DNA of 64,000 bases, from assembly GCA_037178675.1 (NCBI GenBank), contig JAYMGJ010000036.1:1-64000 (forward strand), given 5' to 3'. This document shows positions 1 through 64,000 of this stretch, one piece after another (position 1 is the stretch's first letter; the number at the start of each line of letters is the position of its first letter). Both the position numbers and the translations under genes were made by a program. The notes beneath the pieces were generated by a model. It worked only from the letters and a program-made list of their open reading frames with translations, made no database searches and was not told the origin of the DNA. Origin of the DNA: Scleroderma bovista. Its lineage: Eukaryota > Basidiomycota > Agaricomycetes > Boletales > Sclerodermataceae.

Positions 1-780
1 TGTCATAGAAATATTTGAACCCATCAATACAGCCAGGCATACCTCAAATCTCTGCTCCCTATCTATTTTCATTGACCATCGTGTGAACAGGTCATCTGGC
101 CCTATCAAGGGACCATATGCATCCCCTTCTGTGAAATGGGTGATCTCTACTGGTGCTAATATCTCTGTCAGAATCATGGATGCATGGAGAATATCAAAAA
201 TCACCAACATGAGATGGTGGTTGGGTCGACAATATCGATGTGGTCTGATAACACCAGCTCACACCTTCCTACATACTTTTTGATCCTACAAGAAACTCAG
301 AATCCTGAAACAAGCATGCATTAGATGCTTAGTCGACTCACTTCTGTTGGGTTATATCCTCCTTTCGGTAGTACCACTGTACAGCTACCCATGCCTTCTG
401 CATTTTTGTCAACACCATACCCCATGAACATAATCTAGAAACTCTCACCACAGTTTTCTTCAGTTCTTGAACCCTGATATCATGGATCTTCCCATACCAC
501 CGTGCATTATCTATCCCAAAAATAAGGGCACTGATGCAGGAACATGTTATAACATTACCCTATTATTTATATAGTCTCTTACCTGTCCCCCCGATAGAAT
601 AGATGTGACATTTTTTCCGGAATTTCCTTTCTTCCATCCAAGATGTCGTCATCTGCCTCCATGAGGTTGTTCACTTATCGGATAAGCGCACATGTCTACA
701 TTTCTTCCATTAACATACTTACCCTTTAGGACTTTAGAGGAAGGAAATGTATAAAATCTTGCTTTTGATGGTTTTGACAT
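1..780 (-). CDS. BAH-domain-like protein, partial (runs off the left edge)
   Basis: A spliced minus-strand gene can be read from an ATG at 780-778. Likely exons are 780-723, 656-583 and 530-342, followed by shorter coding pieces down to about 45. Introns 722-657 and 582-531 have good GT-AG borders. The second exon is acidic (starts ADDDILDG). The third contains RWYGKIHDIRV and, later, WVAVQWYYRKEDI, which is the pattern of a BAH fold (module that binds chromatin, often modified nucleosomes). A further piece, APVEITHF...GPDDLFTRWS, fits the end of a BAH domain. The reading breaks at a GT near 45, so more exons lie outside the window. It starts 191 bp from the divergent Ulp1-like gene, and the two may form a module. 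The BAH assignment is by pattern only; splice sites after 342 are uncertain (one intron would be only 37 nt). Confidence 0.5.
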
Positions 781-971
781 TCTCAGAGTTGGATGTGGGA
801 CGAAGTAAAGGATGGACAGGAAAGGGAGATGGTGTGTTAATTTTCAAGTTCAGCATCGGCTAAATGCTGTGCGAGCTCGGGTAGTGCATGGTCCCCATCC
901 ATTTTACCTAATATTATCTGGTCATGGTCGGCAAACAATGTTTCCTTCCGATTCTAACATACACTGCTGTT
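781..971. promoter_or_regulatory. Shared divergent intergenic region
   Basis: These 191 bp separate the start codons of the minus-strand BAH-like gene and the plus-strand Ulp1-like gene, so both promoters must overlap here or lie in the neighbouring 5' exons. No convincing TATA box is visible. The region contains another in-frame ATG for the plus gene at 924, but the ATG at 972 is preferred because the protein then starts with a basic, TE-protein-like MAPQIRSHKAQRA. Confidence 0.35.
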
Positions 972-3900
972 ATGGCACCACAGATCCGATCTCACAAAGC
1001 ACAAAGAGCCAGCTTATCTTCTACCAGTGAAAATGAAATACTACGTGCATTTGACAATCTCATGAAAAACCTTTCACATTCCTCTGATCATGATTCTGAC
1101 TCGACCCGCCGTTCTCCTCTATCACCATCCTATGATTTGATAATGGATGGTCTTCGTTCTCAGGCCCTAGATGATGCTGGGTCATCATTTGACGAGCATG
1201 AACTGGATGCTATATATATAAAGTGCCAGGCTATGATAGACCACTTGGATGGTTCTGATGGGAAACACCACTCCCCTCATGGAGACTCTGATGACTCCAA
1301 AGATGACTTTGTCGATGAGCGTGCTCAAACAATTCCCTGCCAATCGCCTCCACGTGTTCCATCCTTGCATCAGGAGTCACCTGTACCTTCAGTTCACCAC
1401 ATTATCAGTAAGTTCCTGATTACCTCTCCTTGCTGGCTGTTCATTTTCTTATTTGCATAGTGTGCTCCATGGCTAGACCAACTGTGTGGGCGATGGCATA
1501 TCAGAACCTGCATACCCTCACACATGAGACCTGGATCGATGCCACTGTCCTCAACCTCCACCTTCTGTCACAATGGTACGCTGTACAAGGCATGAGTCAT
1601 GTTCGTTATGTCGACCTCTTCTCTGCTATCCCGTCTGTTCCTTCAAATTCCCATGCTTTGCCTGAAGCAGGCGAGATAAACCTGTTTCGCCAGCGACATC
1701 TCTTTGACACTCTTCCTGCTGATTCCTCTGTTCCTGTCGCTTTTGTGGTCATGCACAACAGTCATTTCTTCGTGGCAGTCTTTGAATATGAATCACACTC
1801 TGCCTATGTTTTTGGAAGGCGTATTTCTGGTGTCCCAGATATACCTCATCAAAGCTATGGTAGTCCACATGACGACTGGCAGGGGTGGAATGGCCCTTTC
1901 TACTGGACACGCATAGCAGCCCTTCATGGGTACGATGCAATGGACCCAGATCGAGTCACTGTACATGCCTGGAATTGGATGCAGAATGGCACAGACTGTG
2001 GGCCAATTGCATCCTTTTTCATGGAGTCTCTCATGAACAGTGGCCTCTATGGTGGACATGGAAATACTGTTCACATTCCTTCGATTCCATGCGGTCATCG
2101 CCTGCGACTCCGAATGTTTGCCATGGTGAAGGAGGCCTGTAGAAGGAGCTGGGAAGACTATTGCTACCTTTCTAACACCGATCACCCCCCTGGAAACATA
2201 TGGTCAGAGTGGGACGACACAATGGGTGTCAGCGCAGAATCCATTTCTGAAGTCGAGAACCAAGCCTTTGGAGAGGTACATGCCTCCATCATCCGTGAAC
2301 TTAATGTTGTCAGTGCACAATGTCTTGTCTGTCAGAGGATCCGCTCTCAAAGTCGACCACCCTCTCTTCCACCATCTGATGATGATCTCCCAAGGAATAG
2401 TGATATAGAAGAGGACCAGTCTCCTTTACATACCAAGGCTCAGCATCTCAGGAACCTGCTGAGGCGCTACCCTTATGTACACAGGGCCAGAGCCAGAGAC
2501 CATCTTCCTCCTCGGGCAGTGCATGGAATCGATGTACAAGAGAATTCAGACCCAAGAAGACAAAAGCATATCAAGGGCTGGCCTGGTGAATCTATTTTTC
2601 GCTTTCCACGACCCACCCCTGCATTGCACCTTCCTGCCTATCGGGGCCGTAGATGGAAACCCTTTGATAACACCTATGATGAGTATGAAGGTGGGCCCAT
2701 CTTGGAAAGCTTGCATCAGGATCGCAATCCCCATGAGTTTGTGGAGGAGCCCTACTATCGACCTGGAATATGGACATCATTTCGAGACCATGGCTATCGC
2801 CTCCTGAGCTCCTTCAGCCAGATGTTCTATCTGGATCCACCAGTCAGACCTGCAGATCATGTCCTCCCTGTTGGAATTCCTGACAACTATGACTCCTCTC
2901 ATCAGATTGATGACCATGTTACTGGTGAGTGACAACATGATCTGAACTGTGCCAATTTCTTAGAAGTCTTGACAGGTGAATACTCTCTTGCTCGGGGACA
3001 GTTTCCGTTTCCACATTCATTTCCCATTCCAAGAGTCATGGTGGAAGATGTAACCATACTGAGTGCATCTCAGATGATACAACTGAGTGGGGACAGAAAT
3101 TCTAACAGCCTATTGAATACCTTCACTTGTGGGCGACATAGGGATGGACATCACATCTGCCTCAATATGGAACTGGACGGCATCAAAGTGGCTTCCGAGG
3201 ACTTGCTTGTGACAGTGGACATTGACAGTCTGGTATGGGTCACTCGTTCTCTTCAGTTCTCCACTCCACTTGCCATCTACCTTGGTCCTATTCTGGAGGA
3301 GAAGGCCCCCATGCACAAGAACAACCATGTGTATGTTGACATCCTTGTACCCCAATCCGAGCAAGATGCCTGTGCTTTGGGGGGCCGTACTGAGTGGCTG
3401 ACCATGTCATTTCCACTGTCTGGAGTCCCTCATACCACCTTTGGTACCTTGAGCAACGCTTCCGGAAACATGCATGTCTATATCTGCTTCCCCAGGATGA
3501 TACACAGGGATGAGATAACCCACAGGCATGCCAGCCGCATACCAAAGGAGATCCTAGACTTTTTTTGGGAGAATATTTTGCTTCCTGCCATTTGTGAACA
3601 TGCAGACGTTGGGAGCGCCCCATATGTATCCCTCACTCTGGATGAAGTGAGGTTCAAGGCACGAAAGGGTGGAAAAAGAAAGCCTGGCCGTCCCAAAGCA
3701 GTCCCCTTTTCTATGCATACATTGAAGAAGATCCAGTCCACCATGGAGGAGATCATCATGGATGATTCTCTCCGGTATGCAAACTATGGCTCCTTTTTTT
3801 TCGTCCTGGAATGCAAGGGAATCAAGCTGTGGGCAAAAAGCTGTTTATTCCGAGGAGATAAATCTGCCATAGAGACTCTTATTGAAGGGATACCTGCCCT

Positions 3901-5769
3901 GGATTGGCCATACATGACTGACAGAAACAATGGCGAACTGTTGGTCGACTTGGGCATTGGGATCCATCCTACATGTGACGAAAAGCTGGTAGGATTGTGG
4001 CGACTGGATTCTCTGGAAGCGTCCTTTGGTGCTGGTGGTTATCTGCAGGGGAACCTACACCATGCATGTACTCTTGGGCGTTATGGTGGTATTCAAGCAG
4101 AGATGTCCCAGGAGAGAGGGAGACAAACTCACATCGCATTCAGGAGTGCCTACAATCTTGCCTATGAGGCAGTCCGACCAAATGATAACTTGCCCACCTT
4201 TGCGATGGACAAGGATGCATATGCCCTGAATGGTGACTATATGGAACAATGCATGCAGGCCATCAAAATCTATTCTGGACAGGCTAAGAAAAGGTCATAT
4301 GGAGTTCGAGACGAATATAGAATGAGTGGGATGGCTGCAGAAGTACTGATGATCGAGTTACCTTGCAGGGTGAGATTTCATAGGCATATCTTTGACTGTC
4401 ATCTTGAACACTCCTACAGGTCGAAATGTTTATAGCTTCAGATCCTATCCTGTGGATACGATCCGAGGTCTGGTTTGAATTTCTGGCCAGACGTGTCAGG
4501 GCACTCCAGATGACTCAGATGAGACTCAAGGAACTGGAACCACCCAACCTGGGAATTCTGACAGGCATTATCTGTCACATGATTCGATGCACCTCCTCCA
4601 CCCCAATAATTCTCAACTATCATGTCAGAGAATCCATGACTCTTCTCCAGTTCTCAAGGGTATGTGGAAGGTTTGGGATGTTCTTCCTGCTGGACCTAGA
4701 CCTGAAGAGGACGCCTCATCTCAAAGCGGTGCAGCAATACGATGACCTGGAGGTGCTGAGGGTAATGCAGGGAAAATTGACAAAGAGGAATGGAAGGCCG
4801 ACCTGGCCAAGGATTCCTCTAGAGGATTGTGCAGAAGAGTTTCCAATCGGAAACATGCCAACTTGGTCAAGATTGAAGACCACCATTCAAATGCAGCCTT
4901 GGTTAATCATGCGGCCATGGAGATGGTCCGAACAGTTTTTCTGTCTTGAACCAGTGGTGGGAAAGCTATTTGTGCAATTCACCTGCCAGTTCTGGATTCA
5001 GATACAGGATTCTTGGCTCACAGACCCAAGGAGCAGACCAGAACCCGCTTCCTTGCAGGATGCTATGGAGAGTTGGACACTTAACCAGGTTTATAAGACC
5101 ATCCGAGCCTGTAAATTCAAGGCCTGCAATGCAGAGATACCAGGGAGCGCAGGAGCAGGTCGTCGCCAGCTCAGCTTTGCAGAAAGGATGGATATTTTCT
5201 TCCCAGAGGCAACTCTAGAACAGCCTGCACGGAGATCTCCTTGGAGTTCCCTCTGGAAAAAGCCAGGATACATCTGGGAGTACCACCAGGTGATGGAGAG
5301 AAGGACTGCGGGGGAATGCTTGGAGGTCACGGATCGTCTTGGGAAGATGTTCTCCCTTCTTCAGACCTTGCCAGACTCCATGAAAGGCAGTGCAAAGACT
5401 CCTGGAAAGACCTGGAGAGCAGAAGAAGACAGGATAGTGCTGGTGACAAACCCTAAGTTCTACAAGATCGAGGGAATTTCAATGGAGAAGGATCAGTGCA
5501 AGAAGAGGAAGAAAGCCTGTCGAGTTGTGAAGACAAATAATATGCTGCACATGGACCTCATGCGGCATGCAGGGTATGATGATATACTTACCAACAAAGT
5601 ATTGCAATTGGAGAAGAAGAGTCTACAACAGGCAAGACAGCGAAAGTCAGCAAAGGCAAGGAATACCCGTCAGCCTCCAAAAAAGAATAGAGTGGTAGAG
5701 AAAGAAGGGGATGATGAATCACATGAGGAGGGGGATGATGAAAGGGGGAGGGAGGAGGATGAGGAATGA
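972..5769 (+). CDS. Large nuclear-type protein with Ulp1-like (C48) protease domain and AT-hook, intact
   Basis: Four open stretches join through three short introns at 1408-1460, 2925-2975 and 4370-4419 (each GT-AG, 50-53 nt), giving about 1547 aa with no internal stop. Around residue 247 is a His in a HNSHFFVAVF context, and at 325 a Cys in QNGTDCGPIASFF, matching the His and Cys blocks of Ulp1/SENP cysteine proteases, which cleave SUMO-like modifiers. The usual Asp after the His strand seems replaced (VFGR), and the Gln is one residue closer to the Cys than usual, so activity is uncertain. Residues ~865-875 (RKPGRPKA) form an AT-hook for minor-groove DNA binding. The middle 500 aa (blocks such as DEVRFKARKGGK, DRNNGELLVDLGIG, DSLEASFGAGGYLQGN) I do not recognise. 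The C-terminus is Lys/Arg-rich and ends in an Asp/Glu tail. The exon structure and open frame argue for a functional gene. It could be a DNA-transposon protein or a selfish host gene. Confidence 0.7.
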
Positions 5770-5854
5770 GGAATGACCTATTATTAGTATTGTCCCGCAT
5801 CTAATGGATGCAGATGTGTACCCTGGGTCTTTTAAAGATCCAATAGGGGTCTAC

Positions 5855-7465
5855 TGCTGTATGCAACCCCCAACACTGGTACACTATATTGGAACTTGTT
5901 CGCAATGTTCCTTCTGGTGTTTAAAATAGTACAAAGGCTGCTACATGTGTTTACAAGCTGAAGAATCTGACCATCGACTTATTACAGAGATTTGCCTATA
6001 GTCACCCCCAACACTTGTACACCATCTTCCCATTTGTTCGTACTCGTTTCCAACATGGAGCCTGGTTCTACCGATAGTGGAATGGCTGTAACAAGTGTGT
6101 ACAAGCTGCATAACACGACCATCAAATCATCACAGAGGTTTTTCCCCTATAGTCAACCCCTTAACACTTGTACACCATCTTCCTATTTGTTCGCACTCGT
6201 TCACAACATTCCATCTAGTCCATATGATCATCCAGGAGCTGCTATAGGTTTTTACAAGCTGCAGAACATGCCAATCGAATGATTAGAGATGCCTGCCCCT
6301 ATTGCCAACCCCCTAACACTTGTACACCATCTTTCTATTTGTTTGCACTTGTTTACAACTTCCACCCAGTCCATAAGATCGTCCAGGTGCTGCTATATGT
6401 TTTTACAAGTTGCAGGACATGCCCATTGAACAGTCAACCCCCTAATACTTGTAAACCATCTTCCTATTCGTTCGCACTTGTTCGCAACATTCCACCCAGT
6501 CTATAGGATCATCCAGGTGATGCTACAGGTTTTTGCAAGCTGCAGAATATGCCCTTCAAATGATTAGAGAGGCCTGCCCTATAGTCAACCCCCTAACACT
6601 TGTATACCATCGTCCCATTTGTTCGCACTTGTTCGCAATGTTCCACCTAGTCCCTACAATGGTACCAATGCTTTTCCATGTGTTTACAAACTGTGGAACA
6701 TGCACGTCAATCATTCAAGAGGTCTGTCACTATAGGCAACCGTCTAATGCTTGTCCTCCACCTTCTCATTTGTTCGCACTTGTTTGAAACATTTTACCTA
6801 GTTCTAACAATAGTACAAATGCTGCAACAAGTGTTTACAAGCTGTGGAACACCACCATTAAATTATCACAGAAGTCAACCTGTATGGTCAACCACTAACA
6901 CTTGTGCACCACCTTTCCATTTGTTCGCACCCATTAGCAACATTCCACATATTCCCGACCATGGTACAAGTACTGGTACAGGTGTGTACAAGCTGAGAAC
7001 GTGCTCATCGAAATATTACAGAGATCTGCCCCTATCGTCACCCCCAACACTTGTATGCCATCTTCCCATTTGTTCGCACTTGTTCGCAACATCCTAAATA
7101 GCCGTTACAATAGTAAGAATGGTATTAAAAGTATTTATAAGCTGCAGAACGCAACCATTGAATTATTACAGAGGTCTACCCACATAGCCAACCACCCAAC
7201 ACTTGTACACCATCTTCCCACTTGTTTGCACTTTTTCGATATATTATACCTTGTTGTTAAAATAGTACAAGGGCTATCAAAAGTGTTTACAAGCTTCAGA
7301 ATATGTCCATCAATTATTACAGAGTCCTTCCCCTATAGTCAAACCCCGAATAATTATACACCATCCTCCCATTTCTTCGCACTTGCTTGCAACACTATAC
7401 CTCATTGGTACAATCATACCAAGGCTGGTACATGCAGAACACAACCATAAAATTATTACAGTGAC
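5855..7465. repeat. Satellite array, ~11 units of ~128-160 bp
   Basis: A diverged tandem repeat begins about 85 bp after the stop of the Ulp1-like gene. Units are anchored by a block reading roughly ACACTTGTACACCATCTTCC followed by TTTGTTCGCACTTGTTCGCAAC, at about 5870, 6010, 6165, 6317, 6445, 6597, 6747, 6897, 7049, 7199 and 7350. Each unit also carries TTTACAAGCTGCAGAAC. Spacing ranges from about 128 to 160 bp. The many apparent reading frames here are repeats of the unit and not genes. Confidence 0.85.
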
Positions 7466-7789
7466 TACTCAACATCAAGTGGATGTATGTCATATAGATT
7501 AAATGCACAGGTCGACATCTTGAATACTTTCCAACCATTCAAGCCAAGTGTTGTATCAACACGTCTCTCACCATTTGATAGGGAACAGAAGATGGAATGC
7601 TTTCAGGTATATAAAGCATTTGTCACTGGGCAAGTAGGCTTGACGTATTTGGGTGCGGATAAACCAATGTATGTCGAGAGGCCGCATATTCCAGCAAGTA
7701 AAGGGTATAATTTCATTATGTTGAAACATCTTGTGATATCAAACTGACCACCATGCAACAATTGATCAATGGTTCTGATCTTGTAGGCC
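7466..7789 (+). other. Orphan reading frame of 86 codons, no recognisable product
   Basis: Between the satellite and the hAT relic, an ATG-started frame at 7487-7747 encodes 86 residues including STRLSPFDREQKMECFQVYK. It has no known motif, and no intron-linked extension was found. It may be an exon fragment or chance; nothing else is visible in this stretch. Confidence 0.15.
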
Positions 7790-8450
7790 ATGGATCAACG
7801 TTTCAACCTCGATGCTTGCTACCTCTGTCAGATCATCCATTCTATTCCATTCATCTCTCATTGTTGTCGATCTCCTGCATAGCTTCATCATCACCATCAT
7901 CCTCGATCTGAACCATGCTTTCTTCCTAAGACAACTCTTTTGTCAATCTAGCCAGTTCAGTTTCTTCTTTGATGGTTGCATTCTTTCCATTGAATTTGCA
8001 GATCAGTGACTTGGCAATGAGGCCCACAATATGAACAAACAGCATGTATGGCTTGGAGAGTCAGCAAACTTATTTTCGAGTGTACAGAGCTCTTGGATCA
8101 TGACATTGTTATTCATTGCATTGTCACACATCACACCAAATATCTAGGAGTACTCTCAAGTATCCAATTAGCAGATAAGTTTGAATCGAGTAAAACCTTT
8201 TCTGCTAATCCAAGACCTTCCAGAATACTTGCAAACACTGTTTCCATTTCGAGACCAGTGTGGGACTGATATCATGTCAGCGCTCACAAGGTACATCAGG
8301 TTAGTCACCCACTAATATAGGTACTTGAATAATGTCTGATGGCATCATCAGTGTTGTGCCATTGTGCTCCAGATGGACACAGGATGCAATGGGTGCATGA
8401 TGGTTTGCTGTCATCCAAGCATCAGTAGTGAAATTCAGCCCACTATCATA
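7790..8450 (-). pseudogene. hAT-family transposase relic
   Basis: Read on the minus strand, 8450-8390 gives a block like DAWMTANHHAPIASCVHLEHNG, and around 8135-8090 a block CDNAMNNNVMIQEL. These match the start of the RNase H-like catalytic core of hAT transposases (DAW...P...H) and its conserved C-D-N-A-S-N-N-D-x-M motif. Stops and frame changes separate the blocks, so this is a dead copy. No terminal inverted repeats were identified. Confidence 0.55.
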
Positions 8451-9382
8451 TTCCTGGTAAATAATTAGTCAAACTCATATTGGTTTGTATCTAAACTAAC
8501 TCGTAACATCTTAGTGACACAGGTTTGAGTGTGTGTGAAGATAAGATAGACATGGAATAACTCAGTCCATCATGAAGGGAAGGTATTTGGTATGAAGGGC
8601 CACCTGTCTTCATTAAAGACTGAAATCTCCTGTCTTCGACAATCGAAAATGGACAAAGGCTTTTGGACACCCAGCAAAATCCACCACTTACTTTGTCTGC
8701 TCAGGAGTGTGTGCATGGTGAGAGTAAATTGTTTTCCCTCCTTTGATTCAAAGGCCATGGTAATGAATCCATCTTTAAGAATAGTTGTCTGGATCAGCCA
8801 CATGCACAAATCACTCCACAGCACGATTTCACCTGCTTTAGTCGATTATGAACTTAGTTTATAGTAGCATACAACTTTTGACCACAACAACTTTTTCCTA
8901 CCAACACACCCATCTACCCCAACTATATATCATCATAGGACCATGTGAAGGACACTGTGAGTGTTTCTGTATTCTTTTCAGCAACATACATACCCTTCTC
9001 CTTATATCAGATAGCATGATATCAAATAAATTCAGACAGTCTTTTCAGCATATTGACAGTGGTAATATGGATGTTATAAATGACTAGAAAGATGATGGGA
9101 GTTGATTCCTACACCCCAACATGTGTTCCTATGAATATACCCAGTGTGACTCTTCTCATCTTATATTGGTCTCAGAAAATTCAGGAGCATGTCACTGATA
9201 CCTGAAACATGTCTACCCCATATATATATCATCACAGGACTGTGGAAAGAACATTTGTGATGTACCTGTATTTTTTTGCGACAACACACACACCCTACTC
9301 CTCATACCTTACATTACTGTATCTAATAAATTCAGGAAGCTATTACAGATTGTTCAAATGGTTGTTATTGGGGTTTTTGAGG
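8451..9382. repeat. Mostly non-coding, with a ~299-bp-spaced tandem duplication
   Basis: A segment starting near 8913 (TCTACCCCAACTATATATCATC) recurs near 9212 (TCTACCCCATATATATATCATC), and the two stay similar for about 150-200 bp through ACACACACCCT...CTCCT and ATTCAGAC/ATTCAGGA. This is an old tandem duplication with a 299-bp period. A minus-strand frame at 8824-8570 has no recognisable motif. I see no supported gene here. Confidence 0.5.
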
Positions 9383-9611
9383 TCTCTGAAGATTATGGGA
9401 ATGGTCCTGAGCCTTGCAGAATATTTCCTAATAAGATGTGTTTCCAGTACCCAAGCATGCTTGCATCACCTGTAGAATATTATTCCGACCGCCGTTTTGT
9501 CTGAAACTTGGACTGGGACCTCCCAATTGGTCTATCTACCTCCTCCCATCATTACATTTCCCAAAAGATTGTTTACAGTTTGTAATTATAATTCCACCAC
9601 AGGCTGTATAA
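9383..9611. repeat. 229-bp duplicated segment, left copy
   Basis: This matches 56941-57169 in direct orientation with only about three differences. It lies at the left edge of the Penelope-like cassette. In the other copy it is followed by a minisatellite instead, so it marks one side of a rearranged duplication. Confidence 0.9.
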
Positions 9612-9840
9612 ATTCCCGATGCTATGGGATCCAATCAAATTGGACCGGGTAAGTAGTTTACCTATCCCTGACCCGTGACGGCTGTGTGTAGTGCCGCTCT
9701 GCCTCCTCCGACGGAGTTCTTGGCATCGGAGACGCTTGCCAGCTTGGTAGCGATTGGGCGATTAGGGTAGGCTATGCGAAACGTGTTCGTTTCAACCCCG
9801 TCGTTTGAGTTTCAGACTCAGCTTCGGATCATATATATAA

Positions 9841-9933
9841 GAGATAACGAAAGGGCTGACGAGGCAACAACGCCGAAAGGTCACCGGTCTTCTGTCCCCG
9901 CACAGGAACCACCTTCCCTTTCGCCTTCGTCTC
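9841..9933 (+). ncRNA. Hammerhead-ribozyme-like fold 1 (5' side of the Penelope-like element)
   Basis: The core CTGACGA at 9856-9862 and GAAA at 9875-9878 flank a 3-bp stem II (9863-9865 with 9872-9874). Stem I pairs 9848-9855 with 9916-9923 (8 bp) and continues past an internal loop with 9841-9844 pairing 9930-9933. Stem III closes 9878-9881 with 9911-9914 and extends as a longer hairpin (9886-9895 with 9902-9910). The predicted cleavage triplet is CTT, cutting between 9915 and 9916. All core positions of the C-U-G-A-N-G-A...G-A-A consensus are present. It lies about 110 nt upstream of the first in-frame ATG. Confidence 0.72.
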
Positions 9934-9955
9934 TCAGTCAGTAAGCTGGCTAATC

Positions 9956-9978
9956 GCAAAATCGCTTCGCGATTTTGC
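9956..9978. other. Perfect 10-bp hairpin upstream of the RT gene
   Basis: GCAAAATCGC at 9956-9965 and its exact complement at 9969-9978 enclose a 3-nt TTC loop. It sits just downstream of ribozyme-like fold 1, at the upstream edge of the open RT frame. It could act in RNA stability, translation initiation or priming; the sequence alone does not decide. Confidence 0.7.
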
Positions 9979-10043
9979 TCCCCCCTAACCACTCTCTCAT
10001 CCCAGCGGCTTGGGAAGACCTTAAGGATCGCTTGAGATGGCGC

Positions 10044-12272
10044 ATGCATTTCTTAGAGACCTCTCTATTTAATGACCAAATGCCTACACCGTTCGAACCA
10101 GACTACGACGTTCCTCGAACACGTAAGCCGTTCAATCAGGAACCAAATTATCTCCTTGAATGGGCACTCCGCGAAGGAGACCGTTATGTAGACTCTGTCT
10201 CTACGGCATGCCAAGCGGAGAGGAAGGTCGGCACCATCCGATCTCCCACCGTCACAGCCATTCAAAATTGGATTAAATCCAAGGGTTACGTCGTCACGCC
10301 GACAGACAAAAACCTAGGAGCCTGCGTAGTAACTGGTGACTGGCTCGATCGGGAGACCCGTAAATTAATCTTCGGACCAAATACGGGTTACCGAGCTCTT
10401 GGCGCCGACGAAGTCTCTGACTTCCTAAACGTCAAACTGAGCGAACTAAAGCAATCAGTGGACTACATCAAAGATGCACTCCACGACGAAGATACTAAGC
10501 AACTTTGCCAGTATCTCCGCCAGCATTTTCCGATGGAAGTCACCCCTGAAGGCATTCGTTTATCACAAACGAACATCACGAGGCAGATCAAACTTCCATC
10601 GTTCTATGGGATTCCTAAGGTACATAAGAAACCCATACGCATGCGACCGATTGCACCGTGCCATTCTGCACTACAGAATCCATTGGCCAAGTTCGTCTCA
10701 AAAACACTTAAACCGATCGTTGCATCTGAACCGTCCATTTGCAACGGGACAAAAGAGATTGCGCTTGAGTTAACTGGTTTAACTCTCCCACAATTTGTCC
10801 CCTTATGGTTAGTTGGTGGAGATATCGTCGCATATTACCCTAATATCGACGTAAAGCGGGCAGTTCATACGGTTACCCGCTTAACCAACATCGCGTTATG
10901 CGACCGGTTCCTACCGGCAAATCACGTCATCCGACGCCTGCCTAGGGACCATTGGTCACATATCCTTACCGCCGCTGTGTCTAACCTCGTCGTTGAGCAC
11001 AACGGTCTCCCATATCTCCAAACAAAAGGTATTGCAATGGGCGTTGCATGTTCTCCGGACATCGCGAACATTTATGCAATCGAAGCGGATCAGGAAATAA
11101 CGTCCCACCCCGCTGTATTATTTTACCGACGCTACATCGACGACATTTTTGCCGTCATCCAAGCGCCCACGGCCGCTGAGGCCCTGGACATTGCCAAGCA
11201 AAACTGGCATTTGGAAGGATGTTCCGTTGACTGGGCTACGCCGGGAAGATCCTTAGTCTTCCTGGACATGTTCATTTATCTCGATGAACACAATAAGGTT
11301 CAATGGAGACCTTACCGTAAGCCCGGTAACCACCTTGAGAGAGTTCCATGGGATTCTTCACACCCGTATGACGTTAAACGAGGAACGTTCATCGGAGAAT
11401 TATCCCGATTGGCGGTGTTGTCTAGTAAGCGGAACACTTACATGACTGCAGCTAAGAATCTCGCTGCCCTCTACCTTAGTAGAGGATACCCCGATCGCGT
11501 CGTCCGTAAGTGGTTGTCCGACCACATTCACACTCGTTGGGAAAACCGGTTTGCCATTAAAGCCGACAACGACGAGAAGGACATTATTGTCCTTAAGACC
11601 CACTTTAACGACGCTTGGAGCGATTTTTCCATATCGGAACTTCTTCGCCACATTAGTAAACCTCTCAAAGCTGTAAGCGACAGCTGGGAGAAGGGAGATT
11701 TCGTCATTAATAATGATGAAGAGCACCCCTTACGACGATGGCAGTTTCGGCTGCCGTTCTTCCCCGAAAGTTCACAGTTCCCGAAGGATGCTTTTCCGCT
11801 CCTTGATAGGGCGACCGTCCAGAAGGACCTGTGGCACGAGTACGAAGGAGACGTCGTCTATGGACCGGTCACTTATCTTGACCTCCATACACTACTTGTG
11901 GACAATTCGAAATGGGTCGTTTCCCGTAAGCGCACTAAGCGCCTCGGCGACCTTGCTCTTCTTTGGAAGAAGTCCGTCTTAGACACGTATCGGGAAGTGG
12001 AACCCGGCCCCTCTACGTACGATATCGTAATGGGAATCGACGCCGCTTATCGGCACGAACGTGATATGGATCGCTTAGCCATGGATGAAGCGGAATTACT
12101 AATGTCCCGCGCTGGATTCACGGTAGCCGATTGTATCTGCGGACCACCCTGGTCTGTCGGAATACTTCGGCAACCGCCCCCTCCGTTAGTACAGGATTGG
12201 CTTAAACGATTTAACGCCACCTGGGAGGATCCAGAACCGATTAGGCAACGCCGTCGCACAGCCCGAGATTGA
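10044..12272 (+). CDS. Penelope-like reverse transcriptase
   Basis: A single uninterrupted frame of 742 aa from the first in-frame ATG; the frame is open back to 9954 but without another ATG. It copies element RNA into DNA. Visible RT blocks in order: PTDKNLGACVV (the DK-type N-terminal motif of Penelope-like RTs), PSFYGIPKVHKKP (RT2 area), GGDIVAYYPNID (motif A, first catalytic Asp), KGIAMGVACSPDIANIYA (motif B), RRYIDDIF with YIDD at about residues 364-367 (motif C), and LVFLDMFIYL (motif D/E). The FYGxPKxHK signature is typical of Penelope-like RTs, not LTR or LINE types. About 350 aa follow the palm domain, with no GIY-YIG motif, as in endonuclease-deficient telomere-associated types. The lack of stops or frameshifts suggests recent activity. 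Confidence 0.85.
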   Translation: MHFLETSLFNDQMPTPFEPDYDVPRTRKPFNQEPNYLLEWALREGDRYVDSVSTACQAERKVGTIRSPTVTAIQNWIKSKGYVVTPTDKNLGACVVTGDWLDRETRKLIFGPNTGYRALGADEVSDFLNVKLSELKQSVDYIKDALHDEDTKQLCQYLRQHFPMEVTPEGIRLSQTNITRQIKLPSFYGIPKVHKKPIRMRPIAPCHSALQNPLAKFVSKTLKPIVASEPSICNGTKEIALELTGLTLPQFVPLWLVGGDIVAYYPNIDVKRAVHTVTRLTNIALCDRFLPANHVIRRLPRDHWSHILTAAVSNLVVEHNGLPYLQTKGIAMGVACSPDIANIYAIEADQEITSHPAVLFYRRYIDDIFAVIQAPTAAEALDIAKQNWHLEGCSVDWATPGRSLVFLDMFIYLDEHNKVQWRPYRKPGNHLERVPWDSSHPYDVKRGTFIGELSRLAVLSSKRNTYMTAAKNLAALYLSRGYPDRVVRKWLSDHIHTRWENRFAIKADNDEKDIIVLKTHFNDAWSDFSISELLRHISKPLKAVSDSWEKGDFVINNDEEHPLRRWQFRLPFFPESSQFPKDAFPLLDRATVQKDLWHEYEGDVVYGPVTYLDLHTLLVDNSKWVVSRKRTKRLGDLALLWKKSVLDTYREVEPGPSTYDIVMGIDAAYRHERDMDRLAMDEAELLMSRAGFTVADCICGPPWSVGILRQPPPPLVQDWLKRFNATWEDPEPIRQRRRTARD

Positions 12273-12582
12273 TCCGGTAGCTGGGATCCTGTGTACCCAC
12301 AGGACGCGTCAGCGCTCGTGTTTATCCGAATAAACATTGCCGCATTATCGGCTTTACCACTGATTTGGATATTCCTGCGAAGGAAAACCCAATTTAGGTC
12401 ATGAGCTTTATTTCCCATTGGTGCCCTGTTGTTTCAACGACACACCAGTGAGTCATGACCCGAAACAGCGGTGCCGATCATGCTCGGTTACATCAAATAT
12501 ACCCCGATAAGGGGTTATTATTCACACACTTGCCCTAAGTGTGTCAACATGGCACAACACACCCTACTATTATATAAGGGTG
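12273..12582. other. 3' non-coding region of the Penelope-like element
   Basis: No gene is visible. The region contains short inverted repeats, for example CCTGTG...CACAGG near 12289-12304 and CCCC-GATAA-GGGG near 12503, consistent with structured RNA between the RT stop and ribozyme-like fold 2. Confidence 0.4.
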
Positions 12583-12666
12583 ATGTAGAGAGCCACTGAA
12601 GAGTCAACCACCGACGAAAGCCCACCCCAGTGTTTACCACTTGAGGTGTCTTTGGCCACTCTACGT
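12583..12666 (+). ncRNA. Hammerhead-ribozyme-like fold 2 (3' side of the Penelope-like element)
   Basis: The core CTGAAGA at 12596-12602 and GAAA at 12616-12619 flank stem II (GTC 12603-12605 with GAC 12613-12615). Stem I pairs 12592-12595 with 12653-12656 and, after a small internal loop, 12583-12590 with 12659-12666. Stem III closes 12619-12620 with 12650-12651 and continues 12623-12626 with 12645-12648 and a distal hairpin. The predicted triplet is CTT, cutting between 12652 and 12653, the same triplet as fold 1. Sequences outside the core differ from fold 1 while the architecture is kept, which argues against chance. Confidence 0.72.
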
Positions 12667-12718
12667 GATTTGACTCGCTGAGTATAAAACCTACTACCCC
12701 CAGTCCGAAAGGGTGACA

Positions 12719-14034
12719 TTTTTTTCTTTTAAGTTGAATTATAGTGCTACGAGGTGTGACATGTGACACCCCATATTGCACTCTGCTAACAGTAAGGTGT
12801 GTAACTAAGGCCTCTGTGGCCTGACACTTCTCCTGACGCACGAATGCCCGGACTGTAAGGTCCCCCAGGGGTCCGCCGCGTTCCGCCGCACATTTTAGTC
12901 GTGCCGTCTGGCGAATTGGAGAAGAGTTCGTGGTCTGTCTGTCTGGGGTTCTGTTCAGACACGGTCCCGGCTGCTTAGTAATGAGTCTGTGGAACCAAGA
13001 GGGGATCAAGTGTACTACTCCGTACTTCCTGTGGCAAATTAGGGCCGTTTCCGCGTGTGTCCAACAGGTATGGACTTGGTGTTGGCGGCATGGTATGACA
13101 TGTCAGTTTGCGGGTGGGTGGAAGTGTGGTGGTATGCCGGTCTTGATCCAGGGTGTTGCGTCCCTCTTGAGTGGGTCGGGTTGAGCGGGGATCTGCAACG
13201 TTTGCATCGTCGGACAGGGACATTCAAGTCCCGGTGTTCTTCGTCATGTTCCATTTGGTAGTAGTATCTTTCTCCTATGTGACGGCACTTGTGGTGAGGA
13301 CACCTGTCCTTGCTGTTTGGCTTTTGCTCCTGTGGGGATCTGTGTCAGGGTTGTGTTATACTAAAGGCAGGCATCACCGAGTGGAGAAAGGAGTTGAGCA
13401 TGGGCTGAGTTGACGGCATGCTGCATGTTGCATAGGGCATGTTGAGATCTTTGTTACGTTTGGCGCTGCCCTGTGTGGGGTTGGGTCATCTAGGGTTGTT
13501 GCTTTTGGGGGGAGTGGGTATGTCGTCGAATACCAAGTGTAAGTGTTTTGTACTGTCTATATATCCGAACAACGCTTGTTGTGTTGTGCAGTCTTCCCAG
13601 ATAGGAGGTGAGAAGTTGATGTCATGTTTTGACCCAGCTTCTGTTGAAGTATGTGTCATTTCTGTCATACCTAGGGCAATCAAATAAGAAATGATGAACT
13701 TATTCTATTTGGTTGTCACCGCACTAAAGGCACATAGGAGTGGTGCTCTTCTTGATATGCTTGTTTAGCGGGATGTTGCCTGTACAGAGTTGAACATAGA
13801 TTGCTGTGTGTTTCTTCTTCAGGTGACCTGCGAGTCGTAGGAACAATTTTGGCGTGTGCGAGAAATCTAGCACTTCAATGTGGGTGGTCCTTCCAGTTTT
13901 CGCACCACCTTCTCTGGAGTTGGTTTTCGTGGGTCTGTTTGCAGAGGTGCTCAGTGGGAATTTCTGGTTTCCTTGTCGTCGAGGTCCTTCTTCTCTTGGA
14001 GGTGTCGGACCAGTTTTCTGAAATGGAACAGTAG
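12719..14034 (-). pseudogene. LINE-type retrotransposon 3' fragment (A), decayed
   Basis: On the minus strand the segment ends in an A-rich tail (T-run 12719-12725 on the plus strand). Near 13870-13720 a block reads LFLRLAGHLKKK...VQLCTGNIPLNKHI, resembling the region after RNase H in Tad-type LINEs, where a QLRTGHxPLNxHLxxI motif precedes a zinc-knuckle-like CxxC. Frameshifts and stops are frequent. The tail shares a motif family with the tails at 14066 and 49497. Confidence 0.5.
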
Positions 14035-14046
14035 ATAATGTCCCGG

Positions 14047-14584
14047 TTTTTTTTTTTTTTTTTTTCTTTTTAAAGTCAATTTCAGTGCATTCAGGGAGCT
14101 AGTCCCTATGTTGCACTAAGCTACTGTATTCCTAGCTAGCAGGGGCCCCTGTGGCCCAACTTACCCCCGGTGCACAAATGCCCTGCCGGCAGGATTATAG
14201 ATCCCCCAGAATGTCCCGGTTTGCCTGTGGGTCGCGCACCTGATCTGATTACTGCCTGATTGTCGGCAAATATCGTTTCTGGGAAAGTTGTCTCATTTCT
14301 TGTCGACAGAAGTTGGGCTGCGAGGGTTAATCCGACCGCCTCAGCTTCGATCACTGTGTGTTCAGTGTCGTCTCCTAGATTGCATCCATTGCAGTGTTGC
14401 TACGTGTTTGAAGTCTACTTAGAGGGATGGTGCTGGATCCATCAGTGAACACCATGGTTCGGGTGTTATCTGGAACTCTGTGATGGAGCTGGCTATAGAG
14501 GTGGTGAATGGAGTGCGTGAGTCTGGGTGGGTGGGGCATTGGTGTATGGTTTTTATTGTCCTTGAATTCACTGTGAGACTCCAC
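14047..14584 (-). pseudogene. LINE-type RNase H domain fragment (B), with poly(A) tail
   Basis: Minus-strand translation gives VFTDGSS near 14450-14430, then, after a frame change near 14380, EAEAVGLTLAAQLL and IFADNQAVIRS. These are the Asp, Glu and Asp motifs of the RNase H domain of Tad-like LINEs, which removes RNA from RNA:DNA hybrids. The poly(A) tail appears as 19 T at 14047-14065. It is dead through frameshift and truncation. It lies immediately upstream of fragment A in the same orientation. Confidence 0.65.
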
Positions 14585-14701
14585 ATCATGATATGGAGGG
14601 CCGATTGGTGGCGCTTTACCTGCCCTCGCTTAAGGGTGACGTTACCATCTATCGGTGTGTGGCACGCTGTCTGGAATTGCTGGCAGAGAAAAACCGGCTA
14701 A

Positions 14702-16130
14702 AAACAATGAATGAGACAAATTTGAGGGAGTGGAGACTCACGGGTCAGGACATGAGGATCACCAGGTAATGCGGCCATTCGGAACTACTTCGTGTGATAT
14801 GCAGTGCAGATGCTATGGAACTGTAACCCTTCAAAAAATCTGTGAAGTAAATATTCTTGAATGCTCGATTTAGGTTACTTTTCCGAGTGTATAGCAGTAA
14901 ATCAACTCGATAATGGTAGCTACTACATAGCACATGCATTTCCACTAATTCTCACCGTTGCACTTGGGTGACAGGACTGCCATCGTGGTCGTGCGCTAAG
15001 GCAGCCTGTGTTGGGACGTGGGGCCATCATCGTGCTGATGGCGGCCGTGGCCGTGGCAGTCGACTTGCTGTAGTATGGGGCCGTAGTCACAGACGTGCTG
15101 GAGTGGTGGGGTCCGCTGTTGTCCAGGTGGTGGTGGTGGTGGTGGTGGTACCTGTTGTCGCCGCAGAAAACGGCCAGTGCAGCCAGTGTTGACAAATATG
15201 CTGATGCTAATCAGAAAATGTCCGCCAAGTTCCTGAGCTATTATAGCGTAGTGACCTCAGCAAGTCTAGTCCCGTTCCCGTTCCCGTTCCCATCCCATTC
15301 ACCACTGCTTCCACATTTACCACCACGGACAACAACAGCCACCACTACCGGTACTGGGACAACAACGGACCTACCATCCAGCGCATCGATGGCCACCACC
15401 AGAACCAGCTCGTCAAGCTGCAGGAACATCCCGGCAGCAAGCATCCAGCCGAGCGGAAGCCCAGGCATAGTTTAGTGGACTTTTCTTCCGAACGACAACA
15501 GTCTACACCATCTCGTGCGCCCTCACAGTCGCACGTCACTCATTTGAACCCACCCACCTCTCCCATTTAAGCCATGTAGTAGTTTACTTACACTGGCCTA
15601 TAATGTCACCTTATCATCCAGACCATCCATAACTGCAGTGAGACCTATAGACAACCAGGTGGCCCGCCCACCCAGCGGCTCCACCTTCCTTGTCCCCGCC
15701 AAGCTAATTCTCAGCTCAGCCCAACCAACATAGGTCGCACACAGCCCACACCTGCGAGAGACGAGGCTGGAGCAACCTTTTTGCAACTAACAACGAGCAT
15801 GATGGTCCTGCCATCCCAGCGAAACTAACTACTGCCCACCTTTGGTGACGCCCAGCATCAAAGGCTCCTCCTTCACTGCACAGCAGCATTTCCAAGCAGA
15901 ATTAGTAGAATTGCATGTAGTAGATACTATCATTGAATTGATTTACGGCTATACACTTGGAAATGTAACCTAGTGTAAATTGCACATTCATGCACACCTA
16001 AACGTGCATGTGAGCTTACCTACATAACCATGCATTCAAGGATATTTACTTCGCGGATTTTTTTATGTTACAGTTCCATATGCTGCTGCTGTGAAGTCAA
16101 AAAAATAGTCAGCAGCTCCCAGAACTCCAC
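14702..16130. other. Non-coding part of repeat R1, with GGT and CCCGTT microsatellites
   Basis: A (GGT)n run occupies about 15124-15150 and a short (CCCGTT)n run lies at 15270-15289. The long Trp- or His-rich frames here are read through the microsatellite and are not genes. I see nothing else supported. Confidence 0.5.
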
Positions 16131-16205
16131 ACGATCTAGGGGTTGCATTGACTCCGACTGTGCACCCACGGAGTACCGCTCCCTACGTTTCGCTGATAGG
16201 CACTG

Positions 16206-17070
16206 TTGCATTCGCGTGCGCTTGAAAACTCCCGGGATCAACCAAATTTACCCTGTACATCCGCCCAGAGGACGTCCAAGGCGACCACACTCGCTCCGCA
16301 TCTCGAGTATGACCTCCGTATCAATTTGGAGGAGGGCGCAAGCCCTCCGCTGGGTACTGTGTATTCCCTCTCCAAAACTGAATTAGAGGCGCTCCGAACT
16401 TTCTTCAATGAGCATCTTTCATACGGCTTCATCCAACAGTCGACCTCTGCTCATGGAGCCCCTGTCTTTTATGTCCATAAAAACGATGGATCACTCCGCC
16501 TTTGCGTTGATTACCGAATACAGAAAAAAATATTGAAAAAAGACCGCTACCCATTTCCCTTGATTTCAGATCTACTTGAATCTCCTAGCAAGGCTAAAAT
16601 CTACTCCAAGATTGATCTCCGCTATGCGTACCATTTGGTCTGCATCGCTGAAGGAGATGAGTGGAATACTGCGCTCCGCATGCGCTATGGGTCTTTCGAG
16701 TGGAACGTCATGCCATTCTGGCTGACCAATTCTCCTGTGGCTTTTCAAATATTTTTTAATAGTATCCTCTCTGACATGCTCAATGTCTGCATCATAATCT
16801 ACTTGGACGACATTCTCATCTACTCTGGAGACCTCAAGTCCCATCAAAAGCATGTCCGTGAAGTCCTCCAACGCCTCCGAGAGCATAACCTCTTGCCGTT
16901 GGGACGTCTACCCAAAAGAGGGGGATGGGGACTATTCTCGAGTAAATCTGCACAATCTCCGACCAATGTTCACCCAAGAACAACTTGCGTCCTCCCTCAG
17001 GGAAACCATCCTATTAACTCCGGAAATACGCGCCACTATCCTCATTGACATGGAGAAACACCAAAAATAC
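16206..17070 (+). pseudogene. Ty3/gypsy chromovirus pol, RT and start of integrase (copy 1, internally deleted)
   Basis: Residues from 16240 to about 16886 are a Ty3/gypsy RT: LRLCVDYRIQKK, KIDLRYAYHLVCIAEGDEWNTA, MPFWLTNSPVAFQ, and the catalytic YLDDILIYS at 16800-16826. Right after LREHNLL the sequence jumps to DVYPKEGDGDYSRVNLHNLRP, which in the related copy at 21400 lies between RNase H and the integrase zinc-binding region. More than 0.5 kb (rest of RT and RNase H) has therefore been deleted at about 16890. The frame is then split at 17070 by the foldback element and resumes at 18168. Confidence 0.8.
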
Positions 17071-17503
17071 CAGGCTCCTTCACGCCTCCGCTGGGAGTGA
17101 GAGGGGCGCGAGACTTAGTGAAATTCTGAGTGGATGGATGATTATATAATCGCACGTGGACAATTCAAACCCAGCATAACCTTAATCCCCTCACACTCCC
17201 AGCGGGGGCTGCAAGAAAACATTTGTAAACAACATCAGCCACACGTCGGACTATGAAATAAAATGGGTTGCAAGACAATAAATCTGGCGCGGTTATATAA
17301 TAAACCACATGAGGCAGGTGCAGAGCATTATCTAATGTCGGAGCACAAATATTCACTAGGAAAACTTTCGAGTAGTATTGACTAGCAAATAATGCTAATG
17401 GGGTGTGCACAAAAAAAAAGTACAAAGTACAAAGAGAGGACACATGTGTGTATATGATTGAAATGGGGCAAATGAGAAGGCAAGATGGGGCCCGAAAAAA
17501 AGT

Positions 17504-17569
17504 GCACACAAGGGGACTTGAACTGGCACCTTAGGTAAAAAGAAGAAGGATGTCAACCATTGAACTAAA
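17504..17569 (-). other. tRNA-like A/B-box segment in the left arm
   Basis: On the minus strand, TAGTTCAATGGTTGA resembles a pol III A box and, 32 nt further, AGTTCAAGTCC a B box; a T-rich stretch lies downstream. The anticodon and T stems do not pair properly, so it is not a functional tRNA. It may be a SINE head trapped in the foldback element. Confidence 0.4.
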
Positions 17570-17659
17570 AGTCCAATAATGTTATTGTCAACAATGCAAA
17601 TATGACCAAATCGACTACATTTAGTCATATTTGCGTTGATGACAAAGATAACAATGCCT

Positions 17660-17725
17660 TTATGGCTTAATGGTTGATGTCCCTCTTCTTTTTACCTAAG
17701 GTGCCAGTTCAAGTCCCCTTGTGTG
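17660..17725 (+). other. tRNA-like A/B-box segment in the right arm
   Basis: Mirror image of the left-arm segment: TGGCTTAATGGTTGA, then AGTTCAAGTCC, with a T-run near 17805-17815. The few differences between the arms (for example GGCTTAATGG against AGTTCAATGG) show the arms have begun to diverge. Confidence 0.4.
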
Positions 17726-18167
17726 CAATCTTTTTAGGCCCCATCTTGCCTTCTCATTTGCCCCATTTCAATCATATACACACATGTGTCCTCTCTTTGT
17801 ACTTTGTACTTTTTTTTTGTGCACACCCCATTAGCATTATTTGCTAGTCAATACTACTCGAAAGTTTTCCTAGTGAATATTTGTGCTCCGACATTAGATA
17901 ATGCTCTGCACCTGCCTCATGTGGTTTATTATATAACCGCGCCAGATTTATTGTCTTGCAACCCATTTTATTTCATAGTCCGACGTGTGGCTGATGTTGT
18001 TTACAAATGTTTTCTTGCAGCCCCCGCTGGGAGTGTGAGGGGATTAAGGTTATGCTGGGTTTGAATTGTCCACGTGCGATTATATAATCATCCATCCACT
18101 CAGAATTTCACTAAGTCTCGCGCCCCTCTCACTCCCAGCGGAGGCGTGAAGGAGCCTGCAAAAATAC

Positions 18168-19015
18168 ATCCTCGCAGCTGAGATGGCCATTGCGCAACAG
18201 TTCTATGAAGTGTAAAGAATTGAACCTTTATGATCAAGCCTACAAGCTTCCGACATTTCCGGAGCGCAGGAAAATTTGGCTCCGGACCTTCGGAAGCACA
18301 GGGACTTGGTTCCACCACTAGGAACCCCGGAAGCAACCTAATCAAACTTTCACATGGTTATGTGCCTATTAATTTTACGTTATATTTTGTGTACCTTTCT
18401 TCCGTTACTTCCTTAGCTTAGTCCGAGCTTATTTCTGCCCCATATATATATACTCCCTTTACACGTTCTTTTCCCTCAGTCGTCTTGCCTCACTACTGGC
18501 AGTTGGCTGAGCTTGGGCGCTACTACCCTTTACTTAGAATTTTTTCATGAAGGCCCCGCAGATGTGAAAATAACAACTTCGCCAGATTTCAAAATAGGTG
18601 ATCATGTCTATGTGAAAGTAAAATACTTCAGGTCTAGGCACGCCTCCAAGAAACTGTCTAACAAGAATTTTGGACCCTTCGAAATAATAGAAAAACCTGG
18701 ATCCCTTTCATTCACGCTGACTCCCTGAAACCATAAAGTCCGTGACTTCCCACCCAAGTAATATTCCCCACCGTGTACAAACACTGCCACCTCCGTCGAG
18801 ATCGACGGAGAAATCGAATGAGGTTGAGGAAATCCTCGACTCGAAGATTGACAGGAGAAGGCGTCACTGAAAACTCCTCTACCTGGTCTGCTGGGCTGGA
18901 TACGCCGGTCCCGACGAAGAAACTTCGTGGCTACTCGCCATGGAGCTTGACCACTCATCCAAACTTGTCACTGGCTACCATGTGAAGTATACAAAGAAAC
19001 CTGGCCCTTACCAAC
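18168..19015 (+). pseudogene. Ty3/gypsy chromovirus pol 3' part: integrase remainder and chromodomain (copy 1)
   Basis: After the foldback element the gypsy frame resumes (ILAAEMAIAQQFYEV). It is interrupted by a ~300-bp repeat (about 18240-18540) and continues at 18545 with DFKIGDHVYVKVKYF...KNFGPFEIIEKPGSLSFTL, the integrase C-terminal beta-barrel. From 18790 comes EIDGEIE...ILDSKIDRRR and then YLVCWAGYAGPDEETSWLLAMEL, a chromodomain, which steers chromovirus integration to heterochromatin. Several frameshifts and stops make it a relic. Confidence 0.78.
18240..18540 (+). repeat. Dispersed ~300-bp repeat, copy 1 (LTR-like)
   Basis: It starts near CTTCCGACATTTCCGG, has the TTCCGGA...TTCCACCAC...GGAAC pattern and a TATA-rich CCATATATATATACTCCC, and ends near CTACTACCCTTTACTTAGAATTTTTTC. 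Related copies lie at 21745-22080, 24920-25230 and partly at 25245-25400. The TATA and following CTCAGT...TTGCC suggest a promoter-bearing solo LTR, but no TG...CA ends or target duplication are clear. Confidence 0.6.
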
Positions 19016-19474
19016 CCAACTGACAACTCCACCTTATTCTTCCAACTCTGTCATTTGCACAATTCTCAAGTTCAAACCAATTCATTCTAGTCCAGTAGTA
19101 GTACAAGAATAAAGCAAAAACAAATAAAAAATATGTAAAAGTCTCCATGTGTCCGCTAATCGTCCTCCCCCTCCTCCCCCTCCGGTGTGCCATCTTCATA
19201 GTCAGCCTCCACCCCTTCTCCACCTCTTGCGCCACCGCTGTTATTTTCTTCCGCATCACATTGACAACCCTTCCACAAACTGGTGCTGCATGACCACGCT
19301 GATGTGGTCCATGTCAGCAGTCCGCTTCTCCTCCATTTCTGCGCGTCTCCTCTGCAACTCCAAGTGCTCGCGTTCCAGTTCGAGCCGCTCCCTCTCGATT
19401 TCCACCCACTCCCACTCTCTCGCCTCCGACGCCCCCATTCGCTTGGTGAGCTGCGCTAGCGTCTGATCAAGCAT
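19008..19474 (-). pseudogene. Antisense coiled-coil ORF at the 3' end of gypsy copy 1
   Basis: Minus-strand frames at 19474-19256 and 19259-19008 join into a protein C-terminus: a Glu/Arg-rich coiled coil (IERERLELEREHLELQRR) followed by VVMQHQFVEG and a basic, then hydrophobic end (FTYFLFVFALFLYYY). It lies antisense to, and just after, the chromodomain. A related antisense gene follows gypsy copy 2 at 23250-24453. Confidence 0.45.
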
Positions 19475-20713
19475 ATGCGCTGTTCCTCCGCCATTTCCCG
19501 GGGCACCCCTTCAGTCCACCACAGGTCCGATCGTACGCACCTACCTCCGCCCCACTTCTCCATTTAGAACTATGTTCCCACTTTTCTTCCGCTGTTGTTC
19601 CTGTATCCGTTCGTACCTTTCTTGTCCCGTTCCCGTTTTAGTTTAGTCTTTGATTAATGATGTCATCTCTGATCTGTTGTCTCTTATTTCCGTTCCTACT
19701 CACCTGTACTCCTCCGCTCTGTAATATAAATTCTCCATACATCAAGGGGCTATATCCTCAGTTTGAATATCAGCTTCAATACCTCACACGAACTCCACTC
19801 TGTTCTCCCCTGAACTCCTCTTCCTTTTGACAACTTCGACTTCTGTCGGACTTCTGTCCCTCTGTCCTCTGAAATATGAGGACGCTGGTATCGCAAGGGC
19901 ACAGCACATACGCTGAAGCTGAAGTCCTCAACAATTCTGCAACCTTCCTGTTACTCGTCAACACACCCCTTTGCTCTTAACTCCGCTCGTGTCGGAGTCC
20001 ATCGGAGGAAACGGTTCTGACACTGCCCAGCACTAAATACAATATATTATGAAAGCATTGTGCATATCTAAACATGATTAAACTTCTAGATCATCCATGT
20101 CGCTGTGTTCCACGTTCCCTTCACCATCATACCCTCAATTTCAGCCCTTCTGCATGCGGCTGTTTGTGGCGATTTTTGTTTGCCACTTTTTCCTGCACTG
20201 CTGCTCTTTTTGTGGTCAACAACTCATTGGTAGAATTCTTGATAGACTTGGCATGGCCAACCATAGTACTTGAAAATAGGCAGAGTTGGGTCTTGTCCAA
20301 TCATTCCCATGGCATATGCTTGACATATAGCACATCAAGGGTGTGCTTTCCCATTTTGGTATATCTCACACTAAGTGAGCTGATAACACACATTTTGAAT
20401 TGTCCTCACCGGCATCATTCTGACACACACAATTCTCAATATTTCTTGGATTAACACAAGGGTGAAGTAGCCCACATGGTCCTTAACTTAATCCACTTTT
20501 TTTGATACTTCTTTAGTTGTATTTGGCTGTATAATATGCTAAATACTCCAGTCCCAGCCAAAGATTTGTTATCTGTACTTCAATAAGTTGCTCAAAAGTC
20601 CTGACACTCATGGCTGATATAGCACAATATGAAATGTATGTGCTAAAACATCAGCAAGGTGTGACTGAAATTAATGAGTTAAGTGGCTTTGGTGCAAGTG
20701 CTTGTGAATGACC
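19475..20713. other. LTR-like tail, then no recognised gene
   Basis: The stretch to about 20022 is C/T-rich with a weak TATA (GTAATATAAATTC near 19722) and ends in GGAAACGGTTCTGACA, similar to the end of the solo LTR at 38297. It could be the 3' LTR of gypsy copy 1, but its start is not clear. I see nothing recognisable from 20030 to 20713. Confidence 0.35.
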
Positions 20714-23165
20714 ATACTCCGAAGACATTGAGTCCCATCAGAAACACATCCACGAAGTCCTCCGAAGCCTCAAAAAATACAACTTACTTGTAATACGGCA
20801 GGAATGTAAGTTCCACACCACCTCCACCGAATACCTTGGATTCTGTCTTTCTCCAGATGGACTGTCCATGTCCGCGGAGAAAGTGAAGGACATCAAGTCC
20901 TTCCTCGGATTCACAAACTTCTACCGTCGATTCATCCACAACTACTCTGACATTGTCGTTCCTCTCACGCAGCTTACCCACAAGAAATTTCGGTGAATAT
21001 TGTCTTTCCACCTTCAACCTCCTCCTATCCTTACCGACTAGGTACCTGACACTCCGCTGATGGTGGAAACGGATGCTTCAGACTACACCATTTCTGGAAT
21101 TCCCATCACTGCCTCCGATTCGGTCCTCCACCCCATCTCATACTTTTCACGCACTCTGTCCACTCCGGAGCTGAATTAGGATTCCAAGCTACTGGCCATC
21201 TTCGAGGCCTTTAAGAATTTGTGACACTATCTGGAGGGCTCTACCACTCCAGTCCATGTGGTCACTGACCACAAGAACCTGGTGTGTTTCTCCAGCTCGC
21301 CATCAAGCCAACCGGTCAGAGTACCTTTCCCAGTTCACCCTCGCCATCCGTTTCCTCCCTGGATGCCTCTGAGTGAAACAAAATTCCCTCACTAGAGACT
21401 GGGGCATCTACCCAAAAGAGGTAATAGGTATTATGCTTGGGTCAACCCACACAACCTCCGACCAATGTTCATTCAGGAGAAACTCGCGTCCTCCCTTTGG
21501 GAAAGAATTCTCCTCACTCCGTAAATATTTTCTGCCTTTCTCGTCAACGTGGAAAGGGCATCCTCACGGCACTCCCTTCCAATCCTGTCGTGCTCAACCA
21601 CATGTCTCATCCAATTCTCGGTGGCCAACAGAGTCTGCGGGTCATTTTTGCCTCAAATATAGCATCTAAGTACTGGATTAATATGATCTCCGCCTTTGTG
21701 TCCTCTGCTACAAGCATGATCTGTGAAGAACTGAACCTAGCCTACCTCCTTCCGACATTTCCGGGTCGCGGAAAAACTTGGTTCCGGACTTCCGGAAGCG
21801 CAGGGACCTGGTTCCAGCATTCGGAAACACCGGAAGCAGCTTAAAATCAAAGTTGCACATGGCATATGTTTACTAGTTGTGTGTCATATTTTCGCGTACC
21901 TTTTTTTCCATCACCCTGAGCTTATTTTGGCCCAGATATATACTTTCTTTACACACTCTTTTTCCCTCAGTTGTCTTGCCTTTCTACTTGCAGTTGGTTG
22001 AGGTATATTTTCACTCCCACCTACTTAAAAACTATACTTATTTTCATAGCTTGGGAAATACTGCCCATAACTTAGAATCTTGTCACAACCATCCACTCTC
22101 TGGCCACTTCAGCCAAAACTACACACTGGAACTAGTCCGTCGCTATTACACCTAGGCTGGTGTCGGCACCTTTGTAAAGGACTACATAAGTTCCTGTACT
22201 CCCTGAGGATGTGCTGAGGTCCCTAGGAACAGGCCCTATGGCCTATTAAAACAACTTCTGATCCCCACTGACCCATGGACTTCATCAAGCCACTCCCCTC
22301 CTCCGATGGATTTATGTCTATCCTCATCATAGTGGACCACCTATCAAAGCAAGAAATATTCATTCTGATGCACGATACCATCACCTTCCGTCCCCCAAGT
22401 TTGCTAAGCTCTTCATCGCGCATGTGTTCTCCAAACACGGACCACCTCTGATAGAGGTTCGGAGTTCGTTTCCCACTTCTTCCACTCGCTTGGAAAAGCA
22501 CTCGGTATGACCCTGCACTTCACCTCTGGTTACTACCTAGAAGGAGGTGAACAAAACCCTCAAGCAGTACTGCAAATACCAACAAGACAACTGGGCTGAA
22601 CACCTCCCACTTGCAGGGTTCGTGTTTAACAACTCCCCTAGGGAAACAATTGGGGTCTCACACTTCTTTGCCGATGAAGCTACCACCCTGACTTAACAAT
22701 CAACTCCGATTGGGTCTCAGCTCCTCTCGAGCCCAAGAATATACCTCCGACCTCAATGAACTCTATGATTTGCTTTGCCTTGGGATGAACCTTGCGTAAG
22801 AGCGTACCAAGGCCCCGCAGATGCAAAAAGGTCAACTCCGCCGAACTTCAAAATAGGTGACAAAGTGTATATGAAGGCTAAATACTTCTCTCCTCCAAGA
22901 AGCTCTCCTCCAAGAACCTTGGAACCTTCGAGATAATAGCGAAATATGGAACTCTCTCCTTCACCCTCCGACTGCCCGACACTATGAAGTCTGTGCACCC
23001 CATTTTCCATGTATGTCAACTCGAGACTTCCCACCAGATCGACAGGAGAAGGTGCCACTGCCAACTCCTATATTTTTTCTGTACGCTGGTACACATGAAG
23101 AAACTCCATAGCTCCTTACCACAGAGCTCTACCATGTGTCAGAGCTCGTTGCTGATTTCTATCTG
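20714..23165 (+). pseudogene. Ty3/gypsy chromovirus pol, decayed copy 2
   Basis: In order: RT end ([47 protein letters not shown]) at 20725-20990; RNase H (VETDASDY, SYFSRTLSTPEL, VVTDHKNL) at 21055-21290; linker (YPKE...NPHNLRPMFIQEKLASSL) at 21405-21510; integrase zinc-binding His pair (CHNHPLSGHFSQNYTLELVRR) at 22083-22150; integrase core (DRGSEFVSHFFHSLGKALGMTLHFTSGYY) near 22450-22540; and the C-terminal region (LRLPDTMKSVHPIFHVCQLE) near 22965-23030. Stops and frameshifts are scattered throughout. A ~300-bp repeat interrupts it at about 21745-22080. Confidence 0.85.
21745..22080 (+). repeat. Dispersed ~300-bp repeat, copy 2
   Basis: It shares CTTCCGACATTTCCGG, the TTCCGGA/GGAAGC pairs, the TATATACTTTC promoter-like box and CTCAGTTGTCTTGCC with copies 1 and 3, and carries extra sequence before its end. 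It lies within gypsy copy 2 just before the integrase zinc-binding region. Confidence 0.6.
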
Positions 23166-23249
23166 AAGATCCTAGCAAACACAGTCCTCAGAAATCTGCT
23201 CAAGTCACTCCGCCACCTCCGCCAACCCTCTCATTCTTTAAGTCCAGAT

Positions 23250-24453
23250 GAATTCTTTGAAGATTATATAATAGTACAAAAGAAAAAAGAAAAAAATGTA
23301 TATGTTCCTAACAAGTCCGTTATCTCTACTATTTATCGTCAGTGCAATTGGTCTCTTCTTCCTCCTCTCCCTCGTCACCCTTCTCTTATTTCTCTATCGC
23401 CCTCCGTGCCTCTCTCACGGTCCGTCCGACGAACCTTGGACAAACTGAGGCCCACGGAATATCTCCGTGAGTGTTCGCACATCCGCCCATAACCCCTCCT
23501 CCTCTTCCAACATCCTCTTTTACACTGTCAGGCGCTGCCTACACACCTTCTTCCACTGAGCCAACGCCTAGGTAAGCATCCCCAGGGCGTCCCGCTGTTA
23601 TTCCGCCATTGCCTTTGGCACCCCAAATATTTCCTCCTCCTCCTCCTCCGTCGTAGTCTTGGGCTTCTTGTGATTTCTATTTCCCCTCAGGGATGTGTTT
23701 ACATCACTGAGACGTATCCAGGTTGGCCTCTTCGTGCCCTCCGCTCCGCTCACTTCAAGTCCACTCCCAACTGCCACCGCTTCCACCTTTCCCGCCATGT
23801 GCCAGCTGCACGATTTCCATTCTTTCTGGAAGGGCACGCAGGCCCTGGAATTCGTCTCCGCGCTCGAAACGCACTCCATCGGCGCCTTGAGTGTCTCCCC
23901 ACACCGCTGACACGGAGCATTCCTTCCCGAGCTCAATACCGATGATGGTGCTCTCGCGCCCGCACTTTTACTGGCCATGACCGCGTTCGCTCCTCCAGCT
24001 GTTTTTTCTGTTTTCGCTTGGAAGCGAGTGCCCGCGCCTCCGCCTCCGCCCTCCACTTCTCCTCGACACGTTTCGCCTCCTCTTTTCGCGCTTCCTCCGC
24101 CTTCCGCGTTTCCTCCTCTCTACGAGCTTCCTCCTCCCTGCACTCCTCCCATTCGCTCCATGCCTGTTTCTCCCTACGGGCCTGTCATAGCTCCCATGGG
24201 TCAAATTTCGCACTGCGAACAAGAACGCTCACTACTCAGCGCTTTCTTCTTCATCTCCGCCCTTGCTTCCTCCATCTTGCATTGCTTCTCCAGCTCCACA
24301 TCGGCCCTCACTTCCTCCCTTGTCCTCCAAAGACTTTGAGCAGGCAGTTTCGTTGTCGTCATCCGGGTCCGATATCAGCTCGTGATCTTCCGCCTGCATA
24401 CACTCGATGTGTGTTTTGTAGGCTGGAGTTTGGACGGTGGGTGTAGCAGACAT
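23250..24453 (-). pseudogene. Antisense zinc-cluster / coiled-coil ORF downstream of gypsy copy 2
   Basis: On the minus strand from an ATG at 24453: MSATPTVQTPAYKTHIECMQAED, then an acidic stretch, then Glu/Arg/Lys repeats (EEARKEEAKRVEEKWRAEAEALASKRKQKKQ), then a Cys-containing region beginning APCQRCGE that looks like a damaged Zn(II)2Cys6 cluster, then a basic region (NRNHKKPKTTTEEEE). Frame changes occur near 24230 and 24000. This type of protein recurs in basidiomycete genomes. Its position antisense and 3' to a chromovirus mirrors that of the fragment after copy 1. Confidence 0.5.
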
Positions 24454-24919
24454 TATGGTGGTAAAAGGACAAGTTTTTTGTTATTGTGGCATGCTCCCAA
24501 CGTGCCTTTTAAACAGTCTACACGCACAAAGGCTCTCAACTTGGGCCCTATACGGTCACGACCACGTGACTCTGCACGACCTCTAGACTCAAGTCCGGTT
24601 ACAATCGGCACATGGCCGACAGTGTATATCCATCTCCGCTCCAACAACTGACACCCCGTCTCTATAGTATATAGTTTTGCGCCCATGTCTCCGGCTACTG
24701 CATGTTCCCGCTCCTGATCGATCTGTTACTGAATGCCTTTATTCCTCTTCTGGATTAGATATGGTTACTCGGTGCCTATTATGCTTATTGCTGATCTCCG
24801 TTCCGTTTTACCTTACTCATCTGGTTTCCACCCACAGACTCTTGGCTATGTCTAAAGCTGAGTATTTCCGATCAAACTGTCAAGAACTTAACCCTTCTGT
24901 TCACAGACGTAGTACTAGG
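24454..24919. other. No recognised feature
   Basis: C/T-rich sequence with short frames only. It may be the 5' flank of the antisense ORF or LTR sequence; no motif was found. Confidence 0.3.
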
Positions 24920-25400
24920 TTCTGAAGTTTTCAGGGTGCGGGAAAATTTTGTTCCGGATTTCCGGAAGAACAGGAACCTTGTTCCACCACTCGGAACTAC
25001 TGGGATAGATCAGAACCACCGGAAGAAACCTAACCCAAGTATCACATGACACGTGTCTACTAGTTTTATGCCATGATTTCACGTACCTTTTCTTCCATTA
25101 ACTCTCTACCTTAGTCTGAGCTTATTTACAGTCCATATATATACTCCCTTTACACACTCTTTTCCCTCAGTTGTCTTGCCTCACTACTGGCAGTTGGCCG
25201 AGCTTGCGCACTACTGCCCTTTACTTAGAATTTTTTCAAAACCAACTTCGGACCTTAGTTCCTATGTTCCGGGAGCCCAGGAACATTCAAGATCACTGGA
25301 AACCCATACATATATATGTTCTTTGCACATGTTTTCACCTCACTCCTGGCAGTTGGCTGGGCTTGTGCATCACTGCCCTCTATTTAGTTTTGTTTTCTTT
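24920..25400 (+). repeat. Dispersed ~300-bp repeat, copy 3 and a partial copy 4
   Basis: Copy 3 (24920-25230) has the same TTCCGGA, CCATATATATACTCCC and GGCAGTTGGCCGAGCTTGCGCACTACTGCCC blocks as copy 1. It is followed by a shortened relative (25245-25400) with TTCGGACCTTAGTTCC, TATATATG and GGCAGTTGGCTGGGCTTGTGC. The tandem arrangement suggests nested insertion or unequal exchange. Confidence 0.6.
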
Positions 25401-27434
25401 AAGAAGGGTTGTCTTACATTGAGCCTTTGGTCTTCCTGGGGGGAAATCATAGTAGAGTACAAGGTGGAAGGTACATTCAACATTACAAACCAGCTATCTA
25501 GCACACATCAGCATTTATTATAGTTATATTAAGGTATAGAGTTGACAACCAATTCATGATTCCATAGGTTTCTATTCTCATTCCATGCCCAACTTCCCCC
25601 CTCTCAAACCAATAGACGCGCAAAAGCAGCCTATACAAACAAGAAGAATTACAGCAACCTACCCATCCTCCTGCTCCACCAAAGGGAAAGTGCCGCAGAA
25701 AATCAACCGCCAACTACTAGTCATTCACCTGCTCTTCTGGTCCCGCTCACCTCCACAGAGGTATCTGGGATTGTGCTTGTACAGATGAAAGTAGCATTAC
25801 CACACTATGTACATACCTCTTCCCCACAAAGTCAGGACTGCACGTCTAAAACGCTTGGCAGACCACCGGGGACCTTATGTCCCAGCCAGTGGGGCACTCG
25901 CGTTTCCAGGGAATGAGGCTCAGGCCATAGGAGGCCTTATGATAGAACTTAGCCAGAAGATTGCGATATGAGGCATTAAGCCTCAAAGCACTATAATTGG
26001 ATTCACAAAAAAAACCCCAATTCATGTTAAGTAGCAAATCCTGTAGCTATTTCCTTTTCCATTCCACTGGTATCCAGGTGGTTGTAATCGCTACTGTTTT
26101 CATGTAACTAGCTTCCTGGATCGTCGTTGTCACCTGATGCTGCATCATCATTGTCTCCATCGTTCTTCCCTGCTGGCCCCCCAGTGGATGGGGGTGGCTG
26201 TCATTGCAGGCCGCTTGCTCGATGAAGCTGGTGGTGGTGGAGCCGCGGACGTCAACATGCTGTGGTGGTGGTGGTATTGGTGGTGGGGCTGTTGTCGTCT
26301 GCACGATGGGTGGTGGTCATGTGATGATGCTGTGGGGGGTGTGAGAGGATATATCAACAAGTCGGAGAAACATGAGTGCATCAAGAGTCCACACAGACTT
26401 TCCAAGCATAAAATGATTGGATGCCAGCTGAAAATGTCACATTGAATATTAGAGCAGATCAAAGAGTCAAAAATCACCTATTGGGCTGCAAGCTGAGAAA
26501 CTGGGCTATCTGCATGAGCCAATTGAGCAATGTTGAAATGGCTGCAATGGCCTGGCAGACCCGCGACAATGGTGGTGTGTGTAGGTGATGTGAATGGCTT
26601 TGGGAAGCACGTGGACATATCAAGTGGATGTAAAAACACACCAGAGAATGTTAGAACATCGAAAAAAAAATAAAAGATGCAAAAAATACCTGATTGGCTG
26701 GGAACTGAGTCTAGGCATTGATGAAAAAGCATTGACCTTGGGGAAGCCGATGCATTTGTGGCGTGGAATGTTCCAGGAAAAGTTCTGTGCATTGCAAATC
26801 AAAATCACCATCAGGTGAGTCTGTCGGAAAAAATAAGTTTGAGTTCCGACCGCTTGTAAGCAATTGGAACCCCTCAATTTGCCGCCGGCATTACGACTCA
26901 ATTCCAAGACTACCCGAAAATCTGACAAGTGACTTGGAACGCGACGGTCGGAGTTCAAAGGTAGTCCCAAGTGACACCTGACCCTTGGGGGTGTTGACCC
27001 GTGTTGACCCGTGTCAATTCCCTTCTAAGGCATTCCATTGGTTAAAATTAGTTTCAAGGCATTCTTTTAGTTGAATATTTTCTAAATTAATTCCAACGTA
27101 AGAGAAGCAATTGAAATGCCATTACAAATCTCGTATACATTTCAATAACATCTCAATTACTCATGATGATTCCAACTATACTCTAATTATTATTCTTCCC
27201 GTGCATCCCCCCCATCGGTCCATTGTTCGTTCTCGCCGTTCCTCACCATCCTTGCCAGTCCGTTCGTCCTCGCCAGTCGTCGTCGCCGTCATCATCAGTT
27301 GTCATGTTGTCACAGTAGTGGGTTGGTGTGGAGCCATTGGCATCATAGCAGGGGAAGGGTACCGAGGCTACACCATTATGATAAGAAATAATAGGAATTA
27401 AAACAAAAGTGAAACACACCTGGATGATGCATAC
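25401..27434. other. Non-coding, with TGG-rich microsatellite
   Basis: A TGG/GGT-rich stretch lies at about 26226-26330. A repeated TTGACCCGTG unit occurs near 26996-27018. Several frames of 80-115 codons are low-complexity or shadows. I see no supported gene. Confidence 0.4.
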
Positions 27435-28500
27435 ATGGTGCATCTAAGTGGGGGGGGGAGGTCCTCGAAAAAGAAGCGGGCACGTCCCAGTCGCTGAGTA
27501 TTGGTGATTCCGTTGGCGTAGGAGAGATGAGGTCGTGTCCTCCCGGCTATAAGTCAGGTATGGGTTGAGGGCTTGGGAGATCTGCGCACCTTCAGATCAA
27601 CGTTCAATTCCCGCTCCAGATACTGGCACATCTCTCTCTCCATCTGGTTTGTCTCCCTCAGCTGGAAACTGAGGCCAGGTGTGGGGGGCTGACTGAAGAA
27701 GCAGGTAAGTCCCAGCTGACTTGGATGTTGCCAAGCGATGATTCTGTTGGCGTGAAACACACCTGGAGAAATGCATACACGTTGCATCTATATGAATGGG
27801 GATGGGGGGTAGGGGGTCCTCGAAGAAGAAGTGGGTGCGTCCCAGCTGACATCGCGAGTACGATGCCTGAGTAGTGATTCCATTGGCGTAGGAGAGATGA
27901 AGTCAAGTCCTCCAGGCTATAAGTCAGAAATGGGCTGAGGGCTTGGGAGATCTGCGCACCTTCAGATCAACGTTCAATTCCCGCTCCAGATACTGGCACA
28001 TCTCTCTCTCCATCTGGTTTGTCTCCCTCAGCTGGAAACTGAGGCCAGGTGCGGATGGGGCTGACCGAAGAAGTAGGTAAGTCCCAGCTGACTTGGCGAT
28101 GATTCTGTTGGCGTGAAACGCACCTGGAGAAATGCATATATGCTGCATCTAAATGAATGGGGAGGGGGGGAAGGGGGTCCTCGAAGAAGAAGTGGGTGCA
28201 TCCCAGCTGACGTCGCGAGTACAATGCCTGAGTAGTGATTCTGTTGGCGTAGGAGAGATGAGGTCGAGCCCTCCAGGCTATAAGTCAGGTATAGGCTGAG
28301 GGCTTGGGAGATCTGCGCACCTTCAGATCGACGTTCAATTTCCGCTCCAAATACTGGCACATCTCTCTCTCCATCTGATTTATTTCCCTTAGCTGGAAAC
28401 TGAAGCCGGGTGTGGATGGGGCTGGCCAAAGAAGCGTGTCTCAGCCAACGATGAATCTGTAGCGGCTTCAAGTACTTGTTCGCAGAACCAGTGGAATCAA
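27435..28500. repeat. Three tandem units of ~370 bp
   Basis: Anchors TCTGCGCACCTTCAGATC lie at 27581, 27951 and 28312, giving periods of 370 and 361 bp. Each unit on the minus strand encodes LRETNQMEREMCQYLEREL in an otherwise broken frame, so a coiled-coil exon may have been amplified. The array sits at the 3' side of the minus-strand host-like gene and may represent its duplicated last exon. Confidence 0.8.
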
Positions 28501-28529
28501 CATTCTCGTCCGAACCAGTCACCTTCACC

Positions 28530-31234
28530 TTCGGTTTCTTCTTTCCGAGAAGAAGCGGGCGCGTTCCAGCCGACTTGGACGAGACGACGTTGTCACCGCT
28601 GTCGTATCGCGATCTCGAAGAAGAGAAAGTGGTCGGAGGCCCCCACCAGGGGAGCTCGATGGGGCTTCAGACGATGACAACTTGCGCTGCAGCTTGCTCG
28701 ACTTGGGTATAAGAGGCTTCACCGCCCGGGTTGGCCACTGAGTAGAATCCATCGGGTCATCAACACAGTCCGTCGAAACAGTGTCGAATTCCGGACGGCC
28801 GTTTTCACCAGGGGATTTGATATAAACAATACTTGAGCGACGAGAGACAGGCTGAGGCATAGTTGCAGCCTGGTATTTTCTGGAGTATGGATAATCGGAG
28901 TTTTTGTGACCGTCATAAGGGGTGCTCTCGGCGTCGGGCTCGAAAAGTGTTACCGTGGATGCAGCGGAGGGGGAACGGGTTTGTCCGACAACAGTGTGAT
29001 AACGGAAGTGCGCGCGCTGTCCATTCCATGGGGAACCTCGGGACGGAGGCCAAGACGGCGCGTGGATATCCAGCGACCTAAGGAGGCACTGGTAGCAGGA
29101 ACTTGAAGGTGGTCGTGTTCACCGTGTATGGGATGAGCGAGAACATTCGGCACGGCCTCGTCACCCCAGACCGTGTTCCTCCGAGCAGCATCGCTCACGG
29201 GCAACGTCGAGTATCGCTAGCGCATGGTTGATGTCCGATTTCCATGCTTGCAGAGCATCTCTGCTGAGTCCGAGACTGTAATCCATGTGATGAGCATAGA
29301 AGCGACATGTTATCTCACCTTGGTAGACTGAAATGATTCCTTCTGTGAGCGGAGATCTTCCTGGCCCTACGACGATCCTGCGCGGGAGTAGAGTGGAGAT
29401 GGGGGGAGGAAAATCCATCTCGGGCCAATATGCCAAAGTCTGATCCATGCGACTCTTTTGGCGCGCGACGAGGCTTCTTCGTAACTGTACTACTTAAGGG
29501 TGGGGAGAACTCAAAATCTTTGATCTTCATTTCCCCTCCAACCTTGAGGCCAGGGACCAGAAGCGGCAGTACACCAGCGGTAAGCACATCAATTTCGTTG
29601 ACGTCATCGTTAACGACAGCGCCGAACGAGAAGCCGGACGAATAGGACTTTTTGTGAATGAGCTGCTGAGCAAGCTTGGCATTGCGAATATTAGGAGGCG
29701 TTGGAGGAAGCGGGTCGGACGGTGGTGGACTGATGTCTCCTGTCGTGATAGCTTGACCGATAACAGACGAAATTGAGCGTGAACGAAGATGGGAGGTCGG
29801 TCGAGAGGTGCCGTCGTGTTCCAGAGCAATCCCAGTAACAACCGATGCAACACCGTCAACAAGCTCCTCCTGCCTCTCCGGAGAAGCAGGAACGATGACA
29901 GTGGTGGCAACGGCGGAATAATGTCTCTGCGCGATCATGATCCTTGATGCAAAAGCTTCCTCACCATTTGAGAGATAAGACGACGCCTTAGATTCTTTCC
30001 TCAGTCTCCCCATCCCAGCGCTGTTGGTAGACGCAGGAGTAAGGGTGAGAGTGGAGGGGAAGGACGGCACTTCTTGCATTGGCAAGGGGGGCGTCTGTTC
30101 CCCATCTCCTTTCTCTTCGTCGTCGATGGGGAGAACGGCTAGCCTAGGGACGGGCGACATGAGGCCAATGGCCCGACCGACCTTGCCCTTCCCATCAACC
30201 GCATCGCCCTTCGAAATCCAGATGTCACCGCTGCGACGACCCTCAACGACGGTGATACTTCCACTGCGCTTGTACTCGGTACCATATCCGGCGAGCGTTT
30301 CCGCTGGAGACGGTGCGCGCAACACAGCCGATGGAGGTTCTGCATGGACGTCAAATAGCCCAGTTGGGATTGGAATGGGCAAGTGAATGAAGATGCTGAG
30401 TGCCAAAAGGGGAGAGGACAACGTTATAGAGAGTACCAGCATCAGCGACAGTGCGCTGGATGGAGCAGAACCCGAGGTGGCGATCGAGAAAAGATAAACC
30501 CTGTAAATATTCTCGTGAATACAAAGAACTCCATAAACGAGCGAATCCACGTACCACAGGTACCCAGATAGAAAGGAGCCAAGATACATACTTTACGTAC
30601 GATATGTCGACGCCAGGGTCGTTGACGGCCAACGAAGTGATTCCCTTCTCCGAGCCAGAAGTGTACCCATAACCGCCGAGTACCTGCGCGGTAAACAGCG
30701 CAGCGGGCGTGGCAGGACGAGATGCCATGGCAGGGGAAAGCAGCTCAGCGTGGATGTCAACAACGCTTCCGCCATGCTGAGTTTGAGGGAAAGACCACGC
30801 TGACGAGGTTAGCCAGGAGCTTTGGGAGCCGAGACGAGGGCGGCTGGGGTCGTCGGTGATGACGCATGTCGGAGAGGAGCTTCGGTGGTAAGGCGGCGGG
30901 AGAGGCGGAACCAGAGGAATTGACGGATCTGGTGACGACGGAGCATTGAACCAAAACGAAGACTTGGGAGCTAAGGTTAGTTGAGATCCTGTTGGGTTGA
31001 AACGCGCGTTATGGGATTGGTGGTGAGTCGAGAAAGACCAGTTGGAGGTGACCTCGTGGTGAGAGCCAGCGTCAGAAGTCAGCCAGGAGCTGCCCTCCCG
31101 AAAGCCATCAATATCTTCCGTCCCGAATGATTGATGTCGAGGTTTGTCCCCGACTTCCTTGACAGGGGGCCATGTGCCAGCATGCTCATGGCCTTCGCAA
31201 GCCGAACTCCAGCAATCCCAAAAGCTGTGTCAGT
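28530..31234 (-). CDS. Unidentified host-like gene, serine/proline-rich, partial or damaged
   Basis: A minus-strand frame is open from about 31234 to 30592, then an intron 30591-30501 (GTATGT...TTTACAG) leads into a frame open to 29315. Sequence blocks are non-repetitive and protein-like: FNPTGSQLTLAPKSSFWFNAP, YGYTSGSEKGITSLAVNDPGV, TEYKRSGSITVVEGRRSGDIW, VLPLLVPGLKVGGEMKIKDFEF. They are mostly Ser/Pro-rich and predicted disordered, with no catalytic motif I know. Further coding-looking pieces continue to about 28530 (for example ALILDVARERC, SRPSRLERARFF) with unclear splicing. No start codon is certain: an ATG at 30728 is in frame, but the frame extends upstream. It is the only long non-transposon-like coding region in the window. 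Confidence 0.5.
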
Positions 31235-32470
31235 TGACATCATCAACAAGTACAGCAAAGTGCTTGCTGCACTTTCAAAGTCCACTCCGCAACCAGTTTT
31301 GACGTCCAGTACGTGTCATTGGTTCTATCTGACTTAGAAACTTACTCCCCATCAAGAATTGTTCAAGGACACCCTCAAGCATCTCTTGTCACCAGAGAGT
31401 GATGCCAACATCACAAATACATCAATGAAAGTGCATGGGGTGTGGTGCATCAAGATATATGGTCGCTAACAGTCACTCCAACAGATATTCCATGGGATCA
31501 CCATGCAAGAATTTGAAGCACTCTCCTATCTTATCAAGGAATCATCCCTCTTTCCAATGAAGCCAAAGTATGTACCTGCACAGTTTGTTGATGTATTTTA
31601 TGCCAACAGCTGAGATGTTAGGTTAACCCACAGTCCTCAGGGAGGTGTCGTCATTGTGGAGTGGCCATGAGCAACACATGAAGTCCCTTTAACCGATCTC
31701 AAGGAGGTGATGAACACTGCAGTGCAGCAGCTCCCTATCAACAAGCGCATCCTTCATGCTACCTTCAAGTCAAACTTTACATTCCCATCGTCACAAACAG
31801 GGTTTTCTGCAACCCCTGATCTTAGACTTATTATAATGTCTCTGAAACGGAAAATGTCCAGGGGTCAAGACTTTGAAGTCCTCACCATCGTAGAGTGCGC
31901 CTTCTCTCAAAACAAAAGCAACTTGGAGGAGAAAATCAGGAATGAGTTGGCTGCTTGTCCTGAGATAGCTCTGGTTATCATGATACTGATCAATGAGAGT
32001 GAGACCTACCATAGACCAACAGAGGAATCACAAGCATGGAGGATGTTTTCTCAGGAGGAGAAGTGCCGAGATGCCACATCTTTCCTCAGATTCAATGAAT
32101 CTGCCATTAGCTCCGAATCTGAATCCGACTCTAGCCTCAAAGAAGATTTTACGCTCCAGCCCATCGTGATTGCCGGGCACCAGTGGTGCAGTATCTCCTC
32201 TGTTGAGTACCGTGTGTGGGTCAAGAGTGACATGGATGAGGTGATCAATATTGATAAGGTTCAGGTGACCTGTGATGTCGGTGATGTATTCTATATATGG
32301 TGGCTACCTCTGATGCATTATTCCTGCAGACTCCCAGTGTCACCACCCTTCCCACTAACTCCAAAGTCTCCCTTATGGTCACTCCCCAAGTTACACGTTC
32401 ACAGAAAGCACCCAAGTTATCTTAGATCAAAAATTACAGGAAGGTTCTCAACATGTCAGTAGTTCCTTGA
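31235..32470 (+). pseudogene. Unknown coding fragment, possibly intron-containing
   Basis: A plus-strand frame of 251 codons at 31707-32462 includes KRMSRGQDF-type basic patches and the block CAFSQNKSNLEEKIRNELAACPEIALVIMILINES, then WCSISSVEYRVWVKSDMDEV. Upstream, short pieces (ELFKDTLKHLLSPESDANIT at ~31354, ITMQEFEALSYLIKESSLFP at ~31499) look like exons of the same gene, with intron-like borders between them. A stop near 31610 and one near 31668 indicate damage. I do not recognise the family. Confidence 0.35.
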
Positions 32471-32704
32471 CTCATCCCATGTCGCTGTCAGCTTTTTACG
32501 TTTCCCCTTACCATCCCCATTGGCCCATGCAACATTTCAATTACAATAGAATTGTTTTCGCGAGATAAATGGGGCTCATGTTTAAGGTCAGGGTTCAAAC
32601 TCAAGGCCCCAAGGGCCTGTAAGTATAAGTGCAGTGTCTGCGCTATAAGAACCTCATCCACACTTGAGATTTTACTCATCAACCCACTTTTAGTCTTCTG
32701 TACC

Positions 32705-35700
32705 ATGACTCGATGCTGTCAGCGAGCAAAAACTACTCAAGAACTCCCTATTCCCATTGCACCGATGGCTCTTGAGCCCATGGTCCCCCCTGCTGTGTGT
32801 GCACCCCCACCCGACACCTGTCCTGTTTGCAACCACTGTTTGCCGGCCCGTTATCGTGATGGTGGCACTGAGCATGACAGCGACACACAAGAAAGTTTTG
32901 ATATCCATTGCAATTCCGATGGTGCCAGCTCCAATGCATCACAGAGTCGAGCGACAAGTACTCAAGGTACTACAAGCGCTACCACGACTGCTGTCAATAC
33001 GGCTACTACTGATCCATTGGCCACCGGTCAATCAAGTTGAGGCCATTCAACTCAAAAAGGCAAGAACATAGCTTACGATATCTGCCACTTTTTTAACAGG
33101 GGGAAGGAGCGTTCAATATGCCTACCATGTGAGTGCGTTTATTGCTTTTACTCCAACATCATGACTTTGTATCACTAATATAGGAACTGTGGACTATCTC
33201 TAGGCGACTTGTTGCAGAGTATGCTGAGTGCAGGGAAAGGTTCCCCAATGACCCTGAATTCAGCCCACAGACATCAACTACCTTGCTTTGTGCCCACTTG
33301 GAGTCGCAGCACGTGCTCTTATATGTCCAGAAACTTGAAGAAGAGAACTGGGTTGTGCAAACCCCCTTACTCAAGGCCGCTTTCTCTTCGGGATATACAT
33401 ATAACAGTCTCAAAGCTGTGCTCACCTGTCAAGGTGTAACAATCCATAATCTCCCACCTCTGCCTCCTCCCGAAGTTGGGGACGGCATCCCACTGGGCCT
33501 TGGGAAGCACCTCAAGGCTGACTTGGGTGCTGACTTGCCAGAATTCTCGCTTGGCGCCTTGCATGACTATATAGTGAGATTCATTGTTGCTGACAACCAA
33601 GTATGTTACATAAGTCATTGTGATGTGATACTTTACTAATCATATCATGTGTTGGTGTTGTTAACCCAGGCCATTAATGTAATGGAATGCCCAAAATTTC
33701 GAAGGCTACTCCTCCTGTTGTGCAGCGATCTCAAGGATTCTGACATACCTCACCGCATGAAGACAAGGGAACTCATTCTTGAAGCCTGGCAAGACTACTT
33801 TGTACAAAGCTGACCTCAAGGTGAGTTCTAGGTCAGGTTCTGAGTTGGATTGGTTGAATGGTGGCCTCCACAGCAAGCTGTTGGTAAAATTTCATTTACA
33901 TCAGACATCTGGTCTGCGGATAACCTCAATCCATATCTTGCCATGACAGCACATTGGATCAGATGAGATGGAAAAACAGGTGCACTTACCCTGAAGGCTG
34001 CACTGATCGGATTCCATTATCTCCCTTCCCAGCACACAGGTGAAGAGCTTGCAATGACCATGCTCCACCTCATTGATCACGTCAAAATTCCCATGGGAGG
34101 CGTAAGTGTTCGATTCATCTAGTGTTCCGTTATTCATCCCCTGGTAGATGGGCCACTTCACTCTCAAAACAATGAAACTGCCATGGAGAAACTGGCACAA
34201 ATCTTACTGCAGGAACACGAGTTCATTTTTGATCCCAAAGAGAGCTGCATTTGCTGCTTTCCTCACATTATGAACATTTTATAGAAAGGTGGTGGTCTGC
34301 ACAGGGACAGTCTAGCCTGTAGAAGAAGGGAGAAGGAGAAGCTGTAGGGTAACCTCAGGTAGGGCAACTACAAGGTATCAGTAAGGAATAGACAAGATAG
34401 TCAGTGGTACTTACCCTCAGTAGTCTGGCAAGCTACTGAGGGACTATGGTAATAGAAACTCTACTGTAGTGCGATGTATGCTTATGTAAGTAGGTAAATA
34501 TACCATAACAAATCTGTTTATCTCCAACACATTTGTGTGTAACACACAATTGATAAATACATGAATGTGGATTTTACTAATGTTGCATCTCAGTGGTTCA
34601 ACACCCTGGGGCAGCCCATTGCCAAAACTGGATATGTCAGTGCTGTACGTTGAAACCCGATTGAGCTTGGAAGGGAGTGCGAGTGAGTGCTTCAATCAAT
34701 TGAACATGGGAATGAGAATCAATCCTTCACTGCGAGTGATGGTCAATCTGTCACTCTTCCAGTTGTGCAACTCCTTCGAGATGTTAGGACCTGCTGGGAC
34801 TTGACTTATTTCATGATCAATCGTCTTCATACACTACGTCAGGTCTGTTGAGACATTCATCCACACTTCAGAACTTTCAGCTGATGTATTTATTCTAGGC
34901 TATAGACCTTTTCTTGGCTGTACCCCGAAATGCAGACATTGCCCAGCTCAAGCTAGCATCCCTGGATTGGGAAGTTCTGCAAGATCTAGAATTTATCTTG
35001 GAGGCTAGTTTTTTTTTCTTCTATGCTCACCAGTCCTTATCACCTAGACTTTGCAGGCCCCTTCCCTTGCCCAGCATACAATGTCTGGAGAGCGGAGCCC
35101 ACTGCTCGGTGGTGCTCTGCCTGCATATGAAAACTTCATAACTCAGTGGCAGGCAATTGCAAATTCATCACTCCACCTGCAACTTCGCCCTTTCATTGAA
35201 GAAGGGCTTTCCTGGGCGGTGACATATCATGGACGTATGCAGGCCAACAACACCTATTTATTTGCTATGTGTACATTGCATTTTACCTTGTCATGTTTCG
35301 AGGCTAACTTTACCTTGAAACTTACTCTTCACAGTTGTTGACCCCTCTATCCATTTCTCATGGGTGCAGACCCACTGGGGCACTGAAGCTGCCTCAGTGA
35401 AAGATAAAATCTTGATGATGGTAAGTCTTCATGTTTCTTTGATCTAGATAATAGATATGTGTTGTTTCTCAGGCATTTCTATTCTGATTATCCAATGTAG
35501 TGTTTGCCATCTTGTCCTAATAAGTATTTCTCAGATGCAAGAATACCATGCCAAGCACCCTACCACTGACACACTGCCGAATCCCAAACCCGTCCAGCCA
35601 CGTGCATTTATGATGCTGGCTTTATGGTACGGCCTCGCAAATATGCAGATTACCCCAAGCACCGAGGATTCAGGACAACAATCAGTTGAGGAGGAGTTCA

Positions 35701-36194
35701 CCTCATACACAGCAACAATTTCCCATTCAAATGCTGATGTGCTTGCGTTCTGGGAGGTAAGATCTTATTGGCATCCCAATACATTTGTCATTAGTATATC
35801 TACTTATATTACTCAGTTGGAACACCCTAGGTATCCCACTGTTTTCTGGATGGCCATGGACTACTTGCTGATCCAGGCATCAAGTGTTCCTTGCAAGCGT
35901 GTATTTTCATCAAGTGCCAAGACTGATACTAAGAAGCGTAACTGTATCTCCCCCACGCTCATGGAAGCCCTACAAATGCTTAAATTTTGGCTGAAGAAGG
36001 ATCGGCTGCATTTCACACAACAATGGATAACACCGCAGAAGGACATGCTCCATGATGAAGATACAGAGGATAGATTAAGCTGCCTCGTGGCAGCAGAAGG
36101 AAATCTCAACAATGCAATGGTGCAGGCCATTGATGCCATCGCATCGTCAGAAGGTGATACCCTCCAAGAGCACATACAGTTGTTTCAAATTTGA
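32705..36194 (+). pseudogene. hAT-family transposase gene with BED-like zinc finger, decayed
   Basis: The N-terminus starts at the ATG at 32705. A BED-like finger is split by an intron: YDICHFFNRGKERSICLPC near 33095-33126, then CAHLESQH near 33287. Next come GYTYNSLKAVLTCQGVTIHNLPPLPPP and YIVRFIVADNQ (33390-33600), AINVMECPKFRRLL (33671), a piece near 34720 (LPVVQLLRDVRTCWDLTYFMINRL), and the C-terminal hAT dimerisation domain (FWMAMDYLLIQASSVPCKRVFSS, LMEALQMLKFWLKKDRLHFT) near 35850-36010. A clean 60-nt intron (35757-35816) interrupts the exon just before that domain. Stops between 33830 and 35450 show it is inactive. It would have excised and reinserted a DNA transposon. Confidence 0.72.
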
Positions 36195-36593
36195 TTACCC
36201 ACCTCTTTGCATCATCTTGGAACTTGGAAGCTGGTCCTTCAGGGAAGAATTGAGTAGCCCATGTCATTACACCATCCTCTTTCAATTTGTCTCTTCTTCA
36301 CCGCATTGTATATAGCTTAAATTTGAATTCATTACTGCACACTATGTACTCCGATGTGCTACAACATGAGGTTCAAGCACTTTAGTCAGCATGCAGTAAG
36401 TTCCTCCTGACCCTCGGCTTGCCCTCCACCCAGAATCACAATCCATCTTGTTCAGACGGTCCTGGTTTTTCCACACTCTGATCAGAGCTCACTGTCCACT
36501 CCACCTAGCTCTGCCATCTTATCCGAATCAGATGTCCTACACGGTCCTTCATCCAATGCTTCGAATTGCATGTGCCAAAGACCAAGAATTCCC
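36195..36593. other. No recognised gene
   Basis: Spacer between the hAT 3' end and the Helitron helicase C-terminus. It may contain the terminus of either element, but I could not identify a CTRR end with hairpin or hAT inverted repeats. Confidence 0.3.
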
Positions 36594-39500
36594 CTAGGGT
36601 GACACCAGCAGGTGAGCCATAACTTTGCCACACCATGGATACTCGCTAATAGTTATCCTTGGATCAGTAAATACAACATTTGTAGTCAAAGTACTATTCT
36701 GTCCTTGAGGAAAAATGGCCTTAACATGGTGAGGGTAGGTACACCTGGAAAGAGCCACATAAAGTTGACCATGTGAAAAAACAGGTGTACATAAATCTAG
36801 TCCTACATATTTGACACTCTGGCCCTGAGATTTATTGATGGTCATTGAAAAAGCAAGACAAACTGGAAATTGTAGACGTCGAAGTGGAACTGGAAACTCA
36901 TCCTGTGGGGCATCCAAGGCCATTCATGGAATGAGCACAATATCATTTCACCACCTTCAACTCCTTCATTTTCCTTTCAAAGCACACAACACTGAAGAAC
37001 ATGTTGAGTAGATGACTGTCATATCCGTACTTTTCCAGTCGCAACTCCGGTCTAACCATGGCCCGCCTGACCTCTCCTTAGGCATAGATGCAACTCCGGA
37101 TCTAGTCCGGCCATCTCCAGCCCTGTAGCTGCACTCCAGCTCAACTCCGGTCACTACGTCCATCTCTGCCTCAGGACTAACCCCTGTCTTCCTACAGACA
37201 GATCCGCGGTCTAACTCCTCCATGTCAGACCTGTACCTACCACTAGTCGCTACTCCGGTTTCAGTCCGGCCACTCCCTTAGCCTTGTCTGCGACGTAGCC
37301 CAACTCCGGCTGGTACATCCAACTCCGGCTCAGTTCTGCTCCTGCTCCTGCTCCGCTTCCTCTGTCAGGTCCACCAATGGCCTTGGACATTTCCATGTCC
37401 AACTCCGGACCTTCCTCCGGCTACTCCGCCCTTCCTCCACCTGTGCACTCCCTCCGCTCGTGCACTCCCTCCGCTCTTGCACTTCCTCCGGTCGTGCACT
37501 TCCTCCGGTCGTGCACTTCCTCCGGTCCCACTTCCTCCGGTCCTGGACATCGCTCCGGACTTAACATTAGTTAAGTCCACCTCCAACCCTTACCTGTCCT
37601 CTTCCGACCTAGTTCCCTTTACTTCACTGTCCCTGCTTTTCCTCCGTCGTCCCTGTATCTCTAGTTCCCCGTGTCTGCTCCCGCTCCGGTTTATTTTCCT
37701 GTACCTGCTTTATTTTCCTGTCCGTTTCTGCTCTGTCCCTTGTCCCAACTAAGGTGTTTACTTGTCACCGTATATACTCACCCTAGTTCTCATTTACTAT
37801 ATAAACTACTATACTCCGGCCTAGTAGTTTCCTTAGATCAAATCTCGACTAAGATACTCCCCACTCTGTACTACCCATTATGCTCTCCTAATCCATCTGT
37901 TCATCTGAACTCCTGAACTCCGGCCAACTCCGGCCTCCGTCCTATCTCGTCCCCTTGGTCCTATGTCCGATCCTAGCAAGTCTCCTACTTGCACGAGGGC
38001 AAAAGCCACCTCTGTCCCAGACTCGACGCTAGACCTCTCAGGACTTATCCCACCTCTGGGATGTCCTTCGTCCGGACAAACTGTGCTTTACTCCGGTCCA
38101 CTTTCCCGCGGTCCGGACTAACTCCGCAAAACCCGGACTTACTTCCAGTGCCTCTCCAGCGCCCGGACTTTGTCCGTATGACCCGGACTTGACTCTCTGC
38201 ACTAAGTAGCACATACTAGTGTCAGGACTTACCTCCTCATTAGTTCCCTGCACCCCTGGACCTCCTAGTAAGATCGTTGAGGAGAACCGGTCTTGACAAT
38301 GACACCAAAATCATTTGTGTGCCATTGTAAAGGCCATGACTTGGGTCCAAGTTTCGTAGTAGCATGAGTGGAGCACCATTTTTAAGCTCCAGCTGGTGAA
38401 GTGGGAATCCAGAAGGATCCAAGGTGTGGAGAAACTCAGTGGGAATGTAGTCATATTCTTTTTCGGTAACAGAGTCTACACTGGTATAAATTGTTGTTTC
38501 GCCAGTAAATGATGCAAGAACTGTGGAGTTTATTTCATTGACCTCAACATTCTTAGCAGAGAGAATGGTATGATCCAAGAAATAATCATTTGGTAAAGCA
38601 TGATCACGTGTTGGGTCAAGTAGCTCTCCATACAGTGCATCAATAAGCGAATGCATATCATTACCACAGCGCATGTACTCAGGAAGGGTGACTTCATTTT
38701 CAGCACTCATGCCAATTCCAGCACCAATCTGAAGAAGCCACACAGCAAATTGGTCACATATGGGATCTCTTCCCAGTCGCATGTTAGTTTCAAGCTTAAA
38801 AACACATATGTTCCCCCAAAGCTGAGAGCAACAGAAAGTTGCACCCACAATATGTTCCTGAGAGCCATGGGGAACAACAGGAAGAGTTTGCCAAAAGTCC
38901 CCTACAAAAAGAACAGGAATACCCCAAAGTCAGCATCCACACCACGCAGATCACGCAAACTACAATCAACACATTCTATCACATGTCAATGTTGCATAGG
39001 AACTTCATCCCAAATAATAAGGGATGTATGAAGGAGCAGTTAATGCCATGGATCATCCTTTTTGATATTGCAGGTACTGGCCTCATTTATGGGAATAGGA
39101 ATTTTGAACCGTGAATGAGCAGTCCGACCACCTGAGAGCAGTAATGATGCAATTCCAGAAGATGCCACACAAAGGACAATCTTTTCTCTTGCACGTACAG
39201 CTGCAGCCAACAGATTGCAGACATAAGTCTTTCCACAGCCACCTGCACTATGAAGAAAGGATCCTCCTGCTTGATTGTTTTCAACCTTTTCCAACATAGC
39301 ATCATAAACTGCTCTCTGTTCATCAGTCAGAGTTCTTTCACCATTTTCTACAATCTGATGCAGAGCATTCAGATCATAATTGTGCTGCTCAGCAATCAGC
39401 TGGTTTCCAACCCTATTTTCCCAACGAATCTGAGGCAAAGGCATTTCTGCAAAATCCTGTAAAGATTTTCCACTTTTCCAAAGGCCAACATTGATCAAGT

Positions 39501-39650
39501 AAAGACCATAGTCATAAATCTGATCCTCTGTGGGATCTTGCATGTGTAGCCGATGGGTCAACTGATATTGTAGATCATCACAAAGATGACCTATGATTCT
39601 GATTCTCTTTGAGACCTGAGATTTCCCCTTCTTCACTTTGGCATGCATGC
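36594..39650 (-). pseudogene. Helitron-type PIF1-like helicase, decayed and interrupted
   Basis: On the minus strand: THRLHMQDPTEDQIYDYGLYLI and TLTDEQRAVYDAML upstream, then Walker A SAGGCGKTYVCNLL (~39250-39205), IIWDEVPM (Walker B, ~39020-38995, frameshifted), GDFWQTLPVV (~38900), NMRLGRDP and YNGTQMILVS (to 38303). The solo LTR at 37017-38297 then splits the gene. After it come FSMTINKSQGQSVKYVGLDLCTPVFSHGQLYVALSRCT (motifs V/VI, 36860-36740). These are the helicase motifs of Helitron rolling-circle transposons. The HUH Rep domain is not found upstream, so the copy is truncated. At least two frameshifts are present. Confidence 0.82.
37017..38297 (+). mobile_element. Solo LTR (family X), copy 1, with 5-bp target duplication
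   Basis: The 1281-bp segment begins TGTCATATCC and ends GGTCTTGACA (TGTCA...TGACA ends). It is flanked by ATGAC at 37012-37016 and 38298-38302. It lies inside the Helitron helicase frame. A TATA box (CTATATAAAC) lies at about 37798-37807, giving transcription to the right. A short tandem stretch of CTTCCTCCGGTCGTGCA units is near 37450-37550. An inverted second copy lies at 55631-56901. No internal region, hence a solo LTR left by recombination. Confidence 0.92.
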
Positions 39651-40790
39651 GTGAACCCCTCTGACTGGAATGTGGTTTTCATGGTACTCGGGATTCTTCC
39701 CTGCTAAAGTCTCGAGATGGAGTGTGCAACTGGCTATGTGGTGCCTCCCAGTTGAAGTCTCAGTATGAGGTGTATGATTGGCTACATGATGGCAGTGGTC
39801 TGGGGGTAGTATCCCTGTTGGGCGTTGCAGGTGGGCTCCCTGACTCTTCTTGGGGACGTGACAGCGCTGGCCTGGGGTTAATATTAATGTTGGACGTTGC
39901 AGGTGTGGATGTGTGTCGAGCCAGCAGTGACTGCATTTTTTTCTGGGGTAATGGCTCAGCTTTGGGGAAACCCTATGCTTGTTCCTCACCTGTAGCTTGC
40001 GCAGATTGTATTCATGCTGTTTTGCCATTGCAGCTAGTTCATTTTCTTTTTGCACCTACTCGAATCTTGTTGATTTGCCTCCCTGAGTTGGGTACTGTAC
40101 TCACCTGCATTTGCTATTTCTCTTGTTCCAGAATTTCCGCATATTTCTGATGCTGAGCCTCAAGTTGTGATTTCATATCCATGATCTCTTCCATTTGTTT
40201 CTACAAGACGTAAGTCAAAATCACCACTGCAGCCTTACAACTCACATTTAATAGATCGGACCTCTGATTCCCCATGAACCATCCAACATTCTGTTGGAAG
40301 TCCTCCATACTTTGATGCTGTTGAACTTGAGCGTCCTGCAGACTCCTGATCAATGCCTAAATTTCCCCAGCATGAATTGAAGCTCTTTCGTGTTTTGCAA
40401 GACATACTGCAAGTTCTTCATTTTGGCAAGAGACCTGGGTGTGTGATGCTTTGGATTGTTGGAGTTCTTCTTGTAGACTTTTGGAATAATCAACTTCTTG
40501 TAATCTTACTTTTGATTGTACCCACTCTTCAGCAGGATTTTTACCAGCTCTTGGATTGCCATTGTCAGGGTTGTCGGGGCTGGCATCTCGGGGATGGTAC
40601 CACAGGCACTGAGCATCAGCTCCCATTTGGTCGGAAGAGGTCAGGGGGGTGGTGTTGGCAGCCGCTGTGGGATGATGTGGGAGGGTGTCGATATCCATGG
40701 TGTCCAGCCAAGGGTTCACAGTGGGGTTGCCAAAGTTGGTTCTTGGGTGATCCTCCCCAGATTTCAACTCTAGGGAGACTTTGAACATAG
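39651..40790 (-). pseudogene. Coiled-coil coding fragment upstream of the helicase
   Basis: The minus strand from 40788 encodes a Gln/Glu-rich coiled coil (SLQEELQQSKASHTQVSCQNEELAVCLAKHERA), followed by short pieces (MKSQLEAQHQKYAEILEQE) and, near 39930-39790, a Pro/Thr-rich stretch. It is in the orientation of the helicase and could be a Helitron-captured gene fragment or an ORF1-like protein. Stops interrupt it. The family is unknown. Confidence 0.35.
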
Positions 40791-40968
40791 TTGAAATGCC
40801 TCTTGAACTCTGGAGTGCAGTAAATAAACCTCAAGTCCTAATTGTGATGATTGCATGATCATAATATGCACTCCAGCTCTAATTGTGATGTGCGGTGATA
40901 ATTGTTATTGTTGCAATCGCTACCTATTTATCATGATTTTTGTTATACCCCAGAAATCATTGCCACGG

Positions 40969-43153
40969 TGTCATGCACCAAACATGTTTGGTACTGTGGA
41001 CATGGAGAAAGTTAGCCGATGAAACTAATGCGAAGAATGCACACCCAAGATCTGTTGAAAGATTGTCCCGACTTGAGGGATACAGACAGCCCTCGCTATC
41101 CATATCACGCAAAGTCAAGACTATCCTTATGTGAAGAATGAATACAAGCTCGTTGTAGCCATCTATCGCACAAGAATGACTATCCTGATGCGAGAGATGA
41201 ATGCCAACATGGACAGTCATCTATCGCACGAGAACCGCCAAGAAGCAGAAGAATCCAAGGATTGGTGATCATTTCAGTATGAGAGAGGAATGCAACCTAC
41301 TGCAGTCCAACTCCCATACCAGAACAACCAAAGTAGCAGAAGAAATGATAGAGAAACAAAGGAGAAAAGGAAGAATCATTTTTAGCGCCCAAATGTCAAA
41401 TTTAGGCGCCCAGTGCCGGCATTCCGATATTTTGAATAGCTCCACCATTTTTGAAGCTATCAATCATGTGACTATACCATCATGGAGCCTAGACCGTGGT
41501 CTATCTGCCTGTCAAGTTCCGACGTAAATCCGTTCATTTCCCATGGAGATATTCCACCCGCAATCCAGACACCTGCTTCATCACTCACTATGGAGTCCAC
41601 ATTTTCTCTGGAACATTTCTCCGCTATTGCAGCAGACCTCAACTATGTCCTGCTCTTGGGACAGCCTCTCCCTGAGCTCCTGTGTACTGTCTGGTACATA
41701 TCTTCCCAGCCTGCTCCCCCAGTACCTCTTGTTCTCGGTCAGTGTGTTCTCCTCGTCAGTCCTGCGTCACGCACATACTTTGGTTGTCTCAAGTCTATCG
41801 TTAGACTTGAAAATTCATACCTGGTCATCTCTGTGTCTCCTGAGTCCTCTGCATATGGTCCTTTCATCCCAGAGTCCTGTCACATCCATCTCCCTCTATC
41901 ATTCATCTCGCTTCCCTGGACACATCGAATCCGCTACTTGTGATTCTCTTCCCTGCTATCCCGCAACAAACACGAATGAAACAGTGCTCTAGAACCCTTC
42001 TTAGGAGCCCTAATAGAGTACAGAACCTTCCCCTTACTGCTCAAGGAAAGACTGCACTTCGGGAGCACCAAATTTCGCGTTTTTGCTCTACAGAAGCTCA
42101 ATCCAAGGGATTTGTGACACTCTGTGACCAGCTGTGACTCTACTTGTCATTCCAGGCCCCCTGACACTGCTCTTCTGGTCGGATCAATTCTTTTATTATC
42201 CCCCAGCCACTCCCATCAGTGGCACTGCTTCAGAAGCTCATCTCCAGATCTAAAGTTCAATAAATCATAGGTTGTGCTTCCCTTCTTTCTGAGTCACACA
42301 GAGTCACTCTGGCTCACTCTGACTCACTCTGCTGCGCATTATCCATCCCCTCTTGGCATTACTAATCCCCATTACTCCCCTTACCAATCACTTACCAATC
42401 ATCCTTCAAATCATGCTTATCATGCTGCTTATCAATTCATGACTCATGCCCCTATGATTCATATGCATTATGTCATCGCATATGCTCATTTAGCTTTGAT
42501 CTACTCATCCCATGCTTTCCCCCCCTCTCTTTTGGGCCCCATGCAATGATTTTTCCATATTCTTGGTTATACACCCCTTTTTACCTATGTTTTTGCTCTT
42601 TCCCTTGGCTCAGCAGCTTGTTCAGGCTTTCCCCATCGATGACTCAGCCTGATTACACTGCTTATCAATTGCTTACCAATTTCTTACCAATCTCTTACCA
42701 AGCACTTAGTCATTTGTGCTTACAGGGCCACAGCCCCTCCTGTATATAAACCAGCAGCCAAAGGCTGCAAGGAAGTGTCTGCTTCCCCCTCAATAAAGCG
42801 ACCACATTCACTCTCCCTCACTGTCTATAAGCTCCCTCTTTGTCTTTGGACTTGTAGGTCACCCAGTGCTGGCCTAAAGCTCCTATATTGCTGTTTATCA
42901 GATATATCTTGTATCTGATCATTTCTCTAGGCTGAAGCGCAGTCTAGCATCTCTGTCCACTCTATCCCATCACTGTCCATCGCATTCTTGAAGCAGGAAC
43001 TGTCCCCTTGCTTCCCTGTTGCTCCATCACTGCTGTTACACCCCTGTCATCAATCTATCATCACTCTTCAATCCGGAAGACCACCACTCGCATTTTGCTG
43101 TCATTTGTGTTGGTTGTTGGTTGTTCTGACCTCTTCCCTCACTTAGGCGCACA
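40969..43153 (+). mobile_element. Long LTR-like element, type I, copy A
   Basis: It begins TGTCATGCACCAAACATGTTTGG (with a 16-bp palindrome, ACCAAACATGTTTGGT) and ends CTTAGGCGCACA. At about 42750 is a TATA box (TGTATATAAACC), followed by a small hairpin (GCAGCC...GGCTGC) and AATAAA near 42791. This is the order expected for U3, R and polyadenylation signal in a ~2.2-kb LTR. A conserved reading frame lies in the U3 part. No 5-bp target duplication is visible (CACGG left, CCGGC right). Its 3' end abuts the RT fragment at 43154. Confidence 0.75.
41590..41943 (+). CDS. Conserved LTR-embedded reading frame, copy A
   Basis: A frame from ATG 41590 (upstream ATG also at 41482) encodes MESTFSLEHFSAIAADLNYV and continues with QPLPELLCTVWYISSQPAP and SVSPESSAYGPFIPESCHI. 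The same protein, with substitutions but no stop, is present in copies B, C and D of the element. Function unknown; no known fold is recognised. Confidence 0.4.
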   Translation: MESTFSLEHFSAIAADLNYVLLLGQPLPELLCTVWYISSQPAPPVPLVLGQCVLLVSPASRTYFGCLKSIVRLENSYLVISVSPESSAYGPFIPESCHIHLPLSFISLPWTHRIRYL

Positions 43154-44256
43154 CCGGCAAAGTTAATTTAACTAGGTGTCCTCCTGAGTGCAAGTCACTC
43201 TTAGAGACACGCTTTGCTAAGTTATTACGAGAAAACGAATCTCAGGAAACTTGGGTACAAGCTTTAAAAGCTCATGAATCAAAGGTCGCTATTGATGAGT
43301 CGACCCTAGAGGAAGCTCAGAAACAGGTGCCTAAAGAATACTGGGAGTTCTTAGACGTATTTAGTAAAAAGTCGTCAGAGCGCATGCTGCTAAGAAAACC
43401 TTGGGATCATGGAATTGATCTAAAAGAAGACTTCCTGCCCAAAAAGGGAAGACTTATCCTGCTCTCTGTTGATGAACAAAAAGAAGTCGAATTGTTCCTT
43501 GATGATCAACTTGCTAAAGGATATATTCGGCCTTCTATTAGTCAGCAGACGTCACCGGTCTTCTTTATCCTGAAAAAGGACGGCAAGAAGCGCATGGTAC
43601 AGGATTACCGTTATGTAAACAACTGGACGATTAAGAATAACTATCCGCTGCCGCTTATCTCTCAGCTTGTTGACAAGCTTAAGGGTTGTAAGCTCTTCAC
43701 GAAAATGGATCTTCGTTGGGGTTACAATAATGTGAGGATCCGCGAAGGCGATGAGTGGAAAGCTGCGTTTGTAACGCACAAAGGGGCTTTCAAGCCATTA
43801 GTTATGTATTTCGGTCTCTGTAATTCACCCGTGACATTCCAGAAAATGATGAATGAAATCTTCCACGATATGTCGGATGTCTGCGTGGTGTATATCGACG
43901 ACCTTATGATATTTACGGATACGGACGATCAGGAAAGGCATGATAGAATCGTGCTGGAAGTTTTGAAACATTTACGTGATAACGATTTGTTTGTCAAACC
44001 CGAAAAGTGTCGCTTCCGAGTCACCGAAGTCAACTTCCTCGGAATGATCGTGTCATGTGAGGGTATCAAAATGGACCCTGAAAAAGTTAATGCTATTTTG
44101 AAGTGGCCTGAGCCAACGAACGTAAAGCAGGTTCGCGCGTTCCTCGGTCTCGGCAATTTCTATAGACTCTTCATTAAAGATTATGCGATCATGGCTAGGC
44201 CCATGATGGACCTTACGTGTAAAGATACGGTATTTAACTTTGGAGAAAAGGAACAC
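43154..44256 (+). pseudogene. Ty3/gypsy RT fragment between two inverted LTR-like elements
   Basis: The frame is open from about 43163 to the LTR-like border at 44256 (ATG at 43327). It contains PKEYWEFLDVFSKKSSERM (pre-RT), YIRPSISQQTSPVFFILKKDGKKRMVQDY, LFTKMDLRWGYNNVRI, MYFGLCNSPVTFQ, the catalytic YIDDLMIFT near 43891, LFVKPEKCRF, VNFLGMIVSCEG and AFLGLGNFYRLFIKDY. It breaks at the start of RNase H (VFNFGEKEHC). There are no stops and many CG dinucleotides, so this piece decayed little, although it lacks gag, RNase H and integrase. The family differs from copies 1 and 2. Confidence 0.82.
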
Positions 44257-46298
44257 TGTGAGTCAAAGTGTGGACTTGGGTCGGAGTAATAACCCAAACA
44301 CAACACCAACAAAGGACTACGAAAATGTGCAAGTGGTGGTTTACCTCCGCGGTGTCCAGAGAGGATGTGCTGAGGAGGGGGGAAGGGGATCTACACCAAC
44401 AGGGTGATGCAGACGGTGATGCAGGATACTCCTGGGGTACAGGAGTAATAGAGGACGAAGGGGATAGGGGTCTGGACTCTTCCTAAAGCCTAGGAAGTTG
44501 TCAAAGCAGGGATTGGGTAGACTGAGACTGAAACAGTGATACTACACCTAGAGATTGGTGCAGCAAAGGGGCAGGGATGCCTCTGATGTCCAGAGGCGAG
44601 GAAGATTGACTGGTATGAAGCCTAGACTCCGCTTGAGCCTAGTATAAAGAATAGATCTTGAATAACTTGGATAAACTTGACAATATTGAGCCTTTAGACC
44701 TTCACTGAAGCCTACAAGGACTCAAAGACTGAAGGGATACTGATTGAGAGAGTCTGAGAGAGGGATAATTTCGTGCAATTGGGTCTTCTATCACTGGGCT
44801 GAGCCCAGGGGTTTAAATACATGGGGGGGCACAGCATTAAAGTACAAAAAGAGAAGGGAGTAAGCAGAATTTGTCAAGGATTGGTAAGGGATTGGTAAGA
44901 GCTTTGTAAGGGGTTTGTAAGCGATCAGTAAGGGATAAGCAGGAATGAGTAAGCATAGGAAGCATGAATAAGCTGCTGAGTAAAGGAATGAGTAAGCTGC
45001 ATGACAAGATTGATTGGTAAGGGAGTGAGTCATCAGCTGAGTAATATACCAAAAATGCGAAAGGGATAGAGTAATACTGATGACAAGAGAGCATCAGTAA
45101 GCAAGGGATGAGTCACTGCACAGCAGAAGGAGTCATTGATGCACAGCCTAAGAAGTTTGATGGGGGGGCTGTGTACCATCAGGAATTTGATGGGACAACA
45201 ATGGGGAAGATCTGGGATTAATAGGTGGATTGATCCGAGACAAAACAGCCACAAGAAGGGTACCAGGGGTCCAGAGGTCTTTTTGGGGGGTCAGCATACA
45301 CTAAGGTATAGTGCATGTGTTCTAGCACCGCTGAAGCGCAACCATGGGCTCCCTTGACGAGCTCTGTTCTGGGAAAGAACGAGAGAGGGTTCTTCTTCCT
45401 AATAGCACTATAAAGTGGGGGGAATAACTGTCATGGTGCTGGGGGACGTCGTCTGAAAGTAGGGAAGCGGATAGAGTATTGAATTCGACGCATCCAGGGA
45501 AGTGAGACGAACGACAGAGGAAGATGGACATGGCAAGTATCTGGGAGGAAGGGACCATAGGCTGAGGGCTCAGGGGACACAGAGACGACCAGAGAAGACT
45601 TCTCAAGCTTGACAATAGACCTAAGATGACCAAAGTACGTCCTTGATGCAGGACTGACGAGGAGAACGCGCTGACCGAGAACGAGAGGGACTGAGGGAGC
45701 AGGCTGGGAAGATATGTGCCAGGCAGTGCACGGGAACTCTGGGAGAGGCTGTCCTAAGAGCAGGACATAGTGGAGATCTGCAGCAATAGCGGAGAAATGA
45801 TCCAGAGAAAATACGGACTCCATAGTGAGCGATGAAGCGAACGTCTGGATTGCAGGGGGAATATCTCCGTGGGAAATGAACGGATTTGCGTCGGAACTTG
45901 ACAGGCAGATAGACCACGCTCTAGGCTTTCTGACGGTATAGTTACGTGCCTGATAGCTTCAGAAACGATGGAGCTATTCAAAATATCGGAATGCCGGCAC
46001 TGGGCGCCTAAAAATGACATTTGGGCGCTAAAAATCATTTCTTCTCTTTCTCCTTCGTTTCTCCATCAATTCTTCGGCTTCTTTGATCGTTCTGGTATGG
46101 GAGTTGGACTGCAGACGTGTGCATTCCTTTCTCATACCACAATTGACGTTATTCCTTCAGTTTCTTCTGCTTCTTGGCGGTTCTCGTGCGATAGATGGCT
46201 ACAATGAGGGTCCGTTGTGCTTATCCTTCGCATAAGGATCATTCGATATAGGCATTATCTTCCATGTTCACTGTACCAAACCTGTTTGGTGCGTGACA
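44257..46298 (-). mobile_element. Long LTR-like element, type II, copy C (inverted)
   Basis: In its own (minus) orientation it starts TGTCACGCACCAAACAGGTTTGG at 46298 and ends CACTTTGACTCACA at 44257. It is the same architecture as copy A, with a U3 reading frame and the stretch ACCACCACTTGCAC before the end. The outer flanks of A and C are complementary (CACGG before A, CCGTG after C), so the palindrome extends a few bases beyond the LTR ends. Confidence 0.75.
45431..45823 (-). CDS. Conserved LTR-embedded reading frame, copy C
   Basis: 130 codons from an ATG at 45823: MESVFSLDHFSAIAADLHYV, then WHISSQPAPSVPLVL and PASRTYFGHLRSIVKLE. It aligns along its length with copies A, B and D and is closest to D. 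Confidence 0.4.
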   Translation of the reverse strand: MESVFSLDHFSAIAADLHYVLLLGQPLPEFPCTAWHISSQPAPSVPLVLGQRVLLVSPASRTYFGHLRSIVKLEKSSLVVSVSPEPSAYGPFLPDTCHVHLPLSFVSLPWMRRIQYSIRFPTFRRRPPAP

Positions 46299-46303
46299 CC
46301 GTG

Positions 46304-46940
46304 TGTGGTAAGTCTGTGCAGGTATAGTGCTTCCGACCATTTGCAGTGAATCCTTGCATGTGCATTGGGTCCACACATGTGTAGTGAGTCCACATAGGTG
46401 TAGTGAGTCCATCCATGTGTATTGAGTCCGCGGAGGTGTAGTGCATTAGCACATGCATAGTGAGTCTGGACATGTGCAGTGAGTCCACGCATCTGTAGTG
46501 AGTCTGCATAGGTGTAGTGAGTCTGCATAGGTGTAGTGAGTCTGCATAGGTGTAGTGAGTCTGCATAGGTGTAGTGCATCTGCACCTGTGTAGTGAGTCC
46601 ACGCATCTGTAGTCAGTCAGTGTAGTGAGTCCACACCTGTGTGGTCAGTCCGGGCAGGTGTAGTGCATCTGTGCAGGTGTAGTACATCCAAGCATGTGCA
46701 GTGAATCCTTGCATGTGCAGTGAGTCCACACCTGTGTGGTGATTCTGCACAGGTGTAGTGTGTCTGAACATGTGCAGTGCATCTGAACATGTGCAGTGCA
46801 TGCATGCATGTGTAGTGAGTCTGCACATATGCAGTGAGTCCGCGCATGTGTAGTGAGTCCACACAGGTGCAGTGAGTCTGCGCAGGTGCAGTGAGTCTGT
46901 GCAGGTGCAGTGAGTCCGCACAGGTGTAGTGACCCTGGGG
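46304..46940. repeat. Minisatellite, ~18-bp units
   Basis: About 35 diverged copies of a unit like GTGTAGTGAGTCCACACA or GTGTAGTGAGTCTGCATAG run from the outer end of LTR-like copy C. Several perfect units repeat at 46500-46570. Long Thr/His/Cys-rich frames on the minus strand are artefacts of the repeat. Confidence 0.9.
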
Positions 46941-48320
46941 TATCCCAGTCCCTGCATCCTGCATTAATGATCCCAAATACTGCCTAACTGGCAGATGTAC
47001 CGCACCAGTTGATGGTACTCACCATTACATTTGCAATGCAATAAACTCTTGACCCATCCATTCAGATGCAGTACAGTAGCATCCTAGCTGGCCCACATGA
47101 CATGGTGATATGTATCCTTAAACAACACAACAGCCCACCCATATCACATAGTGACAATACTCTAATGTTCAACCCACCCATGTTACATGGTGACAGTCTT
47201 TCCCAGGCTCCCCGTCTGCTGGCCTATCAGACCTGGGCGAATATCACCCTTGTCTGGCCATCTAAATGGGACAAGGTAGGTACATTATGTGCAAAGGTCT
47301 CTTTTCCAGAGGGCCCTTGATTGATGGGGCGTCTTACACTCCCTCAGGCTTTGCCATTATCCTCATCCTCATCCTCGTCCTCAGCAGCTAAGTCGAGAAA
47401 CCTTTGTACATTCACCTTTCAATGCTTCGGTTGCTGACAAGCCCTGCCAGAAGAAGGTCGCACAGCACTCTGGGAGGGGTTGGGCTGGCTGAGACACTAG
47501 GTAGAGATGCAGAAATAGCAAAGTGGACACCATGAGTCTGCATGGCTTCTTTGACAAGAGCAGGGGGTGGCCGGGAGTCTTCATTGGAAGGGTCAGATGA
47601 TGTGAATATTGTGTCAATGAGTGGTTTCCACTTGCCATGGATGTATGGTGACCTGAGTTCCCTGATTTTGGTGTCAAAATCAGGGTACCCAATTGTATCT
47701 TCAGCCCAGTCCATTATCAGATGCCAGGCGGACAGGTCCTTGAGTAACGAGCCAGCCAAGTTCAGTCAGAATTGGTGGGATACATACCTGATGTCATGCT
47801 TGGCAGTCCTGCATTCTCGTCAAAGCTGACACTATGAGTCTGCATAGCTTCTTCAACAAGAGCAGAGGGGGGCACAGGTCTTCATTGGAAGGATCAGATG
47901 ACATGAATATTGTGCTGATAAGTGGTCACCAGTGACCCGAGTCCCCTAACTCTTGTGTCAAAATCGGGGTATCCAATTTTATCTTCAGCCCAGTCCATTA
48001 TCAGATGCCAGGCAGATGGATCCCTGAGTAATGAATGGGCTAAGTTCAGTGGATGAGATGACAATATCTTAAAATTGATGAGATACATACCTGATGTCGC
48101 ACTCAGCATTCCTTTGTTCTCATAGGCAGGTGTCCCAACATCCATCCGGGGGTACTTTGACTTCTGTACTAGTTCATCCTCGTAGTCCTCAACATTCATC
48201 ACTTGATGCTTCGTGCTTGATGACTCCTTCTCTGCCAGCTTCTCCATGAATTCTTTCTTCAAGGCAAAACAAAGTGGGGTGGGTCGGGGGATGAGACACA
48301 GTACAACAAATGAGTCCACA
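46941..48320 (-). pseudogene. Unknown coding fragments with an internal duplication
   Basis: Minus-strand frames at 47759-47412 and 48319-47894 both contain SAWHLIMDWAEDxIGYPDFDT followed by related sequence, so a segment of roughly 300 bp was duplicated in tandem. The second also contains KKEFMEKLAEKESSSTKHQV and intron-like breaks. I do not recognise the family; it may be a captured or transposon-associated gene. Confidence 0.4.
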
Positions 48321-49478
48321 CTTCAAGATGTCGGATGGCAATGTTTGGCAAACAAGGGATGGGGCTGTACACCATTGTAGTCATTAGAATTAACACAACT
48401 AAGCAGCTGACAAATCCATACCTAACACAGCCTGGTCAAACAGTTCTGCCTTTGTCTGTCAGGCCATCTGTTTCTTCATAACCAATGTACAAGCGATGGC
48501 AGTGGCACATTCTTTTGTGATACTACATGCTAATCTAATTAGTCTATTGACAGTACTGACAGTGTTCTAATGCTATTAACTAGTGGATTGGGGGGGAGGA
48601 AAAACGATGTGATACATATAGCAAAGAACATAGGGGAAGAAAAGAAAGAATTACTACTGCTGTCACTGAGTGGTGGAAGTTTCAACTCCTGACAGTCATG
48701 TGCTGGTTCAATGCCGTTCAGTTTATAAGGCTGCAATTTTCACATGTATTTCCTTTCCACTTCCTTTACCATCCCCTCACCCATACCAGTAGACATAATC
48801 ATAATGGTAGTCTGGTAGTCATAAAATAGTCGCAATAGTAGTAGAATCCCCAATAAGTATGAAATGACATGAATGTAGTAAGGTTATAATGAATATAAGA
48901 TATAGTAGTCCCATCGCTGTAGTAGTTTGGTGGGTGCTGATCAGCATCCCGTTGCTGTACAAGGCCTCACATTTTTAAGTTTAGGTTCTCACTGCCCAAT
49001 GCAAAATATTCATATTGTGTGTTTTATATTAACTACTCTGATGGGGAGGGGAAGATCTAACCCTTCATTTCTGCCAAGATTTGGTGGATGTATACTTCAA
49101 TTGGAGGAGTACCAGATCTTGAACCAGCCAGCAGTCTTCAAAGTTGTCAAGGATGGGAAATGCAGCTATAGCCTATGGAGGTCATGTCACAGTGATCCTT
49201 ACAAACCACTTCAATGGTGCAATGGTGAGTCCCCTGCTATGAACCTTCATCATCAAAAACTTACTGGCAATTTTTTGAAGCCAGTCTCTCCCCAGCCCAT
49301 CTGCTCCTCCAGATTGTAGCCACCATGCCCTGGCTGACCCACCTTGCCAGTGGGTTTAGGGATTTTATTGCTACTTTCTTCATCTCCATCCAAAGATGAC
49401 AAACTTGACTCTGATGGCAAGGGTGAGTTGGACCTTTCTCCTCCATCTTTGTTGATAACAACTGATTTTCCCGAGGGC
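48321..49478. other. Mostly non-coding; one short coding-like block
   Basis: Around 49068-49225 (plus strand) a frame reads LPRFGGCILQLEEYQILNQPAVFKVVKDGK, which looks coding, but no start, intron or family could be assigned. The rest holds nothing I can support. Confidence 0.3.
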
Positions 49479-49836
49479 TTTTTTTTTTTTTTTTTTGAAT
49501 CCATTTAAGTGCATTGAGGGTCAACAGACCCTATGTTGCACTAAGCTAATGTACATACAAGCTATGTGCAAGGTAACATGACTACTCAAATGTTCAACAC
49601 TGACATGAGCCTGTGCCGGAAAAGCCAGTAAGCACAGGACAGGGCAGACCACCAAGGTGGCCCACCCCAGGAAATGTACCTAGAGTGTGCCGGATCACGG
49701 GGAGGGGGAGAAGGGGTGAGGAGGGTGGGGGGGATAGATCCCGACCTACATCGGGCAGTATATACTAGGGGCTGGGGGCATTAACACCCCGGCTGGCATG
49801 GCAAGAGCAGTGATGACCAACTCCTGGGGGGCCTGG
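49479..49836 (-). pseudogene. LINE 3' tail fragment
   Basis: A run of 18 T at 49479-49496 (poly(A) on the minus strand) is followed by GTGCATTGAGGG...CCCTATGTTGCACTAAGCTA, a motif almost the same as that after the T-run at 14047 (GTGCATTCAGGG...CCCTATGTTGCACTAAGCTA). These are 3' ends of the same LINE family. No coding part is preserved here. Confidence 0.6.
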
Positions 49837-52219
49837 TGTCACGCACCAAACATGTTTGGTACTGTGGACATGGAGAAAGTTAGCCGATGAAACTAATGCG
49901 AAGAACGCACACCCAAGATCTGTTGAAAGATTGTCCCGACTTGAGGGATACAGACAGCCCTCGCTATCCATATCATGCAAAGTCAAGACTATCCTTATGC
50001 GAAGAATGAATACAATCCTCATCGTAGCCATCTATCGCACAAGAATGACTATCCTGATGCAAGAGATGAATGCCAATGCTGACAGTCATCTATCGCACGA
50101 GAACCGCCAAGAAGCAGAGGAATCCAAGGAATAATGACTATTTCAGTATGAGAAAGGAATGCAAGCAAATGCAGTCCAACTCCCATACCAGAACAACCAA
50201 AGTAGCAGAAGAAACAATTGAGAAACGAAGGAAAAAGAGAAGAATCATTTTTAGCACCCAAATGTCAAATTTAGGCACCCAGTGCTGGCATTCCGATATT
50301 TTGAATAGCTCTGCCGTTTTTGAAGCTATCAGGCACGTGACTATACCATCATGGAGCCTAGACCGTACTCTATCTGCCTGTCAAGTTCCGACGTAAATCT
50401 GTTTATTTCCCACGGAGATATTCCACCCGCAATCCAGACACCCGCTTCATCAGTCACTATGGAGTCCGCATTTTCTCTGGAACGTTTCTCCGCTATTGCA
50501 GCAGACCTCAACTACATTCTGCTCTTGGAACAGCCTCTCCCTGAGCTCCTGTGTACTGCCTGGTACATATCTTCCCAGCCTGCTCCCTCAGTCCCTCTTG
50601 TTCTCGGTCAGCACATTCTCCTTGTCAGTCCTGCGTCGCACACATACTTTGGTCGTCTCAAGTCTATCGTTAGACTTGAAAATTCATACCTGGTTGTCTC
50701 TGTGTCTCCTGAGTCCTCTGCATATGGTCCTTTTATCCCAGAGTCCTGTCACATCCATCTCCCTCCATCATTCATCTTGCTTCCCTGGACACATCGAATC
50801 CACTACTTGTGTTTTACTTCGCTGCTATCCCGCAACAAACACGAATGAAACAGTGCTCTAGAACCCTTCTTAGGAGCCCTTATAGAGTACAGAACCTTCC
50901 CCTTACTGCTCAAGGGAAGACTGCACTTCAGGAGCACCAATTTTTGCATTTTTGTCCTACAGAAGCTCAACCCAAGGGATTTGTGACACTCTGTGACCAG
51001 CTGTGACTCTACTTGTCATTCCAGGCCCCCTGACACTGCTATTTTGGTTGGATCAATTCTCTTATTATCCCCCAGCCACTCCCATCAGTGGCACTGCTTC
51101 AGAAGCTCATCTCCAGATCTAAAGTTCAATAAATCATAGGTTGTGCTTCCCTTCTGTCTGAGTCACACAGAGTCACTCTGGCTCACTCTGACTCACTCTG
51201 GCTCACTCTGACTCACTCTGGCTCACTCTGACTCACTCTGCTGCGCATTATTCATCCCCTCTTGGCATTACTAATCCCCATTACTCCCCTTACCAATCAC
51301 TTACCAATCATCCTTCAAATCATGCTTATCATGCTGCTTATTAATTCATGACTCATGCCCCTATGATTCATATGCATTATGACATCGCATATGCTCATTT
51401 AGCTTCGATCTACTCATCCCCTGCTTTCCCCCCCTCTCTTTTGGGCCCCATGCAATGATTTTTCCATGTTCTTGGTTATGCACCCCTTTTTACCTATGTT
51501 TCTGCTCATTCCCTTGGCTCAGCAGCTTGTTTAGGCTTTCCCCATCGATGACTCAGCCTGATTACACTGCTTACTGATTGCTTACCAATTTCTTACCAAT
51601 CTCTTACCAAGCACTTAGTCATTTGTGCTTACAGGGCCACAGCCCCTCCTGTATATAAACCAGCAGCCAAAGGCTGCAAGGAAGTGTCTGCTTCCCCCTC
51701 AATAAAGCGACCACAGTCACTCTCACTCACTCTCTATAAGCTCCCTCTCTGTCTTTGGACTTGTAGGTCACTCAGTGCTGGCCTAAAGCTCCTATATTGT
51801 TGTTTGTCAGATATATCTTGTATCTGATCAGTTCTCTAGGCTGAAGCGCAGTCTAGCATCTCTATCCACTCTATCCCATCACTCTCCATCGCATTCTTGA
51901 AGCAGGAACTGTCCCCTTGCTTCCCTGTTGCTCCATCACTGCTGTTGCACTCCTATTGTCATTCCATCACTGCTGCTCAATCCCAGGACTCTTCCTAACC
52001 ACTGTGGTAGGCTGAAGAGGAGTCAATACCATCCCCAGTCGCATCTATTCCCCATCAGAAGCCCTTCCCTTCCCTCCTGCACCTTGCCTGAAGGCGTGCA
52101 GCACCTTCCCCTGTGGAGATTAAATACCAAAACCGCAAAGGAGGACCACCACTCGCATATTGCTGTCATTTGGTGTTGGTTGTTGGTTGTTCTGACCTCT
52201 TCCCTCACTTAGGCGCACA
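49837..52219 (+). mobile_element. Long LTR-like element, type I, copy B
   Basis: It starts TGTCACGCACCAAACATGTTTGG and ends CTTAGGCGCACA, as in copy A, with which it is closely similar. It has the same TATA (near 51651), AATAAA (near 51701) and U3 reading frame, plus a short tandem of CTCTGGCTCACTCTGACTCA near 51175-51240. Flanks CCTGG and CCGGA are not a perfect duplication. Confidence 0.8.
50459..50848 (+). CDS. Conserved LTR-embedded reading frame, copy B
   Basis: From ATG 50459 (an upstream in-frame ATG lies at 50351): MESAFSLERFSAIAADLNYI, WYISSQPAPSVPLVLGQHI and SVSPESSAYGPFIPESCHIH. Homologous to copies A, C and D. Confidence 0.4.
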   Translation: MESAFSLERFSAIAADLNYILLLEQPLPELLCTAWYISSQPAPSVPLVLGQHILLVSPASHTYFGRLKSIVRLENSYLVVSVSPESSAYGPFIPESCHIHLPPSFILLPWTHRIHYLCFTSLLSRNKHE

Positions 52220-53058
52220 CCGGATGGTGATCTCCAGATCACCATTGCAGTCGAAACCCATGAACCGGAGCATGTCCAAGGTGAAGATCACCTCCAACAC
52301 TTGCTGTATGTCATCAGGGATATCAAATGGATAGAAGGGTGTCATGGAGGAATTGATGGAGCGGAAGGGAGGTGGGCAGTGCCAATGATCTAAGACAGCC
52401 TGTAGCCACTTGTGCTGGGGATGGGCAATGCCCTCCTGGGTGACAGACATAGATGATGAGGTGGAGGGGGAGGGGGGATGGGGGGGCACCACAGTGGGGG
52501 CGGTGTGTGGAGAGAGTGGGGCTGTGAAAGAAGCCTCATGTAAAGATCAAAGGGCCTGGACCTCTCTTCCCAAGGCCACAATCTCCACACAGAGCTCCAC
52601 AATGGTGCCGGTGGGTTGAGGGGGGATATTTGCAACAGGCTGGGGGGCGGCGCAAGTGGGGGATGCAGGGGGTGGTTTCCTCACCATGAGGTGGGCATGT
52701 TGGGCATGGAGGTGCAACAGCATGTTGTTCTGGTATAGTTTGACATAGGCAGGGTTCTCCCTGCCTATCTCTGGGTTGAGTGCCTGAGGAGCGAGTTGTG
52801 ACTTGAACACATGGAATATGGAGACTATCCAATGGATAGCCTTGGGGCTGTCCTTTGGACACAAGGTTGGGACAGTGGGTACCTGGAATGATGTGCCAGC
52901 ATTGGGGTCAGCTTTCGTGATCCAGGACCAACAGAATGGGTGGGCACTAAAGTGATGGAAAACCAATTGAGGGACTGCAGGCAGGGGAAATTGAGCTCTG
53001 AAGGAGCCCCTGGGGAAAGCATGGTAACATTTTCCTATATCTGAGAGAAGAATCGTGC
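52220..53058 (-). pseudogene. Unknown coding fragment between LTR-like copies B and D
   Basis: Minus-strand frames 53030-52547 and 52492-52205 give FPRGSFRAQFPLPAVPQLVF, then PVPTVP-type and GTIVELCVEIVALGREVQAL, then QAVLDHWHCPPPFRSINSSM and IPDDIQQVLEVIFTLDMLRF. The sequence looks genuinely coding with Pro-rich linkers, but I recognise no domain. It is bordered on both sides by LTR-like ends. Confidence 0.35.
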
Positions 53059-55143
53059 TGTCATGCACCAAACAGGTTTGGTACAGTGAACATGGAAGAT
53101 ACCGACTATATTGAATGATCCTTATGCGAAGGATAAGCACAATGGACCCTCATCATAGCCATCTATCGCACAAGAAGACTATCCTGATGCAAGAGATGAA
53201 TGCCGACGCTGACAGTCATCCCTTGCACAAGAACCACCAAGAAGCAGAAGAAACTGAATGAATAATGTCTATTATGGTATGAGAAAGGAATGCACACTAT
53301 TGCAGTCCAACTCCCATACCAGAACGAGCAAAGAAGCTGAAGAATTGAAGGAGAAATGAAGGAAAGAAGAGAAGAAATGATTTTAGCACCCAAATGTCAT
53401 TTTTAGGTGCCCAGTGCTGGCATTCCGATATTTCAAATAGCTCCACCATTTCTGAAGCTATCAGGCACGTGACTATACCGTCAGAGAGCCTAGAGCATGG
53501 TCTATCTGCCTGTCAAGTTTTGACATAAATCTGTTCATTTCCCACAGAGATATTCCCCCCGCAATCCAGACACTCGTCTCATCGCTCACTATGGAGTCCG
53601 TATTTTCTCTGGATCATTTCTCCGCTATTGCTGCAGATCTCCACTATGTCCTGCTCTTAGGACAGCCTCTCCCTGGATTCCCATGCACTGGCTGGCACAT
53701 ATCTTCCCAGCCTGCTCCCTCAGTCCCCCTTGTTCTCAGTCAGCGCGTTCTCCTCGTCAGTCCTGCATCAAGGATGTACTTTGGTTGTCTTAGGTCTGTT
53801 GTCAAGCTTGAGAAGTCATCTCTGGTCATCTCTGTGTCCCCTGAGCCCTCATCATATGGTCCCTTCCTCCCAGATACTTGCCATGTCCATCTTCCTTTGT
53901 CATTTGTCTCACTTTCCTGGATGCATCAAATTCAATACTCTATCTGCTTCCCTACTTTCAGACGACGTCCCCCAGCACCATGACAGTTATTCCCCCACTT
54001 TAGAGTGCTATTAGGAAGAAGAACCCTCTCTCGTTCTTTCCCAGAAGAGAGCTCGTCAAGGGAGCCCATGGTTGCACTACAGCAGTGCTAGAACACATGC
54101 ATTACACCTTAATGTATGCTGACCCCCCAAAGACCTCTGGACCCCTGGTACCCTTCTTGTGTCTGTTCTGTCTTGGATCAATCCCCCTATTAATCCCAGA
54201 TCTTCCCCATTGTTGTCCCATCAAGTTCCTGATGGTACACAGCCTCCCATCAAACTTCTTGGGCTGTGCATCAATGACTCTCTTCTGCTGTGCAGTGACT
54301 CATCCCTTGCTTACTGATGCTCTCTTGTCATCAGTATTACTCTATCCCTTTCGCATTTTTGGTATATTACTCAGCTGATGACTCACTCCCTTGCCAATCA
54401 ATCTTGTCATGCAGCTTACTCATTCCTTTACTCAGCAGCTTATTCATGCTCCCTATGCTTATGCCTTGCTTACTGATTGCTTACAAACCCCTTACAAAGC
54501 TCTTACCAATCCCTTACCAATCCTTGACAAATTCTGCTTACTCCCTTCTCTTTTTGTACTTTAATGCTGTGCCCCCCCATGTATTTAAACCCCTGGGCTC
54601 AGCCCAGTGATCATAGAGCTGAATTGCACGAAATTATCCCTTTCTCAGTCCCTCTCAATCAGTATCCCCTCAGTTCTTTGAGTCTTGTAGGCTTCAGTGA
54701 AGGTCTAAAGGCTCTGATATTCAAGTTTTATTCAATCTATCCAAGTCCAAGTCTTTTCCTAGGCTCAAGCGGAGTCTAGTTTGTCAATCCTTCATATCCC
54801 ATTGCTTCTGGACATCAGGAGCCCCCTTGTCCCCTTGCTGCACCAATCTCTAGGTGTAGTATCGCCACTTCAGTCTCAGTCAATCCAATCCCCACTTTGA
54901 CACTTCCTAGGCTATAGGAAGAGTCCAGACCCCTATCCCCTTCATCTTCTATTGCTCCTGTACCCCAGGAGTATCCTGCATCATCATCTGCATCACCCTG
55001 TTGGTGTAGATCCCCTTCCCTCCTCCTCAGCAAATCCTCTCTGGACACCACGGAGGTAAACCACCACTCGCACAATTTCATAGTCCTTTGTTGGTGTTGT
55101 GTTTGGGTTGTTGTTCCAACCCAAATCCACACTTTGACTCACA
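53059..55143 (+). mobile_element. Long LTR-like element, type II, copy D
   Basis: It starts TGTCATGCACCAAACAGGTTTGG and ends CACTTTGACTCACA, the same ends as copy C but in the opposite genomic orientation. It has the TTTAAACCCCTGGGCTCAGCCC hairpin region near 54590 and the U3 reading frame. Flanks (CGTGC, GCGCA) do not form a duplication. Confidence 0.8.
53591..53983 (+). CDS. Conserved LTR-embedded reading frame, copy D
   Basis: 130 codons: MESVFSLDHFSAIAADLHYV, WHISSQPAPSVPLVLSQRV, SVSPEPSSYGPFLPDTCHVH, ending FRRRPPAP as in copy C. Many differences from copies A and B fall at third codon positions. Confidence 0.4.
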   Translation: MESVFSLDHFSAIAADLHYVLLLGQPLPGFPCTGWHISSQPAPSVPLVLSQRVLLVSPASRMYFGCLRSVVKLEKSSLVISVSPEPSSYGPFLPDTCHVHLPLSFVSLSWMHQIQYSICFPTFRRRPPAP

Positions 55144-55630
55144 GCGCATGGTGAGGTGGGTGAACACTGATGCTTGGTGGGGGGGACAACTTGTCCCAAA
55201 GGGGAAGGTGGTGGTTCGGGTACAAGAGGCATTCTCTTCCCGAGGGCTTTGTGATAGGGGATGCAGCTCTGGGGGTTGTTGCTCTTGAGTTAGTGGTTCT
55301 AGTTGTGGTCATGTGCTGCATTTTGACTATTGCCCCTGAGACAGCAGGTGCAGCAATCAGAAGGTGTGACATAGCCATCTCTTCCTTGGCAGATACAGCT
55401 ACAGGATTTTTAGGTTGGCAACACATCTCCATTTGCAAAAATAACATGGGCAATGGTTGTGGTGGCTCAGGCATATTGTAGAATGTGGGGACTGGATGAG
55501 ACTTGCAGGAAGGCATGGTGAATGAACATACCATGATCCCGAGAAGTACTATTTAATGTTTTTAATGTCATCACCATACTTTTGTGTTATTGGTGCTTCA
55601 GTGCTATTGTGAGTCAGTATGGCAACCTAT
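55144..55630 (-). pseudogene. Unknown Pro/Thr-rich coding fragment
   Basis: A minus-strand frame (55534-55139) includes HPVPTFYNMPEPPQPLPMLF, then TTTRTTNSRATTPRAASPIT. It is low-complexity with no domain visible. It may belong with the fragment at 52220-53058, from which it would have been separated by copy D. Confidence 0.25.
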
Positions 55631-56901
55631 TGTCAAAACCGGTTCTCCTCAACGATCTTACTAGGAGGTCCAGAGGTGCAGGGAACTAATGAGGAGGTAA
55701 GTCCAGACACTAGTAGGTGCTAGTTAGTGCGGAGAGTCAAGTCCGGGTCAAATGAACGAAGTCCGGGCACTAGAGGAGCACAGGGAGTAAGTCCAGGTTT
55801 TTGCGGAGTAAGTCCGGACTGCGGGAAAGTGGTCCGGAGTTGAGCGCAGCTTGTCCGGAGTGAAGGACATCCCAGAGGTGGGATAGTCCTGAGAGGTCTA
55901 GCGTCAAGTCTGGGACAGAAGTGGCTATTGCCCTTGTGCAAGTAGGAGACTTGCTAGGATCAGACATAGGACCAAGGGGACGAGATAGGACGGAGGCCGG
56001 AGTTGGCCGAAGTTCAGGAGTTCAGATGAACAGATGGATTTAGGAGAGCATGGTGGGTAGTACAGAGTGGGGAGTATCTTAGTCGAGATTTGATCTAAGG
56101 ACTACTAGGCCGGAGTACGGTAGTTTATATAGTAATGAAACTAAGGTGAGTATATACGGTGACAAGTAAACACCTTAATGTCGAGACAAGGGATGGAGCA
56201 GAAGCAGACAGGAAAATAAACCAGGTACAAGAAAATAAAGCAGGGACAGGAAAATAAACCAGAGCGGAAGCAGACATGGGGAACTAGAGTTACAGGGACG
56301 ACAGAGGAAAAGCAGGGACAAGGGAACTAGGTCGGAAGAGGACAGGTAAGGGTCAGAGGTGGACTTAACTAATGTTAAGTCCGGAGCGATGTCCAGGACC
56401 AGGGGAAGTGGGACCAGAGGAAGTGGGACCAGAGGAAGTGGGACCGGAGGAAGTGCAAGAGCGGAGGGAGTGCACAGGTGGAGGAAGGGCGGAGTAGCCG
56501 GAGGAAGGTCCGGAGTTGGACATGGAAATGTCCTAAGCCTTTGGTGGACCTGACAGAGGAAGTGGAGCAGGAGCAGGAGCAGAACTGAGCCAGAGTTGGA
56601 TGTACCAGCCAGAGTTGGGCTATGTCGCAGACAAGGCTAAGGGAGTGGCTGGACTGAAACCGGAGTAGCGACTAGTGGTAGGTACAGGTCGGACATGGAG
56701 GAGTTAGACTGCGGATCTGTCTGTAGGAAGACAGGGGTTAGTCCTGAGGTGGAGATGGACATAGTGACTGGAGTTGAGCTGGAGTGCAGCTATAGGGCTG
56801 GAGATGGCCGGACTAGATCCGGAGTTGCATCTATGCCTAAGGAGAGGTCAGGCGGGCCATGGTTAGACCAGAGTTGCGACTGGAAAAGTATGGATATGAC
56901 A
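55631..56901 (-). mobile_element. LTR family X, copy 2 (inverted)
   Basis: This 1271-bp segment matches 37017-38297 in reverse complement, with TGTCAAAACCGGTTCTCC at 55631 and GGATATGACA ending at 56901. Its TATA appears as TTTATATAG near 56125. No target duplication is visible (CCTAT left, CTTCG right), so the flanks were probably rearranged after insertion. Confidence 0.88.
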
Positions 56902-56940
56902 CTTCGCGATTTTTGCTCCACCCTAAGTAACCTAACCTAA
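56902..56940. other. Short junction with CCTAA repeats
   Basis: Between LTR X copy 2 and the 229-bp repeat lies CTTCGCGATTTTTGCTCC followed by CCCTAAGTAACCTAACCTAA. The first part resembles 9965-9982 next to the Penelope-like RT (CTTCGCGATTTTGCTCC) and the second is telomere-like but degenerate. It could be a scar of a Penelope-like insertion; too short to be sure. Confidence 0.3.
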
Positions 56941-57169
56941 TCTCTGAAGATGATGGGAATGGTCCTGATCCTTGCAGAATATTTCCTAATAAGATGTGTT
57001 TCCGGTACCCAAGCATGCTTGCATCACCTGTAGAATATTATTCCGACCGCCGTTTTGTCTGAAACTTGGACTGGGACCTCCCAATTGGTCTATCTACCTC
57101 CTCCCATCATTACATTTCCCAAAAGATTGTTTACAGTTTGTAATTATAATTCCACCACAGGCTGTATAA
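56941..57169. repeat. 229-bp duplicated segment, right copy
   Basis: Direct copy of 9383-9611 (offset 47558). Its last 26 bp, ATTATAATTCCACCACAGGC and on, are duplicated once more in tandem before the minisatellite begins. Confidence 0.9.
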
Positions 57170-58530
57170 TTATAATTCCACCACAGGCTGTATAGTAGGT
57201 TGTAGCAGGTTGTAGCAAGGTTGTAGCAAGTTTTCAGTAGGGCGCTGACAGCACAACCAGTCGACGGATTGCGCCACCTTGGTTGTAGCAAGGTTGTAGC
57301 AAGTTTCCAGTAGGTTGTAGCAAGTTTACAGTAGGTTGTAGCGGGTTGTAGCAAGGTTGTAGCGGGTTGTAGTGAGGTTGTAGCAAGTCTATAGTAGGTT
57401 GTAGCAGGTTGTAGCAAGATTGTAGCAAGTTTACAGTAGGTTGTAGCAGGTTGTAGCAAGTCTATGGTAGGTTGTAGCAAGGTTGTAGCAGGTTGTAGCA
57501 AGGTTGTAGCAAGTTTTCAGTAAAGCGCTGACAGCGCAACCGGTCAACGGATTGTGCCACCTTGGTTGTAATGAGGTTGTAGCAAGTCTATGGTAGGTTG
57601 TAGCAGGTTGTAGCAAGTCTATGGTAGGTTGTAGCAAGGTTGTAGCAGGTTGTAGCAAGGTTGTAGCAAGTTTTCAGTAAAGCGCTGACAGCGCAACCGG
57701 TCAACGGATTGTGCCACCTTGGTTGTAATGAGGTTGTAGCAAGTCTATGGTAGGTTGTAGCAGGTTGTAGCAAGTTTATAGTAGGGTGCTGACAGTGCAA
57801 CCAGTCGACGGATTGTGCCACCTTGGTTGTAGCAAGGTTGTAGCAAGTCTATGGTAGGTTGTAGCAGGTTGTAGCAAGTTTACAGTAGGGTGCTGACAGC
57901 GCAACCAGTCGACGGATTGTGCCACCTTGGTTGTAGCAAGGTTGTAGCAAGTTTACAGTAGGTTGTAGCAGGTTGTAGCAAGGTTGTAGCAAGGTTGTAG
58001 CAGGTTGTAGCAGGTTGTAGTGAGGTTGTAGCAAGTCTATGGTAGGTTGTAGCAGGTTGTAGCAAGGTTGTAGCAAGTTTTCAGTAGGGCGCCAACAGCA
58101 CAACCAGTCGACGGATTGCGCCACCTTGGTTGTAGTGAGGTTGTAGCAAGTTTACAGTAGGTTGTAGCAAGTCCATAGTAGGTTGTAGCAAGGTTGTAGC
58201 AAGTTTTCAGTAGGGCGCCAACAGCGCAACCAGTCGATGGATTGCGCCACCTTGGTTGTAGCAAGGTTGTAGCAAGTCTATGGTAGGTTGTAGCAGGTTG
58301 TAGCAAGTTTACAGTAGGGTGCTGACAGCGCAACCAGTCGACGGATTGCGCCACCTTGGTTGTAGCAAGGTTGTAGCAAGTTTACAGTAGGTTGTAGCAG
58401 GTTGTAGCAAGGTTGTAGCAAGGTTGTAGCAGGTTGTAGCAGGTTGTAGCAAGGTTGTAGCGAGTCTATGGTAGGTTGTAGCGAGTTTTCGGTAGGTTGT
58501 AGCGAGGTTGTAGCGAGGTTGTAGCGGACC
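57170..58530. repeat. Higher-order minisatellite of GGTTGTAGCAA units
   Basis: Units of 10-11 bp (GGTTGTAGCAA, GGTTGTAGCA) alternate with a longer block of about 50 bp that recurs at least eight times (near 57236, 57520, 57680, 57780, 57890, 58085, 58210, 58315). The longer block contains GCGCTGACAGCGC, a perfect hairpin, and CGCAA...TTGCG flanking GTCGAC. The order of short and long units repeats at a higher level. No gene; Leu/Gln/Tyr-rich frames here are artefacts. Confidence 0.93.
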
Positions 58531-58707
58531 GGAAAGCCGATTGCTCGGGTAAGAATATTAGGGATCTCCAATGGCAGGTTCGCAGATTTCATTGCATTGC
58601 CTCCTGATGACAGGAAGGCTTTCATACGTGCAGTCTTACACAATGGTCAAGTACCAGACAAATATACTTGGGGTGTTCTGACCGCAGTCGAAATGTTGGG
58701 GTGTTAA
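58525..58707 (+). pseudogene. Unknown C-terminal coding fragment
   Basis: Directly after the minisatellite, a frame without ATG reads PIARVRILGISNGRFADFI, then LPPDDRKAFIRAVLHNGQVP and DKYTWGVLTAVEML, ending at a stop at 58705-58707. It looks like the end of a real protein whose upstream part was replaced by the repeat array. Family unknown. Confidence 0.35.
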
Positions 58708-58923
58708 CTCATTTGTACTATTAGCTATGGTAACACAAGAATCATATTCGTGTCAATAGCAACATCATTTTGTCCTAGAACGCGCTCGGACTCATCACCT
58801 GTCCACCTTTCAAACTTCATATCAACCACTGGCACTGGGTCACGCATTGGTGTCAGTGGAGACACTAGATGGATCATCGGCGGCGGGTGGTGCCTTGTGG
58901 TGGTCTACGACTCTCACGCGCGG
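58708..58923. other. No recognised feature
   Basis: Short spacer before the truncated LTR-like element; no motif seen. Confidence 0.3.
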
Positions 58924-59473
58924 TGTCACGCACCAAACAGGTTTGGTACAGTGAACATGGAAGATAATGCCTATATCGAATGATCCTTATGCGAAGGATG
59001 AGCACGACGGACCCTCATCGTAGCCATCTATCGCACAAGACGACTATCCTGATGCGAGAGATGAATGCCAATGCAGACAGTCATCTATCGCACGGGAACT
59101 GCCAAGAAGCAGAAGAAACTGAAGGAATAACGTCAATTGTGGTATGAGAAAGGAATGCACATGTCTGCAGTCCAACTCCCATACCAGAACGATCAAAGAA
59201 GCCGAAGAATTGATGGAGAAACGAAGGAGAAAGAGAAGAAATGATTTTTAGCGCCCAAATGTCATTTTTAGGTGCCCAGTGCCGGCATTCCGATATTTTG
59301 AATAGCTCCGTCGTTTCTGAAGCTATCAGGCACGTGACTATACCGTCAGAAAGCCTAGAGCGTGGTCTATCTGCCTGTCAAGTTCCGACGCAAATCCGTT
59401 CATTTCCCACGGAGATATTCCCCCTGCAATCCAGACGTTCGCTTCATCGCTCACTATGGAGTCCGTATTTTCT
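58924..59473 (+). mobile_element. Long LTR-like element, 5' truncated copy E
   Basis: It starts TGTCACGCACCAAACAGGTTTGG as type II and matches copies C/D until just after the start of the conserved reading frame (ATGGAGTCCGTATTTTCT), then stops abruptly at about 59473. The break lies inside the frame, so this copy cannot make the protein. Confidence 0.8.
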
Positions 59474-60568
59474 GGGCATGTTGGGACTACTATAGTGGTG
59501 GAAGAGCATGCGTCCCAGGCTGCCTAGCAGCTTCGGATGAGGAGAATTGATGGTGGGTTCTGGGATATTTGTCTAAAAGAGAGTTAGAAAGGGTTTTAGA
59601 ACTTAGAGGGCGATGGACCTACAAGCTCATCATTGAGTTGATCTCGCATCCATGCGGCCCAGACTTCCTTGTCTCCAACGATGCGAGGAATTACGTTGAG
59701 AGCTGCCCAAATGCGGGAAGTGGCAGAAAGAACTTCAGGGTGAATGGTTCCATGCGGATTCATCTTGCAGGGGGTTGGAGTCGACGTAAAAGCCACCAGG
59801 ACACGGGGAGCTTAGTCATCACTAGGTCGTACGATGGCATCGAATCACCACGGTTCACATCGATGTAAGTTTATGAGACCTAAAGAACATTGCGAACAGA
59901 TACATAGTGATCGACGCGTGCCCATACGCATTCCGAGCTTTGTCAGGTATTAGCGGTAGTTGGCGGTATTTTATTTCCTGACTTATTTTTTTGGACAAGT
60001 GATACTCAGGGAAGTGCTGGATAAGCCTGCCTGCTATAGGGCTCAAATATACCGCAGTCGAAAATAGGGGAGGCAGCGGCTCGAAACCATTCACCAGGTT
60101 TACATGGACGACCCAAACCTGTACACTAGAATAGCGCCGTCGCAGACGGCAAACACCTTGTCTAACACATATGACCCACACCACAGTCACATTGTCATTC
60201 TACCGTATCTACCGATTAGCCATTACGCACGAGCATGATATAGTAGTCATAGCAAGGATCGATGCATCTCTGTTAGCTCACCAATCCTGATTGAACCGGA
60301 GATAGAATGAATACGAAAGGTTAGTATTTGACAACAAATGCAGCGTACTCGACACTATAACAGACACTGAAATACACAAGATCGCGGACGTTCAAAAAAT
60401 GTTGACACATTTCGGGTGGGAGTGACCTTGTTAGACAAGGTGACAGTCAAGACCCTTTGCATAGTAGGAACCAATCAGTTACACGGTGTCACAGTCAACG
60501 TTCTTCGAGATGACGCAATTGTCCAATCCGTTTGTTTCCATGCGATCCAGATTTGCATAGATTTGCAT
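59474..60568. other. Low-repeat sequence with one minus-strand coding-like block
   Basis: A minus-strand frame at 59796-59596 reads CKMNPHGTIHPEVLSATSRI and WAALNVIPRIVGDKEVWAAW, which looks coding but is bounded by stops. Another minus frame at 60190-59855 is less convincing. I recognise neither. The segment ends exactly where repeat R2 begins. Confidence 0.3.
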
Positions 60569-60587
60569 CCAGTCCGAAAGGGTGACA

Positions 60588-61903
60588 TTTTTTTCTTTTA
60601 AGTTGAATTATAGTGCTACGAGGTGTGACATGTGACACCCCATATTGCACTCTGCTAACAGTAAGGTGTGTAACTAAGGCCTCTGTGGCCTGACACTTCT
60701 CCTGACGCACGAATGCCCGGACTGTAAGGTCCCCCAGGGGTCCGCCGCGTTCCGCCGCACATTTTAGTCGTGCCGTCTGGCGAATTGGAGAAGAGTTCGT
60801 GGTCTGTCTGTCTGGGGTTCTGTTCAGACACGGTCCCGGCTGCTTAGTAATGAGTCTGTGGAACCAAGAGGGGATCAAGTGTACTACTCCGTACTTCCTG
60901 TGGCAAATTAGGGCCGTTTCCGCGTGTGTCCAACAGGTATGGACTTGGTGTTGGCGGCATGGTATGACATGTCAGTTTGCGGGTGGGTGGAAGTGTGGTG
61001 GTATGCCGGTCTTGATCCAGGGTGTTGCGTCCCTCTTGAGTGGGTCGGGTTGAGCGGGGATCTGCAACGTTTGCATCGTCGGACAGGGACATTCAAGTCC
61101 CGGTGTTCTTCGTCATGTTCCATTTGGTAGTAGTATCTTTCTCCTATGTGACGGCACTTGTGGTGAGGACACCTGTCCTTGCTGTTTGGCTTTTGCTCCT
61201 GTGGGGATCTGTGTCAGGGTTGTGTTATACTAAAGGCAGGCATCACCGAGTGGAGAAAGGAGTTGAGCATGGGCTGAGTTGACGGCATGCTGCATGTTGC
61301 ATAGGGCATGTTGAGATCTTTGTTACGTTTGGCGCTGCCCTGTGTGGGGTTGGGTCATCTAGGGTTGTTGCTTTTGGGGGGAGTGGGTATGTTGTCGAAT
61401 ACCAAGTGTAAGTGTTTTGTACTGTCTATATATCCGAACAACGCTTGTTGTGTTGTGCAGTCTTCCCAGATAGGAGGTGAGAAGTTGATGTCATGTTTTG
61501 ACCCAGCTTCTGTTGAAGTATGTGTCATTTCTGTCATACCTAGGGCAATCAAATAAGAAATGATGAACTTATTCTATTTGGTTGTCACCGCACTAAAGGC
61601 ACATAGGAGTGGTGCTCTTCTTGATATGCTTGTTTAGCGGGATGTTGCCTGTACAGAGTTGAACATAGATTGCTGTGTGTTTCTTCTTCAGGTGACCTGC
61701 GAGTCGTAGGAACAATTTTGGCGTGTGCGAGAAATCTAGCACTTCAATGTGGGTGGTCCTTCCAGTTTTCGCACCACCTTCTCTGGAGTTGGTTTTCGTG
61801 GGTCTGTTTGCAGAGGTGCTCAGTGGGAATTTCTGGTTTCCTTGTCGTCGAGGTCCTTCTTCTCTTGGAGGTGTCGGACCAGTTTTCTGAAATGGAACAG
61901 TAG
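60588..61903 (-). pseudogene. LINE-type 3' fragment (A), R2 copy
   Basis: Copy of the fragment at 12719-14034. The block VQLCTGNIPLNKHI lies near 61640-61600. Confidence 0.5.
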
Positions 61904-61915
61904 ATAATGTCCCGG

Positions 61916-62454
61916 TTTTTTTTTTTTTTTTTTTTCTTTTTAAAGTCAATTTCAGTGCATTCAGGGAGCTAGTCCCTATGTTGCACTAAGCTACTGTATT
62001 CCTAGCTAGCAGGGGCCCCTGTGGCCCAACTTACCCCCGGTGCACAAATGCCCTGCCGGCAGGATTATAGATCCCCCAGAATGTCCCGGTTTGCCTGTGG
62101 GTCGCGCACCTGATCTGATTACTGCCTGATTGTCGGCAAATATCGTTTCTGGGAAAGTTGTCTCATTTCTTGTCGACAGAAGTTGGGCTGCGAGGGTTAA
62201 TCCGACCGCCTCAGCTTCGATCACTGTGTGTTCAGTGTCGTCTCCTAGATTGCATCCATTGCAGTGTTGCTACGTGTTTGAAGTCTACTTAGAGGGATGG
62301 TGCTGGATCCATCAGTGAACACCATGGTTCGGGTGTTATCTGGAACTCTGTGATGGAGCTGGCTATAGAGGTGGTGAATGGAGTGCGTGAGTCTGGGTGG
62401 GTGGGGCATTGGTGTATGGTTTTTATTGTCCTTGAATTCACTGTGAGACTCCAC
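61916..62454 (-). pseudogene. LINE-type RNase H fragment (B), R2 copy
   Basis: Copy of the fragment at 14047-14584, with 20 T at 61916-61935 and the same frameshifted RNase H motifs (VFTDGSS, EAEAVGL, FADNQA). Confidence 0.65.
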
Positions 62455-64000
62455 ATCATGATATGGAGGGCCGATTGGTGGCGCTTTACCTGCCCTCGCT
62501 TAAGGGTGACGTTACCATCTATCGGTGTGTGGCACGCTGTCTGGAATTGCTGGCAGAGAAAAACCGGCTAAAAACAATGAATGAGACAAATTTGAGGGAG
62601 TGGAGACTCACGGGTCAGGACATGAGGATCACCAGGTAATGCGGCCATTCGGAACTACTTCGTGTGATATGCAGTGCAGATGCTATGGAACTGTAACCCT
62701 TCAAAAAATCTGTGAAGTAAATATTCTTGAATGCTCGATTTAGGTTACTTTTCCGAGTGTATAGCAGTAAATCAACTCGATAATGGTAGCTACTACATAG
62801 CACATGCATTTCCACTAATTCTCACCGTTGCACTTGGGTGACAGGACTGCCATCGTGGTCGTGCGCTAAGGCAGCCTGTGTTGGGACGTGGGGCCATCAT
62901 CGTGCTGATGGCGGCCGTGGCCGTGGCAGTCGACTTGCTGTAGTATGGGGCCGTAGTCACAGACGTGCTGGAGTGGTGGGGTCCGCTGTTGTCCAGGTGG
63001 TGGTGGTGGTGGTGGTGGTACCTGTTGTCGCCGCAGAAAACGGCCAGTGCAGCCAGTGTTGACAAATATGCTGATGCTAATCAGAAAATGTCCGCCAAGT
63101 TCCTGAGCTATTATAGCGTAGTGACCTCAGCAAGTCTAGTCCCGTTCCCGTTCCCGTTCCCATCCCATTCACCACTGCTTCCACATTTACCACCACGGAC
63201 AACAACAGCCACCACTACCGGTACTGGGACAACAACGGACCTACCATCCAGCGCATCGATGGCCACCACCAGAACCAGCTCGTCAAGCTGCAGGAACATC
63301 CCGGCAGCAAGCATCCAGCCGAGCGGAAGCCCAGGCATAGTTTAGTGGACTTTTCTTCCGAACGACAACAGTCTACACCATCTCGTGCGCCCTCACAGTC
63401 GCACGTCACTCATTTGAACCCACCCACCTCTCCCATTTAAGCCATGTAGTAGTTTACTTACACTGGCCTATAATGTCACCTTATCATCCAGACCATCCAT
63501 AACTGCAGTGAGACCTATAGACAACCAGGTGGCCCGCCCACCCAGCGGCTCCACCTTCCTTGTCCCCGCCAAGCTAATTCTCAGCTCAGCCCAACCAACA
63601 TAGGTCGCACACAGCCCACACCTGCGAGAGACGAGGCTGGAGCAACCTTTTTGCAACTAACAATGAGCATGATGGTCCTGCCATCCCAGCAAAACTAACT
63701 ACTGCCCACCTTTGGTGACGCCCAGCATCAAAGGCTCCTCCTTCACTGCACAGCAGCATTTCCAAGCAGAATTAGTAGAATTGCATGTAGTAGATACTAT
63801 CATTGAATTGATTTACGGCTATACACTTGGAAATGTAACCTAGTGTAAATTGCACATTCATGCACACCTAAACGTGCATGTGAGCTTACCTACATAACCA
63901 TGCATTCAAGGATATTTACTTCGCGGATTTTTTTATGTTACAGTTCCATATGCTGCTGCTGTGAAGTCAAAAAAATAGTCAGCAGCTCCCAGAACTCCAC

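Follow-up and report, generated by a model that had tools for sequence, protein, structure and literature searches.

Does a reverse transcriptase (RT) gene that lies between two hammerhead ribozymes belong to a single element whose RNA is trimmed at both ends? The question is raised by a 64-kb window, the whole stretch of Scleroderma bovista DNA analysed here, in which the initial annotation saw an intact, endonuclease-less Penelope-like copy bracketed by two non-identical hammerhead-like folds, and took the pair to suggest self-trimming of both RNA ends. Each of the two hammerheads is the 3'-tail ribozyme of its own family. The best explanation of the locus as a whole, including the tail module described below, is with good probability that two endonuclease-less Penelope-like elements are stacked here, probably near a chromosome end.

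Two hammerhead folds

Both folds are confirmed as hammerhead-type at the positions first proposed for them (Table 1). They share the core CUGANGA ... GAA, A15.1-U16.1 and a cleavable NUH, which is CTT in each as annotated, and their topology is type I, with an open-ended stem I and loop-closed stems II and III (constrained folds, cross-family model). In fold 1, C3 is 9856, the CTT ends at 9915, the 3-bp stem II is GGC/GCC, and stem I consists of an inner helix CGAAAGGG/CCCTTTCG, an internal loop and an outer helix; in fold 2, C3 is 12596, the CTT ends at 12652, stem II is likewise of 3 bp (GTC/GAC), and stem I is made of GCCA/TGGC and GTAGAG/CTCTAC. Self-cleavage at the two sites, 2737 nt apart, is a prediction.

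Table 1. Features of the stacked locus, in coordinates of the window.
Feature	Coordinates	Strand	Remarks
3' end of another interspersed repeat	8500..9611	+	adjoins B1 tail
3' tail of family B1, 5'-truncated, separate insertion event	9609..9990	+	sequence identity to other B1 tails
TATA-type box TATATAAG of B1 tail	9834..9841	+	starts 22 nt before C3; putative promoter
Fold 1, type I hammerhead of family B1	9839..9935	+	predicted cut 9915/9916
Open frame, 772 codons	9954..12272	+	RT motif YIDD at 11133; first in-frame ATG 10044
Hairpin GCAAAATCGC/GCGATTTTGC	9956..9978	+	downstream of predicted B1 cut
CCCCCCTAAC, complement of TTAGGG-type telomeric repeats	9980..9989	+	B1 3' end, family A junction
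Family A copy, 5'-truncated	9987..12699	+	complete unit of 4165 bp, in tandem on contig C238
TATA-type box TATATAAG of A tail	12571..12578	+	starts 25 nt before C3; putative promoter
Fold 2, type I hammerhead of family A	12585..12665	+	predicted cut 12652/12653
Family A 3' end: hairpin ACTCGCTGAGT, then ATAAAACCTACTACCC	12673..12699	+	ATAAAACCTACTACCC telomere-like, no repeat

Could such folds be chance matches? With internal loops permitted, a structural descriptor picks out these two folds and no others in the window, and nothing in 40 Markov shuffles of the same 64-kb length; a stricter descriptor finds fold 1 only and has 1 match in 50 shuffles. When a covariance model is built from 8 sequences of B2, B3 and B4 type, the window and families A and B1 being excluded, it ranks fold 1 first in the window (57.7 bits, E 1e-17) and fold 2 second (21.2 bits, E 7.4e-5), the two next-ranked matches lying at E 0.16; it also recovers two rows (B3 L049 and B5 L046) that were shifted in the alignment and left out of it before model building. 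Across 20 distinct matches fitted to this model, the two at E 0.16 included, 99.6% of stem cells are paired. The compensatory changes that the initial annotation had proposed to look for are present in these copies: 8 of 13 pairs have changed on both sides, against a shuffled mean of 4.0, a result reached by 1 of 500 shuffles, and stem II occurs among relatives as GGC/GCC, GAC/GTC and GTC/GAC. Genome-wide, the core pattern has 81 matches against 2 for its reverse, and its extension to the CTT has 123 raw matches, nested duplicates counted, against none; conservation of the core letters is partly by construction, since the search pattern demands them.

What speaks for chance is the silence of the Rfam hammerhead models, also proposed as a check, and the ordinary folding energies. 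Rfam release 15 gives no match in the window at gathering level; on 9600-12900, with the limit relaxed to E 10, it returns only 3 weak matches, all away from the two folds; RF00163 has none above cut-off in the whole genome. Against shuffles, the energies of the two folds have z -1.78 and -1.04; in both, the hammerhead-constrained structure lies at most 1.5 kcal/mol from the unconstrained minimum-energy fold, the minimum itself not being exactly a hammerhead. The missing Rfam matches are taken to reflect a limitation of that model; the fold itself is not considered lost. Given the shuffles, the genome counts, the covariation and the cross-family model, the chance reading is refuted here as far as the fold is concerned, with next to no probability left to it.

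Two families at one locus

The tail that holds fold 1 is 98-99% identical to B1 tails at five other loci (L010, L015, L016, L025, L026), and 14 match rows, with partial rows besides, are 96-100% identical over its last 249-251 nt. The body downstream, with the RT gene and fold 2, is of family A, and the two meet at a 3-4-nt AACC microhomology. A single ribozyme type common to both ends was considered and rejected, the tails being of different families, and no repeat pair linking the folds is listed. The folds thus differ because two families are stacked end to end, and the hammerhead pair does not bracket one intact element. Nor does the word intact suit the RT copy, which lacks the first 461 residues of a 1233-aa protein, start codon included. 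B-type tails meet truncated A copies at other points in the fetched loci L008, L010 and L013. Two non-identical flanking folds are indeed present, then; what was called unusual in them is the ordinary stacking of insertions from two families. The repeat that adjoins the tail upstream has a 3' end, ...CACCACAGGCTGTA, common to its copies, and variable 5' starts.

The genome offers many readable insertion junctions. Its 81 core matches were sorted by the author into six sequence types (A 11, B1 15, B2 18, B3 35 and two single variants), and of 34 RT matches found, 31 were used, three distant ones on contig C263 being left out. A hammerhead lies 326-328 nt downstream of the RT match in 11 of 13 family A cases (one of the other two is interrupted, one ended by the contig end) and 1405-1559 nt downstream in 14 of 18 family B cases, with no core-pattern hammerhead downstream in the other 4. 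The distant tandem RT repeat on C263 holds one loose core match, with no fitting fold, which was not accepted as a hammerhead. Upstream, every one of the eight truncated copies that have a hammerhead within 2.6 kb has it from another family. Full-length B copies (11, of which 9 are assessable) have a same-family hammerhead upstream in 9/9, and at these nine loci the tail-body junction is constant within each type. The counts are not independent, as subtelomeric duplication may have copied arrangements.

The RT itself matches Pfam RVT_1 below cut-off (family A frame, E 3e-5). NCBIfam gives sub-cut-off matches only, and PDB no sequence match. Named relatives, few among the best 120 of 269 listed, are fungal proteins from Fibroporia, Armillaria, Psilocybe and Agaricus, named as uncharacterized, hypothetical or RT-domain; by this comparison with database proteins the RT is a putative Penelope-type one. 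In agreement with the initial annotation, no GIY-YIG endonuclease is recognised when four long ORFs (A, B1, B3, B2) are searched with Pfam at E up to 1. The elements are probably endonuclease-less telomeric Penelope-like elements with 3' hammerheads, a kind already known.

The order of events was probably as follows. The family A copy inserted first and lost its 5' part; a later B1 copy was joined by its 3' end to the broken 5' end of A, and was itself truncated down to the tail.

The position of hammerheads along contigs was also recorded. Among 77 placed hammerheads, the nearer contig end lies within 20 kb on the 5' side in 50 and on the 3' side, the wrong one for the chromosome-end expectation, in 20; seven are more than 20 kb from both ends, 4 further hammerheads fall outside the placement, and several contigs are shorter than 40 kb. 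The family A array in C238 has an orientation that opposes that expectation. A pattern search of the assembly, contig ends included, finds no (CCCTAA)4, so the contig ends are not proven telomeres.

The tail module and the ends of insertions

B tails are ordered as TATA box, hammerhead, hairpins and telomere-complementary CCCCCCTAAC. In 25/25 distinct copies a TATA-type box starts 20-25 nt ahead of the ribozyme core, whereas 336 of 20000 background windows have one, for a motif set finalised only after the sequences had been seen; this spacing is a testable rule. In families B1, B2 and B3 the telomere-complement 3' end abuts either telomeric repeats or older copies that are truncated, and CCCTAA runs are present at junctions. 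The 3' terminus of family A is only CCTACTACCC-like, telomere-like, and from about 12699 on its copies differ in their flanks, the 3' flanks being diverse.

One part of the question is answered by B tails from the genomic record. Of the 83 match rows for B tails, 77 run to the tail end, which lies 73-79 nt beyond the cut; 74 of these 77 span the cut, and no row has its 5' end within 3 nt of it. The rows are local alignments, in which a start can be a few bases out, and some are not separate insertions. To judge by these junctions, the copied RNA of B tails was uncut, or religated, at the 3' ribozyme. Taken as a route of transposition, the first proposal would have both hammerheads cut the RNA of one element down to a unit of 2737 nt. 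The two folds are competent on paper and 2737 nt apart, but the proposal has become very improbable: fold 1 and fold 2 are of different families, truncated A copies at other loci meet B-type tails at other points, and self-trimming of both ends is disfavoured as a transposition route because the rows pass the cut and none starts there. Rows starting just after the TATA box (94, 112, 117, 135, 135, 137, 157) were considered as an enrichment of tail 5' ends, which was rejected, being by eye no more than scatter.

The tail module of family B may work as follows. Base pairing of the CCCTAA stretch with a telomeric G-strand left exposed would prime reverse transcription. Within an array, each copy has the tail of its neighbour upstream of it, so one module can act both as 5' promoter and as 3' end, its use as promoter being conjectural. 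The start implied by the TATA box would fall inside the ribozyme, so that self-initiated RNA would have no working upstream ribozyme; if the box is a promoter, transcripts begun by the element itself would be missing the 5' half of that ribozyme, which would leave cutting at 9915 to RNA that enters from farther upstream. The hammerhead would most likely cut read-through and multimeric RNA at the tail, and the RNA actually copied would be the uncut fraction, B insertions extending beyond the 3' cut. Full-length B copies have a same-family tail and cut site upstream, which may have been copied from one continuous template.

Could the template instead be a circle? Cleavage and religation would give unit-length RNA circles, and reverse transcription from CCCTAA over more than one lap would leave a full copy after a partial same-family tail. 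This would suit the same-family tail upstream of all assessable full-length B copies, the 4165-bp tandems of family A and the scattered match starts in the 8 full-length B copies whose upstream same-family tail does not belong to a complete neighbour, 7 of which start before the TATA box. Uncut transcripts of tandem copies, or recombination within an array, give the same arrangement, and circles are improbable. Quite improbable as a whole is the fuller scheme in which the B tail is promoter, ribozyme and telomere dock at once, a start inside the ribozyme lets the element's own RNA escape 5' cutting while read-through RNA is cut, and unit-length circles, reverse transcribed over more than one lap, leave a partial same-family tail before each full copy.

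Why, then, keep a ribozyme? The fold might be retained as a structural element that binds the RT or presents the RNA end, with cleavage incidental or rare. Insertions that use RNA uncut at the 3' ribozyme would agree with such a role, as would an Anolis Penelope-like element in which hammerhead mutants had no effect on in vitro insertion and cleavage was protein-dependent (PMC11167929), and a review that credits the fold with exposing telomeric complements (PMC6431247). The catalytic core and cleavable CTT are nevertheless kept in six sequence types (the core being demanded by the patterns, the CTT by one of them), and a structural role of this kind is possible, if somewhat unlikely.

Relation to known systems

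Fungal endonuclease-deficient Penelope-like elements are named Coprina. The elements described here resemble them in host group and in having no endonuclease, the two features compared. In the literature passages searched, fungal Penelope-like elements are nowhere described as carrying hammerheads; Cervera and De la Pena (2014), outside that search, reportedly describe such hammerheads. According to a 2013 paper, fungal genomes hold only endonuclease-deficient Penelope-like elements (PMC3846280), and the accessible part of a Pleurotus study gives five Rfam type 3 hammerheads with no link to such elements (PMC5040776).

Among endonuclease-containing Penelope/Poseidon elements with pseudo-LTRs, a hammerhead occurs in the Anolis element (PMC11167929) and a putative TATA box in a rotifer pseudo-LTR (PMC3846280). 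An ORF between repeated tails, a hammerhead and a TATA box are shared with them; unlike them, the elements here have no GIY-YIG found, and the B 3' junctions lie at telomere-like sequence.

Terminons/Athena of bdelloid rotifers have an endonuclease-deficient RT, a 3' hammerhead motif followed by reverse-complement telomeric repeats, and 5'-truncated copies in head-to-tail or interspersed arrays (PMC6431247). All three traits recur here, the telomere complement in the B families, but in a fungal host, in units of about 4-5 kb, with CCCTAA in place of ACACCC/TCACCC and, in type B tails, with 67-74 nt with hairpins from the cut to the telomere complement. Stem III is well developed, whereas Penelope-type hammerheads are usually minimal and without helix III, according to reviews (PMC7761336, PMC6155905). 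The Terminon hallmark, a giant unit with accessory ORFs, is absent: the unit is 4165 bp in A and, measured from one hammerhead to the next, about 4.7 kb in B, with one long sense ORF per element.

HeT-A of Drosophila, a non-LTR element not known to have a hammerhead or telomerase repeats, has a 3'-end promoter that faces its downstream neighbour in a chromosome-end array. The putative promoter of the tails described here would likewise sit at the 3' end and face the downstream neighbour, but in hammerhead-bearing Penelope-like elements.

Two families stacked in the window

The initial annotation read this region as a single element with an intact reverse transcriptase (RT), bracketed by two different hammerhead-like folds. 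The RT open reading frame has 34 matches in the 51.8-Mb assembly, including three distant ones on contig C263, and the DNA around it matches other copies of one Penelope-like family, A. The segment upstream, which holds fold 1, is instead the 3' tail of a different family, B1. Complete A is a 4165-bp unit, found in head-to-tail tandem in contig C238; its open frame spans 1238 codons (1233 counted from the first ATG). The copy in the window is not intact: 461 residues are missing from its N-terminal side, so that residue 37 here corresponds to residue 498 of the complete protein. At the junction, B1 CCCCCCTAAC leads into native A CCAACCACTC with a 3-4-nt overlap. In loci L008, L010 and L013, truncated A copies are joined to B-type tails elsewhere along their length.

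Features of the window (coordinates in nt unless stated)
Feature	Position	Remark
RT open reading frame	9954-12272	
Family A copy	9987-12699	DNA match to other A copies
Family B1 3'-tail match	9609-9990	98-99% identity to B1 tails
Fold 1	9839-9935	predicted cut 9915/9916
Fold 2	12585-12665	predicted cut 12652/12653
Block common to B types	9679-9751	~105-177 nt upstream of hammerhead core; 84-90% in short matches
3'-anchored interspersed repeat	8500-9611; 56941-57169	
Further RT fragments	16200-17042; 43147-44283	strong RVT_1 matches
Direct duplicated blocks	~41.0-43.0 kb with 49.8-52.0 kb	diverged
Inverted duplicated blocks	44.3-46.2 kb with 53.2-55.1 kb	diverged
Weaker covariance-model matches	41013; 49881	E 0.16; core incomplete

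The 3' end of the 3'-anchored repeat adjoins truncated Penelope-like copies in L009, L025, L027, L029 and the window, so this repeat may take part in the same stacking. The two further RT fragments lie outside the stacked elements, pieces of the duplicated blocks share 84-96% identity, and the best named relatives of a neighbouring ORF are hypothetical proteins of Scleroderma, Boletus, Melanogaster and Pisolithus, which makes a host in the Boletales probable. Downstream of the distant RT on C263 (L042, G000:C263:1-8500; 26% identity to the window RT, three matches at an exact 7973-bp spacing) lies an ORF matching the RNase_T exonuclease family, reminiscent of the accessory exonucleases that a review describes in Terminons (PMC6431247); no hammerhead was accepted in this locus.

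Hammerhead folds and their conservation

A strict structural descriptor matched fold 1 alone in the window (background, 1 match in 50 Markov-shuffled 64-kb sequences), and one permitting stem I and stem III to carry internal loops matched folds 1 and 2 and nothing else there (0 in 40 shuffles). A covariance model trained on eight sequences, solely of types B2, B3 and B4, ranked the same folds first and second in the window, with E-values of 1e-17 and 7.4e-5 that are approximate by the tool's own warning. The two hammerhead-type folds of the initial annotation are thus borne out. Rfam searches matched neither. The weaker covariance-model matches, one in each direct duplicated block, look like copies of each other. 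The stem covariation expected among related copies is present: in an alignment of 20 distinct matches, pairing holds for 99.6% of cells and two-sided changes occur in 8 of the 13 pairs, and slid versions of the structure are all far worse. In the eight training rows alone every cell pairs and two-sided changes occur in 3 of the 13, a number that 77 of 500 shuffles reach.

The core pattern CTGANGAGNC...GNYGAAAG has 81 matches in the assembly, whereas its reversal has 2; by sequence the 81 sort into A (11), B1 (15), B2 (18), B3 (35) and two single variants (C127, C625). With the three C263 RT rows omitted, a hammerhead lies 326-328 nt downstream of 11 of 13 A RT matches and 1405-1559 nt downstream of 14 of 18 B matches. 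The remaining 56 of the 81 have no RT match ahead within 2 kb, as expected for 5'-truncated insertions.

Eleven B copies extend to query residue 10 or 11, two of them at contig starts; all nine others have a same-family hammerhead upstream, with tail-body junctions constant within each type. For eight truncated copies, a hammerhead on the same strand lies at most 2.6 kb upstream, every time from a different family, and the window is a member of this class. Not all of these cases are independent, since C12 and C193 share one arrangement, and not all are direct joins, since a further repeat intervenes in C836.

Tail anatomy and what was copied

A TATA-type box begins 20-25 nt ahead of core residue C3 in all 25 distinct hammerheads (from 56 instances in fetched loci, overlapping loci being counted repeatedly and the outermost match used). 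The motif set, which two variants joined after the sequences had been viewed, occurs in 336 of 20,000 random 60-nt windows. Past the cut, B tails have ~67-74 nt with hairpins and then the telomere complement, CCCCCCTAAC or a variant, often with extra CCCTAA before the next truncated element (exceptions are the C127 variant, with a diverged end, and one locus that ends early). A tails show, ~36 nt on, a short hairpin together with CCCTACTACCC or a variant of it, their flanks varying from copy to copy. The ~1-kb B tail holds other conserved blocks besides that in the table. Between ORF and tail, B1 (L015:3815-3915) and B3 (L019:3837-3935) carry a degenerate telomere-like tract (CCTAACC, CCCTAACC), a possible landing or stop site given that 5 of 8 partial 5' tails of complete B copies begin within it. 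Near the start of the reverse strand of L018, a ~64-nt duplication of post-cut tail and body start lies at a B3-B3 junction, and L048 (G000:C8:440-1110) stacks four tail pieces in ~670 nt (two from B1, one longer and one short, and two from B3) set apart by CCTAAC/CCCTAA runs.

Searches of the genome with the last 251-252 nt of one B1 and one B3 tail gave 39 and 44 rows, of which 37 and 40 finish no more than 4 nt from the tail end, which lies 73-79 nt beyond the cut. Those spanning the cut number 36 (B1) and 38 (B3); three other end-reaching rows begin ~20-40 nt past it, and none of the 83 begins within 3 nt of it. The B template is therefore not cut, or is rejoined, at its 3' ribozyme, which runs counter to the suggested self-trimming of both RNA ends as a step in transposition. 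In eight complete B copies whose upstream tail belongs to no complete neighbouring copy, tail matches begin at 94, 94, 303 and 962 (B1 query) and at 146, 158, 158 and 731 (B3 query), upstream of the TATA box in seven and at the cut in none. If tail and body come from one template, the RNA was uncut at its 5' ribozyme too, and in those seven it started ahead of the TATA box that the element itself carries. This record agrees with in vitro work on an Anolis Penelope-like element, in which ribozyme mutants left insertion unaltered (PMC11167929).

The fold with its conservation and its position in the tail, the stacking, and the telomere complement and 3'-uncut templates of B are observed. In the mechanism proposed on this basis, exposed telomeric ends would prime copying, the TATA box would act as promoter, and the hammerhead would cut read-through RNA. 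Polymerase II generally starts 25 nt or more downstream of a TATA box. A start at least 25 nt after this one would land within the ribozyme, so that self-initiated RNA would be spared cutting at its 5' end.

Comparison with known elements

Cervera and De la Pena reportedly described hammerheads in fungal Penelope-like elements in 2014. Fungi contain solely endonuclease-deficient Penelope-like elements, according to a 2013 paper (PMC3846280), and rotifer Terminons, as a review describes them (PMC6431247), carry a hammerhead at the 3' end with reverse-complement telomeric repeats after it, and have 5'-truncated copies in arrays. On these descriptions, families A and B would belong to an already known kind, the hammerhead-bearing Penelope-like elements.
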